Below, piece by piece: positions 1-64,000 of a stretch of DNA of 64,000 bases. Position numbers and translations under genes: made by a program. The notes under the pieces were generated by a model. That model was not told the DNA's origin and did no database searches. It worked only from the letters and a program-made list of their open reading frames with translations. Source of the stretch: Arthrobacter sp. SLBN-112. GTDB lineage: Bacteria; Actinomycetota; Actinomycetes; Actinomycetales; Micrococcaceae. Position 1 is the first letter of the stretch, and each line of letters opens with the position of its first letter. The stretch spans positions 3,906,001-3,970,000 of the forward strand of contig NZ_JAUSXY010000001.1 of assembly GCF_030944625.1 (NCBI RefSeq), given 5' to 3'.

Positions 1-1065
1 CACCGTGGCTTCCGGGACGTCGGCCTTGAGCGCGGCCTCGGCGTTGAGGATCCCGTAGCCGTACAGCGGGTCCTTGCCGGGCGCGCCGGCATCCTTCGCC
101 GTCGAGACAATCCTGTTGATGACCTGCTCGGCACTCATGTCCGGCCACTTGGACCGAATCAGTGCAGCCACCCCGGCAACGATCGGAGTGGAGCCGGACG
201 TCCCGGCCCATTCGGCGTAGCTCCCGCCGGGGAGTCCGCCGACCAGGTTCTCCGCAGGGGCGGCCACACCGATGCTGATCCCCTGGGACGAAGCATCCAC
301 GCTGGCGGTGTTCTTGCGGTCCAGGCCAGCGACCGTGAGGACGCCCGGGATAGTTGCGGGGGCGCCCACCTGGGTGTTGCCGCCCACCCGGTTGCCGGCT
401 GCGGCCACGATGACCACGTCCTTTTGTTCGGCGTAAAGGAACGCCGCGTCCCAGCTTTGTGGCCACTGGGGTGTTGTGCTGCCGAGCGAAATGTTGATCA
501 CCTTGGCGCCGTTGTCCACTGCCCAGCGGACGGCTTCGGGAATCTGGTCCTGGTCGCTTTTGCCTGAGGGGTTCGGTGAACCCAGCCATGTGGAAACGGA
601 AAGGAGCTGCGCTTCCGGCGCCACGCCCATGACGCCGTCAGGCGGCGTGCCCGCAGGCCCGGGGCTGGGGCTGGGCGAGGCACTGGCCGGCTGGTGGCCG
701 CGGCCTGCCAGCATGGTGGCCACCAGCGTGCCGTGTTCAGGCTTGGAGCCGACGCTCTTCTGGCCGTCCGGCTGGCCCGAGCCGGAGGCGTCATAGCCGC
801 CGGTGACAGCACCTTTAAGGTCCGGGTGCTGGGCGTCAATGCCGCTGTCGATGACGGCCACCTTGACGCCGGCGCCCTTGGACACCTCCCAGGCCTTGGT
901 GATGCCGGAATCTGCCAGCCAGTACTCTTTGTCGCGCCAATCGTCGGCTTTGGCGGCGGGCGCGGTAAAAAGGCCGGCGCACAGGCAGCAGGCGGCCAGC
1001 AGGACAGCCGCGAGGGCCGCGGCGGCCCGGCGCGCAGGCGGGGTCGGAGCTGGGGTGGATTGCAT
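1..1065 (-). CDS. S8 family (subtilisin-like) serine peptidase, C-terminus outside window
   Basis: Secreted subtilase, incomplete because the 3' end lies beyond position 1. The ATG at 1065 opens a signal peptide (Arg pair, then an Ala/Leu-rich core, cleavage near residue 40 after APAAKA). The catalytic Asp is in VIDSGID (D73), the His in EHGTLVA, and the Ser in AGTSGSTPIVAG, a variant of the usual GTSMATP. A Ser/Pro-rich insert (ASPSPSPGPAG) lies between the His region and the oxyanion Asn segment (AAAGN). It starts only 4 nt after the stop of the exopolyphosphatase gene, so it is probably the last gene of that operon. It resembles the mycosin type of S8 protease, but no type VII secretion genes are nearby, so a specific role is not assigned. 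Confidence 0.88.
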   Translation of the reverse strand, partial: MQSTPAPTPPARRAAAALAAVLLAACCLCAGLFTAPAAKADDWRDKEYWLADSGITKAWEVSKGAGVKVAVIDSGIDAQHPDLKGAVTGGYDASGSGQPDGQKSVGSKPEHGTLVATMLAGRGHQPASASPSPSPGPAGTPPDGVMGVAPEAQLLSVSTWLGSPNPSGKSDQDQIPEAVRWAVDNGAKVINISLGSTTPQWPQSWDAAFLYAEQKDVVIVAAAGNRVGGNTQVGAPATIPGVLTVAGLDRKNTASVDASSQGISIGVAAPAENLVGGLPGGSYAEWAGTSGSTPIVAGVAALIRSKWPDMSAEQVINRIVSTAKDAGAPGKDPLYGYGILNAEAALKADVPEATV

Positions 1066-1069
1066 GGGG

Positions 1070-2017
1070 CTACCCGATGCTCAGGGCGATGCCGTCAAGG
1101 ATGTCGTGCTCGCTCGCGGTGGCGGCGGTGATCCTGCCGCCGGTAAGCGTGCCCATCCGTTCCAGGATGCGGCGCCACACCAGTCCCCCGGCGCCAATGA
1201 CATCCACCCGCCCCGGGTGCATGTACGGCAGGGCGGCGCGGCCGGCCCGGGTCATCGCCAGCAGGTCGCCGGCAGCGGCCTTGACGTCCTCAATGGGAAG
1301 CTGGGCGCCGTGGATGGCGTCCGGCGAGTATTCGGGCAGGCGGAGGGCGTGCGCGGTGATGGTGGTGACGGATCCGGCCACGCCGACGACGGCGGTGGCA
1401 CGTTCCAGCGGCACGTCGCGTCCGGCGCGGGCTATGGCGGCGTCAACGTCGGCCTCGGCGGCCGCGACCTGTTCGGCCGTGGGCGGATCGTCACGCAGGT
1501 GCCGCTCAGTGAGGCGAACGCAGCCGATGTCCACGGATTTGGCTGCCGTGACCCCGGAGGCGGTGCCGAGGACAAATTCGGTGCTTCCGCCGCCAAGGTC
1601 CACCACCAGTACTTCATGGCCGTCGAGGATGGGCAGCACGCTGCTGGCGCCGGCGAACGACAAGGCCGCTTCCTCGTCGCCGGAAATGACCTCAGGTTCG
1701 ACTCCCAGGAGGTCCCGGATGCCGTCCACGAAGACGTCCCTGTTGCGTGCGTCCCGGCTTGCCGAGGTAGCGACGAACCGGGTCCGTTCCGCACCGTGCT
1801 CACGGATCAGGCGGGCATAGTCAGCCGTTGCGGCGAAGGTGCGTTCAAGGGCCTCCGGAGCCAGTTCGCCGGTGGCATCCACCCCCTGGCCCAGCCGGAC
1901 CACGCGCATTTCCCGGACGACGTCAGTCAGGGCCGTGCTGCCGTTGCTGCGGTCAATGTCCGCGATCAGGAGCCGGATGGAGTTGGTGCCGCAGTCGATG
2001 GCGGCGACGCGCGTCAC
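1070..2017 (-). CDS. Ppx/GppA family exopolyphosphatase
   Basis: Predicted exopolyphosphatase or guanosine pentaphosphate phosphohydrolase of the ASKHA (actin-like ATPase) fold, about 315 residues, cytoplasmic. The N-terminal phosphate-binding motif AIDCGTNSIRLLIAD and the second motif DLGGGSTEF are both present. I chose the GTG start at 2017 because it overlaps the stop of the upstream DUF501 gene in a GTGA arrangement and places the motif at residue 5. The short single-domain length is typical of actinobacterial Ppx1/Ppx2 proteins. Which substrate (polyphosphate or pppGpp) it prefers cannot be read from sequence. Confidence 0.9.
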   Translation of the reverse strand: MTRVAAIDCGTNSIRLLIADIDRSNGSTALTDVVREMRVVRLGQGVDATGELAPEALERTFAATADYARLIREHGAERTRFVATSASRDARNRDVFVDGIRDLLGVEPEVISGDEEAALSFAGASSVLPILDGHEVLVVDLGGGSTEFVLGTASGVTAAKSVDIGCVRLTERHLRDDPPTAEQVAAAEADVDAAIARAGRDVPLERATAVVGVAGSVTTITAHALRLPEYSPDAIHGAQLPIEDVKAAAGDLLAMTRAGRAALPYMHPGRVDVIGAGGLVWRRILERMGTLTGGRITAATASEHDILDGIALSIG

Positions 2018-2685
2018 TCCGCCACCCCGGCGTCGCCGGCAGTCTTCCGCACGGGCGCGGGGCGGCCAACGATGTCCGGCAGGCCCTGGGGACCATGTCG
2101 GCTGAGGTCCCGGGACGGTGCCTCGCCGGTGGTGTCCCAGGCGCCGTCGCAGTAGCACTTGTCCGTCGTCCACCACTCGCTGATCATTCCAAGGGCCTGG
2201 TCGCCGAGCGGGTTGACGCCGGGGCCGGACGCCAGGGAGTGGCCCACCAGGACGTGCAGGCACTTGACGCGTACGGGCATTCCCCCGGCCGAGACGCCGT
2301 CGATTTCAGGCACCGGGCCGATGCCGGAACGTTCTCCGATCGCGTTCCGGGCGGCGAGGTATTCTTCATGGGCCGAGCGGTAGGCGTCCGCGAGCCCGGG
2401 ATCCCCGGCGAGTTGGTCGTTCATCTCATTCATGACGCCTGCGGCTTCCAGCCGGGAAACCGCTGAGGTGATCACCGGGTGCGTCAGGTAGAAGGTGGTG
2501 GGGAACGGGGTTCCGTTGCTGAGGCGGGGGGCGGTCGCTGCTACGAGCGGGTTGCCGCAAACGCACCGCGCCGGAATTTCCACGACGTCGCGGACGGGAC
2601 GTCCCAGCTGCCTGCTCAGCACGTCAAGGTCGTGTTCTGTCGGTTGGCGGGATTCGTCCCGGGCGGCTGCCGTGCTGTGTTCCAT
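2014..2685 (-). CDS. DUF501 domain-containing protein
   Basis: About 223 residues. It belongs to the DUF501 family, which in actinobacteria lies between the septum-formation-initiator gene and ppx. The conserved core runs from about residue 20 (LSRQLGRPVRDVVEIPARC) to WWTTDKCYCDG near residue 175. Several Cys residues are visible (RCVCGNP, KCLHVL, DKCYCD) and could bind a metal, but no function is established for the family. The gene ends inside the ppx start codon, so the two are probably translationally coupled. Confidence 0.85.
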   Translation of the reverse strand: MEHSTAAARDESRQPTEHDLDVLSRQLGRPVRDVVEIPARCVCGNPLVAATAPRLSNGTPFPTTFYLTHPVITSAVSRLEAAGVMNEMNDQLAGDPGLADAYRSAHEEYLAARNAIGERSGIGPVPEIDGVSAGGMPVRVKCLHVLVGHSLASGPGVNPLGDQALGMISEWWTTDKCYCDGAWDTTGEAPSRDLSRHGPQGLPDIVGRPAPVRKTAGDAGVAE

Positions 2686-2712
2686 TGTCGCGGGCCGTCC
2701 TTCCTGTGCGGT

Positions 2713-3393
2713 TCAGTCTGTGGCCGCGCGCCTGATGGACTCCCACAGGGAATCCACCCACGGCAGATCGGCGGGGTCTTGTGCTGTTGCGCCGGCGGGG
2801 CTACTGCTTTCTCCGGCCGGCTCATCGCTGCCAAAAACCCAGTAGCCGGTTTCGCCCGGCATAACCATGTTAATGCGGTCGCGGGCCTGCTGCTTGACGT
2901 AGTTGGGGTCCTGCCATCGCGAAACCTGCTGCCGGAGGGCGTCCCCTTCGGCCTGACGGGCGGCGATATCGGCATTCAGCGCGTCGATTTCGGCCTTCTT
3001 GTCGAAAAAGATCTTCACGGTTGGTGCCAGCATGATGGTGATGGCCACCATCACCACGGCCAACGCGAGCATGCGGCCGGAGAAGGCCTTGGCGGGGACG
3101 GGGTGCTGGTCCTCGTCACTGGCCCGGCCGTTGGTGCCGTCAACGGAACTGCTGCCCTTGCGTCCGGCGGACGGCTTGGGTGCGGTTGCCCCTCCCGCCT
3201 TTCCGCCCGGCCGGCCGGCAGTTCCGCGGCCGCGGTTGTCCTGCCCGGAAGACTCCTCAGCCGCGGCAGCGCCGTTGCCCGGGCGGAAATCCGCCCGGAT
3301 GACCTCGGCCCCGCCGGAGGTACCGTCGTCGGCCGTGTCCTTTGCCGGACGGGCGGGGGCAACCTTGGGAACTTTGGGGCGGCGGGTAGCCAT
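2713..3393 (-). CDS. FtsB/DivIC-like septum formation initiator protein
   Basis: About 226 residues. The start is the ATG at 3393, preceded by AGGAG. A long Ala/Pro/Gly/Lys-rich cytoplasmic N-terminus (about residues 1-115) leads to one membrane segment (LALAVVMVAITIMLAPTV). A short heptad-type stretch follows (KKAEIDALNADIAARQAEG) and then the family motif around VKQQARDRINMVMPGETGYWV. Small bitopic proteins with this layout act in the divisome with FtsL and FtsQ. The gene sits just downstream of eno, as in many actinobacteria, but a strong hairpin separates the two. Confidence 0.87.
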   Translation of the reverse strand: MATRRPKVPKVAPARPAKDTADDGTSGGAEVIRADFRPGNGAAAAEESSGQDNRGRGTAGRPGGKAGGATAPKPSAGRKGSSSVDGTNGRASDEDQHPVPAKAFSGRMLALAVVMVAITIMLAPTVKIFFDKKAEIDALNADIAARQAEGDALRQQVSRWQDPNYVKQQARDRINMVMPGETGYWVFGSDEPAGESSSPAGATAQDPADLPWVDSLWESIRRAATD

Positions 3394-3476
3394 GACACTC
3401 CTGAAACGCAGCCTCCCTGGGCCGCCACTATCTGTGCTGGACAAACACTGCCTGGACCATTGCTGCGGAAAACAAC

Positions 3477-3512
3477 GGCGGTGGCTATGGTCTTCCAACC
3501 ATAGCCACCGCC
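3477..3512 (-). terminator. Hairpin terminator downstream of eno
   Basis: Perfect 15-bp inverted repeat (GGCGGTGGCTATGGT) with a 6-nt loop, starting 18 nt after the eno stop on the minus strand and followed there by a T-rich stretch (GTTGTTTTCC). This fits intrinsic termination or attenuation between eno and the FtsB-like gene. Confidence 0.75.
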
Positions 3513-3530
3513 GATGGGTTTAGCCGGTTA

Positions 3531-4832
<1,302 letters not shown>

Positions 4833-4929
4833 TTAACGGGGGGAATCAGGCAGAAAACTCGACGTACTCGTCAGGGACTAGCGTAGTCGAGAGTGCTCCG
4901 GGTTACTCAAACCGGTCGAAGCCCGGACG

Positions 4930-5589
4930 TCATGATGGAGCTTGGTCGCCTTGGTAGCGGCGTACGGCGGCACGCAGGGCCCGCTCGGCGTCCATGCCGC
5001 GGTCCCGGGCGGAACGCACGACGGCGAGCAGCAGCGTTCCGAGTTCGTCCTCGCTTTCGGGGATGGGGAGCCCGCCGGGAAGGCCAAGGCCGGCACGGGC
5101 GGCGCGGTCCAGCGATTTTTGCGCCTTGGCCAGAGCCGGAAGGGCGGCGGGAATTCCCTCGAAGGCATGGCGCCGTTCCGGGCGTTCGGCCCGTTTGACG
5201 GCGTCCCACGTCTGCTCGATCTCCGCCACCGTGGCAGGGAAGCTGTCCTGCAGGGAACCGTCGGGCCGGAAGACGTGCGGGTTGCGGCGGACCATTTTGG
5301 CACCCAGGCCGCGCGCAACGTCGTCGAACGTGAACGCGCCGCGCTCCTCGGCGAGCCGGGCGTGCAGCACCACCTGGAGCAGGACGTCACCCAGCTCGCC
5401 CTGGAGTTCGGCGTCGGGGTGGCCCTCCTCGATGGTCTCGGCCACTTCATAGGCCTCCTCCAGGAGGTACTCCACCAGCGAGGCGTGCGTCAGGGCACCC
5501 ATCCAGGGACAGTGCTCGCGCAGCTGCGCCATCTTTTCCAGCAGCTCCGCCGTGGCAGAGCTGCCGGCCGCGGGTTGCTGGTCAGCCAA
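4930..5589 (-). CDS. MazG-family nucleoside triphosphate pyrophosphohydrolase
   Basis: Predicted house-cleaning NTP pyrophosphohydrolase. The all-alpha NTP-PPase core is clear: CPWMGALTHASLVEYLLEEAYEV supplies the first acidic metal-binding helix and GELGDVLLQVVLHA the second. The C-terminal part is variable. No ATG lies before the conserved LLEKMAQL segment, so I place the start at the TTG at 5589, which overlaps the end of the adenosine deaminase gene by 8 nt. An internal ATG at about 5531 would cut into the domain. About 219 residues, a single MazG domain rather than the duplicated E. coli form. Coupling to add fits a role in nucleotide pool hygiene. Confidence 0.87.
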   Translation of the reverse strand: MADQQPAAGSSATAELLEKMAQLREHCPWMGALTHASLVEYLLEEAYEVAETIEEGHPDAELQGELGDVLLQVVLHARLAEERGAFTFDDVARGLGAKMVRRNPHVFRPDGSLQDSFPATVAEIEQTWDAVKRAERPERRHAFEGIPAALPALAKAQKSLDRAARAGLGLPGGLPIPESEDELGTLLLAVVRSARDRGMDAERALRAAVRRYQGDQAPS

Positions 5590-6718
5590 GGTTGGCGTAG
5601 GCGTCGTTGATGTACTCCACCAGCGCTTCCTTTTCCTCCAGGGGCAGGAAGGATGCCTCGGCGGCGTTGAGGGTGAGCTCCAGGAGGTCGTCGAGGTCGT
5701 AGTCAAACGTCTCCACCAGCAGGTTGAACTCATCGGTCAGGGTGACGCCGCTCATCAGGCGGTTGTCGGTGTTGATGGTGACGTTGAAGCCCAGCTGGTA
5801 CAGCATGTCCAGCGGGTGGCTTTCGATGCCCTCGCCAAATCCGGCGATCGCTCCGGTCTGCAGGTTGGAGGACGGGCAGATTTCCAGGGCGATGCCGCGG
5901 TCGCGGACCCAGCTGGAGAGATCGCCCAGGGTGACCAGGCCGACGGTGTCTCCGGCCTCATCGTCATCGTCGAATTCCACCATGATGTCCTCGGCGATCC
6001 GGACGCCGTGTCCCAGGCGGAGGGCCCTGCCGTCAACCAGCGCGGACTGGATGCTTTCCAGCCCGGCGGCCTCGCCGGCGTGTACCGTGGCGGGGAAGTT
6101 GTGCTGGGCCAGGTAGGTGAACGCGTCCTTGAACCGGCTGGGCAGGAAGCCGTCTTCCGCGCCCGCGATGTCAAACCCGACTGCACCCTGGTTGCGGTGT
6201 CGCACTGCGAGTTCGGCAATCTCCTGGCCGCGGTCGGCGTGGCGCATGGCGGTGATCAGCTGGCCCACCTGGATCTCCCGGCCGGTCTCCGAGACGGCCT
6301 CGACGCCTGCCTCCAGGCCATCCTGGACCGCTTCCACGGCCTCATCCAGGCTGAGCCCCTTCTGCAGGTGCTGCTCCGGCGCCCACCGGACCTCGCCGTA
6401 CACCACGCCGTCATCTGCCAGGTCTTCAACGAATTCCTTGGCCACCCGGAACAGGCCATCGTAAGTCTGCATCACGGCCACGGTGTGGTCGAAGGTTTCC
6501 AGGTAGCGGACCAGGGAGCCGGAGTCTGCGGATTCGCGGAACCACTCGCCCAGGGCAACCGGGTCCGTCGAGGGAAGCGTGTGCCCAACGGCTTCCGCCA
6601 GTTCGATAATCGTGGCCGGACGGAGTCCCCCGTCCAGATGGTCGTGAAGGGAAACCTTGGGCAGGCTCTTCAGGTCGAAATCAATGGCAGGGGCGGCGTC
6701 AAGAATGGGCTCAGTCAC
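5582..6718 (-). CDS. add: Adenosine deaminase
   Basis: Zn-dependent hydrolytic deamination of adenosine or deoxyadenosine to inosine; 378 residues, cytoplasmic. Zn ligands are in LHDHLDGGLRP (the HxH motif), HAGEAAG and LGHGVRI, and the C-terminal Asp is in NTDNRLMSG. EICPSSNLQTGA is also diagnostic. Placed next to the nucleoside uptake operon on the same strand, it would feed purine salvage. The last 8 bases overlap the proposed TTG start of the MazG-family gene. Confidence 0.96.
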   Translation of the reverse strand: MTEPILDAAPAIDFDLKSLPKVSLHDHLDGGLRPATIIELAEAVGHTLPSTDPVALGEWFRESADSGSLVRYLETFDHTVAVMQTYDGLFRVAKEFVEDLADDGVVYGEVRWAPEQHLQKGLSLDEAVEAVQDGLEAGVEAVSETGREIQVGQLITAMRHADRGQEIAELAVRHRNQGAVGFDIAGAEDGFLPSRFKDAFTYLAQHNFPATVHAGEAAGLESIQSALVDGRALRLGHGVRIAEDIMVEFDDDDEAGDTVGLVTLGDLSSWVRDRGIALEICPSSNLQTGAIAGFGEGIESHPLDMLYQLGFNVTINTDNRLMSGVTLTDEFNLLVETFDYDLDDLLELTLNAAEASFLPLEEKEALVEYINDAYANLG

Positions 6719-6757
6719 GTTCCCACCTTAGGGTGGGGCGGGGTTCAAAGCCAGCCG

Positions 6758-7564
6758 CTACTTGGCGGCGGGACCCGCATCCGCCGACGGCACCGTGAGG
6801 GGCCGGGTGCCGGGCCGTTCATCCTGGTCGGAGGCGTTTCCGGCCCATCCGTCCACTTCGGTTTCAGCTTCGGGGGCGTCGTGGCGTCCCAGCCGTTTGT
6901 GCCACCAGCGGAGGGCGTGGTCGATGACGACGCCCAGGACAATCGCGAACACGACCGCGATGCCGGCGCTCAGGAGCGGGTTGTGGTGCAGCCAGGGGAA
7001 CGAGCTGGCAAGCACCCCGATGCCAAGGGAGTACCCCACCCATGTGACGCATGCGAAGGCATCGAAGACGAAAAACCTCCGGTGCGAGAAACCGGTGCTG
7101 CCGGCCACATAGTTGACGGCCACCCGACCCCAGGGGATGTAGCGCGCGGTGAAGATGAGCACCGCCCCGCGCTTCTCCAGCTCGTAGCGGGCCCAGGCGA
7201 ACACTTTCCGAACCTTGGGCCGGCGCATCCAGCCCCACCGGTCCAGTCCGATTTTCCGGCCGAGCATATAGGCCACGTTGTCGCCGCAAATGGCACCGAT
7301 CAGGGCCGTCAGGCCAAGGATCCAGAGATTGGGTTCGCCGCTGTGCCGCGAGAAAGCCGCGAGTGCCACGATGAGGGTCTCGCTGGGGACCACCATGGCG
7401 AAGCCGTCCACGAAGAAGAACACCAGCAGCACGGGGTAGATCCACCACTGGCCCGCTGCATGGAGCACGGCCTCATTAATAAACTCCACGCGGTGTTGCT
7501 CCTGTAAAAAATGGCACAGCCAAAGCGCCGCAGCCAAAGCGGAAATCGTTCCTAAGTGTCCCAT
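6758..7564 (-). CDS. DedA family membrane protein (first of two)
   Basis: About 268 residues of the DedA/SNARE-associated (VTT) family. The family core is visible: FFVDGFAMVVPSETLIVALAAF near the N-terminus, GDNVAYMLGRKIG in the middle and ARYIPWGRVAVNYVAGSTGF after it, with several membrane segments. DedA proteins are implicated in lipid (undecaprenyl phosphate or phospholipid) flipping and membrane homeostasis. The hydrophilic C-terminal tail of about 45 residues is not conserved. It lies 58 bp from a second DedA gene on the same strand; the two share the core but differ enough to be old paralogs. Confidence 0.9.
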   Translation of the reverse strand: MGHLGTISALAAALWLCHFLQEQHRVEFINEAVLHAAGQWWIYPVLLVFFFVDGFAMVVPSETLIVALAAFSRHSGEPNLWILGLTALIGAICGDNVAYMLGRKIGLDRWGWMRRPKVRKVFAWARYELEKRGAVLIFTARYIPWGRVAVNYVAGSTGFSHRRFFVFDAFACVTWVGYSLGIGVLASSFPWLHHNPLLSAGIAVVFAIVLGVVIDHALRWWHKRLGRHDAPEAETEVDGWAGNASDQDERPGTRPLTVPSADAGPAAK

Positions 7565-7622
7565 GCCGGGGACGCAGTCCGCTACGCCCTGCTGCCCGGA
7601 ATTTTCCCGTTAAACGCGGGGC

Positions 7623-8252
7623 TCAGGTCCCGGGTTCCCGGATCCGTTCCACCACGTTGGGTTTACCCCGGAATTTGTTGATCACCAGGTCCACCAGGAT
7701 GCCCAGGGCTACGGCACAAATGATGGCGATCACGGCGCCCAGGACGTGGTTGTCCTCGAACCATTGGCCGAAAAACAACCCGATCGTCACGGAGTATCCG
7801 GCCCACAGGCTTGCGGAGAGGACGGTCAGGCCAACGAACCGCAGGTGCGGATAGTGGGTAACACCGGCCGTCAGGTTGACCGCCACCCGCCCGATCGGAA
7901 CGAACCGGGCCACCAGGATCAGCGAGGCCGGCCGCTTTCGCAGTTCCCGGCCCGCCCAGCGGAAGGCGGCCTGCATCCGCGGTCCGCGCATCCAGGCCCA
8001 ACGGGTGGTACCCACCCGGCGGCCCAAAAGGTAGGCAATGTTGTCGCCAACGAAGGCGCCCGCGGCAGCCACCCCGGCAAGGAGCAGAGGGTTGGGAACA
8101 TCCGCGGTGGCGGCGACGGCGGCGAGGCCCACCACCACGGATTCGCTGGGGACGGGCGGGAAGAAGCCGTCAATGATGCAGCACGCCAGCACCAGGACCA
8201 GCACCCAGGGCTGTCCGGCTGCGGCGAGGATGAAGTCGTTGATGGCCTGCAT
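7623..8252 (-). CDS. DedA family membrane protein (second of two)
   Basis: 209 residues, same family as its neighbour. The core motifs are CCIIDGFFPPVPSESVVVGL, GDNIAYLLGRRVG and ARFVPIGRVAVNLTAGVT, and the ends are shorter. The start ATG at 8252 is preceded on the minus strand by the end of deoA only 6 nt away, so it is probably cotranscribed with the nucleoside operon. The substrate is unknown, and a link with nucleosides is only positional. Confidence 0.92.
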   Translation of the reverse strand: MQAINDFILAAAGQPWVLVLVLACCIIDGFFPPVPSESVVVGLAAVAATADVPNPLLLAGVAAAGAFVGDNIAYLLGRRVGTTRWAWMRGPRMQAAFRWAGRELRKRPASLILVARFVPIGRVAVNLTAGVTHYPHLRFVGLTVLSASLWAGYSVTIGLFFGQWFEDNHVLGAVIAIICAVALGILVDLVINKFRGKPNVVERIREPGT

Positions 8253-8258
8253 TGGTCC

Positions 8259-9581
8259 CTATGCTATGCGGTCGATAATCAGCTGCTGGGCAGGCCGCGA
8301 ACCCTCCGGAGCGATGACCACCGCGTGTTCGAGTGCTTCCCGGGCCCGGGTGAAGCGGTCCGGCGTGTCCGTGAGCAGTGTCATCAGGGGCTCCCCCGCC
8401 CGTACGGTGGCGCCCGGTTTGGCGTGCATCCGCACCCCGGCCCCGGCCTGCACGGCATCTTCCTTGCGGGCACGGCCGGCCCCCAGCCGCCAAGCGGCCA
8501 CACCGACAGCCAGGGCGTCGAGTTCCACCAGCACTCCGTCCGCGGGCGCGTAGACCACGTCCGATTCCCTGGCCACGGGCAGGGCGGCGTGCGGATCGCC
8601 TCCCTGGGCGGAGATCATCCGGTTCCAAATGTCCATGGCGCGGCCGTCCTTGAGCGCGGCGGCGGGATCGGCGCCGTGCACTCCCGCAGCGGCGAGCATC
8701 TCTTCGGCGAGCCGGACGGTCAACTCCACCACGTCTTCCGGGCCGCCTCCGGCAAGTACCTCCACGGATTCCTCCACTTCGATCGCGTTGCCGGCGGTGA
8801 GTCCCAGTGGCGTGTCCATGTTGGTCAGCAGGGCCACCGTGTTGACGCCGGCGTCCTTGCCCAGGGCCACCATCGTCTCGGCCAGCTCCCGGGCCCGGGA
8901 CTCATCCTTCATGAACGCTCCGCTGCCCACCTTGACGTCAAGGACCAGCGAGCCGGTGCCCTCGGCGATCTTCTTGCTCATGATGGACGAAGCGATGAGC
9001 GGGATGGCTTCCACGGTGCCGGTAACGTCCCGGAGCGCGTAGAGCTTCTTGTCCGCGGGTGCCAGGCCTGCACCGGCGGCACAGATCACCGCCCCTACGT
9101 CCTGGAGCTGGGCCAGGATCTCGTCATTGGTCAGGCTTGCGCGCCACCCGGGAATCGACTCGAGCTTGTCCAGGGTGCCGCCCGTGTGGCCCAGGCCGCG
9201 GCCGGAAAGCTGTGGGACGGCGACGCCGAAAACGGCGACGAGGGGGGCCAGCGGCAACGTGATCTTGTCCCCCACCCCGCCGGTGGAGTGCTTGTCCGTG
9301 GTGTATTTCAGGCCGCCGTCGGGACGCCTGAGGCTGGAGAAATCCATTCGCTCCCCGGACGCGATCATCGCGGCGGTCCAACGGGCAATTTCCGCCCGGT
9401 CCATGCCGTTGAGCAGGATGGCCATGTTCAGGGCCGCCATCTGTTCGTCGGCAATGGCTCCACGCGTATAGGCGTCGATGGTCCAGTCGATCTGCTCGGG
9501 GCTCAGGATGCCTTTGTCGCGCTTGATGCGGATGATGTCCACCGCATCGAACGCCTCGGTGTTGCTGGTGGTTTGGGTCAC
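8259..9581 (-). CDS. deoA: Thymidine phosphorylase
   Basis: Phosphorolysis of thymidine to thymine and deoxyribose-1-phosphate; about 440 residues. Motifs include the phosphate-binding KHSTGGVGDK, SGRGLGHTGGTLDKLE, and the C-terminal PYNP domain with YAPADGVLVELDA. The start is the GTG at 9581, overlapping the cdd stop codon by 4 nt (GTGA), which gives VTQTTSNTEAF as the N-terminus. It is the last enzyme gene of the BMP-type nucleoside transport operon. Confidence 0.95.
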   Translation of the reverse strand: MTQTTSNTEAFDAVDIIRIKRDKGILSPEQIDWTIDAYTRGAIADEQMAALNMAILLNGMDRAEIARWTAAMIASGERMDFSSLRRPDGGLKYTTDKHSTGGVGDKITLPLAPLVAVFGVAVPQLSGRGLGHTGGTLDKLESIPGWRASLTNDEILAQLQDVGAVICAAGAGLAPADKKLYALRDVTGTVEAIPLIASSIMSKKIAEGTGSLVLDVKVGSGAFMKDESRARELAETMVALGKDAGVNTVALLTNMDTPLGLTAGNAIEVEESVEVLAGGGPEDVVELTVRLAEEMLAAAGVHGADPAAALKDGRAMDIWNRMISAQGGDPHAALPVARESDVVYAPADGVLVELDALAVGVAAWRLGAGRARKEDAVQAGAGVRMHAKPGATVRAGEPLMTLLTDTPDRFTRAREALEHAVVIAPEGSRPAQQLIIDRIA

Positions 9582-9994
9582 CGGGTCTCCTCCAGATGTT
9601 GGGGGCCAAATGCGTCGGGCAGCACCTGGTCCATCGTCCTGATGCCTTGGGTGGTCATGAGTTCCATGTCCGGGGCGCGGAATTCGTAGAGCAGCTGCCG
9701 GCAGCGGCCGCACGGCATCAGGACCGTACCGTCGGCGTCGACGCAGTAGAAGGCGCGCAGCAGGCCGCCGCCGGTCATATGCAGGTTGCCTACCAGGGCG
9801 CATTCGGCGCACAGGGTGAGCCCGTAGCTGGCGTTCTCCACGTTGCAGCCGCTGACGATCCGGCCGTCCGTGGTGAGGGCGGCCGCCCCCACCGCGAATT
9901 TGGAATACGGCGCGTAGGCGTTTTTCATGGCGGCGACGGCGGCAGCTTCGAGGGCCGCCCAGTCAACGGTTCGCGCGTCATCCACGGCCGTCAC
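9578..9994 (-). CDS. cdd: Cytidine deaminase
   Basis: Zn-dependent deaminase of cytidine and deoxycytidine, 138 residues, the tetrameric short form. The Zn-binding and catalytic motif CAE is in LTLCAECAL and the second pair of Cys ligands is in MPCGRCRQLLYEF. SGCNVENASYGLT binds the ribose. The GTG start at 9994 overlaps the stop of the preceding permease gene by 4 nt. In order with the transporter and deoA it completes uptake, deamination and phosphorolysis of pyrimidine nucleosides. Confidence 0.95.
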   Translation of the reverse strand: MTAVDDARTVDWAALEAAAVAAMKNAYAPYSKFAVGAAALTTDGRIVSGCNVENASYGLTLCAECALVGNLHMTGGGLLRAFYCVDADGTVLMPCGRCRQLLYEFRAPDMELMTTQGIRTMDQVLPDAFGPQHLEETR

Positions 9995-11511
9995 CCTTTG
10001 ACGTACGGTATGCCGTCGGCCGCTGGCGGCCTGGACCGTCCCACCAGGCCGGCCACCGCGATGACGGTCAGGGCGTAGGGCAGCATCGCCATGAACTGGC
10101 TGGGCACGGGCGAGCCGATGATGGTGATGATGCTCTGCAGGTTGTCGGCGAAACCGAACAGCAAGGCTGCCAGGAAGGCCCCGATAGGATTCCAGCGGCC
10201 GAAGATCATGGCGGCAAGGGCGATGTAGCCGCGGCCGCCGGACATGTCCTTGCTGAAGGCGTCCACCGACACGAGGGTGAAGAAGGAACCGCCGATTCCG
10301 GCGATCGCGCCGCCCATGAGGACGTTGATGAAGCGGGTGCGGTTGACGTTGATGCCCACGGTGTCCGCCGCTTGCGGGTGTTCGCCGACGGCACGCACGC
10401 GCAGGCCCCACTTGGTGTGGAACAGCCCGACGTAGACGACGATGACGGCCACGTACATGAGGTAGCCCACCAGGGACTGGCGGAACAGGATGGGGCCGAT
10501 GATCGGGATGTCGGCGAGGAACGGAATATCCACTGCCTGCAGTCGGCCGGGCTTGTTGAGGTGTTCGGGATCGGCCGTGAGCAGGGTGGAGAACAGGAAG
10601 CTGGTGAGGCCGCTGATCAGGACGTTGAGGACCACGCCGACGATGATCTGGTTGACGAGGTACTTGATGCTCACCACGGCCAGGACGAGGGACACGAGCG
10701 CACCGGCGACTGCCGCCGAGATGAGCCCCACATAGACATTCCCGGTCACGGTGGCAACGACGGCGGCGGAGAACGCACCGAGCAGGAGCTGGCCTTCGAT
10801 GGCGATGTTGACCACCCCGGCCCGTTCGCACAGCACGCCGGACAGTGAGCCGAACACCAGGGGTACTGCCAGGGTCACAGCGCCGGCCATGAGGCCGCCG
10901 AGGGAAATGGAGGGTTCGGGGTCACGGCCGCCGGCGACGATCCAGATCATGAATCCGACCAGGAAGACCACCGCGAAGATGCCGCCCAGCCATCCGGGGG
11001 TGCGCCGCCGCTGCATGGTCAGGAAACAGGCGTACCCGGCCAGTGCGAGCAGCAGGACCGCGCAGGTCCAGCCGAGCGCCATCGAAGGCACGGTTATTTT
11101 TTCCACCCTGGCGACGCCCAGGGCGGCCAGGCCCAGGACGGCGACGGCGGCGATGGTGGTGGCGGGTATCCAGCGGTCCACTCCCCCGCCCTCCCGCCGC
11201 TGGCTGATCCAGCGGTAGCCGACATAGGCGGCGGCAGCCAGCGCCAAGGCGAGGGTGATCCATGCTGCGGTGGAGGAAGCGTTCGGATCGCGGGCTTCGG
11301 CGATCCGGAAACCTGCAGATTTTGAGTTGGCCAGGAACCCGAACAGCACGGTGCCCAGGATGGCGAGCAGGCCCAGGCCGACGCCGGCCTTCCAGCTCAC
11401 CAGTTCGGTTGTGCCTGCGTGGCCTCCGGCGCGGTTGGCTCCGGATGTCTCGCCGGTTCCCTTCCCGGCGCCGGGCTGTTTGCCGGCCGGAGATTGTGTG
11501 GTGGCGCTCAT
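9991..11511 (-). CDS. Nucleoside-type ABC transporter permease (second permease)
   Basis: 506 residues, family of branched-chain/RbsC-like permeases used with BMP lipoproteins (NupQ/YufQ type). A Gly/Lys-rich cytoplasmic N-terminus of about 40 residues is followed by roughly ten hydrophobic segments. The conserved permease loop VFGSLSGVLCERAGVVNIAIEG lies near the middle and GVRVRAVG-type sequence (WGLRVRAVGEHPQAADTVGI) later. The ATG at 11511 overlaps the stop of the other permease (ATGA). It should pair with that permease and the double-domain ATPase to import nucleosides. Confidence 0.92.
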   Translation of the reverse strand: MSATTQSPAGKQPGAGKGTGETSGANRAGGHAGTTELVSWKAGVGLGLLAILGTVLFGFLANSKSAGFRIAEARDPNASSTAAWITLALALAAAAYVGYRWISQRREGGGVDRWIPATTIAAVAVLGLAALGVARVEKITVPSMALGWTCAVLLLALAGYACFLTMQRRRTPGWLGGIFAVVFLVGFMIWIVAGGRDPEPSISLGGLMAGAVTLAVPLVFGSLSGVLCERAGVVNIAIEGQLLLGAFSAAVVATVTGNVYVGLISAAVAGALVSLVLAVVSIKYLVNQIIVGVVLNVLISGLTSFLFSTLLTADPEHLNKPGRLQAVDIPFLADIPIIGPILFRQSLVGYLMYVAVIVVYVGLFHTKWGLRVRAVGEHPQAADTVGINVNRTRFINVLMGGAIAGIGGSFFTLVSVDAFSKDMSGGRGYIALAAMIFGRWNPIGAFLAALLFGFADNLQSIITIIGSPVPSQFMAMLPYALTVIAVAGLVGRSRPPAADGIPYVKG

Positions 11512-12905
11512 GCTGCCGCTCCGCTCTTGACGCCGCCGGTACGCGAACCTGCGGTCCCACTTGTGGTGGTCTTCTTCTTACGGGGGTTGAGTCCGAATAT
11601 CGCACGGACCAGCGGCGGTGCTGCGATGAACAGCACGATCAGGGACTGGATGACGAGCACGATGTCGATTGGCGTCTGTGTCTGGGCCTGCATGGCCACG
11701 CCGCCGGCGCGGAAGGCGCCGAACAACAGGCCCGCGAAGAAGGTTCCCCATGGCGTGGAGCGTCCCAGCAGTGCGACCGTGATGGCATCAAAGCCGATGG
11801 AGGCGGCCACCCCGCCGGAGAGGTACTTTTCCGTGCCGGACACCTGGGCTACGCCGGCCAGGCCCGCCAGCGCACCGGCGATCGCCATCACCAGGATGGT
11901 GCTGCGGGCGACGTCGATGCCGGCTGTGCGCGCAGCGCTGGGGTTCGCCCCAACGGCGCGGAACTCAAAACCGATCGTGGAGCGGTTCAGCAGCCACCAG
12001 ACGAAGGCGGTGGCGGCGATCGCGACCAGGAAGCCGGCGTGCAGGCGGAATTGTGGTCCGAGCAGTTCGGGGAACAATGCGGTGGAATCAAGGAAAGGGG
12101 AGATCGGGTTGGTGGAACCCTTGCGCTGGAAGGCCGGGGTGGTGAGCAGGAACAGCAGCAGGAAGTTGGCGATGTAGTTGAGCATGATGGTCACGATCAC
12201 CTCGTGCGCGCCGGTCCGTGCCTTCAGCAGGCCCACAACGCCGCCCCACACCGCGCCGCCGACCAGGCCGGCCAGGATGACGACCAGCAGGTGCAGGCCA
12301 ATGGGCAGGTGCCAGGCGAAGCCGACGTAGGCGCCGAAGAGCGCGCCGAAGATGATCTGCCCTTGGGCACCGATGTTGAACAGGCCGGCGCGGAACGCCA
12401 GCGCGACGCCGAGCCCGGCGCAAATCAGCGGGGTTGCGACGGTGAGGGTCTCGGTTATCGGGTACAGCTGGGCGGCAAGGTCGGCACCGGCCCAGTTGAA
12501 GATGGACCCCTGCACCAGGGCAGTGTAGGGACGGATGACCTCGGTCAGGAGGTCTCCGGGCTGTGCGAAGAAGTAGCCGGCCGTAACGGCGACCTTGGGG
12601 TTGGTCACTGCCATCAGGATGCCGCCGAGCACGATGGCCAGCAGCACGGAGAGGAAGGAGACCATGGCGTTGCCGGTGAAGACCTGGTGCAAAACGGATC
12701 CGCTGCCGTCCCGGTCATGGTCCCGGCCGCGCCGCTGGGTGGCTGCCGGAACGGCGGACGGCGGCATCTGGCCGCCGGCGGTGTCCAGGACGACGTCGGA
12801 GGCGACAGCCTCGGAGGTGGTGCCGCCGGGCACCTGGGTCCCGGCGGGCTCAGGGGCGCTGGGGTGGCTTGTGGCCTGCGGTTCCGGGGTTGTCTTTTCA
12901 GACAT
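11508..12905 (-). CDS. Nucleoside-type ABC transporter permease (first permease)
   Basis: About 465 residues. The start ATG at 12905 has AAGGAG 7 nt upstream (MSEKTTPEP...). A Pro/Ala-rich N-terminus of about 75 residues precedes the membrane domain (VSFLSVLLAIVLGGILMAV). The permease signature ICAGLGVALAFRAGLFNIGAQG and the EFRAVGANPSAARTAGID loop place it in the NupP/YufP family. The gene overlaps the upstream ATPase by 8 nt and the downstream permease by 4 nt. Confidence 0.92.
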   Translation of the reverse strand: MSEKTTPEPQATSHPSAPEPAGTQVPGGTTSEAVASDVVLDTAGGQMPPSAVPAATQRRGRDHDRDGSGSVLHQVFTGNAMVSFLSVLLAIVLGGILMAVTNPKVAVTAGYFFAQPGDLLTEVIRPYTALVQGSIFNWAGADLAAQLYPITETLTVATPLICAGLGVALAFRAGLFNIGAQGQIIFGALFGAYVGFAWHLPIGLHLLVVILAGLVGGAVWGGVVGLLKARTGAHEVIVTIMLNYIANFLLLFLLTTPAFQRKGSTNPISPFLDSTALFPELLGPQFRLHAGFLVAIAATAFVWWLLNRSTIGFEFRAVGANPSAARTAGIDVARSTILVMAIAGALAGLAGVAQVSGTEKYLSGGVAASIGFDAITVALLGRSTPWGTFFAGLLFGAFRAGGVAMQAQTQTPIDIVLVIQSLIVLFIAAPPLVRAIFGLNPRKKKTTTSGTAGSRTGGVKSGAAA

Positions 12906-14505
12906 GGGATTCTCCTTCGTGGCCGGCAGGCTGCGATACCGTCGCTGTGGTCGTGGCGCCGGAGGCATGGGCGGAGGCGCTGGCTTCGGCTTCTGCGGCC
13001 GGGACACCGGCCATCATCAGGCCCAGCACGTCGCGGGACGTGGTGGCGGGTACGATCCCCACCAGTCGGCCGCGGTAGAGCACCGCGATCCTGTCTGCCA
13101 GCTGCAGGACTTCGTCAAGTTCCGTGGACACGATCATGACCGGCGTTCCGTGGTCACGTTCGGCGATGACGCGCTTGTGGACGAACTCGATCGAGCCGAC
13201 GTCAAGCCCGCGTGTGGGCTGCGAAGCGATGAACAGGCGGAGCGGACGGGAGAGCTCACGGGCCAGGACCACCTTCTGCTGGTTGCCGCCGGAGAGGGTG
13301 CCCACCGCGGCGGACACGGAGGGTGTGCGGACGTCGAATTCCTCGACCTTCCTGGCAGCGTTCTCCGCGATCACGCCCGGTTTCATCCCCATGCCACGGG
13401 CGAAGGGTGCCTTGTCGTAGAGGTCCAGGATCATGTTTTCGGAGATGGTGAACGTGCCCACCAGGCCGTCGAGGGTGCGGTCCTCGGGGACGAAGCCCAC
13501 GCCCGCACCGAGGACGTGCTTGACGCTCTTGCCCAGCAGTTCCTCGCCGTCGAGCGTGATGGACCCGGCCACATGCGGCTGCACGCCAAGGATCGCCTCG
13601 GTCAGTTCCGTCTGGCCGTTGCCTTGCACTCCCGCGATGGCGAGGACTTCGCCCTTGGCTATGTCGAACGACAGGTGATCGACCACGTGCTGGCCGTTGT
13701 GGTCCGTCACGGTAAGGTTGCGGACCTTGAAGGTCACGTCACCGGTCTTGGCCGGTGCCTTGTCGAGTGTCAGGCTCACGGTGCGGCCCACCATGGCGGA
13801 CGCCAGCTCGGTGGGGGAAGCTGTGGGATCCGCCTGCCCCACCACCTTGCCGCGGCGGATCACCGTGATGGTGTCCGAGATGGCTTTGACTTCACGCAGT
13901 TTGTGGGAAATGAAGACGATCGACTTACCGTCCCGCTTCAGCTGCCGGATGATGTCCAGGAGTTCGTCGGTCTCCTGCGGCGTCAACACGGCGGTGGGTT
14001 CATCGAGGATAAGCACCTCGGCATCACGAACGAGTGCCTTGATGATCTCGACCCGCTGCTGGACGCCGACGGGCAGGTCCTCCACCATGGCGTCGGGGTC
14101 GACGTCGAACCCGTACTGGTCCGAGATGCGGCGGATCTTCTCGCGCGTGGCTTCCAGGTTGAGGAGGCCGGCGGCTTTGGTCGCCTCATTGCCCAGCGCC
14201 ACATTCTCGGCCACGGTGAAGACCGGGATGAGCATGAAGTGCTGGTGGACCATCCCGATACCGGCCGCCATCGCCTCGCCGGGGTCCTTGAAAACGACGG
14301 GCCTGCCATCGACCAGGATTTCGCCTTCGGTCGGATCGTACAGGCCGTAGAGCACGTTCATCAGGGTGGATTTCCCCGCGCCGTTCTCTCCCAGGAGGCA
14401 GTGCACCTGCCCCGGTTCGACGACCAAATCGATGTGGTCATTGGCTACCAGGGATCCGAATCGCTTCGTGATCCCTTTCAGTTCGAGTTTCAAAACCCTA
14501 ACCAA
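12898..14505 (-). CDS. BMP-type nucleoside ABC transporter ATP-binding protein (two ABC domains)
   Basis: About 530 residues with two nucleotide-binding domains, as in RbsA/NupO-type ATPases. The first has an intact Walker A (GENGAGKST), signature LPVGVQQRVEI and Walker [11 protein letters not shown]. The second has the usual degenerate P-loop (GVQGNGQTE), [15 protein letters not shown] and a Walker B reading LFIASQPTRGLD, where the expected acidic pair is replaced by AS-Q. No ATG is available. TTG codons at 14505 and 14493 are both possible, and the second gives LKLELKGITKRFG. A Ser/Ala-rich tail of about 35 residues overlaps the next gene. Confidence 0.92.
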   Translation of the reverse strand: MVRVLKLELKGITKRFGSLVANDHIDLVVEPGQVHCLLGENGAGKSTLMNVLYGLYDPTEGEILVDGRPVVFKDPGEAMAAGIGMVHQHFMLIPVFTVAENVALGNEATKAAGLLNLEATREKIRRISDQYGFDVDPDAMVEDLPVGVQQRVEIIKALVRDAEVLILDEPTAVLTPQETDELLDIIRQLKRDGKSIVFISHKLREVKAISDTITVIRRGKVVGQADPTASPTELASAMVGRTVSLTLDKAPAKTGDVTFKVRNLTVTDHNGQHVVDHLSFDIAKGEVLAIAGVQGNGQTELTEAILGVQPHVAGSITLDGEELLGKSVKHVLGAGVGFVPEDRTLDGLVGTFTISENMILDLYDKAPFARGMGMKPGVIAENAARKVEEFDVRTPSVSAAVGTLSGGNQQKVVLARELSRPLRLFIASQPTRGLDVGSIEFVHKRVIAERDHGTPVMIVSTELDEVLQLADRIAVLYRGRLVGIVPATTSRDVLGLMMAGVPAAEAEASASAHASGATTTATVSQPAGHEGESHV

Positions 14506-14664
14506 TCTGTGTGTGTATGGATCTGCTCCGGCACGCGCTGTCGGCGGCGAGGCAGCGGGTAGTCCCAGCCTAGTGTCACGGGTTGTTCCTGGGCAGGGCA
14601 GGCAGGCGGCAAAAATGGACCGCCGGCACGGTGCCGGCGACCGTACGTTGCCAGCAAAACAGAA

Positions 14665-14706
14665 CGCGCTGCCCTCCGGCCGGGGTAACGGCGGAAGGGC
14701 AGCGCG
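14665..14706 (-). terminator. Hairpin between BMP lipoprotein gene and its ABC genes
   Basis: Inverted repeat CGCGCTGCCCTCCG / CGGAAGGGCAGCGCG with one bulged base, beginning 16 nt after the lipoprotein stop. On the minus strand it is followed by TTCTGTTTTG. It probably acts as a partial terminator, so that the binding protein is made in excess of the membrane parts. Confidence 0.55.
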
Positions 14707-14721
14707 CCCCGCGGTTCGGTG

Positions 14722-15834
14722 CTACTTGGTGGGGCTGGACTTCGACTCGACCTTGACGGTGCCGGAGATGATGTCCTTCTTGAGCTGGTCCAGTTCACTC
14801 TTCAGGTCAGCCGGCACGGCGGAGTCGAGGTCGTGGAACGGAGCCAGGGCCACGCCGCCGTTTGCGAGGGTTCCGATGTACGGCGAGGCGTCGAACTTGC
14901 CGTCCTTGTCGTCCTTGATGACCGTCTCCACCGCGGTGGACATGGTCTTCTGGACTGAGGAGAGGATCACTGACTTGTAGTCCGTGGCCGTCAGGTAGCC
15001 ATCGGAGTCAACCCAGATGAGCTTGGCGTCCTTGCCCTTGGACTTGGCGTCGAGGATGGCGCTGCCCGCGCCGCCTCCGACGGGTCCGGCGACGGGAAGG
15101 ACAATGTCTGCGCCCTGGTCAAGGAAGCCCTGGGTCAGGACCTTGCCCTTATCCACCTGCTTGAAGTCGCCGACGAAGGTGCCGTCCTGCTTGTCCTTGT
15201 CCCAGCCGATGAGCTGGACGCTCTTGCCCTTCTTCTCGTTGTAGTACTTCACGCCGTCGGCAAAGCCGTCCATGAAGATGGTGACGGTGGGGATGTTGAT
15301 GCCGCCGAAGGTTGCGACCTTCCCGGTCTTGGAGGTGCCTGCTGCCAGGTAGCCGGCCAGGAATGCAGCCTGGGCCGTGTCATAGACGATCGGCTTGACG
15401 TTCTTGGGGAACGTGGGGTCGTTGTAGTCAATGATGGCGAAATGGCTGTTGGGGTTGGCCGTCGCGATGGACTTGGTGGCGTCGCCGAGCAGGAAGCCGA
15501 CCGTCACGGTGAGCTTGCAGCCCTGCTGGACCATCGAGCGGAGGTTGGGGTCGTAGTCGGTGTCAGCCTTGGACTGGACGTGCTTCTCCTGGATGCCGAG
15601 GTCCTTGACCGCGCTCTGCAGGCCCTCGTAGCCGGACTGGTTGAACGACTTGTCGTCGAATCCACCGGAGTCGGACACCATGCATGCGGTGTAGTCCGAG
15701 GCGGTGGCTGAACCAGAGGGGCCGGACGCGGACGGGGCGGCACCACAACCGGTGAGCAGCAAGGCGGACGCACCGAGGGTGGCCACACCGGCCATTGAAC
15801 CGCGCTTGAAGCCGGCACGCAGTGATTTCTTCAA
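14722..15834 (-). CDS. BMP family (nucleoside-binding) ABC transporter lipoprotein
   Basis: 370 residues; periplasmic-type binding lipoprotein of the Bmp/PnrA family that binds purine and pyrimidine nucleosides. The lipobox LLLTGC puts the acylated Cys at residue 30. Family motifs include MVSDSGGFDDKSFNQSGYEG and GFLLGDATKSIA. The start is a TTG at 15834 with GGAGGA immediately upstream. It is first in the operon and separated from the ATPase gene by 216 bp containing a hairpin. The following transport and salvage genes support nucleosides as ligand. Confidence 0.95.
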   Translation of the reverse strand: MKKSLRAGFKRGSMAGVATLGASALLLTGCGAAPSASGPSGSATASDYTACMVSDSGGFDDKSFNQSGYEGLQSAVKDLGIQEKHVQSKADTDYDPNLRSMVQQGCKLTVTVGFLLGDATKSIATANPNSHFAIIDYNDPTFPKNVKPIVYDTAQAAFLAGYLAAGTSKTGKVATFGGINIPTVTIFMDGFADGVKYYNEKKGKSVQLIGWDKDKQDGTFVGDFKQVDKGKVLTQGFLDQGADIVLPVAGPVGGGAGSAILDAKSKGKDAKLIWVDSDGYLTATDYKSVILSSVQKTMSTAVETVIKDDKDGKFDASPYIGTLANGGVALAPFHDLDSAVPADLKSELDQLKKDIISGTVKVESKSSPTK

Positions 15835-16031
15835 TTTTCCTCCAGGGATGATGCGAGTGGCACTACGGGCTGGAATTCAATGAGTGTCCGTTTCGGCGCT
15901 GAAATTCTGTTTTCACTGAGGGCACGCAGCACTGCGCAGGAGCGCACTGATGGCACTTACTTTAGTGGCCTGCGCCACGTCCCCATAGCACGGCGGGAGC
16001 TGACTCCGGAGATTGTTTACAAGTTGTTACC

Positions 16032-16071
16032 AAGCAGTAGGGGCGCCCCGAAGGAGGCGCCCCTACTGCTT
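16032..16071 (-). terminator. Strong hairpin downstream of the ohr operon
   Basis: Perfect 16-bp inverted repeat (AAGCAGTAGGGGCGCC) with an 8-nt loop, 30 nt past the reductase stop. The minus-strand tail is not very U-rich. It separates the ohr operon from the upstream region of the BMP operon (15835-16030), in which I see no gene and no promoter I would trust. Confidence 0.65.
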
Positions 16072-16100
16072 GTGATTTTGTGGTTGTGGTTGCCGCCGGA

Positions 16101-17114
16101 CTAGAGCCGGACCAGCATCTTTCCGGTGTTCGCGCCGTCCAGGAGATCCATGAATGCCTGCGGCGCGTTCTCCAGTCCGTCCACGATCGTCTCGTCATAG
16201 CGCACGGTACCGTCCGCCAGCCAGCCGGCCATTTTCTCCGCAAACTCCGCCGCATGCTGCCGCTGTCCGCCCACCAGGAAGCCGCGCAGCGTCAGTTGCT
16301 TGCCGATGGCCTGCATCAGGTTGTGGGGCGCCGGGGTGGGCTCGGTCGAGTTGTACTGCGCGATGGCGCCGCACATTGCCACCCGGCCACCCACATTGAG
16401 GACTGCCAGGGCGGCCTCTAGGTGTTCGCCGCCGACGTTGTCGAAGTAGACGTCGATGCCGGCGGGGCCTGCGGCCTTCTGCAGTTGCTCGACCACCGGT
16501 CCATCGTGGTAGTCGAAGGCCGCGTCAAAGCCAAGTTCGAGGAGCCGTGCCACCTTGGCGGGCGAGCCGGCCGAGCCGATCACGCGGGAGGCCCCCATGG
16601 CCTTGGCGATCTGCCCCACCAGGGAGCCCACGGCACCGGCGGCACCGGAGACGAAGACGGCGTCCCCCGGCTTGAATTCGGCGACCTTCAAGAGGCCGGA
16701 GTAGGCCGTCAGCCCGGTCATGCCCAGGGCGCCAAGGAAGGCGGAGGCCGGTGCCAGGTCCGTGCGGGCCGGGGTGGTGGCAGCACCGTCAACGACGGCG
16801 TGCTCCCGCCAGCCGAGGGAATGCACGACGACGTCACCCTCCTTGTGTGTAGATGAACGGGACGCGATCACCTCGCCCACCGCACCGCCGTCGAGCGCTT
16901 TGCCAACGGCGAACGGCGCGGAGTAGGACTTCACGTCATTCATCCGGCCCCGCATGTAGGGGTCGACCGACATGAAGAGGTTCCGGACCAGGATCTGGCC
17001 GTCCTCAAGGGCGGGAAGCGGGGACCCTGCCAGTTCGAAGTTGTCGCTGGAGGGACGTCCCACGGGGCGCGACGCCAGCCGGATTTCACGGGTGGTGGCA
17101 AGTGCTGTGCTCAT
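16101..17114 (-). CDS. NADP-dependent MDR-family oxidoreductase (enone/alkenal reductase type)
   Basis: 337 residues, zinc-free medium-chain reductase of the leukotriene B4 dehydrogenase/CurA group. MSVDPYMRGRM is the group hallmark near residue 50. The nucleotide-binding motif is VSGAAGAVGSLVGQIAKAMG near residue 155, and FDNVGGEHLEAAL follows. Such enzymes reduce activated double bonds of alkenals and enones. The ATG overlaps the ohr stop by 4 nt, so it belongs to the ohrR-ohr operon and may remove electrophiles formed by lipid peroxidation; that link is inferred from context. Confidence 0.92.
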   Translation of the reverse strand: MSTALATTREIRLASRPVGRPSSDNFELAGSPLPALEDGQILVRNLFMSVDPYMRGRMNDVKSYSAPFAVGKALDGGAVGEVIASRSSTHKEGDVVVHSLGWREHAVVDGAATTPARTDLAPASAFLGALGMTGLTAYSGLLKVAEFKPGDAVFVSGAAGAVGSLVGQIAKAMGASRVIGSAGSPAKVARLLELGFDAAFDYHDGPVVEQLQKAAGPAGIDVYFDNVGGEHLEAALAVLNVGGRVAMCGAIAQYNSTEPTPAPHNLMQAIGKQLTLRGFLVGGQRQHAAEFAEKMAGWLADGTVRYDETIVDGLENAPQAFMDLLDGANTGKMLVRL

Positions 17115-17542
17115 GATGCGTACTCCAAAATCTTGATGTCAACGTTGATGTTGCCCCGGGTGGCGTTCGAGTAGGGGCAGACTTCATGCGCTTTGGCCAC
17201 CAGTTCTTCGGCGGTGGAAAGGTCCAGCGCCGGCAGGGCGATTTCCAGTTCGGCGGCAAGCCCGAAGCCGGTTCCGCCATCCAGCTGTCCCAGGTGGACT
17301 TTCGCTGCCACTGCCGAATCGGTGAGGTCGGCGCCTGCCTTGCGGCCTACCAGGCGCAGTGCGGAGTGGAAGCAGGCGGCGTACCCGGCGGCGAAAAGCT
17401 GTTCAGGGTTGGTGCCGCGGCCGCTGCCGCCCAGCTCCACGGGGCTGGCCAGGTCCACTGCCAGCTTGCCGTCGTTGCTGCGTGCTGTGCCGTCACGGCC
17501 TTCGCCCGAGGCAAGCGCCTCAGCGGTGTAGAGAGTTTTCAC
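17111..17542 (-). CDS. ohr: Organic hydroperoxide resistance protein (Ohr, OsmC superfamily)
   Basis: Thiol peroxidase that reduces organic hydroperoxides; 143 residues, the usual Ohr length. Both redox cysteines are present: C57 in AAGYAACFHSAL and C122 in EVCPYSNATRGN. The start is the GTG at 17542 (VKTLYTAEALASG), matching the family N-terminus MxTLYTAxA. It lies 46 bp downstream of ohrR on the same strand with no operator in the gap, so it is presumably cotranscribed. Confidence 0.95.
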   Translation of the reverse strand: MKTLYTAEALASGEGRDGTARSNDGKLAVDLASPVELGGSGRGTNPEQLFAAGYAACFHSALRLVGRKAGADLTDSAVAAKVHLGQLDGGTGFGLAAELEIALPALDLSTAEELVAKAHEVCPYSNATRGNINVDIKILEYAS

Positions 17543-17588
17543 GAAAGAATGTCCGTCCTGTAGGTGGGATGGTGCAGTGTGTCGCCAC

Positions 17589-18023
17589 TTAGAGCGACTG
17601 GTGCAGTGCGGCCGTGAGCTTGCCCAGGGTGGCGCGCAGTTGTTCGAGCTCTCCGTTCGAGAGCCCTGCGGCGTCGGCCAGCCGCTGCGGGATGGCGCTT
17701 GCCGGGCCGCTGAGGTCGCGCCCTGCCGGTGTGAGGTGGATTGCCACGCGGCGTTCATCCTCGCCGGACCGTCGGCGTTCCACGAGGCCCAGTGCTTCCA
17801 GACGTTTGAGCAGGGGCGACAGGGTCCCCGAGTCGAGTCCGAGTTCCCCGCCGAGTTCCTTGACGCCGCGGGGCTCGCTTTCCCACAGCACCAGCATCAC
17901 CAAATACTGCGGGTAGGTGAGCCCCAGCTCGTCCAGCACGGGCCGGTACACGGCGGTGGCGGCCCGGGAGGCCGAATACAAGGCAAAGCACACTTGGCGG
18001 TCCAGGCGGGGGGCTTCGGTCAT
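17589..18023 (-). CDS. ohrR: MarR-family peroxide-sensing repressor OhrR
   Basis: 144 residues, winged-helix regulator. The N-terminal reactive cysteine of OhrR is conserved (RQVCFALYSASRA, C12). The recognition region is VKELGGELGLDSGTLSPLLKRLE, and the wing contains RRSGEDERRVAIHLTPAG. I chose the ATG at 18023 over an upstream in-frame codon because the family starts close to this point. Regulation is probably autogenous: a perfect palindrome matching the OhrR operator type lies 16-30 bp upstream. Confidence 0.93.
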   Translation of the reverse strand: MTEAPRLDRQVCFALYSASRAATAVYRPVLDELGLTYPQYLVMLVLWESEPRGVKELGGELGLDSGTLSPLLKRLEALGLVERRRSGEDERRVAIHLTPAGRDLSGPASAIPQRLADAAGLSNGELEQLRATLGKLTAALHQSL

Positions 18024-18038
18024 GACAAAACCATAGCC

Positions 18039-18053
18039 CACAATTAAATTGTG
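18039..18053 (-). promoter_or_regulatory. OhrR operator upstream of ohrR-ohr
   Basis: CACAATTAAATTGTG, a 15-nt perfect palindrome around one central base. It is nearly identical to the well-known Bacillus ohrA operator core (TACAATT-AATTGTA). It is A/T-rich in a GC-rich background and sits just upstream of the ohrR start, where a bound repressor would block the operon promoter. Confidence 0.8.
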
Positions 18054-18177
18054 CACAACTTACCTAGAGCCAAAGCACCCGCACACTGGCCGTCGTCGTG
18101 ATCGCGGACGTTTCCGGCGCCGGGCATGGACAGCCCGCAGGGCTTGCACGCCCCGGCGTGGATGGGCCGCCGGGCGG

Positions 18178-19395
18178 CTACACTGCGGGCGGCTGCTCGA
18201 GGTCCCTGATGGTCCTCAGTGCTGCCGCAGTGAGCACGCGGATACCCAGGCCGAGCGAGCGCTCGTCCAGGATGTAGTCGCCGCGGTGGAGGTCATAGTC
18301 CTCGCCACCGGGCGTCTTGGTGCCCAGGCGCATCATGGCGCCGGGAAGTTCCGCCAGGAACCAGGCGAAGTCCTCGCCGCCCATGGATTGGGGGGTCAGC
18401 ACCACGGCGCTTTCGCCGATCTCTGCCCGCGCGGCCGCCTCGATGATGGCCGTTTCATGCTCGGAATTCACCACGGGCGGCACTCCCCTGGTGTGCTCCA
18501 GGTGGACATCCACTCCGTAGGGTGCCGCCACCTGGTGGACTACTTCGTCGAGGAGTTCGCCGGCGGCGTGCCAGGCGTCGCGGTCCAGGCAGCGCATGGT
18601 TCCGGCCATGTACCCCGAGCCGGGAATGGCGTTGGGTGCCGATCCCGCGGTGATCTGGCCCCACACCACGGACACCCCGCTGCGGACATCAACCCGGCGG
18701 GACAGGACAGCCGGCACGTTGACGGCGATCTGCGCCAGGGCGAAGACGAGGTCCTCGGTGAGGTGCGGGCGTGACGTGTGGCCGCCGCGGCCCGAAAGTT
18801 CAATCCTGATGGTGTCCGAGGCCGACGTGATGGCCCCGATCCGGGTTCCGACCTTGCCCACCTCGATGCGGGGATCGCAATGCAGCGCAAGTATCCTCGG
18901 GACGCCCTCCAGCACGCCCTGCTCGATGCACGCATGTGCGCCGCCGGGCATGGTTTCCTCGGCGGGCTGGAAGATGATCCGCACTGTTGCGCCAAGCGGC
19001 GATTCCTGGTGCATCCGCTGCAGTACCAGGGCAATGCCAAGCATGGTGGTGGTGTGCACGTCGTGGCCGCAGGCGTGGGTGACACCGTGGTTCCTGGACG
19101 CGAACGCCAGACCGGTCTCCTCGATGATGGGCAGCGCATCTATGTCGCCGCGCAGCGCCGTGGCGATGGGGCCTTCGCCGACGTCCACGGTCAGGCCGGT
19201 GCCTTCCAGGCGGCGGGGGCTCAGCCCGGCGGCTTCGAGCCGCTCAGCCAGTTTGTCGGTGGTGCGGAACTCCTTGAAGGACAGCTCCGGGTGCGCATGC
19301 AGGTCCCGCCGGAATTCGATGAGTTCCGGCAGGAGCGGTTCAAGCCACGGAGCCACCAGGGCGGTGGGCTCGGCTTCGGTAGTGTAATTGCGCAC
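18178..19395 (-). CDS. M20D family amidohydrolase/metallopeptidase
   Basis: 405 residues, di-metal hydrolase of the N-acyl amino acid amidohydrolase (IAA-amino acid hydrolase/hippuricase) type. Motifs: RRDLHAHPELSFKEF near residue 30, metal ligands in THACGHDVHTTTMLG, the catalytic pair in FQPAEETMPGGAH, ALHCDPR, and the dimerization domain starting GRGGHTSRPHL. The terminal metal ligand lies in SMGGEDFAWFL. The start is the GTG at 19395. The acyl amino acid substrate is not predictable. It is transcribed apart from the guanylyltransferase gene, which has its own terminator. Confidence 0.93.
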   Translation of the reverse strand: MRNYTTEAEPTALVAPWLEPLLPELIEFRRDLHAHPELSFKEFRTTDKLAERLEAAGLSPRRLEGTGLTVDVGEGPIATALRGDIDALPIIEETGLAFASRNHGVTHACGHDVHTTTMLGIALVLQRMHQESPLGATVRIIFQPAEETMPGGAHACIEQGVLEGVPRILALHCDPRIEVGKVGTRIGAITSASDTIRIELSGRGGHTSRPHLTEDLVFALAQIAVNVPAVLSRRVDVRSGVSVVWGQITAGSAPNAIPGSGYMAGTMRCLDRDAWHAAGELLDEVVHQVAAPYGVDVHLEHTRGVPPVVNSEHETAIIEAAARAEIGESAVVLTPQSMGGEDFAWFLAELPGAMMRLGTKTPGGEDYDLHRGDYILDERSLGLGIRVLTAAALRTIRDLEQPPAV

Positions 19396-19455
19396 TGTTT
19401 TACTCTAGCGATCGCGGCCCCGATAAGGGCCATTCACTGACGCCCCGTTACAACG

Positions 19456-19490
19456 TGCATCCGCCGGCGCGCGATGCGCCGGCAGATGCA
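19456..19490 (-). terminator. Terminator hairpin after mannose-1-phosphate guanylyltransferase gene
   Basis: Fifteen-base arms around a 5-nt loop, 4 nt after the stop codon. The only mismatch in the DNA repeat becomes a G-U pair in the minus-strand transcript, so the RNA stem is fully paired. The downstream tail (CGTTGTAACG) is only weakly U-rich. Confidence 0.6.
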
Positions 19491-19494
19491 GCGC

Positions 19495-20628
19495 TCACAG
19501 GACGTCCGTGTCCCCGCTGGCTTTGAGGGCATCGACCGCTGCCTTGACCCGCTGGGAATTGGCCATGGTGGTGACCAGCAGGGCGTCGGGCGTATCCACG
19601 ATGACAACATCCTGGATGCCGATCAGGGCGATAACGCGCTTGGTATCCGTGACCACAACACCGCTCGAGTTCTCGGTGAATACCCGCGCGCCTTCGCCCA
19701 GGACGGTGACGTCGTCCACTTCCTTGGCGCTGTTGAGGCGGCCAACGGAGGCGAAGTCGCCAACGTCGTCCCACCGGAAGGTCCCGGGCACGACGGCGAC
19801 GTCCCCGGCTTCGGCGGCGGGCTCGGCCACTGCGTAATCGATGGCGATCTTGGGCAGGGTGGGCCAGATCCGGGCAGTGACTTCGTCACGCTCGGGGGTG
19901 TCCCAGGCCCGTGCGATTTCCTGCAGGCCCTTGAACAGCTCCGGCTGGTTGGCCTCAAGGTGCTTGAGCATGAGTGCCACGGGTGCCACGAACATGCCGG
20001 CGTTCCACACGTAGTCACCGCTGTCCACGTACTGCTGGGCCACCACTTCGTCGGGCTTTTCGACGAACTCCACAACATCGTGGGCGCTGGGCGCTCCGTC
20101 GATGTGCAGCGACTTGCCGGAGCGGATGTAGCCGAATCCGGTTGACGGGTGCGTGGGCTTGATGCCGATGGTCACGATCTTGCCGGCGGCCGCCGTGTGG
20201 ATTGCCTCCCGGACGGCTTCCTGGAAGAGGTGGTCGGGGCTGATGACCTGGTCGGCGGCGAAGGATCCCATGATGGTGTCGGGGTCGCGCTCGTGCAGGA
20301 TGGCGGCGGCAAGGCCGATCGCCGCGGCCGAGTCCTTGGGCTCCGATTCCAGGATGAGGTCGGCGTCCTGGACCTCGGGAAGCTGGCGGCACACGGCTTC
20401 GCGGTGCGCCTTGCCCGTGACCACCAGCACCCGGCGGCCCGCAAGCGGATGCAGCCGGTCGTAGGTGGCGCGCAACAAGGTGCTGCCCGATCCGGTGAGA
20501 TCGTGAAGGAACTTGGGAGCTGCTGCTCGTGACAGGGGCCAGAGGCGGGTCCCCACTCCGCCTGCCGGAATCACCGCAATGAAGCGGTCAAGGGGTGAGG
20601 CCGGGCTTGTCACTTTGTCTGTACTCAT
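19495..20628 (-). CDS. manC: Mannose-1-phosphate guanylyltransferase
   Basis: Makes GDP-mannose from mannose-1-phosphate and GTP, the mannosyl donor for phosphatidylinositol mannosides, glycoproteins and wall polymers. 377 residues. The nucleotidyltransferase loop is AGGVGTRLWPLSR at about residue 20, followed by PKFLHDLTG (many homologs have PKQFL). GSFAADQVI, FVEKPD, YVWNAGMF and WDDVGDFASV are further family motifs. There is no isomerase domain, so it is the monofunctional type. The ATG at 20628 is directly preceded by a GTG that could also initiate. Confidence 0.93.
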   Translation of the reverse strand: MSTDKVTSPASPLDRFIAVIPAGGVGTRLWPLSRAAAPKFLHDLTGSGSTLLRATYDRLHPLAGRRVLVVTGKAHREAVCRQLPEVQDADLILESEPKDSAAAIGLAAAILHERDPDTIMGSFAADQVISPDHLFQEAVREAIHTAAAGKIVTIGIKPTHPSTGFGYIRSGKSLHIDGAPSAHDVVEFVEKPDEVVAQQYVDSGDYVWNAGMFVAPVALMLKHLEANQPELFKGLQEIARAWDTPERDEVTARIWPTLPKIAIDYAVAEPAAEAGDVAVVPGTFRWDDVGDFASVGRLNSAKEVDDVTVLGEGARVFTENSSGVVVTDTKRVIALIGIQDVVIVDTPDALLVTTMANSQRVKAAVDALKASGDTDVL

Positions 20629-20793
20629 CACGGCTACTTTAGCTGACAGGCCGCGGCCGGCAGCTGCGCCCCGTCATGAGCCGTTCACCGCTGCAGCCCG
20701 TCATCGCAGAGCCCAAAAGACTGCATCTGTGTGGCGTTCGTCTCATTCTCGCCAAAAAACCGCTCCAGTGCTGGTCTCCAAGAATCTCCTAAA

Positions 20794-20822
20794 TTGAATA
20801 AGCTGTAGGCGAAGCCTAGATT
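20794..20822 (+). promoter_or_regulatory. Promoter of sdhCDAB
   Basis: TTGAAT, a 17-nt spacer, then TAGATT, giving a start near 20829 and an untranslated leader of about 80 nt. The -10 is embedded in the small palindrome GCCTA-GATT-TAGGC (20814-20827), which could be a regulator site. The rest of the 278-bp gap back to the guanylyltransferase gene shows nothing else. Confidence 0.6.
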
Positions 20823-20909
20823 TAGGCCTGAGCTACGAGTGCTCTCGCAGCAGGCGTTCCCCCCGCATGGATCTCATGCCAGCGCCGCTGTGTGCAGGGA
20901 GGTTTATCA

Positions 20910-21290
20910 GTGCCGACAAAACCAGCTGGCACCTTGTACCGCGGCCGTGAAGGCATGTGGTCCTGGGTAGGACACCGCATTACCGGTGTAGTGATCTTTT
21001 TCTTCTTGTTGGTCCACGTCCTGGACACCTCCTTGGTGCGTGTGTCGCCGGAGGCCTACACCGCAGTGATCGGCGCCTACAAGAACCCGCTGATGGCGCT
21101 GGGCGAGACCGGCCTTGTCGCCGCGATCGTGTTCCACGCCTTCAACGGGCTGCGGATCATTGCGGTCGACTTCTGGAAGAAGGGCGCCAAGTACCAGCGG
21201 CAGATGCTGTGGGCAGTCCTGGCTCTCTGGATCGTGACCATGCTTGCGTTCTCCATCCGCCACCTGTCCCTCGCCCTCGGAGGTCACTAA
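20910..21290 (+). CDS. sdhC: Succinate dehydrogenase cytochrome b556 subunit
   Basis: Membrane anchor of complex II, 126 residues with three membrane segments. The N-terminal motif GREGMWSWVGHRITGV contains the conserved SxxHR-type quinone/heme region, followed by VIFFFLLVHVLDTS with a candidate heme-ligand His. The GTG at 20910 is chosen because GGGAGG lies 7 nt upstream and homologs start with MPTKPAGTLYRG-like sequence. First gene of sdhCDAB. Confidence 0.93.
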   Translation: MPTKPAGTLYRGREGMWSWVGHRITGVVIFFFLLVHVLDTSLVRVSPEAYTAVIGAYKNPLMALGETGLVAAIVFHAFNGLRIIAVDFWKKGAKYQRQMLWAVLALWIVTMLAFSIRHLSLALGGH

Positions 21291-21293
21291 GAC

Positions 21294-21755
21294 ATGACTG
21301 CAACGATCGAGAGCCCCCGCAGCGGTCGGGTAGCTCCCCAATACCGCCGGAGCGGCGGTTCGCGCGGCAACTTCGAGATGATCGCCTGGCTGTTCATGCG
21401 CCTTTCCGGCGTGGTGCTGGTGGTCCTCATCTTCGGGCACCTGTTCGTTAACCTCATGGTCGGCGAAGGCATCCACGCCATCGACTTCGGTTTCGTGGCC
21501 GGCAAGTGGGCGGATCCGTTCTGGCAGTTCTGGGACCTGGCGATGCTGTGGCTGGCAATGCTGCACGGCACCAACGGTGTGCGGACCATCATTAACGACT
21601 ACGCCGAAAAGACGGGGACCCGCCGCTGGCTGAAGACCGTCCTGTACGCGGCCGCCGTCGTCATCATCCTCCTGGGCACCTTGGTGATCTTCACCTTCAA
21701 CCCGTGCCCCGTGGTGGACGGCGTTGCGCTTCCGGGCGGATTCTGCCCTGCCTAG
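21294..21755 (+). CDS. sdhD: Succinate dehydrogenase hydrophobic membrane anchor subunit
   Basis: 153 residues, second complex II anchor, starting 3 nt after sdhC. Three membrane segments: FMRLSGVVLVVLIFGHLFVN with a candidate heme-ligand His, then LAMLWLAMLHGTNGVR, and a third around VLYAAAVVIILLGTLVIFTF. HGTNGVRTIINDY is a strong SdhD hallmark. It helps bind heme and menaquinone or ubiquinone in the membrane. Confidence 0.94.
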   Translation: MTATIESPRSGRVAPQYRRSGGSRGNFEMIAWLFMRLSGVVLVVLIFGHLFVNLMVGEGIHAIDFGFVAGKWADPFWQFWDLAMLWLAMLHGTNGVRTIINDYAEKTGTRRWLKTVLYAAAVVIILLGTLVIFTFNPCPVVDGVALPGGFCPA

Positions 21756-21863
21756 TTCAGGCACAACCCCGGGCCCGCGGGCTTTCCCGCGGGCCCTGTT
21801 TTGCGGAGCAGGCAAAGCCGCCCCGTTGTTTGATAGCGAATTTTGAGAGAAAGAGCGTCTGGT

Positions 21864-23663
21864 ATGCAGGTCCATAAGTACGACGTCGTCATCGTCGGTG
21901 CCGGTGGCGCTGGCATGCGCGCCGCGATCGAGTCCGGTCAGCGCGCGCGCACAGCAGTACTGACCAAGCTCTACCCCACCCGCTCGCACACGGGTGCGGC
22001 ACAGGGTGGCATGTGTGCAGCCCTTGCCAATGTCGAGGAAGACAACTGGGAATGGCACACGTTCGACACCGTCAAGGGCGGCGACTACCTGGTTGACCAG
22101 GACGCTGCCGAGGTCATGGCCAAGGAAGCCATCGACGCCGTGCTGGACCTCGAGAAGATGGGCCTGCCCTTCAACCGCACGCCCGAGGGACGCATCGACC
22201 AGCGGCGCTTCGGCGGCCACACCCGCGACCACGGCAAGGCTCCTGTCCGCCGTGCCTGCTACGCCGCAGACCGCACCGGCCACATGATCCTGCAGACCCT
22301 GTACCAAAACTGCGTCAAGCACAACGTTGAGTTCTACAACGAGTACTATGTCCTGGACCTGCTGACGGTCGAAGAGGACGCTGTCCGCGAGGACGGCACG
22401 CCCTTCAAGCAGAAGCGCGTGGCCGGCGTCGTGTCCTACGATCTCGCCTCCGGTGAACTGCACGTCTTCCAGGCAAAGTCCGTGGTGTTCGCCTCCGGCG
22501 GCGCCGGCAAGGTCTTCAAGACCACCTCCAATGCACACACCCTCACGGGCGACGGCATGGGCATCGCCTTCCGCCGCGGCATCCCGCTGGAGGACATGGA
22601 ATTCTTCCAGTTCCACCCCACCGGCCTTGCCGGCCTGGGCATCCTGCTCTCTGAAGCCGCCCGTGGTGAAGGTGCCATCCTGCGCAACTCCGAGGGTGAG
22701 CGCTTCATGGAGCGTTACGCCCCCACCATCAAGGACCTGGCACCCCGTGACATCGTGGCCCGCTCCATGGCCAACGAGGTCCGTGAAGGCCGCGGCTGCG
22801 GTCCGAACAAGGATTACGTCCTCCTGGACCTGACCCACCTGGAGCCGGCGCACATCGATGCCAAGCTCCCGGACATCACGGAGTTCGCCCGGACCTACCT
22901 CGGCGTGGAACCGTACACCGAGCCCGTACCGGTGTTCCCCACCGCCCACTACGCCATGGGCGGCATCCCCACCAACATCACCACGGAGGTCCTGCAGGAC
23001 AACGACACCGTGGTGCCGGGCCTCTACGCTGCCGGTGAAGTGGCCTGCGTGTCCGTCCACGGCTCCAACCGCCTGGGCACCAACTCCCTGCTGGACATCA
23101 ACGTGTTCGGCAAGCGCGCCGGCGTGGCCGCCGCAGAGTACGCCAAGACCGCCGATTTCGTGGAGCTGCCGGAGAACCCGCTGGCCTACACCACCGAACT
23201 GCTGGACATTGCCCGCAACGGCACCGGCGAGGAAAAGGTGGCCCAGATCCGCAAGGAACTGCAAGACACCATGGACGCCAACATGCAGGTGTTCCGCACG
23301 GCGGATACCCTGAACCAGGTGTTGCGCGACATCGCTTCCTTCGAGGAGCGGTACAAGCACATCAACGTCCAGGACAAGGGCAAGCGCTTTAATCTGGACC
23401 TGCTCGAGGCCGTTGAGCTCGGCTTCCTGCTGGAATTGGCCAAGGTCATGACCGTGGCCGCCCTGCACCGCGAGGAATCCCGGGGCGGGCACTTCCGCGA
23501 GGACTTCCCCGAGCGTGACGACGAGAAATTCATGAAGCACTCCATGGCGTACAAGGATGACCATGCGCCGGCCGACGGATCGGCGGAATCAATCGCCGGC
23601 ATCCGCCTCGCCACCAAGCCGGTTGTCTTTACCCGCTACGAGCCGATGGTGAGGAAGTACTAA
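21864..23663 (+). CDS. sdhA: Succinate dehydrogenase flavoprotein subunit
   Basis: Oxidizes succinate to fumarate using covalently bound FAD; 599 residues. The FAD-binding GAGGAGMRAA opens the protein. The His that carries FAD is in SHTGAAQGGMCAAL, catalytic residues are in GGHTRDHGKAPVRR and FHPTGLAGLGIL, and the C-terminal region has HREESRGGHFREDFPERDD. I chose the ATG at 21864 (MQVHKYDVVIVG) over an upstream ATG at 21843 because GAGAGAAAGAG precedes it and the extra residues are not conserved. It ends 1 nt before sdhB. Confidence 0.97.
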   Translation: MQVHKYDVVIVGAGGAGMRAAIESGQRARTAVLTKLYPTRSHTGAAQGGMCAALANVEEDNWEWHTFDTVKGGDYLVDQDAAEVMAKEAIDAVLDLEKMGLPFNRTPEGRIDQRRFGGHTRDHGKAPVRRACYAADRTGHMILQTLYQNCVKHNVEFYNEYYVLDLLTVEEDAVREDGTPFKQKRVAGVVSYDLASGELHVFQAKSVVFASGGAGKVFKTTSNAHTLTGDGMGIAFRRGIPLEDMEFFQFHPTGLAGLGILLSEAARGEGAILRNSEGERFMERYAPTIKDLAPRDIVARSMANEVREGRGCGPNKDYVLLDLTHLEPAHIDAKLPDITEFARTYLGVEPYTEPVPVFPTAHYAMGGIPTNITTEVLQDNDTVVPGLYAAGEVACVSVHGSNRLGTNSLLDINVFGKRAGVAAAEYAKTADFVELPENPLAYTTELLDIARNGTGEEKVAQIRKELQDTMDANMQVFRTADTLNQVLRDIASFEERYKHINVQDKGKRFNLDLLEAVELGFLLELAKVMTVAALHREESRGGHFREDFPERDDEKFMKHSMAYKDDHAPADGSAESIAGIRLATKPVVFTRYEPMVRKY

Positions 23664-23664
23664 G

Positions 23665-24447
23665 ATGACCGCTGAAATCGCTGAGCCAGCCTCAAAGGTT
23701 GAACTGCCCGCCGGCGTTGGCGGGGGCGGGGAAATCCCCACGTTCGATGTCCACCTGCGGGTCCGCCGGTACAACCCGGAGGTTTCCGAGGAAGCCACCT
23801 GGGATGACTTCCACCTCACCATGTACGGCACGGACCGCGTCCTGGACGCCCTCCACAAGGTGAAGTGGGAAACGGACGGAACCCTCTCCTTCCGTCGCTC
23901 CTGCGCCCACGGCGTGTGCGGGTCCGATGCCATGCGCATCAACGGCCGCAACCGCCTCGCGTGCAAGACGCTGCTGAAGGACCTGGACACGTCCAAGCCC
24001 ATCACGGTGGAGCCCATCAAGGGCCTGCCGGTGGAGAAGGACCTGATCGTGGACATGGAGCCGTTCTTCCAGTCCTACCGCGAGGTCATGCCCTTCCTGA
24101 TCAACAAGGGCCACGAGCCCACCCGGGAGCGCCTGCAGTCCGCGGAGGACCGTGAGCGCTTTGACGACACCACCAAGTGCATCCTGTGTGCCGCGTGCAC
24201 GTCCTCCTGCCCGGTGTTCTGGACGGACGGGCAGTACTTCGGCCCCGCAGCGATCGTCAATGCCCACCGTTTCATCTTTGATTCCCGTGATGACGCCGGC
24301 GACATGCGCCTGGAGATCCTCAATGACAAGGAAGGCGTGTGGCGCTGCCGCACCACCTTCAACTGCACGGAGGCGTGCCCCCGCGGCATCCAGGTCACCC
24401 AGGCCATCGCAGAGGTCAAGCAGGCCATCCTCGCCCGCAAGATCTAG
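23665..24447 (+). CDS. sdhB: Succinate dehydrogenase iron-sulfur subunit
   Basis: 260 residues; transfers electrons from FAD to quinone through three Fe-S clusters. The 2Fe-2S ligands are in RRSCAHGVCGSDAM and NRLACKTLL. The 4Fe-4S and 3Fe-4S ligands are in CILCAACTSSCPVFW and FNCTEACPRGIQVT. All expected Cys residues are present. The start is 1 nt after the sdhA stop, so the two are translationally coupled. Confidence 0.97.
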   Translation: MTAEIAEPASKVELPAGVGGGGEIPTFDVHLRVRRYNPEVSEEATWDDFHLTMYGTDRVLDALHKVKWETDGTLSFRRSCAHGVCGSDAMRINGRNRLACKTLLKDLDTSKPITVEPIKGLPVEKDLIVDMEPFFQSYREVMPFLINKGHEPTRERLQSAEDRERFDDTTKCILCAACTSSCPVFWTDGQYFGPAAIVNAHRFIFDSRDDAGDMRLEILNDKEGVWRCRTTFNCTEACPRGIQVTQAIAEVKQAILARKI

Positions 24448-24475
24448 GGTACGTCCAGCACCAGTTGTAACAGCC

Positions 24476-24512
24476 GACGGCGCCGCTCACCATCCGTGGT
24501 GGGGGCGCCGTC
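24476..24512 (+). terminator. Terminator hairpin after sdhB
   Basis: GACGGCGCC ... GGCGCCGTC with an inner CACCA/TGGTG stem and a TCCG loop, 28 nt after the sdhB stop. There is no long U-run (TCGTCGTATC follows). Confidence 0.55.
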
Positions 24513-24563
24513 GTCGTATCACCACCGCAACAACCAGGCCCGCACGCACGAAAGGGGATCCTC

Positions 24564-25328
24564 TTGTCCCGCTCCGAAAAAGTATCCTTTGCAGGCTCAA
24601 CCGGCGAGACGCTGTCCGGAATTGTCGACGTCCCGGAGGGTCCCGTCAAGGGCTGGGGAGTCTTTTCGCACGGATTCACCCTGGGCAAGGACAGCCCCTC
24701 CGCTTCCCGGATGTGCAAGGCACTGGCAGACAGCGGCATCGGTATGCTGCGGTTCGACAACCTGGGCCTGGGCGGCTCCGCCGGCGAGTGGTCCGAAGGA
24801 TCGTTCAGCCACAAAGTGGCTGATACCGTGAAGGCCGCCGAGTTCATGCGCGCGGAGGGAAGAGAGATCTCGCTGTTGGTGGGACATTCCTTTGGCGGTG
24901 CCGCCGTGCTGGCAGCCGCGCGTGAGATTCCCGAGCTCGACGCCGTGGCGACAGTAGGCGCGCCCTTCTCCCCCAAGCACGTGGCACACGTTTTTGATGC
25001 CGCCCTCGACAGGATCCTCAGCGAGGGCAGCGCGGAGGTCGACCTGGGCGGGAAGCGGGTGGAGATCCGCCGTCACTTCGTGGAGGACCTGGAGAACGCC
25101 GACCTGACTGACTGCATCCGCCAGCTGCACAAGCCGCTGATGGTGCTGCACTCCCCCACCGACAACACGGTGGGGATTGAGAACGCCAGCACGATCTTCC
25201 AGACCGCCCGGCACCCCCGCAATTTTGTCTCCCTCGAGGGAAGCGACCACCTGCTGACCGGCAAGGGCCAGGCAGCCCGCGCCGCCCGGATCATCGCGGC
25301 CTGGGCCGATCAGTACCTCGACGCCTGA
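24564..25328 (+). CDS. Alpha/beta hydrolase
   Basis: 254 residues, serine hydrolase of the alpha/beta fold. The nucleophile elbow GHSFGGAA is near residue 110, a candidate Asp is in HSPTDNTVG and the His in EGSDHLL. Residues 1-60 contain the family segments VFSHGFTLGKDS and MLRFDNLGLGGSAGEWS. It resembles the hydrolase half of the fused hydrolase/OsmC proteins of some bacteria, but no OsmC domain follows. The TTG start at 24564 has AAAGGGG upstream. Ester or peptide substrate unknown. It converges with the sugar-binding protein gene. Confidence 0.85.
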   Translation: MSRSEKVSFAGSTGETLSGIVDVPEGPVKGWGVFSHGFTLGKDSPSASRMCKALADSGIGMLRFDNLGLGGSAGEWSEGSFSHKVADTVKAAEFMRAEGREISLLVGHSFGGAAVLAAAREIPELDAVATVGAPFSPKHVAHVFDAALDRILSEGSAEVDLGGKRVEIRRHFVEDLENADLTDCIRQLHKPLMVLHSPTDNTVGIENASTIFQTARHPRNFVSLEGSDHLLTGKGQAARAARIIAAWADQYLDA

Positions 25329-25369
25329 AACGCACCCCGTTCCAGGGCGTACCCCGGGCAGCCCCGCTT

Positions 25370-26671
25370 CTACTTGCCGATGGCGGCCTTGCTCTCGCTG
25401 ATCCACTGCTCTGCCGCCTTGTCCGGCGCCAGCCGCTTGAACAGGACATCGGTATTGATCCGGGCAGTGATCTCGGAGACGGCGGTTGAGCCTGTGGGTC
25501 CGATGTAGGTGGGGGCGAAGTCCATCTTGCCGATCTGGTTGATGTAGTCGGCCTCCACCTTGCCCTGCGGTGTGAGCATGTCCTTGATGGCGCTGCGCAT
25601 GTCGGCGTTGCTGGGAACGCCCCTGTCGCTCTGGATGATTTTGGCCGCCGATTGGTCGTTGACCAGGAAGCTGACGAGCTTTGCCGCAGCGTCAGTGTGC
25701 TTGCTGCGGGCCGAGATGGTGTAGAACTGCGAGGACTGGAGCCAGATCCCGGGCGTGGGCGTTTCGCCCGGGAGCTTGAGCAGCTTGAGGTCGGCGCCGG
25801 AGGCCTTGCTGAGGGCGGACAGTGAGTTGCTCCAGGTGAGCATCATGGCGGCTTTACCCATGCCCATGAGCGTTTGCTCGGTGCTGACGTTGAGCTTCTC
25901 GACGGTCTCGGAGGCGCTTGGAGCCGCCCCGGTCCCGCTCAATTTCAGCGAGTAGTCAAAGTAGTCCTGGACAGTTTCCTTGCCGAGCCCGAGCTGGCCG
26001 TCCTGGGTGTACAGCGATTCACCCCGCTGTCGGGCGAAAGCGTCCAGGGAGTCGTGGGTGAGCACTGTTGCGGTTCCGTAGGTTCCCTTCGGACTGTGTG
26101 CCGTGACATCCGCCGCGATTTTCGCGAAGTCGTCCCAGCTCCAGGTACCGTCGTCCGGCAGCGGCACTCCCGCAGCTGCGAACACCGCCGGATTGACGAC
26201 GATGGCCAGGGCGTTGGCGCCGGTGGACACCCCGTATTGCTTGCCTTTGACCTGGCCGTTTTCCAATGCGCCCTGGTCCATCCTGGACAGATCCAGTGAG
26301 CCGTTCACCGTGGACAAATCCAGCAAAGCACCCCGGTTGGCGTACTCCGCCGGATAGGCGCCGCCCATGGTGATGACATCGGGAGCATCGTTGGCGGCTA
26401 CCTGGGTGGCGAGCTTGTCGAAGTATCCGCCGATGTCCCCGTACTCCGGCTTGACCTTGATGTTCGGATTGGCCTTCTCGAATTCGGCAATGGCCTTGTT
26501 GGTCAGGTCGGCACGGCCCGCGTTGCCCCACCAGGAAAACCGGATTTCAACAGGCCCGTCCTCCGCCTTGTTCGATGGGGTGCTGGAGCAAGCGGAGGTG
26601 AAACCCAGCAGTGCCACGGCCGCCAGGATGGCAGTTGATTTACGAAGACTTTGGATAACTTTGTGCGTCAT
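25370..26671 (-). CDS. CUT1-type ABC transporter sugar-binding lipoprotein, no transporter genes adjacent
   Basis: About 433 residues of the extracellular solute-binding family 1 (maltose/oligosaccharide type). Lys/Arg then a hydrophobic stretch and a lipobox-like FTSAC give a lipoprotein signal. Family features include FSWWGNAGR near the start of the mature part, YGDIGGYFDKLATQVAAND and PDVITMGGAYPAEYANRGAL. The ATG at 26671 has GGAAGAAG upstream; an ATG at 26692 would add seven residues but lies in the operator. No permease or ATPase is adjacent, so the partners must be encoded elsewhere. Divergent from, and probably coregulated with, the glycosidase-like gene. Confidence 0.9.
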   Translation of the reverse strand: MTHKVIQSLRKSTAILAAVALLGFTSACSSTPSNKAEDGPVEIRFSWWGNAGRADLTNKAIAEFEKANPNIKVKPEYGDIGGYFDKLATQVAANDAPDVITMGGAYPAEYANRGALLDLSTVNGSLDLSRMDQGALENGQVKGKQYGVSTGANALAIVVNPAVFAAAGVPLPDDGTWSWDDFAKIAADVTAHSPKGTYGTATVLTHDSLDAFARQRGESLYTQDGQLGLGKETVQDYFDYSLKLSGTGAAPSASETVEKLNVSTEQTLMGMGKAAMMLTWSNSLSALSKASGADLKLLKLPGETPTPGIWLQSSQFYTISARSKHTDAAAKLVSFLVNDQSAAKIIQSDRGVPSNADMRSAIKDMLTPQGKVEADYINQIGKMDFAPTYIGPTGSTAVSEITARINTDVLFKRLAPDKAAEQWISESKAAIGK

Positions 26672-26694
26672 TGGGCAAGCTTCTTCCGACATGG

Positions 26695-26706
26695 GAAAGC
26701 GATTTC
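26695..26706 (-). promoter_or_regulatory. LacI-type operator at the start of the sugar-binding protein gene
   Basis: GAAAGCGATTTC, a CG-centred near-palindrome of the LacI/GalR operator type. It sits at the expected transcription start of the minus-strand promoter at 26713-26740, a position suited to repression. Confidence 0.55.
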
Positions 26707-26712
26707 GTGAAA

Positions 26713-26740
26713 CGTATCAAAGGCCTGCTTCGGACGTCAA
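26713..26740 (-). promoter_or_regulatory. Promoter of the sugar-binding protein gene
   Basis: On the minus strand TTGACG, 16 nt, GATACG. The start point would fall near 26706, at the edge of the LacI-type operator. Confidence 0.45.
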
Positions 26741-26823
26741 GAGCCCATCATTACAGGGCGTGTTCAACACAGCGTTTCCTTACAGCTCCGATAGTTTTGA
26801 CAGCGCGGAATGCAGAAGGGCGG

Positions 26824-26855
26824 TTGACAGCGGCCCGCCGCACCCTGAGGATAAT
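26824..26855 (+). promoter_or_regulatory. Candidate promoter of the glycosidase-like gene
   Basis: TTGACA and GATAAT with a 20-nt spacer, longer than ideal. The operator motif begins 7 nt after the -10, mirroring the arrangement at the divergent promoter. Confidence 0.4.
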
Positions 26856-26861
26856 GGGTGG

Positions 26862-26873
26862 GAAAACGCTTTC
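26862..26873 (+). promoter_or_regulatory. LacI-type operator upstream of the glycosidase-like gene
   Basis: GAAAACGCTTTC, a CG-centred palindrome apart from the innermost pair, of the LacI/GalR operator class. It matches the site at 26695-26706 in all four outer bases of each half and lies at the predicted start point of the plus-strand transcript. Confidence 0.6.
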
Positions 26874-26968
26874 TTGCACGACACCATTCCCGCTCCGGCG
26901 ACTTCCCGGCCAGGCGGTTTTTCCTGCACCCGTGCTTCAATCCACCAACCATCAGGAGGCCGTTCAGC

Positions 26969-29230
26969 GTGCACAGCCAAGGCAGCACCGCCCGCCCGGT
27001 TCCGGCCAATGCCCCGCAAGGCAGCAGCGCGCCCATCGACAGGAAGGCCCTGGTCAGGCGGCACAATGTCAGCCAGCAAACCCTGGACCCGCGAAGCCCG
27101 GTGTCAGTAGGCAACGGCGAGTTTGCCTTCACGATGGACCTGACCGGCGTGCAGACTTTTCCGGCGGAGTATCCGGTGGGGGCGCGCGACGACGCCCTCC
27201 CCCCGGGGACACTCCTCGGTACCCAGTCCCAATGGGGCTGGCATTCCACCCCCACAGAGGAACCCTACGGACTCGCCGGCTCCACCGTTACCTATGATTC
27301 CCCCCGCGGGCCGGTGCCGTATGTGGACATGGTGGGAGACATCGTCAATGACCGCGAGACCGGCACCTCGGCCGGCGAAACATGGCTGCGGGCGAACCCG
27401 CACCGGCTGGACCTGGGACGCATCGGCTTCATGCTGGCAACAGGCTCAACCGAACGGGCCATCAGCGGAGCAGACGTGGCCGGCACCGGGCAGACCCTCG
27501 ACTTGTGGACCGGCACCGTCCACAGCGCCTTCACCCTGGGCGGCCGGCCCATCAACGTCCTCACCGCGTGCCATCCGCGGCGCGATGAACTGGGCTTCCA
27601 TGTGGAATCACCAGCCCTCCACGACGGGCTGGTGATCTGCGTTGATTTTCCCTACGGGTCCGAGGCATGGCACGACGCCGCCGACTGGAGCCGGCCGGAG
27701 GCCCACACCACCGTCCTCGGGGAGGCTGTCCCGTCAGTGATCCATCCCGGCTCGACGAGTTGGACCGTCCACCGCGAACTCGACCACTCCCGGTACCGGA
27801 TGGTGGTCACCGGCCGCGGACTCGTCGTGGAACAAACGGGCAGGCACCGCATCCGGATCAGCGCGCTCCCCGGAGGTCCCGCTGCGCTCGACGCGGCGGT
27901 GGCCTTCGTCCCGGCAGATGACAGTGACTGCATCCCGCGGGACGTCGCTTTCCCGGCGGCTGGACTGCCGGACGGAGACGCAAAAGCCGGTGCCGTCGTC
28001 GGGCCTTTCCCGGGAGCCAACGGCCCCGGCAGCAACATCGCCGCTGCCTCTGCAACCCATTGGGAAGGGTTTTGGACCACGGGCGGGGTCATGGAACTGG
28101 ACGCGACCGCGGACGCCCGGGCCAAGGAGCTTGAGCGCCGCATTGTCCTCTCCCAGTACCTGACCGCCGTCAACTGTGCGGGTTCCCTCCCGCCCCAGGA
28201 AACAGGACTTGTCTGCAATTCGTGGCGCGGACGGTTCCATTTGGAGATGCACTGGTGGCACGCTGCGCACTTCGCCCTCTGGAACCGTGCCGAACTCCTC
28301 CTGCCGTCCCTGCGGTGGTACGCCACCATCCTGGAGACATCGCGGCGGACTGCGAGGGCGCAAGGGTTCGACGGCGTCCGCTGGCCCAAGCAGGTGGGCC
28401 CGGACGGGCGGGAGAGCCCCAGTCCGATCGGCACCTTCCTGATCTGGCAGCAGCCGCACCCCATCTACCTGGCAGAGCTCGTCTACCGCGCCAATCCTTG
28501 TAAGGACGTCCTTGAGGAGTTCGCGGAGATCGTGTTCGAGTCGGCCGCGTTCATGGCCAGCTTCGCCCACCCCACCGCGCGGGGCTTCGAACTGGGGCCG
28601 CCCCTCATTCCGGCGCAGGAAAGCTACGGCCCGCTGCGGGCCGCCGTCGCGAATCCCACCTTTGAGCTGGCGTACTGGCAGTGGGGCCTCCGGACTGCCG
28701 CCGCGTGGCGGGAACGGCTGGGCCTGGAACCCGTGGCGGCATGGCGGGACGTGGCCGGAGGACTCGTTCCGCCTCGGGTGATGGACGGCGTCTACGCCGC
28801 CATCGACGTGGAGCCGTTCACCATAAGGACTGACCACCCATCAATGCTGTGTGCGTTGGGGGTCCTGCCCCGGACAGACCTCATTGATGCAGACACCATG
28901 CGGGCCACGCTGGCCGATGTCCTGGGCGGCTGGGACTGGGACAGCACCTGGGGCTGGGACTACCCGGTCATGGCCATGGCCGCTGCCCGCCTGGGTGATC
29001 CGGAAGCCGCCGTGGACGCCCTGTTGCAGGACGCGGGCAAGAATACGGTGCTGCCCAACGGGCACAACCGCCAGACGGACTCCCTGCCGCTGTACCTGCC
29101 CGGCAACGGCGGTCTCCTCGCCGCCACCGCATTGATGGCCGCCGGATGGGACAACGGACCGGACGGGCGCTCCCCCGGCTTCCCGCCCGGCTGGACGGTG
29201 CGGTGGGAGGGACTGCTTGCTTCGCCCTAA
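26969..29230 (+). CDS. Six-hairpin (alpha/alpha)6-barrel glycosidase-like protein
   Basis: About 753 residues, no signal peptide, so presumably cytoplasmic. The GTG at 26969 has AGGAGG 9 nt upstream; an in-frame ATG at 26858 has no such site and would overlap the operator. The N-terminal beta-rich part has SPVSVGNGEFAFTMDLTG, and the helical part has CNSWRGRFHLEMHWWHAAHF, FDGVRWPKQVGPDGR and GWDWDSTWGWDYPVMAMAAARLG. The aromatic and acidic content is typical of GH65/GH15-like barrels. I cannot assign a CAZy family or identify the catalytic acids. Divergence from a sugar-binding lipoprotein with matching operators suggests it acts on the imported oligosaccharide. Confidence 0.7.
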   Translation: MHSQGSTARPVPANAPQGSSAPIDRKALVRRHNVSQQTLDPRSPVSVGNGEFAFTMDLTGVQTFPAEYPVGARDDALPPGTLLGTQSQWGWHSTPTEEPYGLAGSTVTYDSPRGPVPYVDMVGDIVNDRETGTSAGETWLRANPHRLDLGRIGFMLATGSTERAISGADVAGTGQTLDLWTGTVHSAFTLGGRPINVLTACHPRRDELGFHVESPALHDGLVICVDFPYGSEAWHDAADWSRPEAHTTVLGEAVPSVIHPGSTSWTVHRELDHSRYRMVVTGRGLVVEQTGRHRIRISALPGGPAALDAAVAFVPADDSDCIPRDVAFPAAGLPDGDAKAGAVVGPFPGANGPGSNIAAASATHWEGFWTTGGVMELDATADARAKELERRIVLSQYLTAVNCAGSLPPQETGLVCNSWRGRFHLEMHWWHAAHFALWNRAELLLPSLRWYATILETSRRTARAQGFDGVRWPKQVGPDGRESPSPIGTFLIWQQPHPIYLAELVYRANPCKDVLEEFAEIVFESAAFMASFAHPTARGFELGPPLIPAQESYGPLRAAVANPTFELAYWQWGLRTAAAWRERLGLEPVAAWRDVAGGLVPPRVMDGVYAAIDVEPFTIRTDHPSMLCALGVLPRTDLIDADTMRATLADVLGGWDWDSTWGWDYPVMAMAAARLGDPEAAVDALLQDAGKNTVLPNGHNRQTDSLPLYLPGNGGLLAATALMAAGWDNGPDGRSPGFPPGWTVRWEGLLASP

Positions 29231-29248
29231 CAGCCCGTTCGCCCGGGG

Positions 29249-30355
29249 TCAGGTTTGGGGTGTCGCGCGGCGGGCACCAAGGATCGTCTTGCGGGGTTTG
29301 CCATCGGAGGCGAGATCGGCCTGGCGCACCGCTGACCATCCCGCGGAAACGAGATAGACCTGGCTGACCAAGTTGAACCAGATGAGCAGGCCGATGATGA
29401 TGGCAAACGGTGCCAGGATGGGGTTTCGGCTGGCACCGCCCAGCAGTTCCGTGCTGAAGATCTGCAGGACGGTGGTGCCCACGGCAGCAAGGATGGTGCC
29501 CTCGAGCAGGGCCTGGCGGGAAAGCTTCAACCCGGCAGCCAACCGGAACATGATCATCGCTGTGACCCAGTTGAGGACCAATGGCACCACGATCTTGACG
29601 GACGTGGTCAGCGGGCCGGCGAGGGCATCGCTGAGATGCAGGAAATCCGCCACCCAGCCGGCGGCGGTGCCGAACACCAGCGACGCGCCTGCACTGATCA
29701 CCAAGGCTACGCCCAGCAGCAGGAGGGTCCCGGCGTCCCGCAGCTTGAGCAGGATGGGATTGACCACCAGCGGAGGCAACTCGACGATGCCGCGGAGTCC
29801 GTTCCGGAGGCCGTTGATCCAGCCGAGCGAGGTAACCACCGTGACCACGGCGCTGATCACGGCCGTCCAGCCGAGTCCGCTGGGGTCAAGCAGGTCCTTG
29901 GGGTCCACCAGGCCTTCGCCGCCGTTGACCTTCAGCAGGCCCGGGGCGCTCCTGGCCACGCTGCTGATGATGGTGTCCAGCAATGCCGGCTGGCCGCGGA
30001 GGACCAGGCCCGCAACGGAAAAGCCGGTAGCCAGCAGGCCGGTGATGGAGAAGAACATGTTGAAGCCGATGCCGGCGCTCATCAGCGGCCCGTAATGGAG
30101 GCCGTAGTGCCTGAACGCCCGCATGGGCCGCAGGACGTTCAGCCGGGCAGTGAACAACTGTACCCAGGCCAGCAGGGCCGGGACCTTGCCGCCGGACCGG
30201 CGCGCCTTGTGCCACTCTGTGCGCTTCTGGATCACGTCCAGCTTCAGCCGGGCGAATTCGGTAGGCAGGGGCTGCTGGTCAGCCGGCGTCCGTTGCGGTG
30301 TCCGCGGCGGCGTCCGTGAAGGGGGTGCCGGCGTCGTTGTTAGTTTCGGTCCCAA
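29249..30355 (-). CDS. YihY/BrkB family membrane protein
   Basis: Roughly 370 residues with about six membrane segments. The conserved YihY features include HYGLHYGPLMSAGIGFNMFFSITGL, VTSLGWINGLRNGLRGIVELP and a late LLIWFNLVSQVYLVSAGW. The family was once called ribonuclease BN but is now regarded as integral membrane proteins of uncertain role. The start is unsure: the reading frame runs into the preceding ligase-like gene, and I use the TTG at 30355. A GTG at 30235 would remove the Pro/Thr-rich leader. It converges on the glycosidase gene with an 18-nt gap. Confidence 0.82.
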   Translation of the reverse strand: MGPKLTTTPAPPSRTPPRTPQRTPADQQPLPTEFARLKLDVIQKRTEWHKARRSGGKVPALLAWVQLFTARLNVLRPMRAFRHYGLHYGPLMSAGIGFNMFFSITGLLATGFSVAGLVLRGQPALLDTIISSVARSAPGLLKVNGGEGLVDPKDLLDPSGLGWTAVISAVVTVVTSLGWINGLRNGLRGIVELPPLVVNPILLKLRDAGTLLLLGVALVISAGASLVFGTAAGWVADFLHLSDALAGPLTTSVKIVVPLVLNWVTAMIMFRLAAGLKLSRQALLEGTILAAVGTTVLQIFSTELLGGASRNPILAPFAIIIGLLIWFNLVSQVYLVSAGWSAVRQADLASDGKPRKTILGARRATPQT

Positions 30356-30983
30356 AATCCAGCTCTTCCCGTAGCTGCCAGATGCCGTCGGCATCATGCT
30401 CATAGAGTCCCATGCTAACCACGGGGAAGGTTGCCTTATAGTTCTTCAGTGCCGTTTCGGCCTCGTCCAGGCTTTCCGGGGCGACGTCGTGGGCAATCGT
30501 GACGTGGGGATGGTAGGCGAAGGGCAGCTCACGGTGCAGGGGACCCTGCTGCAGTTTGCGGTGCAGATCCACGCAGTGCTCGAACCCGTCCTCGACCTTG
30601 ATGAAGACAACAGGAGAGACCGGGCGGAAGGTGCCCGTCCCGGCGATAGTGACCATGAATGGCCTCTGGCACCGGGCAACCTCGCGGACGTGCCGGCGGG
30701 TTGCCTCCCAGTCCTGGGTGGGCGTGGTGGTGATCAGCGTGATGTGTGCCGGTATCACTCCCGCCATCGGGTCCCCGAACGACGCCCGCCACTGCTGCAG
30801 CTCCGAGGCAATCTCGGCCGGGAAACCCAGGATGACGCCCACGCTGACGTCTTCGGTGCGGACGGCGTCGTCCTCCGCCACTGCATCCTGGCCCGACTGG
30901 TCTTCGTAACGGTTACCCAGGGTCCGCTCCGCCTCGCCGGCGGAGCACGCGCCTCCCCTGGCGGTAGCGTTTCTCGAAGACAT
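30279..30983 (-). CDS. 2'-5' RNA ligase family (2H phosphoesterase) protein
   Basis: 234 residues. The two HxT motifs that define 2H phosphoesterases are visible: PAHITLI near residue 79 and HPHVTIAHD near residue 162. The first about 45 residues are hydrophilic and unconserved, as is the Asp/Thr/Ala-rich tail. Starts 4 nt downstream of the trpS stop. These enzymes open or form cyclic phosphodiesters in RNA or nucleotides. The true substrate in actinobacteria is not established. Confidence 0.85.
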   Translation of the reverse strand: MSSRNATARGGACSAGEAERTLGNRYEDQSGQDAVAEDDAVRTEDVSVGVILGFPAEIASELQQWRASFGDPMAGVIPAHITLITTTPTQDWEATRRHVREVARCQRPFMVTIAGTGTFRPVSPVVFIKVEDGFEHCVDLHRKLQQGPLHRELPFAYHPHVTIAHDVAPESLDEAETALKNYKATFPVVSMGLYEHDADGIWQLREELDFGTETNNDAGTPFTDAAADTATDAG

Positions 30984-30987
30984 GGCG

Positions 30988-32031
30988 CTAGCGGACTCCA
31001 GCGAGGCTGAGGGAGGGCAGGAAGCCCATGCGCTCGTACACCCGTGCCAGGGTGACCGACGCGATCTCGCGGGCCCGGTCGGCGCCCAGGGCCAGCAACC
31101 GGTCGAGCTCGGCGGGATCAGCCATGAGCTCGTTGGTACGGTTGCGGATCGGGGTGATGAAGTCCACCACCACCTCGGCGAGGTCCACCTTGAGATGGCC
31201 GTACATCTTCCCCTGGTACTCGGCTTCCAGCTCGGCGACCGACTTGCCGGTGAGGGCGGAATAGATGGTCAGCAGGTTGGACACGCCGGGCTTTTCCTCG
31301 GCGTCAAAACGGATATCCGTGCCGGCGTCGGTGACCGCAGACTTGATGCGCTTGGCCGCAATCTTGGGATCTTCCAGCAGCTGGATGGCACCGTTGGGCG
31401 ACTCCCCCGTCTTGGACATCTTGGCGCTGGGGTTCTGGAGGTCGTAGATCTTGGCGCTCTCCTTGACGATCGTTGCCTCGGGCACCGTGAAGGTCTGGCC
31501 AAACCGCGTGTTGAAACGCTGGGCCAGGTTCCGGGTCAACTCAAGGTGCTGACGCTGGTCCTCCCCCACGGGTACGAGGTCGCTCTGGTAGAGCAGGATG
31601 TCCGCGGCCATCAGCGTGGGGTAGGCGAACAGGCCCAGCGTGGCGGAATCTGCTCCGGACTTCTGGGTCTTGTCCTTGAACTGGGTCATCCGCGATGCCT
31701 CGCCAAAGCCGGTGATGCAGTTCAGTGCCCAGGCAAGCTGGGCGTGCTCGGGGACGTGGGACTGGACAAAGAAGATGCTCTTGTCCGGGTCGATGCCGGC
31801 CGCGATGTACTGCGCCGCGACGATGCGGGTCCGCTTGGCAAGTTCCCCGGGCTCGAAGTCCACCGTGATGGCGTGCAGGTCCGGGACAAAGAATACGGCG
31901 TCGTACTCTGCCTGCATGTCCACCCAGTTGCGCACGGCCCCGATGTAGTTGCCCAGGTGCAGGGAATCGGCGGTTGGCTTGGCTCCGGAGAGAATGCGCT
32001 TCTTGGCGGTCTGGGAAGTCTGGCTGGTCAT
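30988..32031 (-). CDS. trpS: Tryptophanyl-tRNA synthetase
   Basis: Class I aminoacyl-tRNA synthetase, 347 residues. The HIGH-equivalent is [14 protein letters not shown] near residue 20, and the KMSKS loop is [10 protein letters not shown] near residue 200. [17 protein letters not shown] and [13 protein letters not shown] are typical of TrpRS. It starts 16 bp from the exonuclease III gene end and probably leads a short operon with the ligase-like and YihY genes. Confidence 0.97.
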
Positions 32032-32047
32032 GGAAAAACTTTCGGGC

Positions 32048-32890
32048 TTAGAGCTGGTAGTCCACTACCAGCGGTGCGTGATCGGAGAAGCGGGTGTCCC
32101 AGGAGGCTGCGCGGTCAACGACGGCGGACAGGGCGCCGGCCGCCAGCCCGGGGGTGGCCAAGTGGTAGTCGATGCGCCAGCCGGTGTCGTTGTCGAAGGC
32201 TTTTCCGCGCTGGGACCACCAGGTGTAGGGCCCGTGCATCTCGCCGGCCACGTTGCGGTGGACGTCGTGCCAGCCGATCTCCTCACCCAGGAAGCGATCG
32301 AAGTATTCGCGTTCCGCCGGCAGGAAACCGGCCTTCTTCACGTTGCCCTTGGCGTTGCGGATATCGAACGGAGTGTGGGCGACGTTCAGGTCTCCCACCA
32401 CCAGGGCATGATCGCTGTGCTTGGTCAGCTCCGGGAGCCGGGTGCTCATGGCATCGAGGAAACGGAACTTGTCGTCCTGCTTTGGCGTCCCCACCTCGCC
32501 CGAGTGCACATACGCACTGGCTACCGTGAGTTGGACAGGGTTGCCGGCGGCGTCCGGGAAACGGAAGTCGGCCTCAACCCAGCGGCCGGCCGTGGCAAAG
32601 TAGTCGTCGCCAATGCCGTTCCTGGTGGCCAGGGGCTCCTGGCGGGACGCAATGGCGACGCCGGCACGGCCCTTTGCTTCCGCCTCGGCGTGCAGGATAT
32701 GCCAGTCATCCCCGAGCAGCTGCCGGACGATCGCGTCAGGGGCGCGCACCTCCTGCAGGCAGAGAATGTCCACTTCCCGCGGCTCAAGCCACGCGGCCAT
32801 GCCGTTTTTGTAGGCAGCCCGGAGGCCGTTCACGTTGACGGATGCGATGCGAAGGTGGTCCTTCTTCAATGCCGAGCTCACCCGCTCCAC
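32048..32890 (-). CDS. xthA: Exodeoxyribonuclease III (AP endonuclease family)
   Basis: About 280 residues, Mg-dependent endonuclease/exonuclease/phosphatase fold used in base excision repair. Motifs: [20 protein letters not shown] (metal Glu), [14 protein letters not shown] (Asp, Asn), [11 protein letters not shown] and the terminal [11 protein letters not shown] with the catalytic His. Two GTG starts are possible: 32890, used here, or 32881 with GGAG just upstream. Confidence 0.95.
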
Positions 32891-32891
32891 T

Positions 32892-33455
32892 CTAGTCGAT
32901 GATGGTCCCGGCGACCGGCTCTCCGCTGCCGCCAGAGGACTTGATCATGTCCCGGGCATTGGTGGCTGTGATCTCGATGGTCTCCAGGGCGCGGTTGATG
33001 GTGTCCTGGTTGGCGGCGGCACCCTTGGCGCGCTCCTCCTCCACCACCCGGACCTGCACCTGGACAATCTTGAAGGAATGGTCAAGCTTGAGGTCGCGCA
33101 CTTCATCCGCCTCGGAGCGTTCGTGGATCACGCGGGTTCCGCCGTGATCGGCGGACGCCGGCGCCGGGGCGCGGCCGGTGGCCGTGTTGAAGGCGCTCTG
33201 TGCCTCCGAAAACTTCGCCCCGGCCTTCTTGGCGGCCCTTTGGATGCTGAAGACCACGAATGCAGCCAGCGCCAGCCAGAAGCCGGCGATGACCGCAACA
33301 ACCCAGCCCACGACGTCGTTCTGGTTTGCCGCAAAGAGGACGGCCACGACGAACGCCGTCACCAGGACCATCAGGCCCGGCCCGCTGATGCGGAACATCG
33401 AAAAGCCGCCCTTGGTGCGGGCGGACGGAGTGGAAGGGTTACCCAGAGATCGCAT
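32892..33455 (-). CDS. Small membrane protein with two N-terminal membrane segments, function unknown
   Basis: 187 residues, not recognised. After a short basic N-terminus there are two hydrophobic segments (ISGPGLMVLVTAFVVAVLFA and VVGWVVAVIAGFWLALAAFVVFSI). A charged cytoplasmic domain of about 115 residues follows, with a likely helical region (KIVQVQVRVVEEERAKG). It ends 1 nt before the alternative start of xthA, so the pair may be coupled. Confidence 0.8.
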   Translation of the reverse strand: MRSLGNPSTPSARTKGGFSMFRISGPGLMVLVTAFVVAVLFAANQNDVVGWVVAVIAGFWLALAAFVVFSIQRAAKKAGAKFSEAQSAFNTATGRAPAPASADHGGTRVIHERSEADEVRDLKLDHSFKIVQVQVRVVEEERAKGAAANQDTINRALETIEITATNARDMIKSSGGSGEPVAGTIID

Positions 33456-33530
33456 GCGACCATTGTCTCAAACGATGCGGCCTCCGCCGGCGCCCTTCCA
33501 CCCCCGGCGAACAGCCCCGGCGCGGCCAGG

Positions 33531-33848
33531 TCACTTCTGCCGTCGGTCTCCGCTGCGCAGGACCTCCAGGCGCTGCCGGAACTCCGTTTCGTCCACCTCG
33601 CCGCGGGCATAACGCTCGCGCAGCACTCCTTCGGCGCCCTGGCCGGCTGCCCAGTGCTGGTTCCTGCGCCAGCTCCTGCGGGCCAGGAAGATGAACAGCG
33701 CGATGACCAGGAGCCAGAACAGCGGGAACAAAAGGAACCATGGGGAAAAGGCGCCGTGCCACGGTCCATAGACGACCGTATCGGCCGGCACCCGCGCGGC
33801 CGCGAACGAGGCTGCGGCGGACATTGCGGTGATAAGCGAAGGCAACAT
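33531..33848 (-). CDS. Small SHOCT-domain membrane protein
   Basis: 105 residues. The ATG at 33848 has GGGAG 7 nt upstream. Two hydrophobic segments (residues about 5-20 and 35-55, FLLFPLFWLLVIALFIFLARR) are followed by a C-terminal SHOCT motif (GVLRERYARGEVDETEFRQRLEVL), a short helical module often found at the end of small membrane proteins. Position downstream of a two-component system is shared with many SHOCT proteins, but no function can be assigned. Confidence 0.83.
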   Translation of the reverse strand: MLPSLITAMSAAASFAAARVPADTVVYGPWHGAFSPWFLLFPLFWLLVIALFIFLARRSWRRNQHWAAGQGAEGVLRERYARGEVDETEFRQRLEVLRSGDRRQK

Positions 33849-33998
33849 GTTCAATCTCCCGACTCTTTTAACCGGCCGTGGTTTCGGCCTTGTATCGAGT
33901 CTCGTTCGGGCCGTCGGGCGGCGCGTCCGGCGGCGGGAGTCACCTGTGCCGGGCCGCGTACTCCTCCGGTAGTCCGGCAGCTGCAACCGGTACCGGCC

Positions 33999-34664
33999 TC
34001 AGCCCGTCCAGCCCGGCCGGACGAGGCCGGATTCGTAGGCCAACACCACCAACTGCGCCCTGTCCCTGACCATGAGCTTCGCCATGATCCGCGAAACGTG
34101 CGTCTTTGCCGTGAGTGGAGTGATGAACAGCCGCTCGGCAATTTCCGCGTTGTTCAACCCTTCCCCCACAAGCTGGAGAACCTCCCGCTCCCGGTCGGTG
34201 ATGCGGTCCAGTGCCACCGGCCGTTCGGCGGCCCGGGAGTGCCGTGCCAACTGGGCCATGATGCGCCGGGTCACCGAGGGCGAAAGCAGCGCGTCCCCGT
34301 CGTGCACGATGCGGACTGCGCGCAGGAGCTCGGCCGGTTCAGTGTCCTTGACCAGAAAACCGGCGGCACCGGCCCGGACGGCCTCGGCGATGTATTCGTC
34401 CAGCTCGAAGGTGGTGAGCATGACCACCCGGGTACCTGGCAGCGCAGAATCGGTGAGGATCTGCCGCGTTGCCTCCAGGCCATCGCCGTCCGGCATTCGG
34501 ATATCCATCAGGACGACGTCCGGATGATACTGGCGGGCAAGCCGCACCGCTTCGCGCCCCGTACCGCATTCGGCCACGACCTTCATGTCTGCCTCGGCGT
34601 CCAGCAGCGCCCGGAAGCCCGCACGGATCAGGTTCTGGTCATCAGCCAGCAGGATGCTGATCAT
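33999..34664 (-). CDS. NarL/FixJ-type response regulator
   Basis: 221 residues. The receiver domain (residues 1-118) has the acidic pair D8-D9, the phosphoacceptor D54 in VVLMDIRMPDG, the Thr in VVMLTTF and Lys in LVKDTEP. The C-terminal LuxR-type helix-turn-helix has LTDRE-like DRITDREREVLQLVGEGLNNAEIA and TPLTAKTHVSRIMAKL. The ATG overlaps the kinase stop (ATGA), so the pair is one transcript. Target genes unknown. Confidence 0.94.
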   Translation of the reverse strand: MISILLADDQNLIRAGFRALLDAEADMKVVAECGTGREAVRLARQYHPDVVLMDIRMPDGDGLEATRQILTDSALPGTRVVMLTTFELDEYIAEAVRAGAAGFLVKDTEPAELLRAVRIVHDGDALLSPSVTRRIMAQLARHSRAAERPVALDRITDREREVLQLVGEGLNNAEIAERLFITPLTAKTHVSRIMAKLMVRDRAQLVVLAYESGLVRPGWTG

Positions 34665-35797
34665 CTTGGAGTCGGCCCTGCACTGGCGACCAGCGGGAGG
34701 ACCGCGCGGACCCGCCACCCTGTACCGGACGGCGCCGGCCCCAGCTCAAGCCCGCCGCCCAAAGCCGCCACCCGCTCCCGCATGCCGGTGATGCCGTTAC
34801 CTTCCGGCGCTGCGCCGGCACCGGCGCCGTCGTCGTCAATACTCACCAGCAATTCCCCTCCTGACGCGTGGATTGAGACCTGGGCCGTCCCGGCGCCGGA
34901 ATGCCTGACTATATTGGTCAGTGCTTCCTGCACAATCCGGTACGCCGCTTCCTGCACGGTTGCCGGGACGTTTTCCATACCGGGGTCGGCCTGCAGGCTG
35001 ACGTCCAGCCCCGCCCGCCGCGCATTGTCCACGACTTCCGCAATCCGGCCGAGGCTGGGCCGGGTGGTGGGGCTCAGCGGAACATCGTCCCGGAGCACGC
35101 CCAGCAGCTGGCGCACTTCAGCCAGTGATTCCTTACTCGCTGCTTTGATGGTCTCCAAGGCAGGGCGGAACTGCGCCGGGTCCTTCTCGCCCAAGTGCAA
35201 CGCCACCGAGGCCCGCACGTTGATCAGGGACAGCGAGTGGGCCACCACGTCATGGATGTCCCTCGCCAAGGCAAGCCTGTATTCGTCGCGGGCAGCCTGC
35301 TCGGCGGCGGCCTGCTGGCGGTGCCGTTCGGCCACGCGTTCGCCGCGGAACCGCACCCCTTCTCCGATCAGGACCAGGATGGCCAGCCATGAGGACCCGG
35401 CAAGTGCCCGGACGAACGCCGCCTCATCGCCGCTGCGCGCGGCGGCAAGAAACAACACCAGGATTCCGGCCGCCGCCCCCGACCAGGCCATCATGCGCTT
35501 TCCGGCCGCCGCCGTCAGGACCAGCGCCAGGCCGAAAGACAGGACCACCGGACCCCACGCGTACCCCAGGGCAAGGTAGGCTGCGGTGGCCCCGGCGGCA
35601 ACGGGCAGCATCACCAGCGGCGCGCGCCGGCGAAAAGCGAGGGCGGCGGGGCCAAGCAGCAGCAACGCCAGCGCCAGGGGATCCAGTGGCGCGTGGCCGG
35701 GTTGCCGCAAGGAAGCGAATGCCGACCCGGCCACCTGGATCACGGCGACCACCACCACGATGACGGCGGTGGGCGGTCCCCGGAAACGGCGCTGCAT
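34661..35797 (-). CDS. NarL-type (HisKA_3) sensor histidine kinase
   Basis: 378 residues. About five N-terminal membrane segments (residues 10-145) with very short external loops suggest it senses a membrane signal. The phosphoacceptor H182 is in ALARDIHDVVAHSLSLI, the DesK/NarX class motif. The ATPase domain has NIVRHSGAGTAQV, IDDDGAGAG and GNGITGMRERVAALGG. It partners the overlapping response regulator gene. Confidence 0.94.
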   Translation of the reverse strand: MQRRFRGPPTAVIVVVVAVIQVAGSAFASLRQPGHAPLDPLALALLLLGPAALAFRRRAPLVMLPVAAGATAAYLALGYAWGPVVLSFGLALVLTAAAGKRMMAWSGAAAGILVLFLAAARSGDEAAFVRALAGSSWLAILVLIGEGVRFRGERVAERHRQQAAAEQAARDEYRLALARDIHDVVAHSLSLINVRASVALHLGEKDPAQFRPALETIKAASKESLAEVRQLLGVLRDDVPLSPTTRPSLGRIAEVVDNARRAGLDVSLQADPGMENVPATVQEAAYRIVQEALTNIVRHSGAGTAQVSIHASGGELLVSIDDDGAGAGAAPEGNGITGMRERVAALGGGLELGPAPSGTGWRVRAVLPLVASAGPTPR

Positions 35798-35910
35798 GGA
35801 CCGAGCCTATGCCCGCGGGCGGTGAAAGTCGTCAGATGGGCGGCGTAGGCCCCGTACTGCCCAGGGAGTAGGCGGGCTGCGTTTTGCGGCATCGCCGCGA
35901 TGTTAAAGCC

Positions 35911-35958
35911 CGACGGCGGCACGGCACCTTCCGTGCGAAAGGTGCCCTGCCGCCGTCG
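35911..35958 (-). terminator. Terminator after folD
   Basis: Twenty-base arms (CGACGGCGGCACGGCACCTT) with one mismatch around an 8-nt loop, followed on the minus strand by GGCTTTAACATC. It starts 17 nt after the folD stop. Confidence 0.75.
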
Positions 35959-35975
35959 TGCGCTTCCTCGCGGGA

Positions 35976-36878
35976 CTACTGCGGGATGCCCGCTGCGCGT
36001 TCCGCCGCCTCCACCACGTTGGTCATCAGCAGCGCCACGGTCATGGGGCCGACGCCGCCGGGGTTCGGCGAGATCCAGCCCGCCACCTCAGCGGCGGCTG
36101 GATCGATGTCACCGTAGACGCGGCTCTTGCCAGTCTCCGGATCGGTCTCACGGGTAACCCCGACGTCCAGCAGCGCCGCGCCAGGCTTGACGTCCGCTGC
36201 TTTGACGATGTGCTTGACGCCGGCAGCACCCACAATGACGTCCGCCTGCCGGAGCAGTTCCGAGAGGTTGGTGGTGCCGGTGTGGGTCAGGGTCACAGTG
36301 GCGTTGACGTCCCGGCGGGTCAGCAGCAGGCCGATGGACCGGCCGATCGTGACACCGCGGCCCACCACCACAACATGCTTGCCGGCCAGGCTGTACCCGT
36401 TGCGCTCGAGGAGCTCGATGACGCCCCGGGGCGTGCACGGCAGCGGCGTGGTGATCTTGTGGTTGACGTTCAGCACCAGCCGGCCAAGGTTGGTGGGGTG
36501 CAGTCCGTCGGCGTCCTTGGCGGGGTCGATGCGCTCCAGGATGGCGTCGGTGTCCAGGTGCTTGGGCAACGGCAACTGCACGATGTACCCGTGGCAGGCC
36601 GGGTCCGCATTGAGTTCGTCAATGAGGGCCTCCACCTGCTCCTGGGTGGCGTCCGCTGGAAGCTCGCGCTGGATGGAGTTCATACCGATCTGCACTGACT
36701 GCTTGTGCTTCATGGAGACGTACAGCTGCGAGGCGGGGTCGGCGCCCACCAGCACAGTGGCGATGCCGGGAGTGACGCCCTTGGCCTTGAGTGCGGCCAC
36801 GCGTTCGGTCAGCTCGGCCTTGATGGCAGCGGCGGTAGCCTTGCCGTCAAGGATCTGCGCGGTGGTGGTTTCAGTCAT
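35976..36878 (-). CDS. folD: Bifunctional methylenetetrahydrofolate dehydrogenase/cyclohydrolase
   Basis: 300 residues. Converts 5,10-methylene-THF to 10-formyl-THF in one-carbon metabolism. Motifs include [14 protein letters not shown] (catalytic Lys in the YxxxK arrangement), [25 protein letters not shown] and the NADP-binding [16 protein letters not shown]. It lies 3 nt downstream of glyA on the same strand, which couples serine-derived C1 units to formyl-THF. Confidence 0.97.
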
Positions 36879-36881
36879 TGG

Positions 36882-38180
36882 TTACCACTGCTCGTGCTGC
36901 GGGTAGAGCGGGAAGTCTGCTGCCAGCTTGTCCACCCGGGCCTGCAGGGCCTCGACGTCGGCGCTGTTGCCTGCCTTGAGGGCGGTGGCGATGATCTCGG
37001 CAACCTCGGTGAACTCGGTGGCGCCGAAGCCGCGGGTCGCCAGTGCCGGGGTGCCGATGCGCAGCCCGGAGGTGACCATCGGCGGGCGGGGGTCGAACGG
37101 CACGGCGTTGCGGTTGACGGTGATGCCCACGGAGTGCAGGAGGTCCTCGGCCTGCTGGCCGTCCAGCTGGGAGTTGCGCAGGTCGACGAGCACCAGGTGG
37201 ACGTCGGTGCCGCCGGTGAGGACCGAGACGCCCGCCTCGGCGACATCGGCCTGGTTCAGGCGGTCGGCGATGATCTTGGCGCCCTCGAGGACGCGCTCCT
37301 GGCGCTCCTTGAATTCCTGGGTGCCGGCGATCTTGAAGGCCACGGCCTTGGCAGCGATGACGTGCATGAGCGGGCCGCCCTGCTGGCCGGGGAAGACGTT
37401 GGAGTTCAGCTTCTTGGCCCACTGTTCCTTCGCCAGGATCACACCCGAGCGGGGACCGGCTAGGGTCTTGTGCACGGTGGAGGTGACGACGTCGGAGTAC
37501 GGCACGGGGCTGGGGTGCAGTCCGGCGGCAACCAGGCCGGCGAAGTGTGCCATGTCGGTCCAGAGCAGCGCACCCACTTCATCGGCGATGGAGCGGAAGG
37601 CGGCGAAGTCAAGGTGGCGCGGGTAGGCGGACCAGCCGGCGATGATGACCTGCGGCTTTTCGGCGATGGCCTGCTCGCGCAGTTTGTCCATGTCGATGCG
37701 GAAGTTGTCTTCCTCGACCTGGTATGCGGCAACCTGGTACAGCTTGCCGGAGAAGTTCAGCTTCATGCCGTGGGTCAGGTGGCCGCCGTGTGCCAGGGAC
37801 AGGCCCAGGATCTTGTCGCCCGGGGTGATCATGGCGGAGAGCGCGGCAGCGTTGGCCTGCGCGCCGGAGTGCGGCTGGACGTTTGCGTACTCGGCGCCGA
37901 ACAGGGCCTTGACCCTGTCGATGGCCAGTTGTTCTGCGACGTCAACGTACTCGCAGCCGCCGTAGTAGCGGCGGCCGGGGTAGCCCTCGGCGTACTTGTT
38001 GGTGAGGACGGAGCCCTGGGCTTCCATCACGGCGCGCGGCGCGAAGTTCTCGGAAGCAATCATTTCCAGGGTGCCGCGCTGGCGGCCAAGCTCCTGCTCG
38101 AGGACTTTGGCGATTTCGGGGTCGAGTTCAGCCAGCGGCTGGTTGCTGACGGCTGTGGTTGAGGTGGCTGTAGTAGTCAC
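36882..38180 (-). CDS. glyA: Serine hydroxymethyltransferase
   Basis: PLP enzyme that converts serine and THF to glycine and methylene-THF; 432 residues. Motifs: [30 protein letters not shown], the PLP-lysine region [16 protein letters not shown], and [12 protein letters not shown]. The start is a GTG at 38180 with AGGAG 6 nt upstream. It forms an operon with folD and is divergent from purU. Confidence 0.97.
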
Positions 38181-38457
38181 GAAGAACTCCTGGCTAGGGA
38201 TACGGGCACTGCTTAGGTCAGGCTACCGGCTGGCGCGCTATCCCACCGCGTTGATGACAGGGCGTGGAAGCACGGCATGGTACTGCTGCGCTGACGCGGG
38301 GTGCAGCCCCAATTCCGGCAAAACATGACCCTCGGCCCAGGCGTACGATCCGTGGTCTTCGTGATTGCCGCTCCCTGGTGGTTAAGCCACCCAACGCCAG
38401 TTGCGACCGTTCCAGCCTATCAAAACCGGCGCCCGCGGCGCGGGTAGGCTATTACGC
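38181..38457. other. glyA-purU divergent intergenic region
   Basis: 277 bp between divergent C1-metabolism genes. It contains the purU start-proximal -10 at its right end and the glyA ribosome binding site at its left end. Several G/C-rich inverted segments are visible, for example GGGGCTGCACCCC on the minus strand. I cannot match it to a named riboswitch by eye. Confidence 0.4.
38445..38450 (+). promoter_or_regulatory. -10 box of a leaderless purU transcript
   Basis: TAGGCT followed by 7 nt (ATTACGC) and then the GTG start of purU. There is no ribosome binding site before the GTG, so transcription probably begins at the start codon itself. Confidence 0.6.
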
Positions 38458-39318
38458 GTGAATGAACAGCTGCTGAACCAAGCGTACGTAGTAACCCTGT
38501 CCTGCCCGGACCGTCCCGGAATTGTCCACGCCGTGGCCGGAGCACTGCTGGTGGCAGGGTGCAACATTACCGATTCGCAGCAGTACGGCAGCCCCACAAC
38601 GGGCAACTTCTTCATGCGCGTGGAGGTCACCACCGCAGCTTCCAAGTCGGAGCTGCGCGCCGCGCTGGAGCCGGTGGCGGAAGCGTTCGCCATGCAGTGG
38701 AGCCTCAATACTGTCGGCGACAAGGTGCGCACCCTGGTGCTTGCCAGTACCTCCGCGCACTGCCTCAACGACCTTCTTTTCCAGCAGCGTTCCGGGACCC
38801 TGCCTGTCGAGATCCCCGCCATTGTGTCCAACCACCAGGACCTCGCCGGGCTCGCCGAGTTCTACGGCATCCCGTTCCACTACATTCCGGTGACCAAGGA
38901 CACCAAGGCCCAGGCGGAAGACAAGCTGCGCGGCATCATCGCCGAACACGACATCGAACTGACGGTCCTGGCCCGTTACATGCAGATCCTCTCCGACGAG
39001 CTCTGCACCGAGCTGACGGGCAAGGCCATCAACATCCACCACTCGTTCCTGCCGTCCTTCAAGGGCGCCAAGCCGTACCACCAGGCCCATGCGCGCGGTG
39101 TGAAGCTGATCGGCGCCACGGCCCACTACGTCACGGCCGCCCTGGACGAGGGACCGATCATCGAGCAGGAAGTCATCCGGGTGGACCACGCCCGCACGGC
39201 GGAGCAATTCGTCCAGATGGGCCGCGACGTGGAGGGGCGCACCCTGGTCCAGGCCGTGCAGTGGCATGCCGAGCACCGGGTGCTGCTGGACGGCAACCGG
39301 ACGGTGGTCTTCAACTAA
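38458..39318 (+). CDS. purU: Formyltetrahydrofolate deformylase
   Basis: Hydrolyses 10-formyl-THF to formate and THF, balancing the C1 pool; 286 residues. The N-terminal ACT domain (VVTLSCPDRPGIVHAVAGAL) is the usual regulatory part. The catalytic formyltransferase-like domain has IVSNHQDLAGLAEFYGIPF, NIHHSFLPSFKGAKPYHQA and ATAHYVTAALDEGPIIEQ, with the expected Asn/His/Asp. The start is a GTG at 38458. Divergent from glyA-folD, whose products make its substrate. Confidence 0.96.
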   Translation: MNEQLLNQAYVVTLSCPDRPGIVHAVAGALLVAGCNITDSQQYGSPTTGNFFMRVEVTTAASKSELRAALEPVAEAFAMQWSLNTVGDKVRTLVLASTSAHCLNDLLFQQRSGTLPVEIPAIVSNHQDLAGLAEFYGIPFHYIPVTKDTKAQAEDKLRGIIAEHDIELTVLARYMQILSDELCTELTGKAINIHHSFLPSFKGAKPYHQAHARGVKLIGATAHYVTAALDEGPIIEQEVIRVDHARTAEQFVQMGRDVEGRTLVQAVQWHAEHRVLLDGNRTVVFN

Positions 39319-39327
39319 CTCGCAGCA

Positions 39328-39357
39328 GATGCCGTTTTGGGGCCTCAAAACGGCATC
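39328..39357. terminator. Palindromic hairpin between purU and the carbonic anhydrase-like gene
   Basis: GATGCCGTTTTG / CAAAACGGCATC, 12-bp perfect arms with a GGGCCT centre that can partly pair. There is no downstream T-run. It may serve as purU terminator or be a dispersed intergenic palindrome. Confidence 0.5.
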
Positions 39358-39400
39358 GACTGCCGCTCAGTTGGGTGCAGGGGTGGCTTAGGGTGAAGCC

Positions 39401-39919
39401 ATGGCTCCTCTCTACCCTTTCGGCGGCAACTCCCCCGCCGTCCATGAATCAGCGTTCATCGCCCCGTCGGCGTCGATCATCGGCAATGCAACCCTGGCCG
39501 CAGACTCCAGCGCGTTCTACGGGGTATCCGTCCGCGCCGACACCGCCGCCATCACCGTGGGTGCCGGCAGCAACCTGCAGGACAACGTGGTGCTGCACGC
39601 CGACCCCGGCTTCCCCTGCACCGTGGGCGACCGGGTCAGCGTGGGGCACGCCGCCGTCGTGCATGGCTGCACCGTGGAGGACGACTGCCTCATCGGGATG
39701 GGCGCAACGGTCCTCAACGGTGCCGTGATCGGTACCGGCTCGCTGGTGGCGGCCGGCGCCGTCGTCCTGGAGGGGACAGTGGTTCCGCCACGCTCCTTGG
39801 TTGCGGGGGTCCCCGCCAAGGTGCGCCGGGAACTGACAGAGGAGGAGTTCGACGGCGTGCGCGCCAACGCTGCCCGGTACGTGGAGCTCGCGGCGAAACA
39901 CCGCGAGCTCCACCCCTGA
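39401..39919 (+). CDS. Gamma carbonic anhydrase family protein (hexapeptide repeat)
   Basis: 172 residues, left-handed beta-helix protein of the gamma-CA/PaaY/YrdA group. The hexapeptide ladder is clear from about residue 20 to 140. Metal-binding His residues are in VVLHADPG, SVGHAAVVHGCTVEDDCLIGMGA. The C-terminal helix region is REL-type (KVRRELTEEEFDGVRANAARYVELA). Many such proteins lack proven CO2 hydration activity, so the enzymatic name is tentative. Confidence 0.9.
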   Translation: MAPLYPFGGNSPAVHESAFIAPSASIIGNATLAADSSAFYGVSVRADTAAITVGAGSNLQDNVVLHADPGFPCTVGDRVSVGHAAVVHGCTVEDDCLIGMGATVLNGAVIGTGSLVAAGAVVLEGTVVPPRSLVAGVPAKVRRELTEEEFDGVRANAARYVELAAKHRELHP

Positions 39920-39934
39920 CCCAGTCTGCCTGGG

Positions 39935-41668
39935 TCAGTCCAGGCTGATTGGCCCCATTTCGTCGAGCAGGTCGCCCGGGCCGGGGTTGCCCGGAGCTGA
40001 CGAGCCGCCCAGGTGGTTCACCACGCCCCATACCGCGTTCAAGCCTGTGGTGACGGCGCCTTCGGCCCAGCCGGCAGTGAAGGAGACGTCATCGCCGGCC
40101 AGGAAGATCCCGCGCTGGGATTCCGGCAGCGCGTCCTGCTTGAAGTGCGTGAACAGCCGCTGCTGGTAGCGGTAGTGCCCGGGCAGGTTGGCTTTGAAGG
40201 CACCCATGAAGTTGGGGTCCGCCTCCCAGGACACGGTGATGGGCTGCCCCACGATGTGGCCGGCAATGTCCACGCCCGGGTAGATCTGCTCCAGCGAGTG
40301 CAGCATCAGTTCCACGCGTTCGTCCGCGTCCAGCGCAAGCCACTTCAGGGCGTCGTCGTTCCACGTATAGGACAACAGGATGACGGCGGGCTGGTCCGGG
40401 CCGTTGTCCAGCAGGTAGGTGGCGCGGTTCAGCCGGTCCGTCAGGGTCATGGACAGGACCTCGTGGCCGGTTTCCGGGTCGGTGTCCTTCCAGAACGGCC
40501 GGTCCACCATGACGAACGTCTTGGACGACTGCATATAGTGCGAGCGCTCCATCGCGGTCCACAGTTCGGCGGGGAACAACGCTTCCTCGGTGTGGATGCG
40601 GGTGGACAGCAGCCACGACTGGCACGTGCTCACCACTGCCGGGTAGCTGGCCTCGCGGCCCCAGCGTTCACGGATCCGCAGGTTCCCGTCCGGGTCCCGG
40701 CTGATCTTCCCCACGGCGCCGCGGGGCGAGCCGGAGTGGAGCGAGGCAAGGGAGGTGCCGGCGGGCCAGTGCACCAGGTCCGACGGCGCGTGCTGCCAGA
40801 GTGCCTCGGGCAGCCGCTGCGCTCCCCCGCGGATGAACCGGTGCTGGTCGTCCGCGTCGGTGTACACCACACGGAGGATCTCCAGGATGGAGTTGGGAAA
40901 GTCCGTGTCCCAGCCGCCCGTGCCGAATCCCACCTGGCCAAAGGCTTCCCGGTGCGCGAACCCTGCCTTCTTGAAGGAGTCGCTCGCGGCGATGAACCCG
41001 TAGAAGGTCTGCTCATCCATCAGGGGCAGCAGTTCGTTCCACAGTTCCTTGATCCGGGCAGTGTCGCGTGAGCGGATGGCGTCCTGCATCTGGGTGAACT
41101 TCGCGCCGTCGTTGACAGCCGCTTTCCAGGCGTCCGCAACCTCTCGGAAGAAGGGCGGAAGGTCGCCCGGCTTTTCCGCGTAGTGCTTCTTGCCCGCCAG
41201 CTCGATCACGGTACTGGAGGTGGCCTCGGCGAGGGGGTTGGGGAAGTCACAGGTTTCCAGGCCGAGCAGGTCCACATAGTGGTAGAAGGCCTTGCCCGAG
41301 ACCGGGAACCGCATGCCGCCGAGGTCTGCCACCACGCCGGGCGCCGCCGGGAAGGCGGCGGTGCGGAGCCGGCCACCGATCTGGTCTGCTTCGTAGACAA
41401 CCGGGCGAAGGCCAAGCTTCATCAGCTCGTAGGCCGTCACCAGGCCGGAGAGCCCGGCTCCGATCACGGCCACTTCGGTGCCGTACAACTCCGCCGGGAC
41501 CGATCCCATGCCGTCCGGGTGGGCCAGGTAGTGGTCATAGCTGAACGGGAAGTCGGGGTTCAGCATAGTGATGGGTGCTTGGCCGCCGGCCCCCGGTCCT
41601 GGTGCTGCTTCCTGCCGGCTGGAGGTGCTGGAGGGATCAAAAGCCGGCAATTCGGTGGCAATGGTCAT
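39935..41668 (-). CDS. davB: FAD-dependent L-lysine 2-monooxygenase-like (DavB-type) amine oxidase
   Basis: 577 residues. The FAD-binding motif VAVIGAGLSGL is at residues 67-77 and the GG motif GGRLRTAAF follows. The sequence closely resembles, from memory, Pseudomonas DavB: PDFPFSYDHYLAHPDGMGSV, LGGMRFPVSGKAFYHYVD, GQVGFGTGGWDTDFPNSILE and RYMQSSKTFVMVDRPFWKD-like (HYMQSSKTFVMVDRPFWKD) segments. DavB decarboxylates and oxidizes lysine to 5-aminovaleramide. Overlap by 4 nt with an APC permease and proximity to a DavA-like amidase support this. A related tryptophan or phenylalanine 2-monooxygenase is the main alternative. Confidence 0.8.
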   Translation of the reverse strand: MTIATELPAFDPSSTSSRQEAAPGPGAGGQAPITMLNPDFPFSYDHYLAHPDGMGSVPAELYGTEVAVIGAGLSGLVTAYELMKLGLRPVVYEADQIGGRLRTAAFPAAPGVVADLGGMRFPVSGKAFYHYVDLLGLETCDFPNPLAEATSSTVIELAGKKHYAEKPGDLPPFFREVADAWKAAVNDGAKFTQMQDAIRSRDTARIKELWNELLPLMDEQTFYGFIAASDSFKKAGFAHREAFGQVGFGTGGWDTDFPNSILEILRVVYTDADDQHRFIRGGAQRLPEALWQHAPSDLVHWPAGTSLASLHSGSPRGAVGKISRDPDGNLRIRERWGREASYPAVVSTCQSWLLSTRIHTEEALFPAELWTAMERSHYMQSSKTFVMVDRPFWKDTDPETGHEVLSMTLTDRLNRATYLLDNGPDQPAVILLSYTWNDDALKWLALDADERVELMLHSLEQIYPGVDIAGHIVGQPITVSWEADPNFMGAFKANLPGHYRYQQRLFTHFKQDALPESQRGIFLAGDDVSFTAGWAEGAVTTGLNAVWGVVNHLGGSSAPGNPGPGDLLDEMGPISLD

Positions 41669-43191
41669 GAAATTTCTGCTTTCACAGGTTCCTGGCTCGG
41701 GGCCTTGGCGGTCAGTTCACGGTAGTCGAGCTCGCTCAGGGCCGCTACCTTGGAGTTCCGGCGTCCGTAGCCGAAGTAGATGGCGATCCCCACCAGCATC
41801 CATGCGCCGAAGACAACCCACGTATCGGCGCCGAGGTTCGCCATCAGGTAGGCGCACATGAGCGTTCCCAGCACCGGGGTGGCGGGGTACAGGGGCACCC
41901 GGAAGCTGCGCTCCAGGTCGGGGCGGTTGCGGCGCAGGTAGATGACGGCGACGTTGACCAGCGCGAACGCGAAGAGCGTCCCGATGCTGGTGGCGTCGGC
42001 CAGGGCGCCGAGCGGGACGAGGCCTGCGGTCAGGGCGACGGCGATGCCCACGATGAGGGTACCGGCGGCCGGGGTGCCGGTCCGGGGTGAGACGCGGCTG
42101 AAGACCCTGGGCACCAGGCCGTCGCGGGACATCGAGAGCAGGATGCGCGTCTGGCCGTAGAGGACAGTGAGCACGATGCTGGCGATGGCAAGGACTGCGC
42201 CCACGGAGAAGACCAGTGCGATCCACGGCTGGTGGGTGGTCTCCTCGAGGATCTGGACCAGCGCGGCTTCGGTTCCGTCGAACCAGCCCCAGGGCCGGGC
42301 GCCAATAGCGGCGACGGCCACCAGGACGTAGATGCTGGTGACGATCACCATGGACAGCAGGATGGCGCGGGGCAGGTCGCGCTTGGGGTTCCTGGCTTCC
42401 TCGCCTGCGGTGGATGCGGCGTCGAATCCGATGTAGGAGAAGAACACCCGGGATGCGGCGGCGGATACGCCTGCGGCCCCCATGGGCATGAGCGGTTCGA
42501 AGTTGCCCGCGTTGAAGGCGGTAAAGGCGACGGCGCAGAAGAGGAGCAGGATGCCGATTTTGATGATGACGACGGCCGTGTTGATCCATGCGCTTTCCCG
42601 GGCACCGCGGACCAGCAGGACCATGGCCAGTACCACGATGGCCATCGCCGGAATGTTCACCAGTCCGCCGTCGCCGGGAGGCTGGGAGATGGCATCCGGG
42701 AGCACCTGCCCAAACGCCGCCAGTGCTTCATTGACGTACTGGCCGGCACCGACAGCTACTGCGGCCACGGAAACGGCGTACTCAAGGACCAGGCACCACC
42801 CGCAGATCCATGCCATGCCTTCACCCATGGTGGCGTAGGAATAGGAGTAGCTGGAGCCTGCCACCGGAACCAGGCCGGCCATTTCGGCATAGGACACCGC
42901 GGAGAGCAGCGCGGCTACGCCGGCAATGACGAACGAGATCCAGATGGCCGGCCCGGCCAGCGGCACCGACTCTCCAAGGATCACCAGGATGCCGGTCCCG
43001 AGCGTGGCGCCAACACTGATCATGGTGAGGTGGAGGACGCCGAAGCTGCGGACCAGCGCGGTGCCGCCCTCACCGCTTCCAGCTTCACTGACCATCTGGC
43101 CGATCGGTTTGCGGCGCAGGAGCTGGTCCGCCAGCCGCGGCCGGGATGCTCCTGGCGCAATTGGTTTTTCGGTGGTCACAGGCACAGTCAC
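41665..43191 (-). CDS. APC superfamily amino acid permease
   Basis: 508 residues, about twelve membrane segments of the cationic amino acid transporter (CAT) type. Conserved sequences include SVGATLGTGILVILGES, SYAEMAGLVPVAGSSYSYSYATMGE, FFSYIGFDAASTAGEEARNPKRDLP and RILLSMSRDGLVP. The GTG at 43191 has AAGGGA 8 nt upstream. It precedes and overlaps the DavB-like gene, so it probably imports the amino acid that enzyme oxidizes. CAT-type similarity favours a basic amino acid, which fits lysine. Confidence 0.92.
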   Translation of the reverse strand: MTVPVTTEKPIAPGASRPRLADQLLRRKPIGQMVSEAGSGEGGTALVRSFGVLHLTMISVGATLGTGILVILGESVPLAGPAIWISFVIAGVAALLSAVSYAEMAGLVPVAGSSYSYSYATMGEGMAWICGWCLVLEYAVSVAAVAVGAGQYVNEALAAFGQVLPDAISQPPGDGGLVNIPAMAIVVLAMVLLVRGARESAWINTAVVIIKIGILLLFCAVAFTAFNAGNFEPLMPMGAAGVSAAASRVFFSYIGFDAASTAGEEARNPKRDLPRAILLSMVIVTSIYVLVAVAAIGARPWGWFDGTEAALVQILEETTHQPWIALVFSVGAVLAIASIVLTVLYGQTRILLSMSRDGLVPRVFSRVSPRTGTPAAGTLIVGIAVALTAGLVPLGALADATSIGTLFAFALVNVAVIYLRRNRPDLERSFRVPLYPATPVLGTLMCAYLMANLGADTWVVFGAWMLVGIAIYFGYGRRNSKVAALSELDYRELTAKAPSQEPVKAEIS

Positions 43192-43276
43192 CGTTGACGT
43201 CCCTTCAGAGTAGTTGTCGGTTTCCCCTCACCAAGGTTGGCATGTGAGCCAACTCTCAGGACGGTGCAAAATGACC

Positions 43277-43282
43277 TATAGT
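43277..43282 (+). promoter_or_regulatory. -10 box upstream of the PucR-type gene
   Basis: TATAGT in the 108-bp gap between the divergent permease and regulator genes. I see no convincing -35, as expected for an activator-dependent or regulated promoter. Confidence 0.4.
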
Positions 43283-43363
43283 AGCCAGGCATGAGACTTT
43301 ATGCACAATACCCGACCCCGGTTGCGGCGGGCCCGGCAGGCTTATGCGCCGCCTCGAAGAGCC

Positions 43364-44980
43364 ATGCTTCCTGAGCCCGCGGCCGCCGGCCGGCTGAGCT
43401 TCGTCACCCTGCAACAGTTCCTTGACCAGCTGCCGCCGCTGTTGACGACGCTCCACGACGGCGGCAGCGGCGGACGGCTGCTGCGGTGGGTTGAGCCCAG
43501 TGAGCTGGAGGATCCGACGCCCTACCTCCCGGAGGGTGAGTTCCTGCTGACGGCGGGCCTTCCGTTCCTGGGCGACGGCGGAGCGGCCGCCAGCGTGGAC
43601 GCGTACGTCCGGCGGCTGGTGGACGCCAAGGTGGCCGCCCTGGGCTTCGGAATCAGGCCGTACTTCGACGCCGTTCCGGAGGTACTCATCGATGCGTGCC
43701 GCCGGCATAACCTCACCTTGTTCGAAGTGCCGGAATCGCTCCCCTTCGCGGCCATTGGCCTTCAGTTCTCGCAGCTTCTTGAGTCCGACAATGCAAGGGT
43801 CTTCCGGCAACTGGCAGAGACCAACCGGCAGTTAATGCGCGCAGTCCTCTCCCCCAGGCCGGAACACGAACTGCTGGCGGCACTGGTCCAGCGCGTGCCC
43901 GTCTGGGCGGTGATGGTGGGAGCGGACGGCCGGATCCGGGCCCGCGGCACCAGCGGTGGCGGCAGCCCCGCCGTCGAACTTTCCCTGCTGGAACCCATGC
44001 TTAAACGCCTGCTGTCCGGCAGCGGCCCCCGGGTGGAGATGGACGGGTTCGACCAGCCCGGCTCGGCCCTGGTGGTTGGCCATCCGCTGCGCAGCACCAA
44101 GGATGCCAACCTGGGCGCCCTGGTCCTCGGTTCAGACGCCCCGTTGACACCGGCGCAGAACAACGTGGTCCAGTCCGCCGTCGGCCTCCTCGAGCTGTTG
44201 GTCCGGCAGCGCACCAGCGGCTCGTTGGCCCCCAGCCAACTGGCCACGGCCGTGCTGTTGCACCCCGAAAGCCTCACGAACGGAGGCAGCAGGCACCTGA
44301 ACGCGCTCCGGGATCTGATGGCGCAGAGCCTTTCCTCCACCCGGTCCGCGGGCATGCGGGTAGTGCAGGGAATCAAGATGGACGCTCCGGAGTGGCCTGC
44401 AGGCGACAGCCCGGTCAGGGAACTCCTGCAGTGGCGGCGGCTGTTCGATACCAAGCTGGTGGAAATCACCGACTACGGATTCGCTGCGGTGACCCGGCTG
44501 AGGGTGGACGACTCCCTGCTCGACGAGGTCGAGAAACTCGGGTGGCGCCTGGTGATCGGAGAACCCACTGAACTCACCGGCCTGGCCGCCGCATATCAGG
44601 GTGCCAGCTCCCTGCGGAGCCAAGTGCAGAGAAGTGGACAAAGCGTGCGCGCCGACGAGGTTCAGTGGTCGGTGGCCGGGCTGCTGGGCCGCGAAGCCGG
44701 TACCATGCTGGCGGAACGGCTCCTGCATCCGGTCCTGGCACTGGAACCGGACCGGCGCGATCCCCTGCTGGCAGTCCTGCGCGGCTGGCTTACCGAGAAC
44801 GGCAGCTGGGACGGCTCCGCCAAGCTCCTGGGACTTCACCGGAACAGTGTGCGGCGGCAGATCGGGGTCCTTGCCGACCTGCTCGGAATGGACCTGAACC
44901 AGGCGCAGGTGCGGGCAGAGCTGTGGATCGCGCTGCAGTACGCGGACGGGGTGACCGATGGGATGGCGGGCAGCGGCTAG
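43364..44980 (+). CDS. PucR family transcriptional regulator
   Basis: About 538 residues from the ATG at 43364; an in-frame ATG at 43301 would add 21 Arg-rich residues. The N-terminal PucR domain starts at LSFVTLQQFLDQLPPLL with EGEFLLTAGLPFLG typical of the family. The middle GGDEF-like part is weak. The C-terminal helix-turn-helix (GSAKLLGLHRNSVRRQIGVLADLLG) is clear. PucR proteins commonly control nitrogen compound catabolism. Divergence from the permease-monooxygenase pair suggests it controls them. Confidence 0.9.
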   Translation: MLPEPAAAGRLSFVTLQQFLDQLPPLLTTLHDGGSGGRLLRWVEPSELEDPTPYLPEGEFLLTAGLPFLGDGGAAASVDAYVRRLVDAKVAALGFGIRPYFDAVPEVLIDACRRHNLTLFEVPESLPFAAIGLQFSQLLESDNARVFRQLAETNRQLMRAVLSPRPEHELLAALVQRVPVWAVMVGADGRIRARGTSGGGSPAVELSLLEPMLKRLLSGSGPRVEMDGFDQPGSALVVGHPLRSTKDANLGALVLGSDAPLTPAQNNVVQSAVGLLELLVRQRTSGSLAPSQLATAVLLHPESLTNGGSRHLNALRDLMAQSLSSTRSAGMRVVQGIKMDAPEWPAGDSPVRELLQWRRLFDTKLVEITDYGFAAVTRLRVDDSLLDEVEKLGWRLVIGEPTELTGLAAAYQGASSLRSQVQRSGQSVRADEVQWSVAGLLGREAGTMLAERLLHPVLALEPDRRDPLLAVLRGWLTENGSWDGSAKLLGLHRNSVRRQIGVLADLLGMDLNQAQVRAELWIALQYADGVTDGMAGSG

Positions 44981-45915
44981 GGCAGGTTATCCCCGGGCCG
45001 GTCAGGTTCGGGCGCAAGGCCGGCCTCCCATTCGCGGTACAGCTCCGGCCGGCGCTCCCTGAGGTACGGCACTTCGTCCCTGGCGGCGCGGACGGCTTCC
45101 GGATCCACCGTGGCGAAAAGCAGTTCCGGAGCGTTTCCCGCTTCGGCCAGCAGGCGGCCATCCGGCCCCGCCACCACGCTTCCCCCGCCGAACGTGCAGG
45201 ACCCTTCGGTGCCACAGTGGTTGGCGTATGCCACGGTCAGCTGGCTTTCCAGCGCGCGGGCACGGACAAGCACCTGGGGCACGGTTTCAAAACCCGCCGA
45301 CAAGGCGGTGGGCACCAGCAGCAGCTCCGCGCCGCGGGCGGCAGCCGCCCTGGCGGCTTCGGGGAATTCGATGTCGTAGCAGATCAGCAGCGAGGTCCGA
45401 ATGCCGAGGAAATCGACGACGGCGGGCGGCTCGTTGGCCGCGACGAACGCCTTGCGTTCCTCGTCGCCGAAGAGATGCACCTTGGCGTATCGAAGAAGTT
45501 CTGCGCCGGTGGCATCGACCAGGGACGCGGATATGTTCCAGTCGGGAGAACCCACGCGGCCCATGCCCTGGGACGAGCCGCCCTCGCTGACGACGCCGGC
45601 CCCGGCGGTCCCGGCAGCTTCCGTTGCTTCGGCTGGTTCGGCGGCTTCGGCAGCTTCGGCCGGAACGCTGTAGACGAGCGCGATCCCGTTGCGGCGGGCG
45701 ATTCCGGCGAGCCTATCGCGGATGGCGGGAAGGGTTGCCGGGTCCAGCTCGTTTCGCAGCCGCAACGGAGCGTAGCCCACGGGGAACAGCTCCGGCGTCA
45801 GGAGCAGGCCGGCGCCGGCGCGGGCGGCCCGGCTGGCGGCCACATCAATGGTCCGGAGATTGGCCTCAACGTCCAGGACCGCGGCATTCGCCTGCAGGAC
45901 GGACAGCAGCATCAT
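44977..45915 (-). CDS. davA: Carbon-nitrogen hydrolase (DavA-like 5-aminovaleramidase)
   Basis: About 312 residues, nitrilase superfamily amidase. The catalytic triad is E42 in LLTPELFPVGY, K145 in RYAKVHLFGDEE and C179 in LLICYDIEFPE. YANHCGTEG and FGGGSVVAGPDG are shared with DavA-type enzymes. It would hydrolyse the amide made by the DavB-like enzyme to 5-aminovalerate. An Ala/Glu-rich insert (residues about 86-125) is absent from the usual family outline. Start chosen at 45915, preceded by AAGGTGG. Its stop shares the bases CTAG with the stop of the convergent PucR-type gene. Confidence 0.8.
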   Translation of the reverse strand: MMLLSVLQANAAVLDVEANLRTIDVAASRAARAGAGLLLTPELFPVGYAPLRLRNELDPATLPAIRDRLAGIARRNGIALVYSVPAEAAEAAEPAEATEAAGTAGAGVVSEGGSSQGMGRVGSPDWNISASLVDATGAELLRYAKVHLFGDEERKAFVAANEPPAVVDFLGIRTSLLICYDIEFPEAARAAAARGAELLLVPTALSAGFETVPQVLVRARALESQLTVAYANHCGTEGSCTFGGGSVVAGPDGRLLAEAGNAPELLFATVDPEAVRAARDEVPYLRERRPELYREWEAGLAPEPDRPGDNLP

Positions 45916-46103
45916 TACCACCTTCTATACGCCTGTCCATTTGGAGTGGACGGGCCGGACTGTTCACTCCCTCCAGCGTAGCCAGCGGCGGCGATACAGC
46001 GCTGGGTCGTTTGGACCCGCCCACCCCCGCGCCGGGACGGAATGCACGGCCGCGTCAGCCGGCACCGCCCAGCCGCCCTCCGCACCCCGTACTCCCGTCG
46101 TTA

Positions 46104-46145
46104 TGCGTTAACTTCTTGACTGCAAGAGGAGCGATAGGGCAATCT
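46104..46145 (+). promoter_or_regulatory. Promoter and probable ROK operator upstream of the ROK gene
   Basis: GCGTTAANNNCTTGAC at 46105-46120 covers the -35 (TTGACT, 46116-46121). CAATCT follows after 18 nt at 46140-46145, 7 nt before the ATG. This suggests a leaderless transcript and explains the lack of a ribosome binding site. The same motif occurs before the ABC transporter genes. Confidence 0.6.
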
Positions 46146-46152
46146 TCTTAGC

Positions 46153-47343
46153 ATGTCCGCAACCACGCGCTCAACGAGGAGCAAGCCCAAGAACCCCGGC
46201 TCGCAGTCAGCCCTGCGGCAGCTGAACCAGCAGCGGATCATTGAGGCACTTATGGGGGGTCCGTCCACGCAGGCGGAGCTCGCCCGGCAGACAGGGCTGT
46301 CCACCGCCACCGTCTCGAACATCGTCAAAATCATGCTGGACTCCGGCCTGGCCTCCACCGAACCCATTACCAGTTCCGGCCGCCGGGCACTGAACGTACG
46401 GCTCAACAGCAACGGCGCCGTGGCGGTCGGCATTGACTTCGGCCGCCGGCACTTGCGGGTGGTCCTGGCCTCCCTCAGCTACCACGTCATTGCCGAAGAA
46501 TCCGTACTGCTCCCCCTCGGCCACCAGGCAGGCGACGGCATCCAGGCGGCGGTGGAACTGCTGGAGAAACTGCTCCGGGAAAGCGGTGTGGAACGCAGCT
46601 ACATGGTGGGCGCCGGCGTCGGAATTCCAGGCCCCATAGACCGTCGGACCGGTACAGTCGCGCAGGGGGCAATCCTTCCCGAATGGGTGGGCATCAACAT
46701 CCTCCAGCACCTTGAGGAAACCCTGGGAATCCCGGTGTTTGTTGACAACGACGCGAATCTTGGCGCGTGGTCCGAAGTCACGTGGGGGCAGCACTCGGGG
46801 GTCAGCAACCTGCTGTTTTTGAAGATCGGTTCCGGCATCGGCGCCGGCTTGATCCTCAACGGAGCGCCGTACTACGGCAACGTGGGAATCACCGGCGAAA
46901 TCGGCCATGCCACCATCCACGAGCAAGGGCTGGTGTGCAGGTGCGGGAACCGCGGATGCCTGGAAACCATCGCGTCCACCACCACCATGATCGAACTCCT
47001 GAGCCGCGGCGAGGACCGGCCCTTGACGCCCGCGGACATCGTCAGGAAAGCCTTGAACCGGGACTCCGCAACCCTCCGCGTGGTGGACGACGCGGGCCTG
47101 GCTGTGGGTCGCGCCCTTGGCAACGTGGCCAACCTGATCAACCCCGAAGTCATCGTGGTGGGCGGGCCGCTGGCAGGCCTCGGCGACATCCTGCTGGACC
47201 CAATCCGCAGGGGGCTGATCCGGCATGCGGTGCCGGTGATCGGCGAAACCACCACCCTGGCCATGTCCTCGCTGGGCGACCGCGCCGAAGCCCTGGGAGC
47301 GGCCGCTTTGGTGTTCCAACATGCAGGGATCCGTAGGTCGTAG
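46153..47343 (+). CDS. ROK family transcriptional repressor
   Basis: 396 residues, XylR/NagC type. An N-terminal winged helix (LNQQRIIEALMGGPSTQAELARQTGLSTATVSNIVKIML split over residues 25-65) precedes the sugar-kinase-like domain. That domain has VGIDFGRRHLRVVLA, the sugar-binding VGIPGPIDRRTG and VFVDNDANLGAWSE, and the ROK Zn motif HATIHEQGLVCRCGNRGCLE with three Cys and a His. It lies 131 bp upstream of, and probably controls, the multiple-sugar ABC transporter. Confidence 0.93.
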   Translation: MSATTRSTRSKPKNPGSQSALRQLNQQRIIEALMGGPSTQAELARQTGLSTATVSNIVKIMLDSGLASTEPITSSGRRALNVRLNSNGAVAVGIDFGRRHLRVVLASLSYHVIAEESVLLPLGHQAGDGIQAAVELLEKLLRESGVERSYMVGAGVGIPGPIDRRTGTVAQGAILPEWVGINILQHLEETLGIPVFVDNDANLGAWSEVTWGQHSGVSNLLFLKIGSGIGAGLILNGAPYYGNVGITGEIGHATIHEQGLVCRCGNRGCLETIASTTTMIELLSRGEDRPLTPADIVRKALNRDSATLRVVDDAGLAVGRALGNVANLINPEVIVVGGPLAGLGDILLDPIRRGLIRHAVPVIGETTTLAMSSLGDRAEALGAAALVFQHAGIRRS

Positions 47344-47364
47344 ACCATTTTGTTATCCGGCAAT

Positions 47365-47406
47365 TGCGTTAAAGACTTGACGACAACAGCTGTGATCCAG
47401 TTTACT
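47365..47406 (+). promoter_or_regulatory. Promoter and probable ROK operator of the sugar transporter operon
   Basis: GCGTTAANNNCTTGAC at 47366-47381 overlaps the -35 TTGACG (47377-47382). TTTACT follows after 18 nt at 47401-47406. The layout is base-for-base parallel to the ROK gene promoter, implying control by the same repressor. Confidence 0.6.
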
Positions 47407-47474
47407 TTTGGTTCAGACGGCCCTGCGCTTTGCCGGCCGGACAAAGAAGTCATTGCATTGGAGGGTTAGGGCTC

Positions 47475-49034
47475 ATGACGTCCCAGACCACGCATACGGA
47501 TCCGGTCATCCTTGAGATGCGGTCCATCACCAAAGAGTTCCCCGGCGTTAAAGCCTTGTCGAACGTGAGCCTGCGGGTTAAGGCCGGCGAAATCCACGCC
47601 ATCTGCGGCGAAAACGGCGCCGGCAAGTCCACCCTCATGAAGGTCCTGTCCGGCGTCTACCCGTACGGAAGCTACGACGGCGACATCGTCTACCAGGGGC
47701 AGATCCAGCACTTCCGGGACATCAGGGCCAGCGAACACGCCGGCATCGTGATCATCCACCAGGAACTCGCGCTGATCCCCGAACTGTCCATCATGGAAAA
47801 CATCTTCCTGGGCAACGAACCCACCAAACACGGCGTGATCGACTGGGCTGAAGCCCGCCTGCGGTCCCTGGACCTGCTGGCGCGCGTGGGCCTGCGTGAT
47901 GACCCCGACACCCCCATCAAGGAAATCGGCGTCGGCAAGCAGCAGCTGGTGGAAATCGCGAAGGCGCTGAACAAGTCCGTGAAGATCCTTATTTTGGACG
48001 AGCCCACGGCCGCCCTGAACGAGTCGGACTCCCAGCACCTGCTGGACCTGATGCTGGGCCTGAAGGCCAAAGGCATCACCTCGATCATCATTTCCCACAA
48101 GCTCAACGAGATCGAGCAGATCGCCGACTCCATCACCATCATCCGCGACGGCAAATCCATCGAAACGCTCGATGTCAAAAGAGACGGCGTCGACGAGGAC
48201 AGGATCATCAAGGGCATGGTGGGCCGCACCCTGGAATCGCGGTTCCCGGACCACACCCCCAAGATCGGCGACGTGTTCTTCGAGGTCAAGAACTGGACCG
48301 TGGGCCACCCCAACATCCAGGACCGGCTGGTGTGCAAGAACTCGAGCTTCTACGTACGCCGCGGCGAGATCGTAGGTTTCGCGGGGCTCATGGGCGCCGG
48401 CCGGACAGAACTGGCCCGGTCCGTGTTCGGCCGCTCCTACGGCCGGTTCATCGACGGGCACATTTATAAGGACGGCAAGGAGATCGTCCTCAAGAACGTC
48501 CGCCAGGCTATTGACGCCGGGCTGGGCTATGTCACGGAGGACCGCAAATCCCTGGGCCTGAACCTGCTGGACGATATCAAGACCACCACGGTGTCGGCGA
48601 ACCTGCGGAAAATCACCCGCCACTTCGTGGTGGACGAGAATCAGGAATTCACCGTCGCAGAACAGTACCGCAAGTCCCTCCGGACCAAGACGCCCTCCGT
48701 TGAGGAAGGGGTGGCCAAGCTTTCTGGGGGGAACCAGCAGAAAGTGGTGCTGGCCAAGTGGATGTTCACCGACCCCGACCTGCTGATCCTGGATGAACCC
48801 ACCCGCGGCATCGACGTCGGCGCCAAGTATGAGATCTACGGCATCATCCAGCAGCTCGCCAACCAGGGCAAGGGAGTAATCGTCATCTCCTCGGAGCTCC
48901 CCGAACTCCTGGGCCTCTCCGACCGTATCTACACCATCTTCGAAGGCGCCATCACCGGTGTCCTGAACAAAGACGAGGCCAGCCAGGAAAGCCTGATGAA
49001 GCTGATGACCTCCGCCCGTAAAGCCGCCGCCTGA
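47475..49034 (+). CDS. mmsA: Multiple-monosaccharide ABC transporter ATP-binding protein (two ABC domains)
   Basis: 519 residues, GguA/XylG-like. The first domain has Walker [10 protein letters not shown], and Walker [11 protein letters not shown]. The second has the usual degenerate P-loop GLMGAGRTE, signature [14 protein letters not shown] and [16 protein letters not shown]. The ATG at 47475 has GGAGG 10 nt upstream. First gene of the transporter operon, with the permease 44 nt downstream. Confidence 0.93.
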
Positions 49035-49078
49035 CCCTCTGGACCACTCCAGACCTTCCGGACACAAGGACTGAAACA

Positions 49079-50365
49079 ATGAACGCGCTCAAGAAGCTCT
49101 TTGGTGGCAATACCCGCCAATTCGGCATGATCTTTGCCCTGGTGGCGTTGATTATCTTCTTCCAGATAGCCACTGAAGGCCGGACGCTGACCCCCGGCAA
49201 CGTGATCAACCTCTTCAACGGCAACTCCTACATCCTCATCCTGGCCATCGGCATGGTGCTGGTGATCATCGCAGGCCATATCGACCTTTCCGTCGGTTCA
49301 GTGGCGGCCTTCGTGGGCGTCACCGTTGCGATAGCCATCCGTGACTGGGGCATCCCCTGGTACCTGGGCGTCCTCGTGGGCCTCCTCCTCGGCGCGCTCA
49401 TTGGTGCCTGGCAGGGGTGGTGGACCGCCTATGTGGGCATTCCAGCCTTCATCGTGACCCTGGCCGGCATGCTCCTGTTCCGCGGCTTCAACCAGTTCGT
49501 TGGCAAGTCCAACACCATTCCCGTGCCACAGGATTTCCAGTACCTGGGCTCCGGTTACCTGCCTGAGGTCGGCCCCAATACGTCCTACAACAACCTCACG
49601 GTGCTGATCGGCCTCGCAGCCGTGGCCTACGTCATCTTCAGCGAAGTCCGCCGGCGCCGCACGGCCAAGGCCCTGGGCGCCGAGGTTCCCGAAACCTGGG
49701 TGGTTGTCCTGAAGCTGGTCCTGATCTGCGCCGCCATCCTGTACGCCACAGACCTCTTCGCCACCGGCCGTCCCGGAACCTCCTTCCCCATCCCCGGCCT
49801 GATCCTCGCGGTCCTGGTCCTGATTTATGGATTCATTTCTTCCAAGACCGTGGTGGGACGCCATATATACGCTGTGGGTGGCAACCGCCATGCGGCTGAG
49901 CTCTCCGGCGTCCAGTCCAAGAAGGTCAACTTCCTGGTGATGATGAACATGTCCATCCTGGCCGGCCTGGCCGGCATGATCTTCGTGGGCCGCTCCACCG
50001 CTTCCGGCCCGTTCGACGGCGTCGGCTGGGAACTCGACGCCATTGCTGCAGTCTTCATTGGCGGCGCAGCCGTGACCGGCGGCGTGGGCACCGTGATCGG
50101 ATCCATCATCGGTGGCCTCGTCATGGCGGTCCTGAACAACGGACTCCAACTCCTCGGCGTCGGCGCCGACCTGACCCAGATCATCAAGGGCCTGGTACTC
50201 CTGATCGCGGTCGCCTTCGATGTCTACAACAAGTCGCAGGGCAAGACGTCGATCATTGGCATGCTGACCAGGAACTTCAACCGCTCCTCCGGCGGTGGCC
50301 CGAGCAACCCGCTCCAACCCGACGAGACCACCTCCACCAAGGAAGCGATCGCCAGGGAAGCCTGA
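49079..50365 (+). CDS. mmsB: Multiple-monosaccharide ABC transporter permease
   Basis: 428 residues, GguB-like, about ten membrane segments. The RbsC-type motif YILILAIGMVLVIIAGHIDLSVGS is near residue 50, a second conserved part is RHIYAVGGNRHAAELSGV and FIGGAAVTGGVGTVIGSIIGG comes late. Works with the two-domain ATPase upstream and the ChvE-like binding protein downstream. Confidence 0.94.
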   Translation: MNALKKLFGGNTRQFGMIFALVALIIFFQIATEGRTLTPGNVINLFNGNSYILILAIGMVLVIIAGHIDLSVGSVAAFVGVTVAIAIRDWGIPWYLGVLVGLLLGALIGAWQGWWTAYVGIPAFIVTLAGMLLFRGFNQFVGKSNTIPVPQDFQYLGSGYLPEVGPNTSYNNLTVLIGLAAVAYVIFSEVRRRRTAKALGAEVPETWVVVLKLVLICAAILYATDLFATGRPGTSFPIPGLILAVLVLIYGFISSKTVVGRHIYAVGGNRHAAELSGVQSKKVNFLVMMNMSILAGLAGMIFVGRSTASGPFDGVGWELDAIAAVFIGGAAVTGGVGTVIGSIIGGLVMAVLNNGLQLLGVGADLTQIIKGLVLLIAVAFDVYNKSQGKTSIIGMLTRNFNRSSGGGPSNPLQPDETTSTKEAIAREA

Positions 50366-50416
50366 GACCCGCATCCTGATCGAGTTATCCAACACAAAGA
50401 AAAGAGAACCCCAACA

Positions 50417-51514
50417 ATGCGAATGTTTGGTAAAACAGGAAAGGCTGCGGCAGTTGCTGCGATTGCGGCCCTGGCTCTGACGGGTTGCGGCCGCGCTGAC
50501 AATTCCGGCAGCGGATCCAGCAGCGGCGCCAGCGGCTTTCCCCAGAACTCCGACATCGGCGTCGCGCTTCCCCAGAAGACCAGCGAGAACTGGGTCCTCG
50601 CGGAGAAGCTGTTCAACGATGGGCTCAACGGAGCCGGCTTCAAGGCCGACGTCCAATTCGCCAATGGCGGCGTTTCGGAGCAGCAGAACCAGATCAGCGC
50701 CATGATCACCAAGGGTGCGAAGGTTATCATCGTGGGTGCCATCGACGGCGCCCAGCTGGGCACGCAGCTGAAGCAGGCCAAGGACTCCGGCGCCACTGTC
50801 ATTGCCTATGACCGGCTGTTGCTCAACACGCCGGACGTGGACTACTACGTGGCCTACGACAACTTCAAGGTCGGCGTACTGCAGGGCCAGGCCCTGCTGG
50901 ACGGTCTGAAGACCAAGAAGCCGAACGGGCCGTACAACATCGAGCTCTTCGCGGGCTCCCCTGATGATGCCAACGCCAAGGTCTTCTTCGACGGCGCCAT
51001 GAGTGTCCTGCAGCCGAAGATCGACGACAAGACCCTCAACGTTGTCTCCGGCCAGAAGACGTTCGAACAGGCCGTCACCCAGGGCTGGAAGGCCGAGAAC
51101 GCCCAGAAGCGCATGGACACCCTGCTGGCCGGCAGCTACACCAGTGCCTCACTGGACGGCGTGCTGTCCCCGAACGACACCCTGGCCCGTGCAATCCTGA
51201 CCTCGGTCAAGGCTGCCGGCAAGCCGTTGCCGATCGTGACCGGACAGGACTCCGAGGTTGAATCGGTCAAGTCCATCCTTGCCGGGGAGCAGTACTCCAC
51301 CATCAACAAGGACACCCGCAAGCTCGTGGAGCACGCAATCACCATGGTCAAGGATCTCCAGGCCGGCAAGACGCCTGAGATCAACGACGACAAGTCCTAC
51401 AACAACAAGGTGAAGACCGTTCCGGCCTACCTCCTGCCCCCGGTCATCGTGACCAAGGACAATGTGAAGACGGCCTACGTCGACGATCCCGTCCTCGGCC
51501 CGATCACCAAGTAG
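50417..51514 (+). CDS. chvE: ChvE-type sugar-binding lipoprotein
   Basis: 365 residues, periplasmic-binding-protein type 1 fold. The lipobox LALTGC acylates C24, followed by a Ser/Gly linker. Mature-part motifs GVALPQKTSENWVLAEKLF, ITKGAKVIIVGAIDGAQL and VIAYDRLLLNTPDVDYYVAYD match the multiple-sugar-binding ChvE family (glucose, galactose, arabinose, xylose). It is last in the operon, whereas in Agrobacterium the binding protein gene comes first. Confidence 0.93.
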   Translation: MRMFGKTGKAAAVAAIAALALTGCGRADNSGSGSSSGASGFPQNSDIGVALPQKTSENWVLAEKLFNDGLNGAGFKADVQFANGGVSEQQNQISAMITKGAKVIIVGAIDGAQLGTQLKQAKDSGATVIAYDRLLLNTPDVDYYVAYDNFKVGVLQGQALLDGLKTKKPNGPYNIELFAGSPDDANAKVFFDGAMSVLQPKIDDKTLNVVSGQKTFEQAVTQGWKAENAQKRMDTLLAGSYTSASLDGVLSPNDTLARAILTSVKAAGKPLPIVTGQDSEVESVKSILAGEQYSTINKDTRKLVEHAITMVKDLQAGKTPEINDDKSYNNKVKTVPAYLLPPVIVTKDNVKTAYVDDPVLGPITK

Positions 51515-51548
51515 CGCCCTTTAGGAGAGCCGGATAGAACCGGCAGCA

Positions 51549-51589
51549 GGAAAGCCCGGTCCCTTCGTGTGAAGTGGGCCGGGCTTTCC
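51549..51589. terminator. Bidirectional terminator between chvE and pectate lyase pseudogene
   Basis: GGAAAGCCCGGTCCC / GGGCCGGGCTTTCC with one bulged base, 34 nt after the chvE stop and 9 nt from the end of the convergent pectate lyase reading frame. The stem ends in AAA/TTT on both strands. Confidence 0.7.
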
Positions 51590-51598
51590 CGCGTCTGC

Positions 51599-52900
51599 CT
51601 ACTGCTGGACCCGGAGCACTCCCGGTCCGGTGAACTGCAGTGCGTGGTTCTTCACGGCCTCCGGTGTGGTGAATGCCTTGTAGCCGTAGGCGTCGGCAGG
51701 ATTCCAGCCCACATCCGTGGTGAAGTCCCAGCCGGTCCAGTCCGCGGCAGGAGTTCCGGTCTCTTCCGCCCCAGCCAGAGCCTCCGCACGATGTTGCTCA
51801 AAGGAGGCACGGGCGACGGCGTTCAGATCGGCTTCGGACCCGTTGAACCACGACCCCGTATCGCTGAAACGGTTGCCGTTGTAGCTGCTGACCATGACGC
51901 TCTGGTCAGCGCCGGGTCCGGTGTATTCGAAGGCATTGCGTTCGGAATAGATCCGTGATTCATAGCCGGCGCCGAGGAAGTAGCTGTGGCCGCCCTGCCC
52001 TTCGCTGATCATGGGGTACTCGGGATCATCCGTGCTGCCAACGAAGTAGTTGTTCACCACATGGACCTCGCCGAAGCGTACGCGCGGTCCGCGCTGCTGG
52101 ATGTTCTCGAAGAGGTTTCCGATATATGTGACACGAAGCTTCCCGCCGTCCTTGTCCACGTGCTCATCACCCGATCCCAGGAGCATGGTCTTGTCGTGGT
52201 TGGACAGGCTGCTGTTCGAAACGGTGACGAAATCGGTGCCGTCCTTAAGGTCCAGCAGTCCATCGTGCCGATTGGCAGGCTTGTTCCGGAAACCCATCGG
52301 CGCCTCACTGTCGGGGAACCTGCCGTCGGACAGGTGGACGTGGTCTATCCAAACGTGGTTGGACGTCACTGAAGAGACAGCATCAAAGCGCGCGTTCCAG
52401 GCTCCGTCGCCGTCGTCGGGAGACCATGTGGTGAAGAAATCCACGGGCGCTTCAATGCTGAGGTTGCGAATGACCACGTTCGAGGCGCTAAGGATCACGA
52501 TGTTGGCGCCCACGAAGCCAGCGCCGCCATCCACCCCGACGAGGGTGGTGTTGCTGGGGATGCTGACCTCGATCTGCCGCTTCATGTTGTTGCTGCCCGT
52601 CTGGCGCAGTTGGCGCTGCTTTTTGCAGTAATCGAAGGCCTGGTCGCTCCACACCTTGCCCTCCGGCCCGAAGCAGGACATGTACTTGGTGATGTCGTAT
52701 CCAGGCGCGTAATCCTGTTCCCCGAGGATGCGACCCTCCGGTGCCTGGTTGCCGTCTATGGTGCCGCTGACGTAAACCACCTTCGGCGCCGTGGGCTCGC
52801 CATGGTTGGCCAGCGCAGCCTTCAGCCCGGCAAGTGTGCTCACCTCATAGGTGTTTGCGGTGGCTCAACCGGCCGTGGTCCAGTCCGCGGGGACCATCCC
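51599..52900 (-). pseudogene. Pectate lyase (PL1 family), 5'-truncated
   Basis: The open frame from a GTG at 52843 encodes 414 residues of a PL1 pectate lyase. It has the core NHVWIDHVHLSDG, SNHDKTMLLGSGD and the Arg region QRGPRVRFGEVHVVNNYF, and the Ca-binding and catalytic parts look intact. But there is no signal peptide. Upstream in the same frame coding similarity seems to continue (ADWTTAG, then TANTYEV), interrupted by TGA at 52865-52867. It is lost at about 52900, where an inverted-repeat element begins. A secreted enzyme without export signal is unlikely to work, so I call it a decayed gene. A functional internal start cannot be excluded. Confidence 0.7.
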
Positions 52901-53128
52901 CTTCTCCGTCGCTTAGACACAACGCATAGAGGCCCCATCGGTCGCTGAGCGACCTCCTGGACCTGATGCGCCGCGATGCGCTCCTACGAGAAGGGGTTGG
53001 TCCCGGCTGGTGCCTGGGCACAAGGAGGGGCGCGGTTCTTCGCGTAGGAGCGCATCGCCGACCAAAGCGGCGGGGAGGTCGCCCGGCGACCGGAACGCCG
53101 CGTCGGGAGGTGTCTAAGCGACGGCGAA
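52901..53128. repeat. Pair of inverted, structured about 92-bp repeats
   Basis: Copy 1 is 52901-52993 (plus orientation), copy 2 is 53038-53128 (inverted), with a 44-nt spacer. Three blocks are conserved at matching spacing: A CTTCTCCGTCGCTTAGACAC (19/20), B GGTCGCTGAGCGACCTCC (16/18, itself a hairpin) and C starting GCGATGCGCTCCTACG (20/21). The segments between the blocks have diverged. No gene lies inside. The left end abuts the broken pectate lyase gene. Confidence 0.8.
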
Positions 53129-53291
53129 GGGCCGCGGCCCGCCGCGGTGAACCTACCGCAGGACCTGCGATCTGCCGGAAATCTCACTTCACAGCACAAA
53201 CACAGGTTTGGCCGGATTCCTGCACAGCATGCCCGGGGAGGGTTGATTCGAAGCCGGCCCTCCGCGCCGGCACCTGAGTCCTAGGAGTAAC

Positions 53292-54728
53292 GTGAGCGTC
53301 CTCGCCCGAAGCGTAGGCAATGCCTTCAGAAACAAGGTCCGCACCGCTGCTGTTGTCGCGGTCCTGGCCGTCGCCATTGGATTGGCCCTGGCCATGCTGG
53401 TGGCAAACCAGGCAGTCGGAGCTAAAGTCCAGGAGCTCAACGCCTCCGTCGGCACCGTCCTGACCGTCAACCCTGCCGGCGGGCAAGGTTTTGAAGGCGG
53501 CGGGGAGCCGCTCACCGCCGACCAGGCAGCCACCGCCGCTGCCGTGCCCAACGTCAGTGCCGTCGTCGGGACCTCATCGCTCCGCCTCCGCAATGCCGCT
53601 CAAGCCGCAGCGCAGGCAGCGGCGGGCCAGACAGGCCAGGCCGGTCCCGGCGGCGGGCAGGGCGCCCCCGGCGGCCAGTCCGCAGCCACCCTGACCACCA
53701 GCCTGACTGCGGCGGTGGACGCCGGCACGCTGGGCAACCGCAACCAGCAGGCCAACGGGACCACGGGATCCACCGGAAGCACGCAGGCGGTCAGGTCCCT
53801 GCCAATCACCGCCACCGGGATCGGCGCCGAGGTGGACAGCACGGGCAAGGCGCTGAACATCACGCAGGGCTCCGGACTTGGCGACTACTCAGCAGCATCA
53901 ACCAGCGCGCTGCTCGGCACAACCCTGGCTGAGAAGAACAACCTCGCCATCGGTTCCACCTTCACCATCAACGACCAGACCTACACGGTCGCCGGACTGT
54001 TCGACGCAGGCACCGCGTTCGGCAATAACGCCGTGTACGTGACGCTGCCCACCGCCCAGACCCTGGCCGGGACGCCCAGTGAGCTGTCCAGCATGATTGT
54101 GACGGTCAACTCGATGAACAATGTGGCCTCCACCAAGACGGCACTGCAAACGGCGCTCGGCACCGACAAGGCAGACGTCACACAGGGCCAGAACCTGCAG
54201 ACTGCCGTCAGCTCCCTGGACAGCGTCAAGAACATCTCCTTCATCGCATTCATCGCCGCCCTTGGCACTGCAGGCCTGATTATCCTGCTCATCATGGTGA
54301 TGCTGGTCCGGGAGCGGCGCCGCGAGATCGGCGTGCTGAAAGCCATCGGCGCGCCTAACCGCACCATCGGCCTCCAGTTCGTCCTGGAAGCACTGGTGCT
54401 CGCCGCCATGGGCAGCGCAGTGGGAGCCGCCATCGCATCATTCGCCAGCGGCGGTATTGCTTCGGCCCTGATCAGCAGCAACAGCACCACCACTGCCGCC
54501 ACAACCACCGGCCGCGGGTTCCCGGGCGGGGCAGGGGGCTTCCCCGGCGGCCAGGGCGGTCCCTTTGGCGGCGCCTCCCAGCTGTTGAACTCCGTGACCG
54601 CGAGCGCATCACCTGAAGTCATCGCCGGTGGCATTGCTGCAGTGTTCGGCGTCGCCATCGTCGGCGCCCTGGTTCCCGCGCTGCTCACGGCGCGTATCCG
54701 TCCCATCGAAGTCCTGCGAGGAGAATAG
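53292..54728 (+). CDS. FtsX-like ABC transporter permease (MacB type)
   Basis: 478 residues. One membrane segment near the N-terminus (AAVVAVLAVAIGLALAMLV), a large extracellular MacB-type domain (about residues 45-300), then three C-terminal segments beginning FIAFIAALGTAGLIILLIMVMLVRERRREIGVLKAIGA, the FtsX signature. Two low-complexity parts stand out: Gln/Ala/Gly around residues 100-135 and GFPGGAGGFPGGQGGPFGG between the last membrane segments. The GTG at 53292 has AGGAG 5 nt upstream. Functions with the ATPase 2 nt downstream. Confidence 0.92.
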   Translation: MSVLARSVGNAFRNKVRTAAVVAVLAVAIGLALAMLVANQAVGAKVQELNASVGTVLTVNPAGGQGFEGGGEPLTADQAATAAAVPNVSAVVGTSSLRLRNAAQAAAQAAAGQTGQAGPGGGQGAPGGQSAATLTTSLTAAVDAGTLGNRNQQANGTTGSTGSTQAVRSLPITATGIGAEVDSTGKALNITQGSGLGDYSAASTSALLGTTLAEKNNLAIGSTFTINDQTYTVAGLFDAGTAFGNNAVYVTLPTAQTLAGTPSELSSMIVTVNSMNNVASTKTALQTALGTDKADVTQGQNLQTAVSSLDSVKNISFIAFIAALGTAGLIILLIMVMLVRERRREIGVLKAIGAPNRTIGLQFVLEALVLAAMGSAVGAAIASFASGGIASALISSNSTTTAATTTGRGFPGGAGGFPGGQGGPFGGASQLLNSVTASASPEVIAGGIAAVFGVAIVGALVPALLTARIRPIEVLRGE

Positions 54729-54730
54729 CC

Positions 54731-55438
54731 ATGATTGAAGTCAAGAACCTGGTCCGCACCTTCAACTCAGGTGACCGCACCATCAAGCCGGTCAACGACG
54801 TCAGCTTCGTCCTGGAGCAAGGCAGCCTCGCCTCGATCGTAGGCAAGAGCGGCAGCGGCAAGAGCACCCTGCTGTCCCTCCTGGGTGCCCTGGACAAACC
54901 CACCAGCGGAGACGTGGTGGTCAACGGTGTGAGCCTCGCCAGGATGCCGGACGCCAAACTGACCGAGTACCGCCGGCGCGATATTGGTTTCGTATTCCAG
55001 CAGTTCAACCTGATCCCCAACCTGTCAGCCGTGGATAACGTCATGCTGCCCATGGAGTTTGCCGGAATGCGCAAGGCAGCCCGGCTGCAGCGCGCAAAGG
55101 AGTTGCTGGAACAGGTCCAGCTGGACCCGTCCAAGCATGAGCGGCGCATCAACAGGCTTTCCGGCGGCGAGCAGCAGCGCGTAGCCATTGCCCGGGCACT
55201 GGCCAACGAACCCAAGCTCATCCTCGCCGACGAGCCCACCGGGAACCTGGACGAGCAAACCGGCGACCACATCATCGAGCTCCTCAGCTCGCTGAGCCGG
55301 GACCACAACACCACCATCCTCGTGGTGACGCACGACCGGGCCCTCGCCAACAAGACCGACCGCCGCTTCCGCCTGCAGCAGGGCAAGCTGACGGAGGAAC
55401 CCGTCAGGGGCCGGCCCGCCGTCGCCGCCACCGCCTAA
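54731..55438 (+). CDS. ABC transporter ATP-binding protein (LolD/MacB type)
   Basis: 235 residues, single nucleotide-binding domain. Walker A GKSGSGKST, signature RLSGGEQQRVAIARALAN, Walker B LILADEPTGNLDEQTGD and the switch His in VVTHDRALA are intact. YRRRDIGFVFQQFNLIPNL is typical of the MacB/LolD subgroup. Two nt separate it from the FtsX-like permease; together they form a mechanotransmitting or lipid/peptide export system of unknown substrate. Confidence 0.94.
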   Translation: MIEVKNLVRTFNSGDRTIKPVNDVSFVLEQGSLASIVGKSGSGKSTLLSLLGALDKPTSGDVVVNGVSLARMPDAKLTEYRRRDIGFVFQQFNLIPNLSAVDNVMLPMEFAGMRKAARLQRAKELLEQVQLDPSKHERRINRLSGGEQQRVAIARALANEPKLILADEPTGNLDEQTGDHIIELLSSLSRDHNTTILVVTHDRALANKTDRRFRLQQGKLTEEPVRGRPAVAATA

Positions 55439-55445
55439 GGCATCC

Positions 55446-55493
55446 GGGGCTCAAGGTGCGGGCAATACGCCCTGGCCTTGAGCCCCTTTGTTC
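55446..55493 (+). terminator. Intrinsic terminator after the FtsX-like pair
   Basis: GGGGCTCAAGG / CCTTGAGCCCC with a partly paired 19-nt loop, followed by TTTGTT. It starts 7 nt after the stop codon. Confidence 0.8.
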
Positions 55494-55558
55494 CGTTCCC
55501 GTGTCCACTCTTGGCTACGCAGTCCCCACCACCGGCAGCGCTGTGACAGGATGGCGAT

Positions 55559-56629
55559 ATGACTGCTCCCATCGCCACGCCATGGCTGACCAGCCAGCCT
55601 GACCAGGACCCCCGGTCCGCCACGGGGGATCCGCTTCGCTGGGGAATCATCGCAACGGGCAGCATTGCCCGCGCCGTCTCACAGGATCTCGCGTTGCTCC
55701 GGGACGCCCGGCTGTACGCCGTCAGTTCCCGGGCGCAGGACTCCGCGGACGCGTTCGCAGTTGCCTACGATTTTGAGAAAGCCTACGGGGACGACGACGG
55801 TGTTCCCGGCTACCAGCGGCTCCTCGCCGATGACGCTGTGGACGTGGTTTACGTCGCAACGCCGCACGCGCAGCATCACGAGATTGTCCTCGCCGCCCTC
55901 AACGCCGGCAAGCATGTGCTGTGCGAAAAAGCCTTCACCATCAACGCCCGCGAAGCGGCCGAGCTCATCGATGTTGCCCGGAGCCGGAAGCTGTTCCTGA
56001 TGGAAGCAGTCTGGAGCCGGTTCCTGCCCTCAATGCAGCGGGCTTTCGAAATTGCCGCTTCGGGTGAACTGGGCGATATCCACTGGATCAGCGCCGACCT
56101 CGGCTTTCCTGCGCCGTACTCACCCACCGCCAGGCTCTGGGCGCGCGAAGACGGCGGCGGTGCGCTGCTGGATTTGTCCGTTTATCCACTCCTCTGGGCG
56201 CTTGGCACCCTTGGCTTTCCCCAGACTGTGAGCGCCACGGGGTTCGTTAACGACGACGGCGTGGACGCCCAAAACGCGATGACTCTCGGTTACAGCCACG
56301 CAGCCCAGGTCCAACTCAGCTCATCGCTGTTGGCGCATGGTCCCCGGACCGCCACTGTTGCCGGAAGCCTGGGGTTCCTGCAGAGCGTCGGATCCATCAA
56401 CAGTCCGCGCGAACTCATCATCGCCAATGGGTGGGAAAACCGCCGGATGGAAACGTTCGACGTTGTGGGAAAGGGCTATACCTACGAACTGCGCGAAGTG
56501 ATGCGGTGTGTCCAACAGGGACTCACCGAAAGCCCGGTGATGCCTCTCGAGGATTCGCTGAACACGATGCGGCTGTTCGACGGCGTCCGCGCGCAATTGG
56601 GCGTAACGTACCCCAACGACAGCCACTAG
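55559..56629 (+). CDS. Gfo/Idh/MocA family oxidoreductase
   Basis: 356 residues, NAD(P)-dependent sugar or inositol dehydrogenase family. The Rossmann part has WGIIATGSIARAVSQDLAL at residues 28-46, the conserved LCEKAFTINAREAAEL (EKP-like motif with Ala for Pro) and FLMEAVWSRFLPSMQ. The second domain has DLSVYPLLWALGTLG. It resembles dihydrodiol/trans-acenaphthene-type dehydrogenases of the family. CAGGAT 6 nt before the ATG looks like a -10 box, suggesting a leaderless transcript. Substrate unknown. Confidence 0.92.
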   Translation: MTAPIATPWLTSQPDQDPRSATGDPLRWGIIATGSIARAVSQDLALLRDARLYAVSSRAQDSADAFAVAYDFEKAYGDDDGVPGYQRLLADDAVDVVYVATPHAQHHEIVLAALNAGKHVLCEKAFTINAREAAELIDVARSRKLFLMEAVWSRFLPSMQRAFEIAASGELGDIHWISADLGFPAPYSPTARLWAREDGGGALLDLSVYPLLWALGTLGFPQTVSATGFVNDDGVDAQNAMTLGYSHAAQVQLSSSLLAHGPRTATVAGSLGFLQSVGSINSPRELIIANGWENRRMETFDVVGKGYTYELREVMRCVQQGLTESPVMPLEDSLNTMRLFDGVRAQLGVTYPNDSH

Positions 56630-56739
56630 CGCTTGGGCCGATTTCCACGATTGTTTGCGCCAACCCCTAGACTTCCCGGAATGTCCGGTCCTACCCTGTA
56701 GACAGCATCGATTGCACCGGTCACTGGGGGGTGGTACGT

Positions 56740-57696
56740 ATGGCTCGAATGAGTTCGCCATGGCGTGCCATGCGCCCGGCCCTCCTCGCCGGGGCAGCGG
56801 CAGTCATGTGGCTGACGCTTTCGTCCACGGCAGCATCCGCCGACGCCGGATCGGACTCCTCGTCCCTCCCAGGCGGTGCCACCGGCACGGTTCTATCCCT
56901 GGCCCATAGCCTTGCGGATACGGTTTCACCGCCTCCTGCCGGCTCCGCGGCGGGAGTTACTGCTGAACCCGGGCTGGCGCAACCTGTAGCCGCACGGATT
57001 TCCGGACTGGCGGACAACGCCATCGCGGGCGCTCCCGTGCTGGAGCAGGTGGTTCCGCCGGGAACTGTTTCCACAGTGTCTGCTCCGCTTGCTGAGGTTG
57101 CCGATGCCGCGACGACCGGGGCGGTGCAGGTGGTTGTGGCCCCCGCAGCCGAGGCCGTTCCCGTGCTCCAGCCCATTTCTGATCTCCTGACCGGCGCCTC
57201 CACAGTGGCCCTTCCTGCTCCGCCCATCAACGCCCTAAAAGCAGATCTTCCTGCCGTGGTCATCGCGGATCCTGAGGTTGCCCAGCCTGCGCCATTGGAA
57301 GCGCCCGCGGCCGCCCTGGAAACACCGTCGGAACCGGGCCCGGATTCCGGGGCGCTGCTGAACGAGCTTGGGGTCTGGGACGACGCCAGGTTGCAGACCA
57401 CGGGTAATGCTGCCCTGGCAAGCATATTCGGGCAGTATTCGGCAATGCCTGCCTCCGCTGATCCTGATTCCGGGCAATCCCTTCCCGTTGACCCGGCGCA
57501 GCTGCCTGACCGGGTTCCTGCGGTCCCTGCGTCCGGTACGGGCAGCGGCGGATCATCCGGAGGTCCGTCCGGGGCCGCCGCGTGGCTTAGCCCGTTCGAC
57601 TTTGGTTTTGAACACCCCGGCGCAGCCCCCGCCGGGGAGGCTTCCGAGCACCTCCCTGCTCCGGTATCGTTCGACCCCGGTTCTTCACCTGACTAG
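56740..57696 (+). CDS. Secreted Ala/Pro/Ser-rich protein, function unknown
   Basis: About 318 residues, not recognised. The ATG at 56740 has GGGGGTGG upstream; a GTG at 56731 is possible. A signal peptide (RPALLAGAAAVMWLTLSSTAASA) is followed by a low-complexity Ala/Val/Pro-rich chain without cysteines and without a sorting motif or C-terminal membrane segment. Its composition is similar to the repeat surface protein encoded 88 bp downstream, and the two may form an envelope-associated pair. Confidence 0.75.
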   Translation: MARMSSPWRAMRPALLAGAAAVMWLTLSSTAASADAGSDSSSLPGGATGTVLSLAHSLADTVSPPPAGSAAGVTAEPGLAQPVAARISGLADNAIAGAPVLEQVVPPGTVSTVSAPLAEVADAATTGAVQVVVAPAAEAVPVLQPISDLLTGASTVALPAPPINALKADLPAVVIADPEVAQPAPLEAPAAALETPSEPGPDSGALLNELGVWDDARLQTTGNAALASIFGQYSAMPASADPDSGQSLPVDPAQLPDRVPAVPASGTGSGGSSGGPSGAAAWLSPFDFGFEHPGAAPAGEASEHLPAPVSFDPGSSPD

Positions 57697-57770
57697 TTGA
57701 GGCCGCCTGCCCTTTTCGGGCAACACGTGGCATAACGGGCAGCGGATCGCGCGCCCGAACCTCAACTTTT
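57695..57770 (+). terminator. Long hairpin overlapping the stop codon, followed by TTTT
   Basis: Outer arms AGTTGAGG (57695-57702) and CCTCAACT (57760-57767), inner arms CTGCCC (57707-57712) and GGGCAG (57737-57742), then TTTTC. The ribosome binding site AGGAG of the next gene follows immediately, so it could attenuate expression of the repeat protein rather than simply terminate. Confidence 0.5.
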
Positions 57771-57784
57771 CAGGAGTAATCACC

Positions 57785-59224
57785 ATGAGTACCAACCTTC
57801 GCAGGGGGCTGCTTGGCACCCTCTTTGCCGGCGGCCTTCTGGCCTTCGGCTGCACCGCCGCAAACGCAGCGGACACAACCAGCGGGACTGACCTTTCCGC
57901 GTCCGCCCTCATCTCGGCGGCGCCCACTGATTCGACGTCGTTGGGCCTGCTGGGTGACCCAACGCCGTCGAGCTCAACGGGCGTCGCCGCCGCCGTGGAC
58001 GTCAACCTCGGCACCAACGCCACCGGCACAGGCACCGGGACCACCGTCGACGCAGCCGTAACCCTCGGCACCGCCACCGACCCCGCAACCACCGGCACCA
58101 CCGACCTGGCAGCCGCAGCGGACGTCAACCTCGGCACCAATGCCACCGGCACAGGCACCGGGACCACCGTCGACGCAGCCGTAACCCTCGGCACCGCCAC
58201 CGACCCCGCAACCACCGGCACCACCGACCTGGCCGCCGCAGCGGACGTCAACCTCGGCGTCGGCACCAACGCCACCGGCACAGGAACCGCCACCGTTGAC
58301 GCAGCCGTAACCCTCGGCACCGCCACCGACCCCGCAACCACCGGGACCACCGACCTGGCCGCCGCGGCAGACGTCAACCTCGGCCTCGGCACCAACGCCA
58401 CCGGCACAGGAACCGCCACCGTTGACGCAGCCGTAACCCTCGGCACCGCCACCGACCCCGCAACCACCGGGACCACCGACCTGGCCGCCGCAGCGGACGT
58501 CAACCTCGGCCTCGGCACCAACACAGGCACCGGGACCACCGTCGACGCAGCCGTAAACCTCGGCACCGCCACCGACCCCGCAACCACCGGCACCACCGGC
58601 CTCGCCGTCGACGCAGCCGTAACCCTCGGCACCGCCGCCGACCCCGCAACCACCGGAACCACCGACCTGGCAGCCGCGGCAGACGTCAACCTCGGCCTCG
58701 GCACCAACACCACCGGTGACACGGCGAGTGGAGTCGATGCCAGCGTTGACCTGGGCACCGGAACTGCAGGCAGTGGCGGCCTGGATGCCGCCGCCGACCT
58801 CGGCATTGATCTCGGCACCGGACTTGGCGTTGACAACAGCACGGGCACCACAGGCCCGGCCGACGGCACCACCGGAGATTCCGGAACCCTTGATCCGGGA
58901 ACCAGCACCCCCGGCGCAGGCGATCCTGCGGGCAACGGCAGCGATGGCCCGGCCAGCGATGCCGGCACCCTTGACCCCGGGACCAACAACGCGGGCACGG
59001 GCGACGTCCCGGCAGCTTCCGCAGGCTCAAGGGCCGTCAGCGGAGCCATCGCCACCGTCACGGCCCCGCTCAGCAACCCTGCCACGGGAAGTTCCGCCCT
59101 CGGCAACACCGGGACAGCCAACACCAGCCTCGCCAAGACCGGCTGGGATGGATCCCTGGTGCCCCTGGCCCTGCTGCTCCTGGTGGCAGGACTCCTGGCT
59201 CTCCGCAAGCGCAAGGTCTCTTGA
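57785..59224 (+). CDS. Tandem-repeat surface protein with LAXTG sortase signal
   Basis: 479 residues. A signal peptide (GLLGTLFAGGLLAFGCTAANA) precedes about five tandem 40-42-residue repeats with consensus AAADVNLG..TNATGTGT / TVDAAVTLGTATDPATTGT, rich in Thr, Ala, Gly and Asp and without Cys or aromatic residues. Degenerate repeats and a Gly/Thr/Pro-rich stalk follow. The C-terminus SLAKTGWDGSLVPL, hydrophobic segment and RKRKVS tail form an LAXTG cell-wall sorting signal of the class E sortase type. AGGAG lies 8 nt before the ATG. Probably a wall-anchored adhesive or structural protein; Thr density suggests O-glycosylation, which is speculative. Confidence 0.85.
   Translation: MSTNLRRGLLGTLFAGGLLAFGCTAANAADTTSGTDLSASALISAAPTDSTSLGLLGDPTPSSSTGVAAAVDVNLGTNATGTGTGTTVDAAVTLGTATDPATTGTTDLAAAADVNLGTNATGTGTGTTVDAAVTLGTATDPATTGTTDLAAAADVNLGVGTNATGTGTATVDAAVTLGTATDPATTGTTDLAAAADVNLGLGTNATGTGTATVDAAVTLGTATDPATTGTTDLAAAADVNLGLGTNTGTGTTVDAAVNLGTATDPATTGTTGLAVDAAVTLGTAADPATTGTTDLAAAADVNLGLGTNTTGDTASGVDASVDLGTGTAGSGGLDAAADLGIDLGTGLGVDNSTGTTGPADGTTGDSGTLDPGTSTPGAGDPAGNGSDGPASDAGTLDPGTNNAGTGDVPAASAGSRAVSGAIATVTAPLSNPATGSSALGNTGTANTSLAKTGWDGSLVPLALLLLVAGLLALRKRKVS
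57998..58720 (+). repeat. Tandem DNA repeats of 123-126 bp inside the surface protein gene
   Basis: Units begin at GACGTCAACCTCGGC: 57998, 58121, 58244, 58370, 58496 and, after an incomplete unit, 58682. Spacing is 123, 123, 126 and 126 bp. The third codon positions are almost identical between copies, which points to recent duplication or gene conversion. Confidence 0.9.
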
Positions 59225-59462
59225 GGCCCGTCTCTGCAGGATAAGTAACGCCCGCACACAGGCGCCTGAAGCGGCTGCGTCGTGCGGGCCGGCGAGAGGA
59301 GGACACCCACCCCAAACAACGTGAGCGCAACACAAAACATGTCATCAGCACACATGTCCTTGTAGCCAATGGTCCGGCGGAAATGCTTTTACCAGCCGCC
59401 GGGCCGTTGGCGTGCCGCATTGCCAAAGCCAAGGTCAATCTGTGGTTTCACTGCGCCCCTCG

Positions 59463-59468
59463 TATAAT
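59463..59468 (+). promoter_or_regulatory. -10 box of the kinase gene
   Basis: Perfect TATAAT in a GC-rich background, 41 nt before the ATG. No clear -35. In the 285-bp gap from 59225 there is also a weak hairpin GCCCGCAC / GTGCGGGC (59250-59289) that could end the surface protein transcript. Confidence 0.55.
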
Positions 59469-59509
59469 TTGGGGTACGACAGTGCCGCAGCGCACCGGGA
59501 GGAACGGTC

Positions 59510-60739
59510 ATGGTGGCGGAATCGCCTAGCTCCATCAAGAATGAAGTGGTCGGCGGACGTTACCGTTTGAGTGAGGTAATAGGCCGGGGCGGAATGTCAT
59601 CGGTGTACTGTGCCCACGACGAAAACCTCGGCCGCGACGTCGCCTTGAAACTCTTCGCCCCGCAGGCCCCGGACGCGGATGAGCTCAAGCGCCAGGAAGC
59701 CGAGATCCAGTTGCTCGCCACGCTCAACCATCCGGGGCTGGTCACACTGTTCGACGCTGGAATCGACGACCGGATTCCGGACGAACCCAGGCCCTTCCTG
59801 ACCATGGAGCTCGTCGAGGGCCAGGATCTCCGCGGCCGCATCCGGCACAGCCGGGTGCCATTGGAAGAACTGTCCGTTATCGGCGCAGGAATCGCCGATG
59901 CCCTGGCCTACGTGCACGGCCTGGGCATCATCCACCGCGACGTCAAACCCGGCAACATCCTCCTGGTCCAGATCCGTCCCGGCGAGCCCCTGCGCCCCAA
60001 ACTCACCGACTTCGGCATCGCGAGGATCGTCGACTCCACCAGGCTCACCGCCACCGGGACAATGGTAGGCACCGCCGCCTACCTCAGCCCCGAGCAGGCC
60101 CTCGGCAAGCCCCTGTCGTCGGCAACCGACATCTACTCCCTGGGACTGGTTCTGCTTGAGTGCATCAAGGGCACCGTGGAGTACCCCGGCAGTGCGGTGG
60201 AATCCGCTGTTGCCCGGCTGCATCGCGCCCCGGAAATTCCCGACGACGTCCCCGCCGAATGGGCTGAGCTCATCCGCTCCATGACTTCCATCGAGCCACT
60301 CGAACGGCCAACCGCCGCCGACATCGAGACCTCGCTGCGTCACGCCCTGGTCTCGCCCGCCTCCACGCCCGGCGAGCTTGCCGCGGAGACCACCAGGGTG
60401 CTGCCCGCTATGCCCTTCCACCCGCCGTCCATCACCGCCGAAGAATCGGTGGAGGAGCTGCGCGAAGCGTCTGCACCCGCCGGAGCGGCCGATCGCAACG
60501 CAACGGCCCCGGCCGTCGCGCGGCGGCCGCCGGAGAAAAACGCCTCCCGATTGCGCCGGTTCTTCTGGCGCAAACGGTTCTGGCTGGCAGTGGTCCTCGG
60601 CATCCTGGTGGTTGCCGCAGCCGCCGCAGCGGTGATGATCAGCGTGTCCGCCCGGCCCGCCGACGTCGTGCCCTATCCCACCGTCACGGGCACCCTGGGC
60701 GACCATCTGAAGGAACTCCAGAAGAGCGTGGCCCCTTGA
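59510..60739 (+). CDS. Membrane-bound Hanks-type serine/threonine protein kinase
   Basis: 409 residues. Kinase domain about residues 18-280: glycine loop IGRGGMSSVY, ATP-binding K47 in VALKLF, catalytic D144 in HRDVKPGNILL, D167 in TDFGIAR, and activation loop TGTMVGTAAYLSPEQ with candidate phospho-Thr residues. An acidic/Pro linker leads to one membrane segment (about 359-381). The outside part is only about 28 residues, so there are no PASTA or other sensor domains. GGGAGG lies 7 nt before the ATG. The stop overlaps the next gene by 4 nt. Confidence 0.94.
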   Translation: MVAESPSSIKNEVVGGRYRLSEVIGRGGMSSVYCAHDENLGRDVALKLFAPQAPDADELKRQEAEIQLLATLNHPGLVTLFDAGIDDRIPDEPRPFLTMELVEGQDLRGRIRHSRVPLEELSVIGAGIADALAYVHGLGIIHRDVKPGNILLVQIRPGEPLRPKLTDFGIARIVDSTRLTATGTMVGTAAYLSPEQALGKPLSSATDIYSLGLVLLECIKGTVEYPGSAVESAVARLHRAPEIPDDVPAEWAELIRSMTSIEPLERPTAADIETSLRHALVSPASTPGELAAETTRVLPAMPFHPPSITAEESVEELREASAPAGAADRNATAPAVARRPPEKNASRLRRFFWRKRFWLAVVLGILVVAAAAAAVMISVSARPADVVPYPTVTGTLGDHLKELQKSVAP

Positions 60740-61239
60740 CGTTGCGCTGGACTGCCGTGGTGCGGTTGGCCGTGGCCGGCTCCGCGGCGCTGCTGGCCGC
60801 CGCCCTCCTGGGTGCGTGTGCCTCCCCCGGGACCGGCCTGCAACGGGAAGCCGCCACCCAGTTCCAGGCCCGGGTACTGGAAGTTACACAGGCGGCCTCA
60901 CAGGACGATCCTGCCTCAGCCCTCAAGGCGCTGGACGGGCTTGAGTCCGATCTCTCGGCGGCAGCGGCGAAGGGCCAGGTTTCGGAGGAACGGAGCCACA
61001 GCATCACCACCGTCGCCAGTGCCGTCAGGGCAGATCTCAACGACGCCGTTGCCGCCCAGCAAGCTGCCGCGAAAGCCGCCGAGGACGCGCGGACAGCAGC
61101 GCAGAAAGCGGCCCAGAGCCCCTCCGCCACAGCGGATGCACCCGCCTCCCAACCCGCTCCCGCCCAAGGTGGTTCGGGCAGCGGCGCGGCGGACACCGCC
61201 AAGAACAACGGCGGCGACAAGGGCAAGGGCAAGAACTAA
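60736..61239 (+). CDS. Small Ala-rich lipoprotein, function unknown
   Basis: 167 residues from a TTG at 60736 that overlaps the kinase stop (TTGA). The lipobox LLGAC acylates C28. The mature part is mostly helical, with Ala/Gln/Asp-rich heptad-like sequence (residues 40-130), and ends in a Pro/Gly/Lys tail (GGDKGKGKN). Not recognised as a named family. Translational coupling to the kinase suggests it is either the sensor partner or a protein acting in the same envelope pathway. Confidence 0.78.
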   Translation: MTLRWTAVVRLAVAGSAALLAAALLGACASPGTGLQREAATQFQARVLEVTQAASQDDPASALKALDGLESDLSAAAAKGQVSEERSHSITTVASAVRADLNDAVAAQQAAAKAAEDARTAAQKAAQSPSATADAPASQPAPAQGGSGSGAADTAKNNGGDKGKGKN

Positions 61240-61262
61240 CCCACGCCATGAGGCTGGCATGC

Positions 61263-61304
61263 AAAGAGGCGGTGCTCCGGAATCATCCGGAGCACCGCCT
61301 CTTT
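61263..61304. terminator. Bidirectional terminator between lipoprotein gene and icd
   Basis: Perfect 18-bp stem AAAGAGGCGGTGCTCCGG with a 6-nt AATCAT loop, flanked by A-run and T-run, between the convergent lipoprotein gene and icd. Confidence 0.9.
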
Positions 61305-61329
61305 TGTGGCTGCCGCAGCAGGGGGCAGG

Positions 61330-63873
<2,544 letters not shown>

Positions 63874-64000
63874 ATGATACGTACCAGGTCCCTGGCATCC
63901 GGCCTCCTGACCTTCTCCGCAGCCGCCGTGCTGGCCCTCACCTCAGCCGGCGGGGCTTCCGCCTCCCCCGCCCCGTCCGATGGGAAGACAACCCCCTCGG
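63874..64000 (+). CDS. Secreted protein, N-terminus only
   Basis: The gene runs off the right edge. ATG at 63874 with AGGA 6 nt upstream. The first 42 residues are a typical Sec signal peptide: MIRTRSLASGLLTFSAAAVL, then Ala/Leu and a cleavage site near GGASASPA. The mature part is not visible, so no function can be given. Confidence 0.7.
   Translation, partial: MIRTRSLASGLLTFSAAAVLALTSAGGASASPAPSDGKTTPS

What the first reader, a model, noticed from the sequence alone, without database searches (positions are those of the whole stretch)
52841..53128. Inverted pair of structured repeats at the broken end of a pectate lyase gene
Two ~92-bp inverted copies share three conserved blocks (A, B, C) at the same spacing, while the sequence between the blocks has diverged. 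Block B is itself a small hairpin whose loop differs between copies. Selection or copying of blocks, rather than a plain recent duplication, is implied. The pectate lyase frame shows in-frame TGA at 52865 and loses coding character within about 20 bp of the element's left end, as if the element inserted into or replaced the signal-peptide region. It could be a non-autonomous mobile palindrome or a transcribed double hairpin RNA.
Basis: partly seen in the sequence, partly recalled or inferred. Interest (0 to 1): 0.72.

Follow-up and report, generated by a model that had tools for sequence, protein, structure and literature searches.

The report
Paired folded repeats at gene ends
The two inverted blocks are one pair from a family of folded repeats that mostly sit at gene ends in Arthrobacter and its relatives, and in this genome such a pair stands where a close relative keeps the start of a pectate lyase gene.

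Summary
Window 52895-52999 and 53032-53135 are two inverted ~105-nt units of a repeat family (101.5 and 103.4 bits), found in 120 of 150 genus genomes and 33 of 197 family genomes, weak matches included.

The conserved blocks are loops and stems of a fold: 29 of 34 pairs change on both sides. It is more stable in 137 of 141 units (controls 121 of 258) and gains G-U and tandem G-A pairs. So each unit looks like a strand-specific structured RNA. Of 40 multi-unit loci among 100, 39 are pairs whose folds read apart; one has a third unit.

In Arthrobacter 58 of 83 resolved loci lie between convergent genes and none between divergent ones. In the window a pair stands where the closest relative found (98% identical) has the lyase promoter and signal-peptide codons.

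RAYT, IntI, Rfam, promoter and literature searches gave no explanation. Mobility and transcription are inferred; the mechanism of spread is open.

The parts
52895..52999 (-). left unit, type I; strand given is the one that folds (structured strand)
   Evidence: R1 101.5 bits on +, R2 105.7 bits on -; fold -56.4 (complement) vs -42.1 kcal/mol
53032..53135 (+). right unit, type II; strand given is the one that folds
   Evidence: R1 103.4 bits on -, R2 82.1 bits on +; fold -64.1 vs -50.7 kcal/mol
   Evidence: read; P3 pairs 94.2% of cells in 46 units
53077..53091 (+). apical hairpin P3 of right unit
   Evidence: read
53000..53031 (.). spacer between the divergently folding units
   Evidence: its best BLAST matches among fetched loci are the spacers of lyase-site pairs (L156/L007, L086)
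52861..53185 (.). segment (325 bp) without counterpart in G147, G026, G151; it stands where they carry about 370 bp with the lyase promoter and N-terminal codons
51599..52843 (-). pectate lyase remnant (PF00544), about 81 N-terminal residues of the intact relative missing
53292..54728 (+). FtsX/MacB-type permease on the other side of the pair

Best explanation
The feature is a pair of units of a non-coding, structured repeat family confined, as far as tested, to the bacterial family of Arthrobacter (Micrococcaceae; name recalled). Each unit folds on one strand into an RNA-like rod. From the outside in it has a 12-bp stem P1, a 3x1 internal loop, a 5-bp stem that is either Watson-Crick or holds tandem G-A, an invariant 4x5 internal loop (GCAU / UCUAA in the Arthrobacter units), stem P2 with G-U pairs, and an apical part that varies by type. 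In Arthrobacter, units mostly sit at gene 3' ends with the folded strand antisense to the gene they abut; in pairs the two folds point away from each other. Inferred: the fold is recognised (by a protein, or as a catalyst) and the family is copied as single units or pairs to new gene ends by machinery supplied in trans. In this genome a type I/II pair took the place of the promoter and signal-peptide codons of a pectate lyase, leaving a gene whose product probably cannot be secreted. Shown: family, fold, covariation, strand preference, arrangement, replacement. Inferred: transcription, recognition, copying mechanism.
For: Family: 120 of 150 genus genomes, 33 of 197 family genomes in 8 of 32 genera, 4 of 297 order genomes by a core pattern, 3 of them in the family. 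Fold: 29 of 34 pairs with both-side changes, 0 of 500 shuffles; on the complement strand 21 of 40 pairs and 91.0% of cells paired against 82.1% on the other strand. Arrangement: 39 of 40 multi-unit loci among 100 are + then -, the 40th is + - - (one of the 39, L158, rests on a weak overlapping 28.8-bit second match). Position: 58 convergent, 25 tandem, 0 divergent, 16 at contig edges, 1 inside a gene, of 100. Replacement: among 30 fetched loci, the 5 with units have lyase matches starting at residue 58-82 of the intact query; the 11 with a lyase and no unit start at 1-49. The window pair groups with the lyase-site pairs of two other genomes (UFBoot 93), beside some of the phoH2/GNAT-site pairs.
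Against: A sigma-70-like promoter before the folding strand was found in 0 of 60 solo units, with no A+T peak; none in the window region. In 18 loci of other genera the orientation rule is not seen (5 of 10 tandem solos agree) and one locus is divergent. P2 of type II shows no G-U/A-C bias (0.79 vs 0.76). Models of the two strands score held-out units nearly alike (complement higher in 14 of 20). No mobilising gene, target duplication or clean junction was found. The three lyase-site pairs in the tree form one clade, so independent gains at that site are not shown. G-T and G-A pairs also form in DNA, so single-stranded DNA is not excluded.
Confidence: 0.62

Rival explanations
1. A DNA-level mobile palindrome (MITE or ssDNA hairpin element) whose bottom strand folds as single-stranded DNA and is recognised by a recombinase or HUH enzyme, somewhat like attC sites or REP hairpins. 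The RNA is irrelevant.
For: Long site-specific arms; position at gene 3' ends with the bottom strand folding; no promoter found; DNA parameters also favour the complement (134 of 142 units).
Against: No RAYT/Y1 transposase in G000 and in only 1 of 37 genus genomes; no integron integrase above cut-off in 39 genomes. Wobble and tandem G-A usage is usual for RNA (recalled).
Confidence: 0.22
2. A bidirectional terminator or 3'-end stabilising element. Units insulate convergent genes and are exchanged with other hairpins at the same spot.
For: 58 of 83 resolved sites are convergent. Of 22 resolved phoH2/GNAT gaps without a unit, 7 carry a plain hairpin and 11 another structured repeat (genomes partly chosen for lacking units).
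Against: No terminator-like site in 52860-53190. Terminators need no invariant internal loops. The sense (mRNA) strand is the less stable one. The window site is upstream of both genes.
Confidence: 0.1
3. About history only, not exclusive of the others: at the lyase site the pair is old and inherited. G147, G026 and G151 regained an intact lyase start by recombination, so nothing moved recently.
For: Lyase-site pairs of three genomes form a clade and share spacer sequence.
Against: G147 is 98.1% identical to the window across 860 bases of the lyase, and the three relatives nearest to G000 there are intact. Junction residues differ: 82, 58/59, 72/76.
Confidence: 0.3

Closest known systems
ERIC / IRU repeats of Enterobacteriaceae (recalled, no source text read)
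   Same: Intergenic imperfect palindromes of about 100+ nt, shared positions across species, insert-bearing variants, no known transposase, suspected RNA fold.
   Different: Different sequence and host group. Here strand-specific covariation, invariant internal loops and divergent pairs are seen; 1-10 matches per positive genome (lower bounds).
REP/REPIN elements with RAYT transposase (search listing and abstract start only: PMC3116915)
   Same: Extragenic hairpins, inverted pairs with a short spacer, non-coding.
   Different: Units are about 105 nt with conserved internal loops; no RAYT gene in the host; few copies.
Integron attC sites (recalled)
   Same: At gene 3' ends, bottom strand folds, variable apical structure.
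   Different: No IntI above cut-off; outer stem varies and inner loops are conserved.
DUF3800-XI RNA motif (RF02975)
   Same: Weak cmscan hit at 53015-53084, 16.2 bits vs cut-off 37.8.
   Different: Below cut-off; 0 DUF3800 genes in G000, and the one genus genome of 37 with DUF3800 has no unit match.

Membership tests
REP/REPIN-RAYT | cognate RAYT (Y1_Tnp, PF01797) in the genome | tested here: not met
   0 in G000; 1 of 37 genus genomes including G000
REP/REPIN-RAYT | inverted pairs of hairpin repeats | tested here: met
   39 of 40 multi-unit loci among 100 are inverted pairs, 1 is a triple; 60 loci are solo
MITE | non-coding repeat at non-orthologous sites | tested here: met
   39 of 116 named loci lie away from the phoH2/GNAT, ABC-F/TetR and lyase/FtsX genes
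MITE | target-site duplication and precise empty site | tested here: inconclusive
   window pair is a replacement of about 370 by 325 bp, no duplication seen; other sites not dissected
MITE | related autonomous transposon | tested here: inconclusive
   only insertion-sequence genes near two loci; no systematic search
integron attC | integron integrase IntI | tested here: not met
   TIGR02249 above cut-off in 0 of 39 genomes; all 39 have weaker, sub-cut-off matches
known Rfam RNA | score above a curated threshold | tested here: not met
   no unit reached a gathering score; (15 loci, one tRNA only)
intrinsic terminator | G+C stem followed by a T run | tested here: not met
   none in 52860-53190; the 2 sites found lie at 52602-52619
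structured ncRNA | covariation beyond shuffles, better on one strand | tested here: met
structured ncRNA | a transcript | not testable with these tools
   no expression data held

The most novel reading that the evidence does not exclude
The unit is a new small self-cleaving ribozyme class, or the RNA of a non-autonomous element that spreads through an RNA copy into gene ends. Two conserved internal loops between freely varying stems, a variable apical part, no fixed gene context, strand-specific folding and head-out pairs would all fit.
Probability: 0.08. Interest if true: 0.88.

Novelty: new variant of a known kind. Interest (0 to 1): 0.56.

Why it matters
Short palindromic repeats of bacteria are often treated as DNA elements. 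This family carries a test that separates the two readings: mismatches are tolerated mainly as G-U on one strand. It gives a defined motif, invariant loops and natural insertion variants, so RNA function and mobility can be tested directly in soil bacteria. It also shows a concrete case of such a repeat in place of a secreted enzyme's start.

Tried and rejected
DUF3800-linked RNA: weak hit only, gene absent. REP/RAYT. Integron. Phage or plasmid origin: pattern 0 in viral contigs, 0 matches in plasmids. An insertion sequence beside two loci (L045, L049; IS3-type by recall, no family search made) as the mobiliser: in L045 it lies between the two units with ends of its own, so I took it as a separate insertion; L049 was not dissected. 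Import of the pair into G000 by recombination over the lyase: on both sides the flanks are nearest G147 among the matches seen (98.1% and 90.8%). My first view that the folded strand is the one that runs with the upstream gene was dropped. Comparing covariance models of both strands gave little.

Dropped rows: 1 of 142 units under 95 nt; 2 of 22 other-genus hits (L309, L310, which lack the CTTAGACAC core); units with the ~57-nt insert were left out of A1 and of the pair tree; only loci with exactly two units of 80-110 nt were kept (34 pairs), so the lyase-site pair of L156 is not in the tree. Searches used 100 of the 116 named loci. In some searches I chose 15 of 40 genomes because they lacked units, so their counts are not frequencies. 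Many loci are orthologous and not independent. Match counts are lower bounds, since only some candidates per genome were scored.

Literature: searches listed no paper that appears to describe the family; only listings and abstract starts were seen, and one passage of PMC12306157, a table row that counts REP-like sequences in Arthrobacter livingstonensis; whether these units are among them was not checked. The library is open-access only.

Full report
What is there. The window lies in one contig of 4,386,623 bases. A model search of this genome gives 4 matches: the two window units, one unit at 3,836,652 between a TetR and an ABC-F gene, and a degenerate 59-base remnant at 3,884,502 (28.8 bits) in the phoH2/GNAT gap. 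The window units are 52895-52999 and 53032-53135 in opposite orientation.

A family. With the window pair as query, 57 of 99 genomes (own included) had a BLAST match; the six outside the genus are marginal (E 2.8e-4 to 9.7e-4). A covariance model from 46 units of 20 genomes (A1) finds units in 120 of 150 genus genomes and in 33 of 197 genomes of the family, in 8 of 32 genera. Shorter versions of about 70-91 nt occur in other genera; the weakest matches are doubtful, and two that I read (L309, L310) lack the core. A core pattern that fits only short and middle-sized units was met in 4 of 297 genomes of the order. Three belong to the window's family; the fourth is a single match with an A+T-rich loop that I take as chance, and the reversed control pattern was itself met in three of the listed genomes. 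Viral contigs and plasmids gave none.

Anatomy. Type I and type II differ in the middle stem. Eight of 64 units in 40 fetched loci carry an insert of about 57 nt after CTTAG. Covariation is strong: 29 of 34 pairs have changes on both sides, which 0 of 500 shuffles reach.

Which strand. Mismatches in P1 are A-C far more often than G-U (102 to 14 over 142 units). After allowing for base composition, G-U is at 0.14 and A-C at 0.60 of expectation in P1; P2 of type I is similar (0.25 and 0.77), P2 of type II shows no bias (0.79 and 0.76). The raw excess is seen in left, right and solo units alike. A-C on one strand is G-U on the other. The complement is more stable in 137 of 141 units (mean -58.1 vs -47.3 kcal/mol), while neighbouring control segments show 121 of 258. 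In 25 type I units the complement gives -60.2 and the other strand -37.7 kcal/mol. The complement structure pairs 91.0% of cells against 82.1% for its mirror image; both have 21 of 40 pairs with two-sided changes. It has an invariant G-U (25 of 25), G-C/G-U exchange at two further pairs, and two adjacent positions that are Watson-Crick in 7 of 25 and, as read from the alignment, tandem G-A in 18 of 25. Units of other genera fold the same way, complement more stable in 17 of 20. This argues for a strand-specific nucleic acid, most simply RNA. Against it: no promoter-like sequence before the folding strand in any of 60 solo units, and models of either strand score held-out units nearly alike, the complement higher in 14 of 20.

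Where units sit. Of 100 named loci (100 of the 116), gene calling of my own gives 58 convergent, 25 tandem, 0 divergent, 1 inside a gene and 16 at contig edges; among 18 tandem solos the folding strand opposes the genes in 16. In 18 loci of other genera this is not so clear: 11 tandem, 3 convergent, 1 divergent, 1 inside, 2 at edges, and only 5 of 10 tandem solos follow the rule. Of 116 named loci, 43 abut phoH2 and/or GNAT, 31 ABC-F and/or TetR, 3 the lyase and 39 none of these (Pfam names). Of the 40 loci with more than one unit, 39 are pairs whose folding strands read apart and one has an extra unit; one of the 39 rests on a weak, overlapping second match. In 40 orthologous phoH2/GNAT gaps, 17 show a unit match (three of them weak), 22 do not and 1 could not be read; of the 22, 7 hold a plain hairpin, 11 a second structured repeat and 4 something else (15 of the 40 genomes were picked for lacking units).

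The lyase. The window lyase (PF00544) has an open frame of 421 codons against 514-544 in its seven closest homologues. Window 51501-52860 and 53186 onward align with G026, and 325 bases stand where G026 has 370. G147, whose contig length equals that of a contig of Arthrobacter sp. 135MFCol5.1, is 98.1% identical over 860 bases of the lyase and has no unit there. Of 30 loci fetched around the site, 5 (the window's own included) carry units and their lyase matches start at residues 82, 58, 72, 59 and 76 of the intact query. Eleven have a lyase and no unit and start at residues 1-49, where divergence of signal peptides may also shorten the match. The other 14 have no lyase match. The window pair groups with two other lyase-site pairs (UFBoot 93, 34 pairs in the tree), so the pair was probably copied to this site once and then inherited or passed on, with later erosion of the junctions.

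Interpretation. The evidence supports a structured repeat family with an RNA-like, strand-specific fold and slow movement between gene ends. RAYT, integron integrase, DUF3800 and known Rfam families do not explain it. ERIC and attC comparisons rest on recall. Function, transcript and transposing agent remain to be shown.

Noticed in passing
L353 (own genome C1:3884400-3885500) and L314, L316, L320, L322, L323, L324, L328, L337, L340, L344, L350: A second structured repeat with a different core (TCTGCGTGCTGGCTCGTTCCTCGCC...GACGCACGCTGCCGG) and site-specific arms stands in the phoH2/GNAT gap, in 11 genomes without a unit and in the window's genome beside the remnant; it shares GCTCGTTCCTCGC with the apical part of short units of other genera. 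No match in the window with up to 3 mismatches.
   Followed up: partly
L045 6096-6566 and L049 4117-4917: Transposase genes (IS3-type by recall) beside units in two genomes; in L045 the insertion sequence lies between the two units of a pair.
   Followed up: partly
L143, L049, L045, L121, L111, L184, L189: Copies or short arrays of GGTGAGAGAGCGT near units, and recurring flanks like AGGTGAC..CGCACAAGCCGG and CCGGCGAACCCAACCACGGC outside the modelled fold.
   Followed up: no
L041, L047, L052, L059, L060, L062, L067: Eight units with an insert of about 57 nt at one fixed point next to the conserved internal loop.
   Followed up: no
L259, L277 (genomes G169, G173): The FtsX gene was not found beside the lyase; the sequence beyond the pair (or half pair) resembles the oxidoreductase of window 55559.
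   Followed up: no
window 57785-59224: Protein with about five 126-base (42-residue) tandem repeats and a C-terminal LAKTG end that looks like a surface anchor (motif recalled).
   Followed up: no
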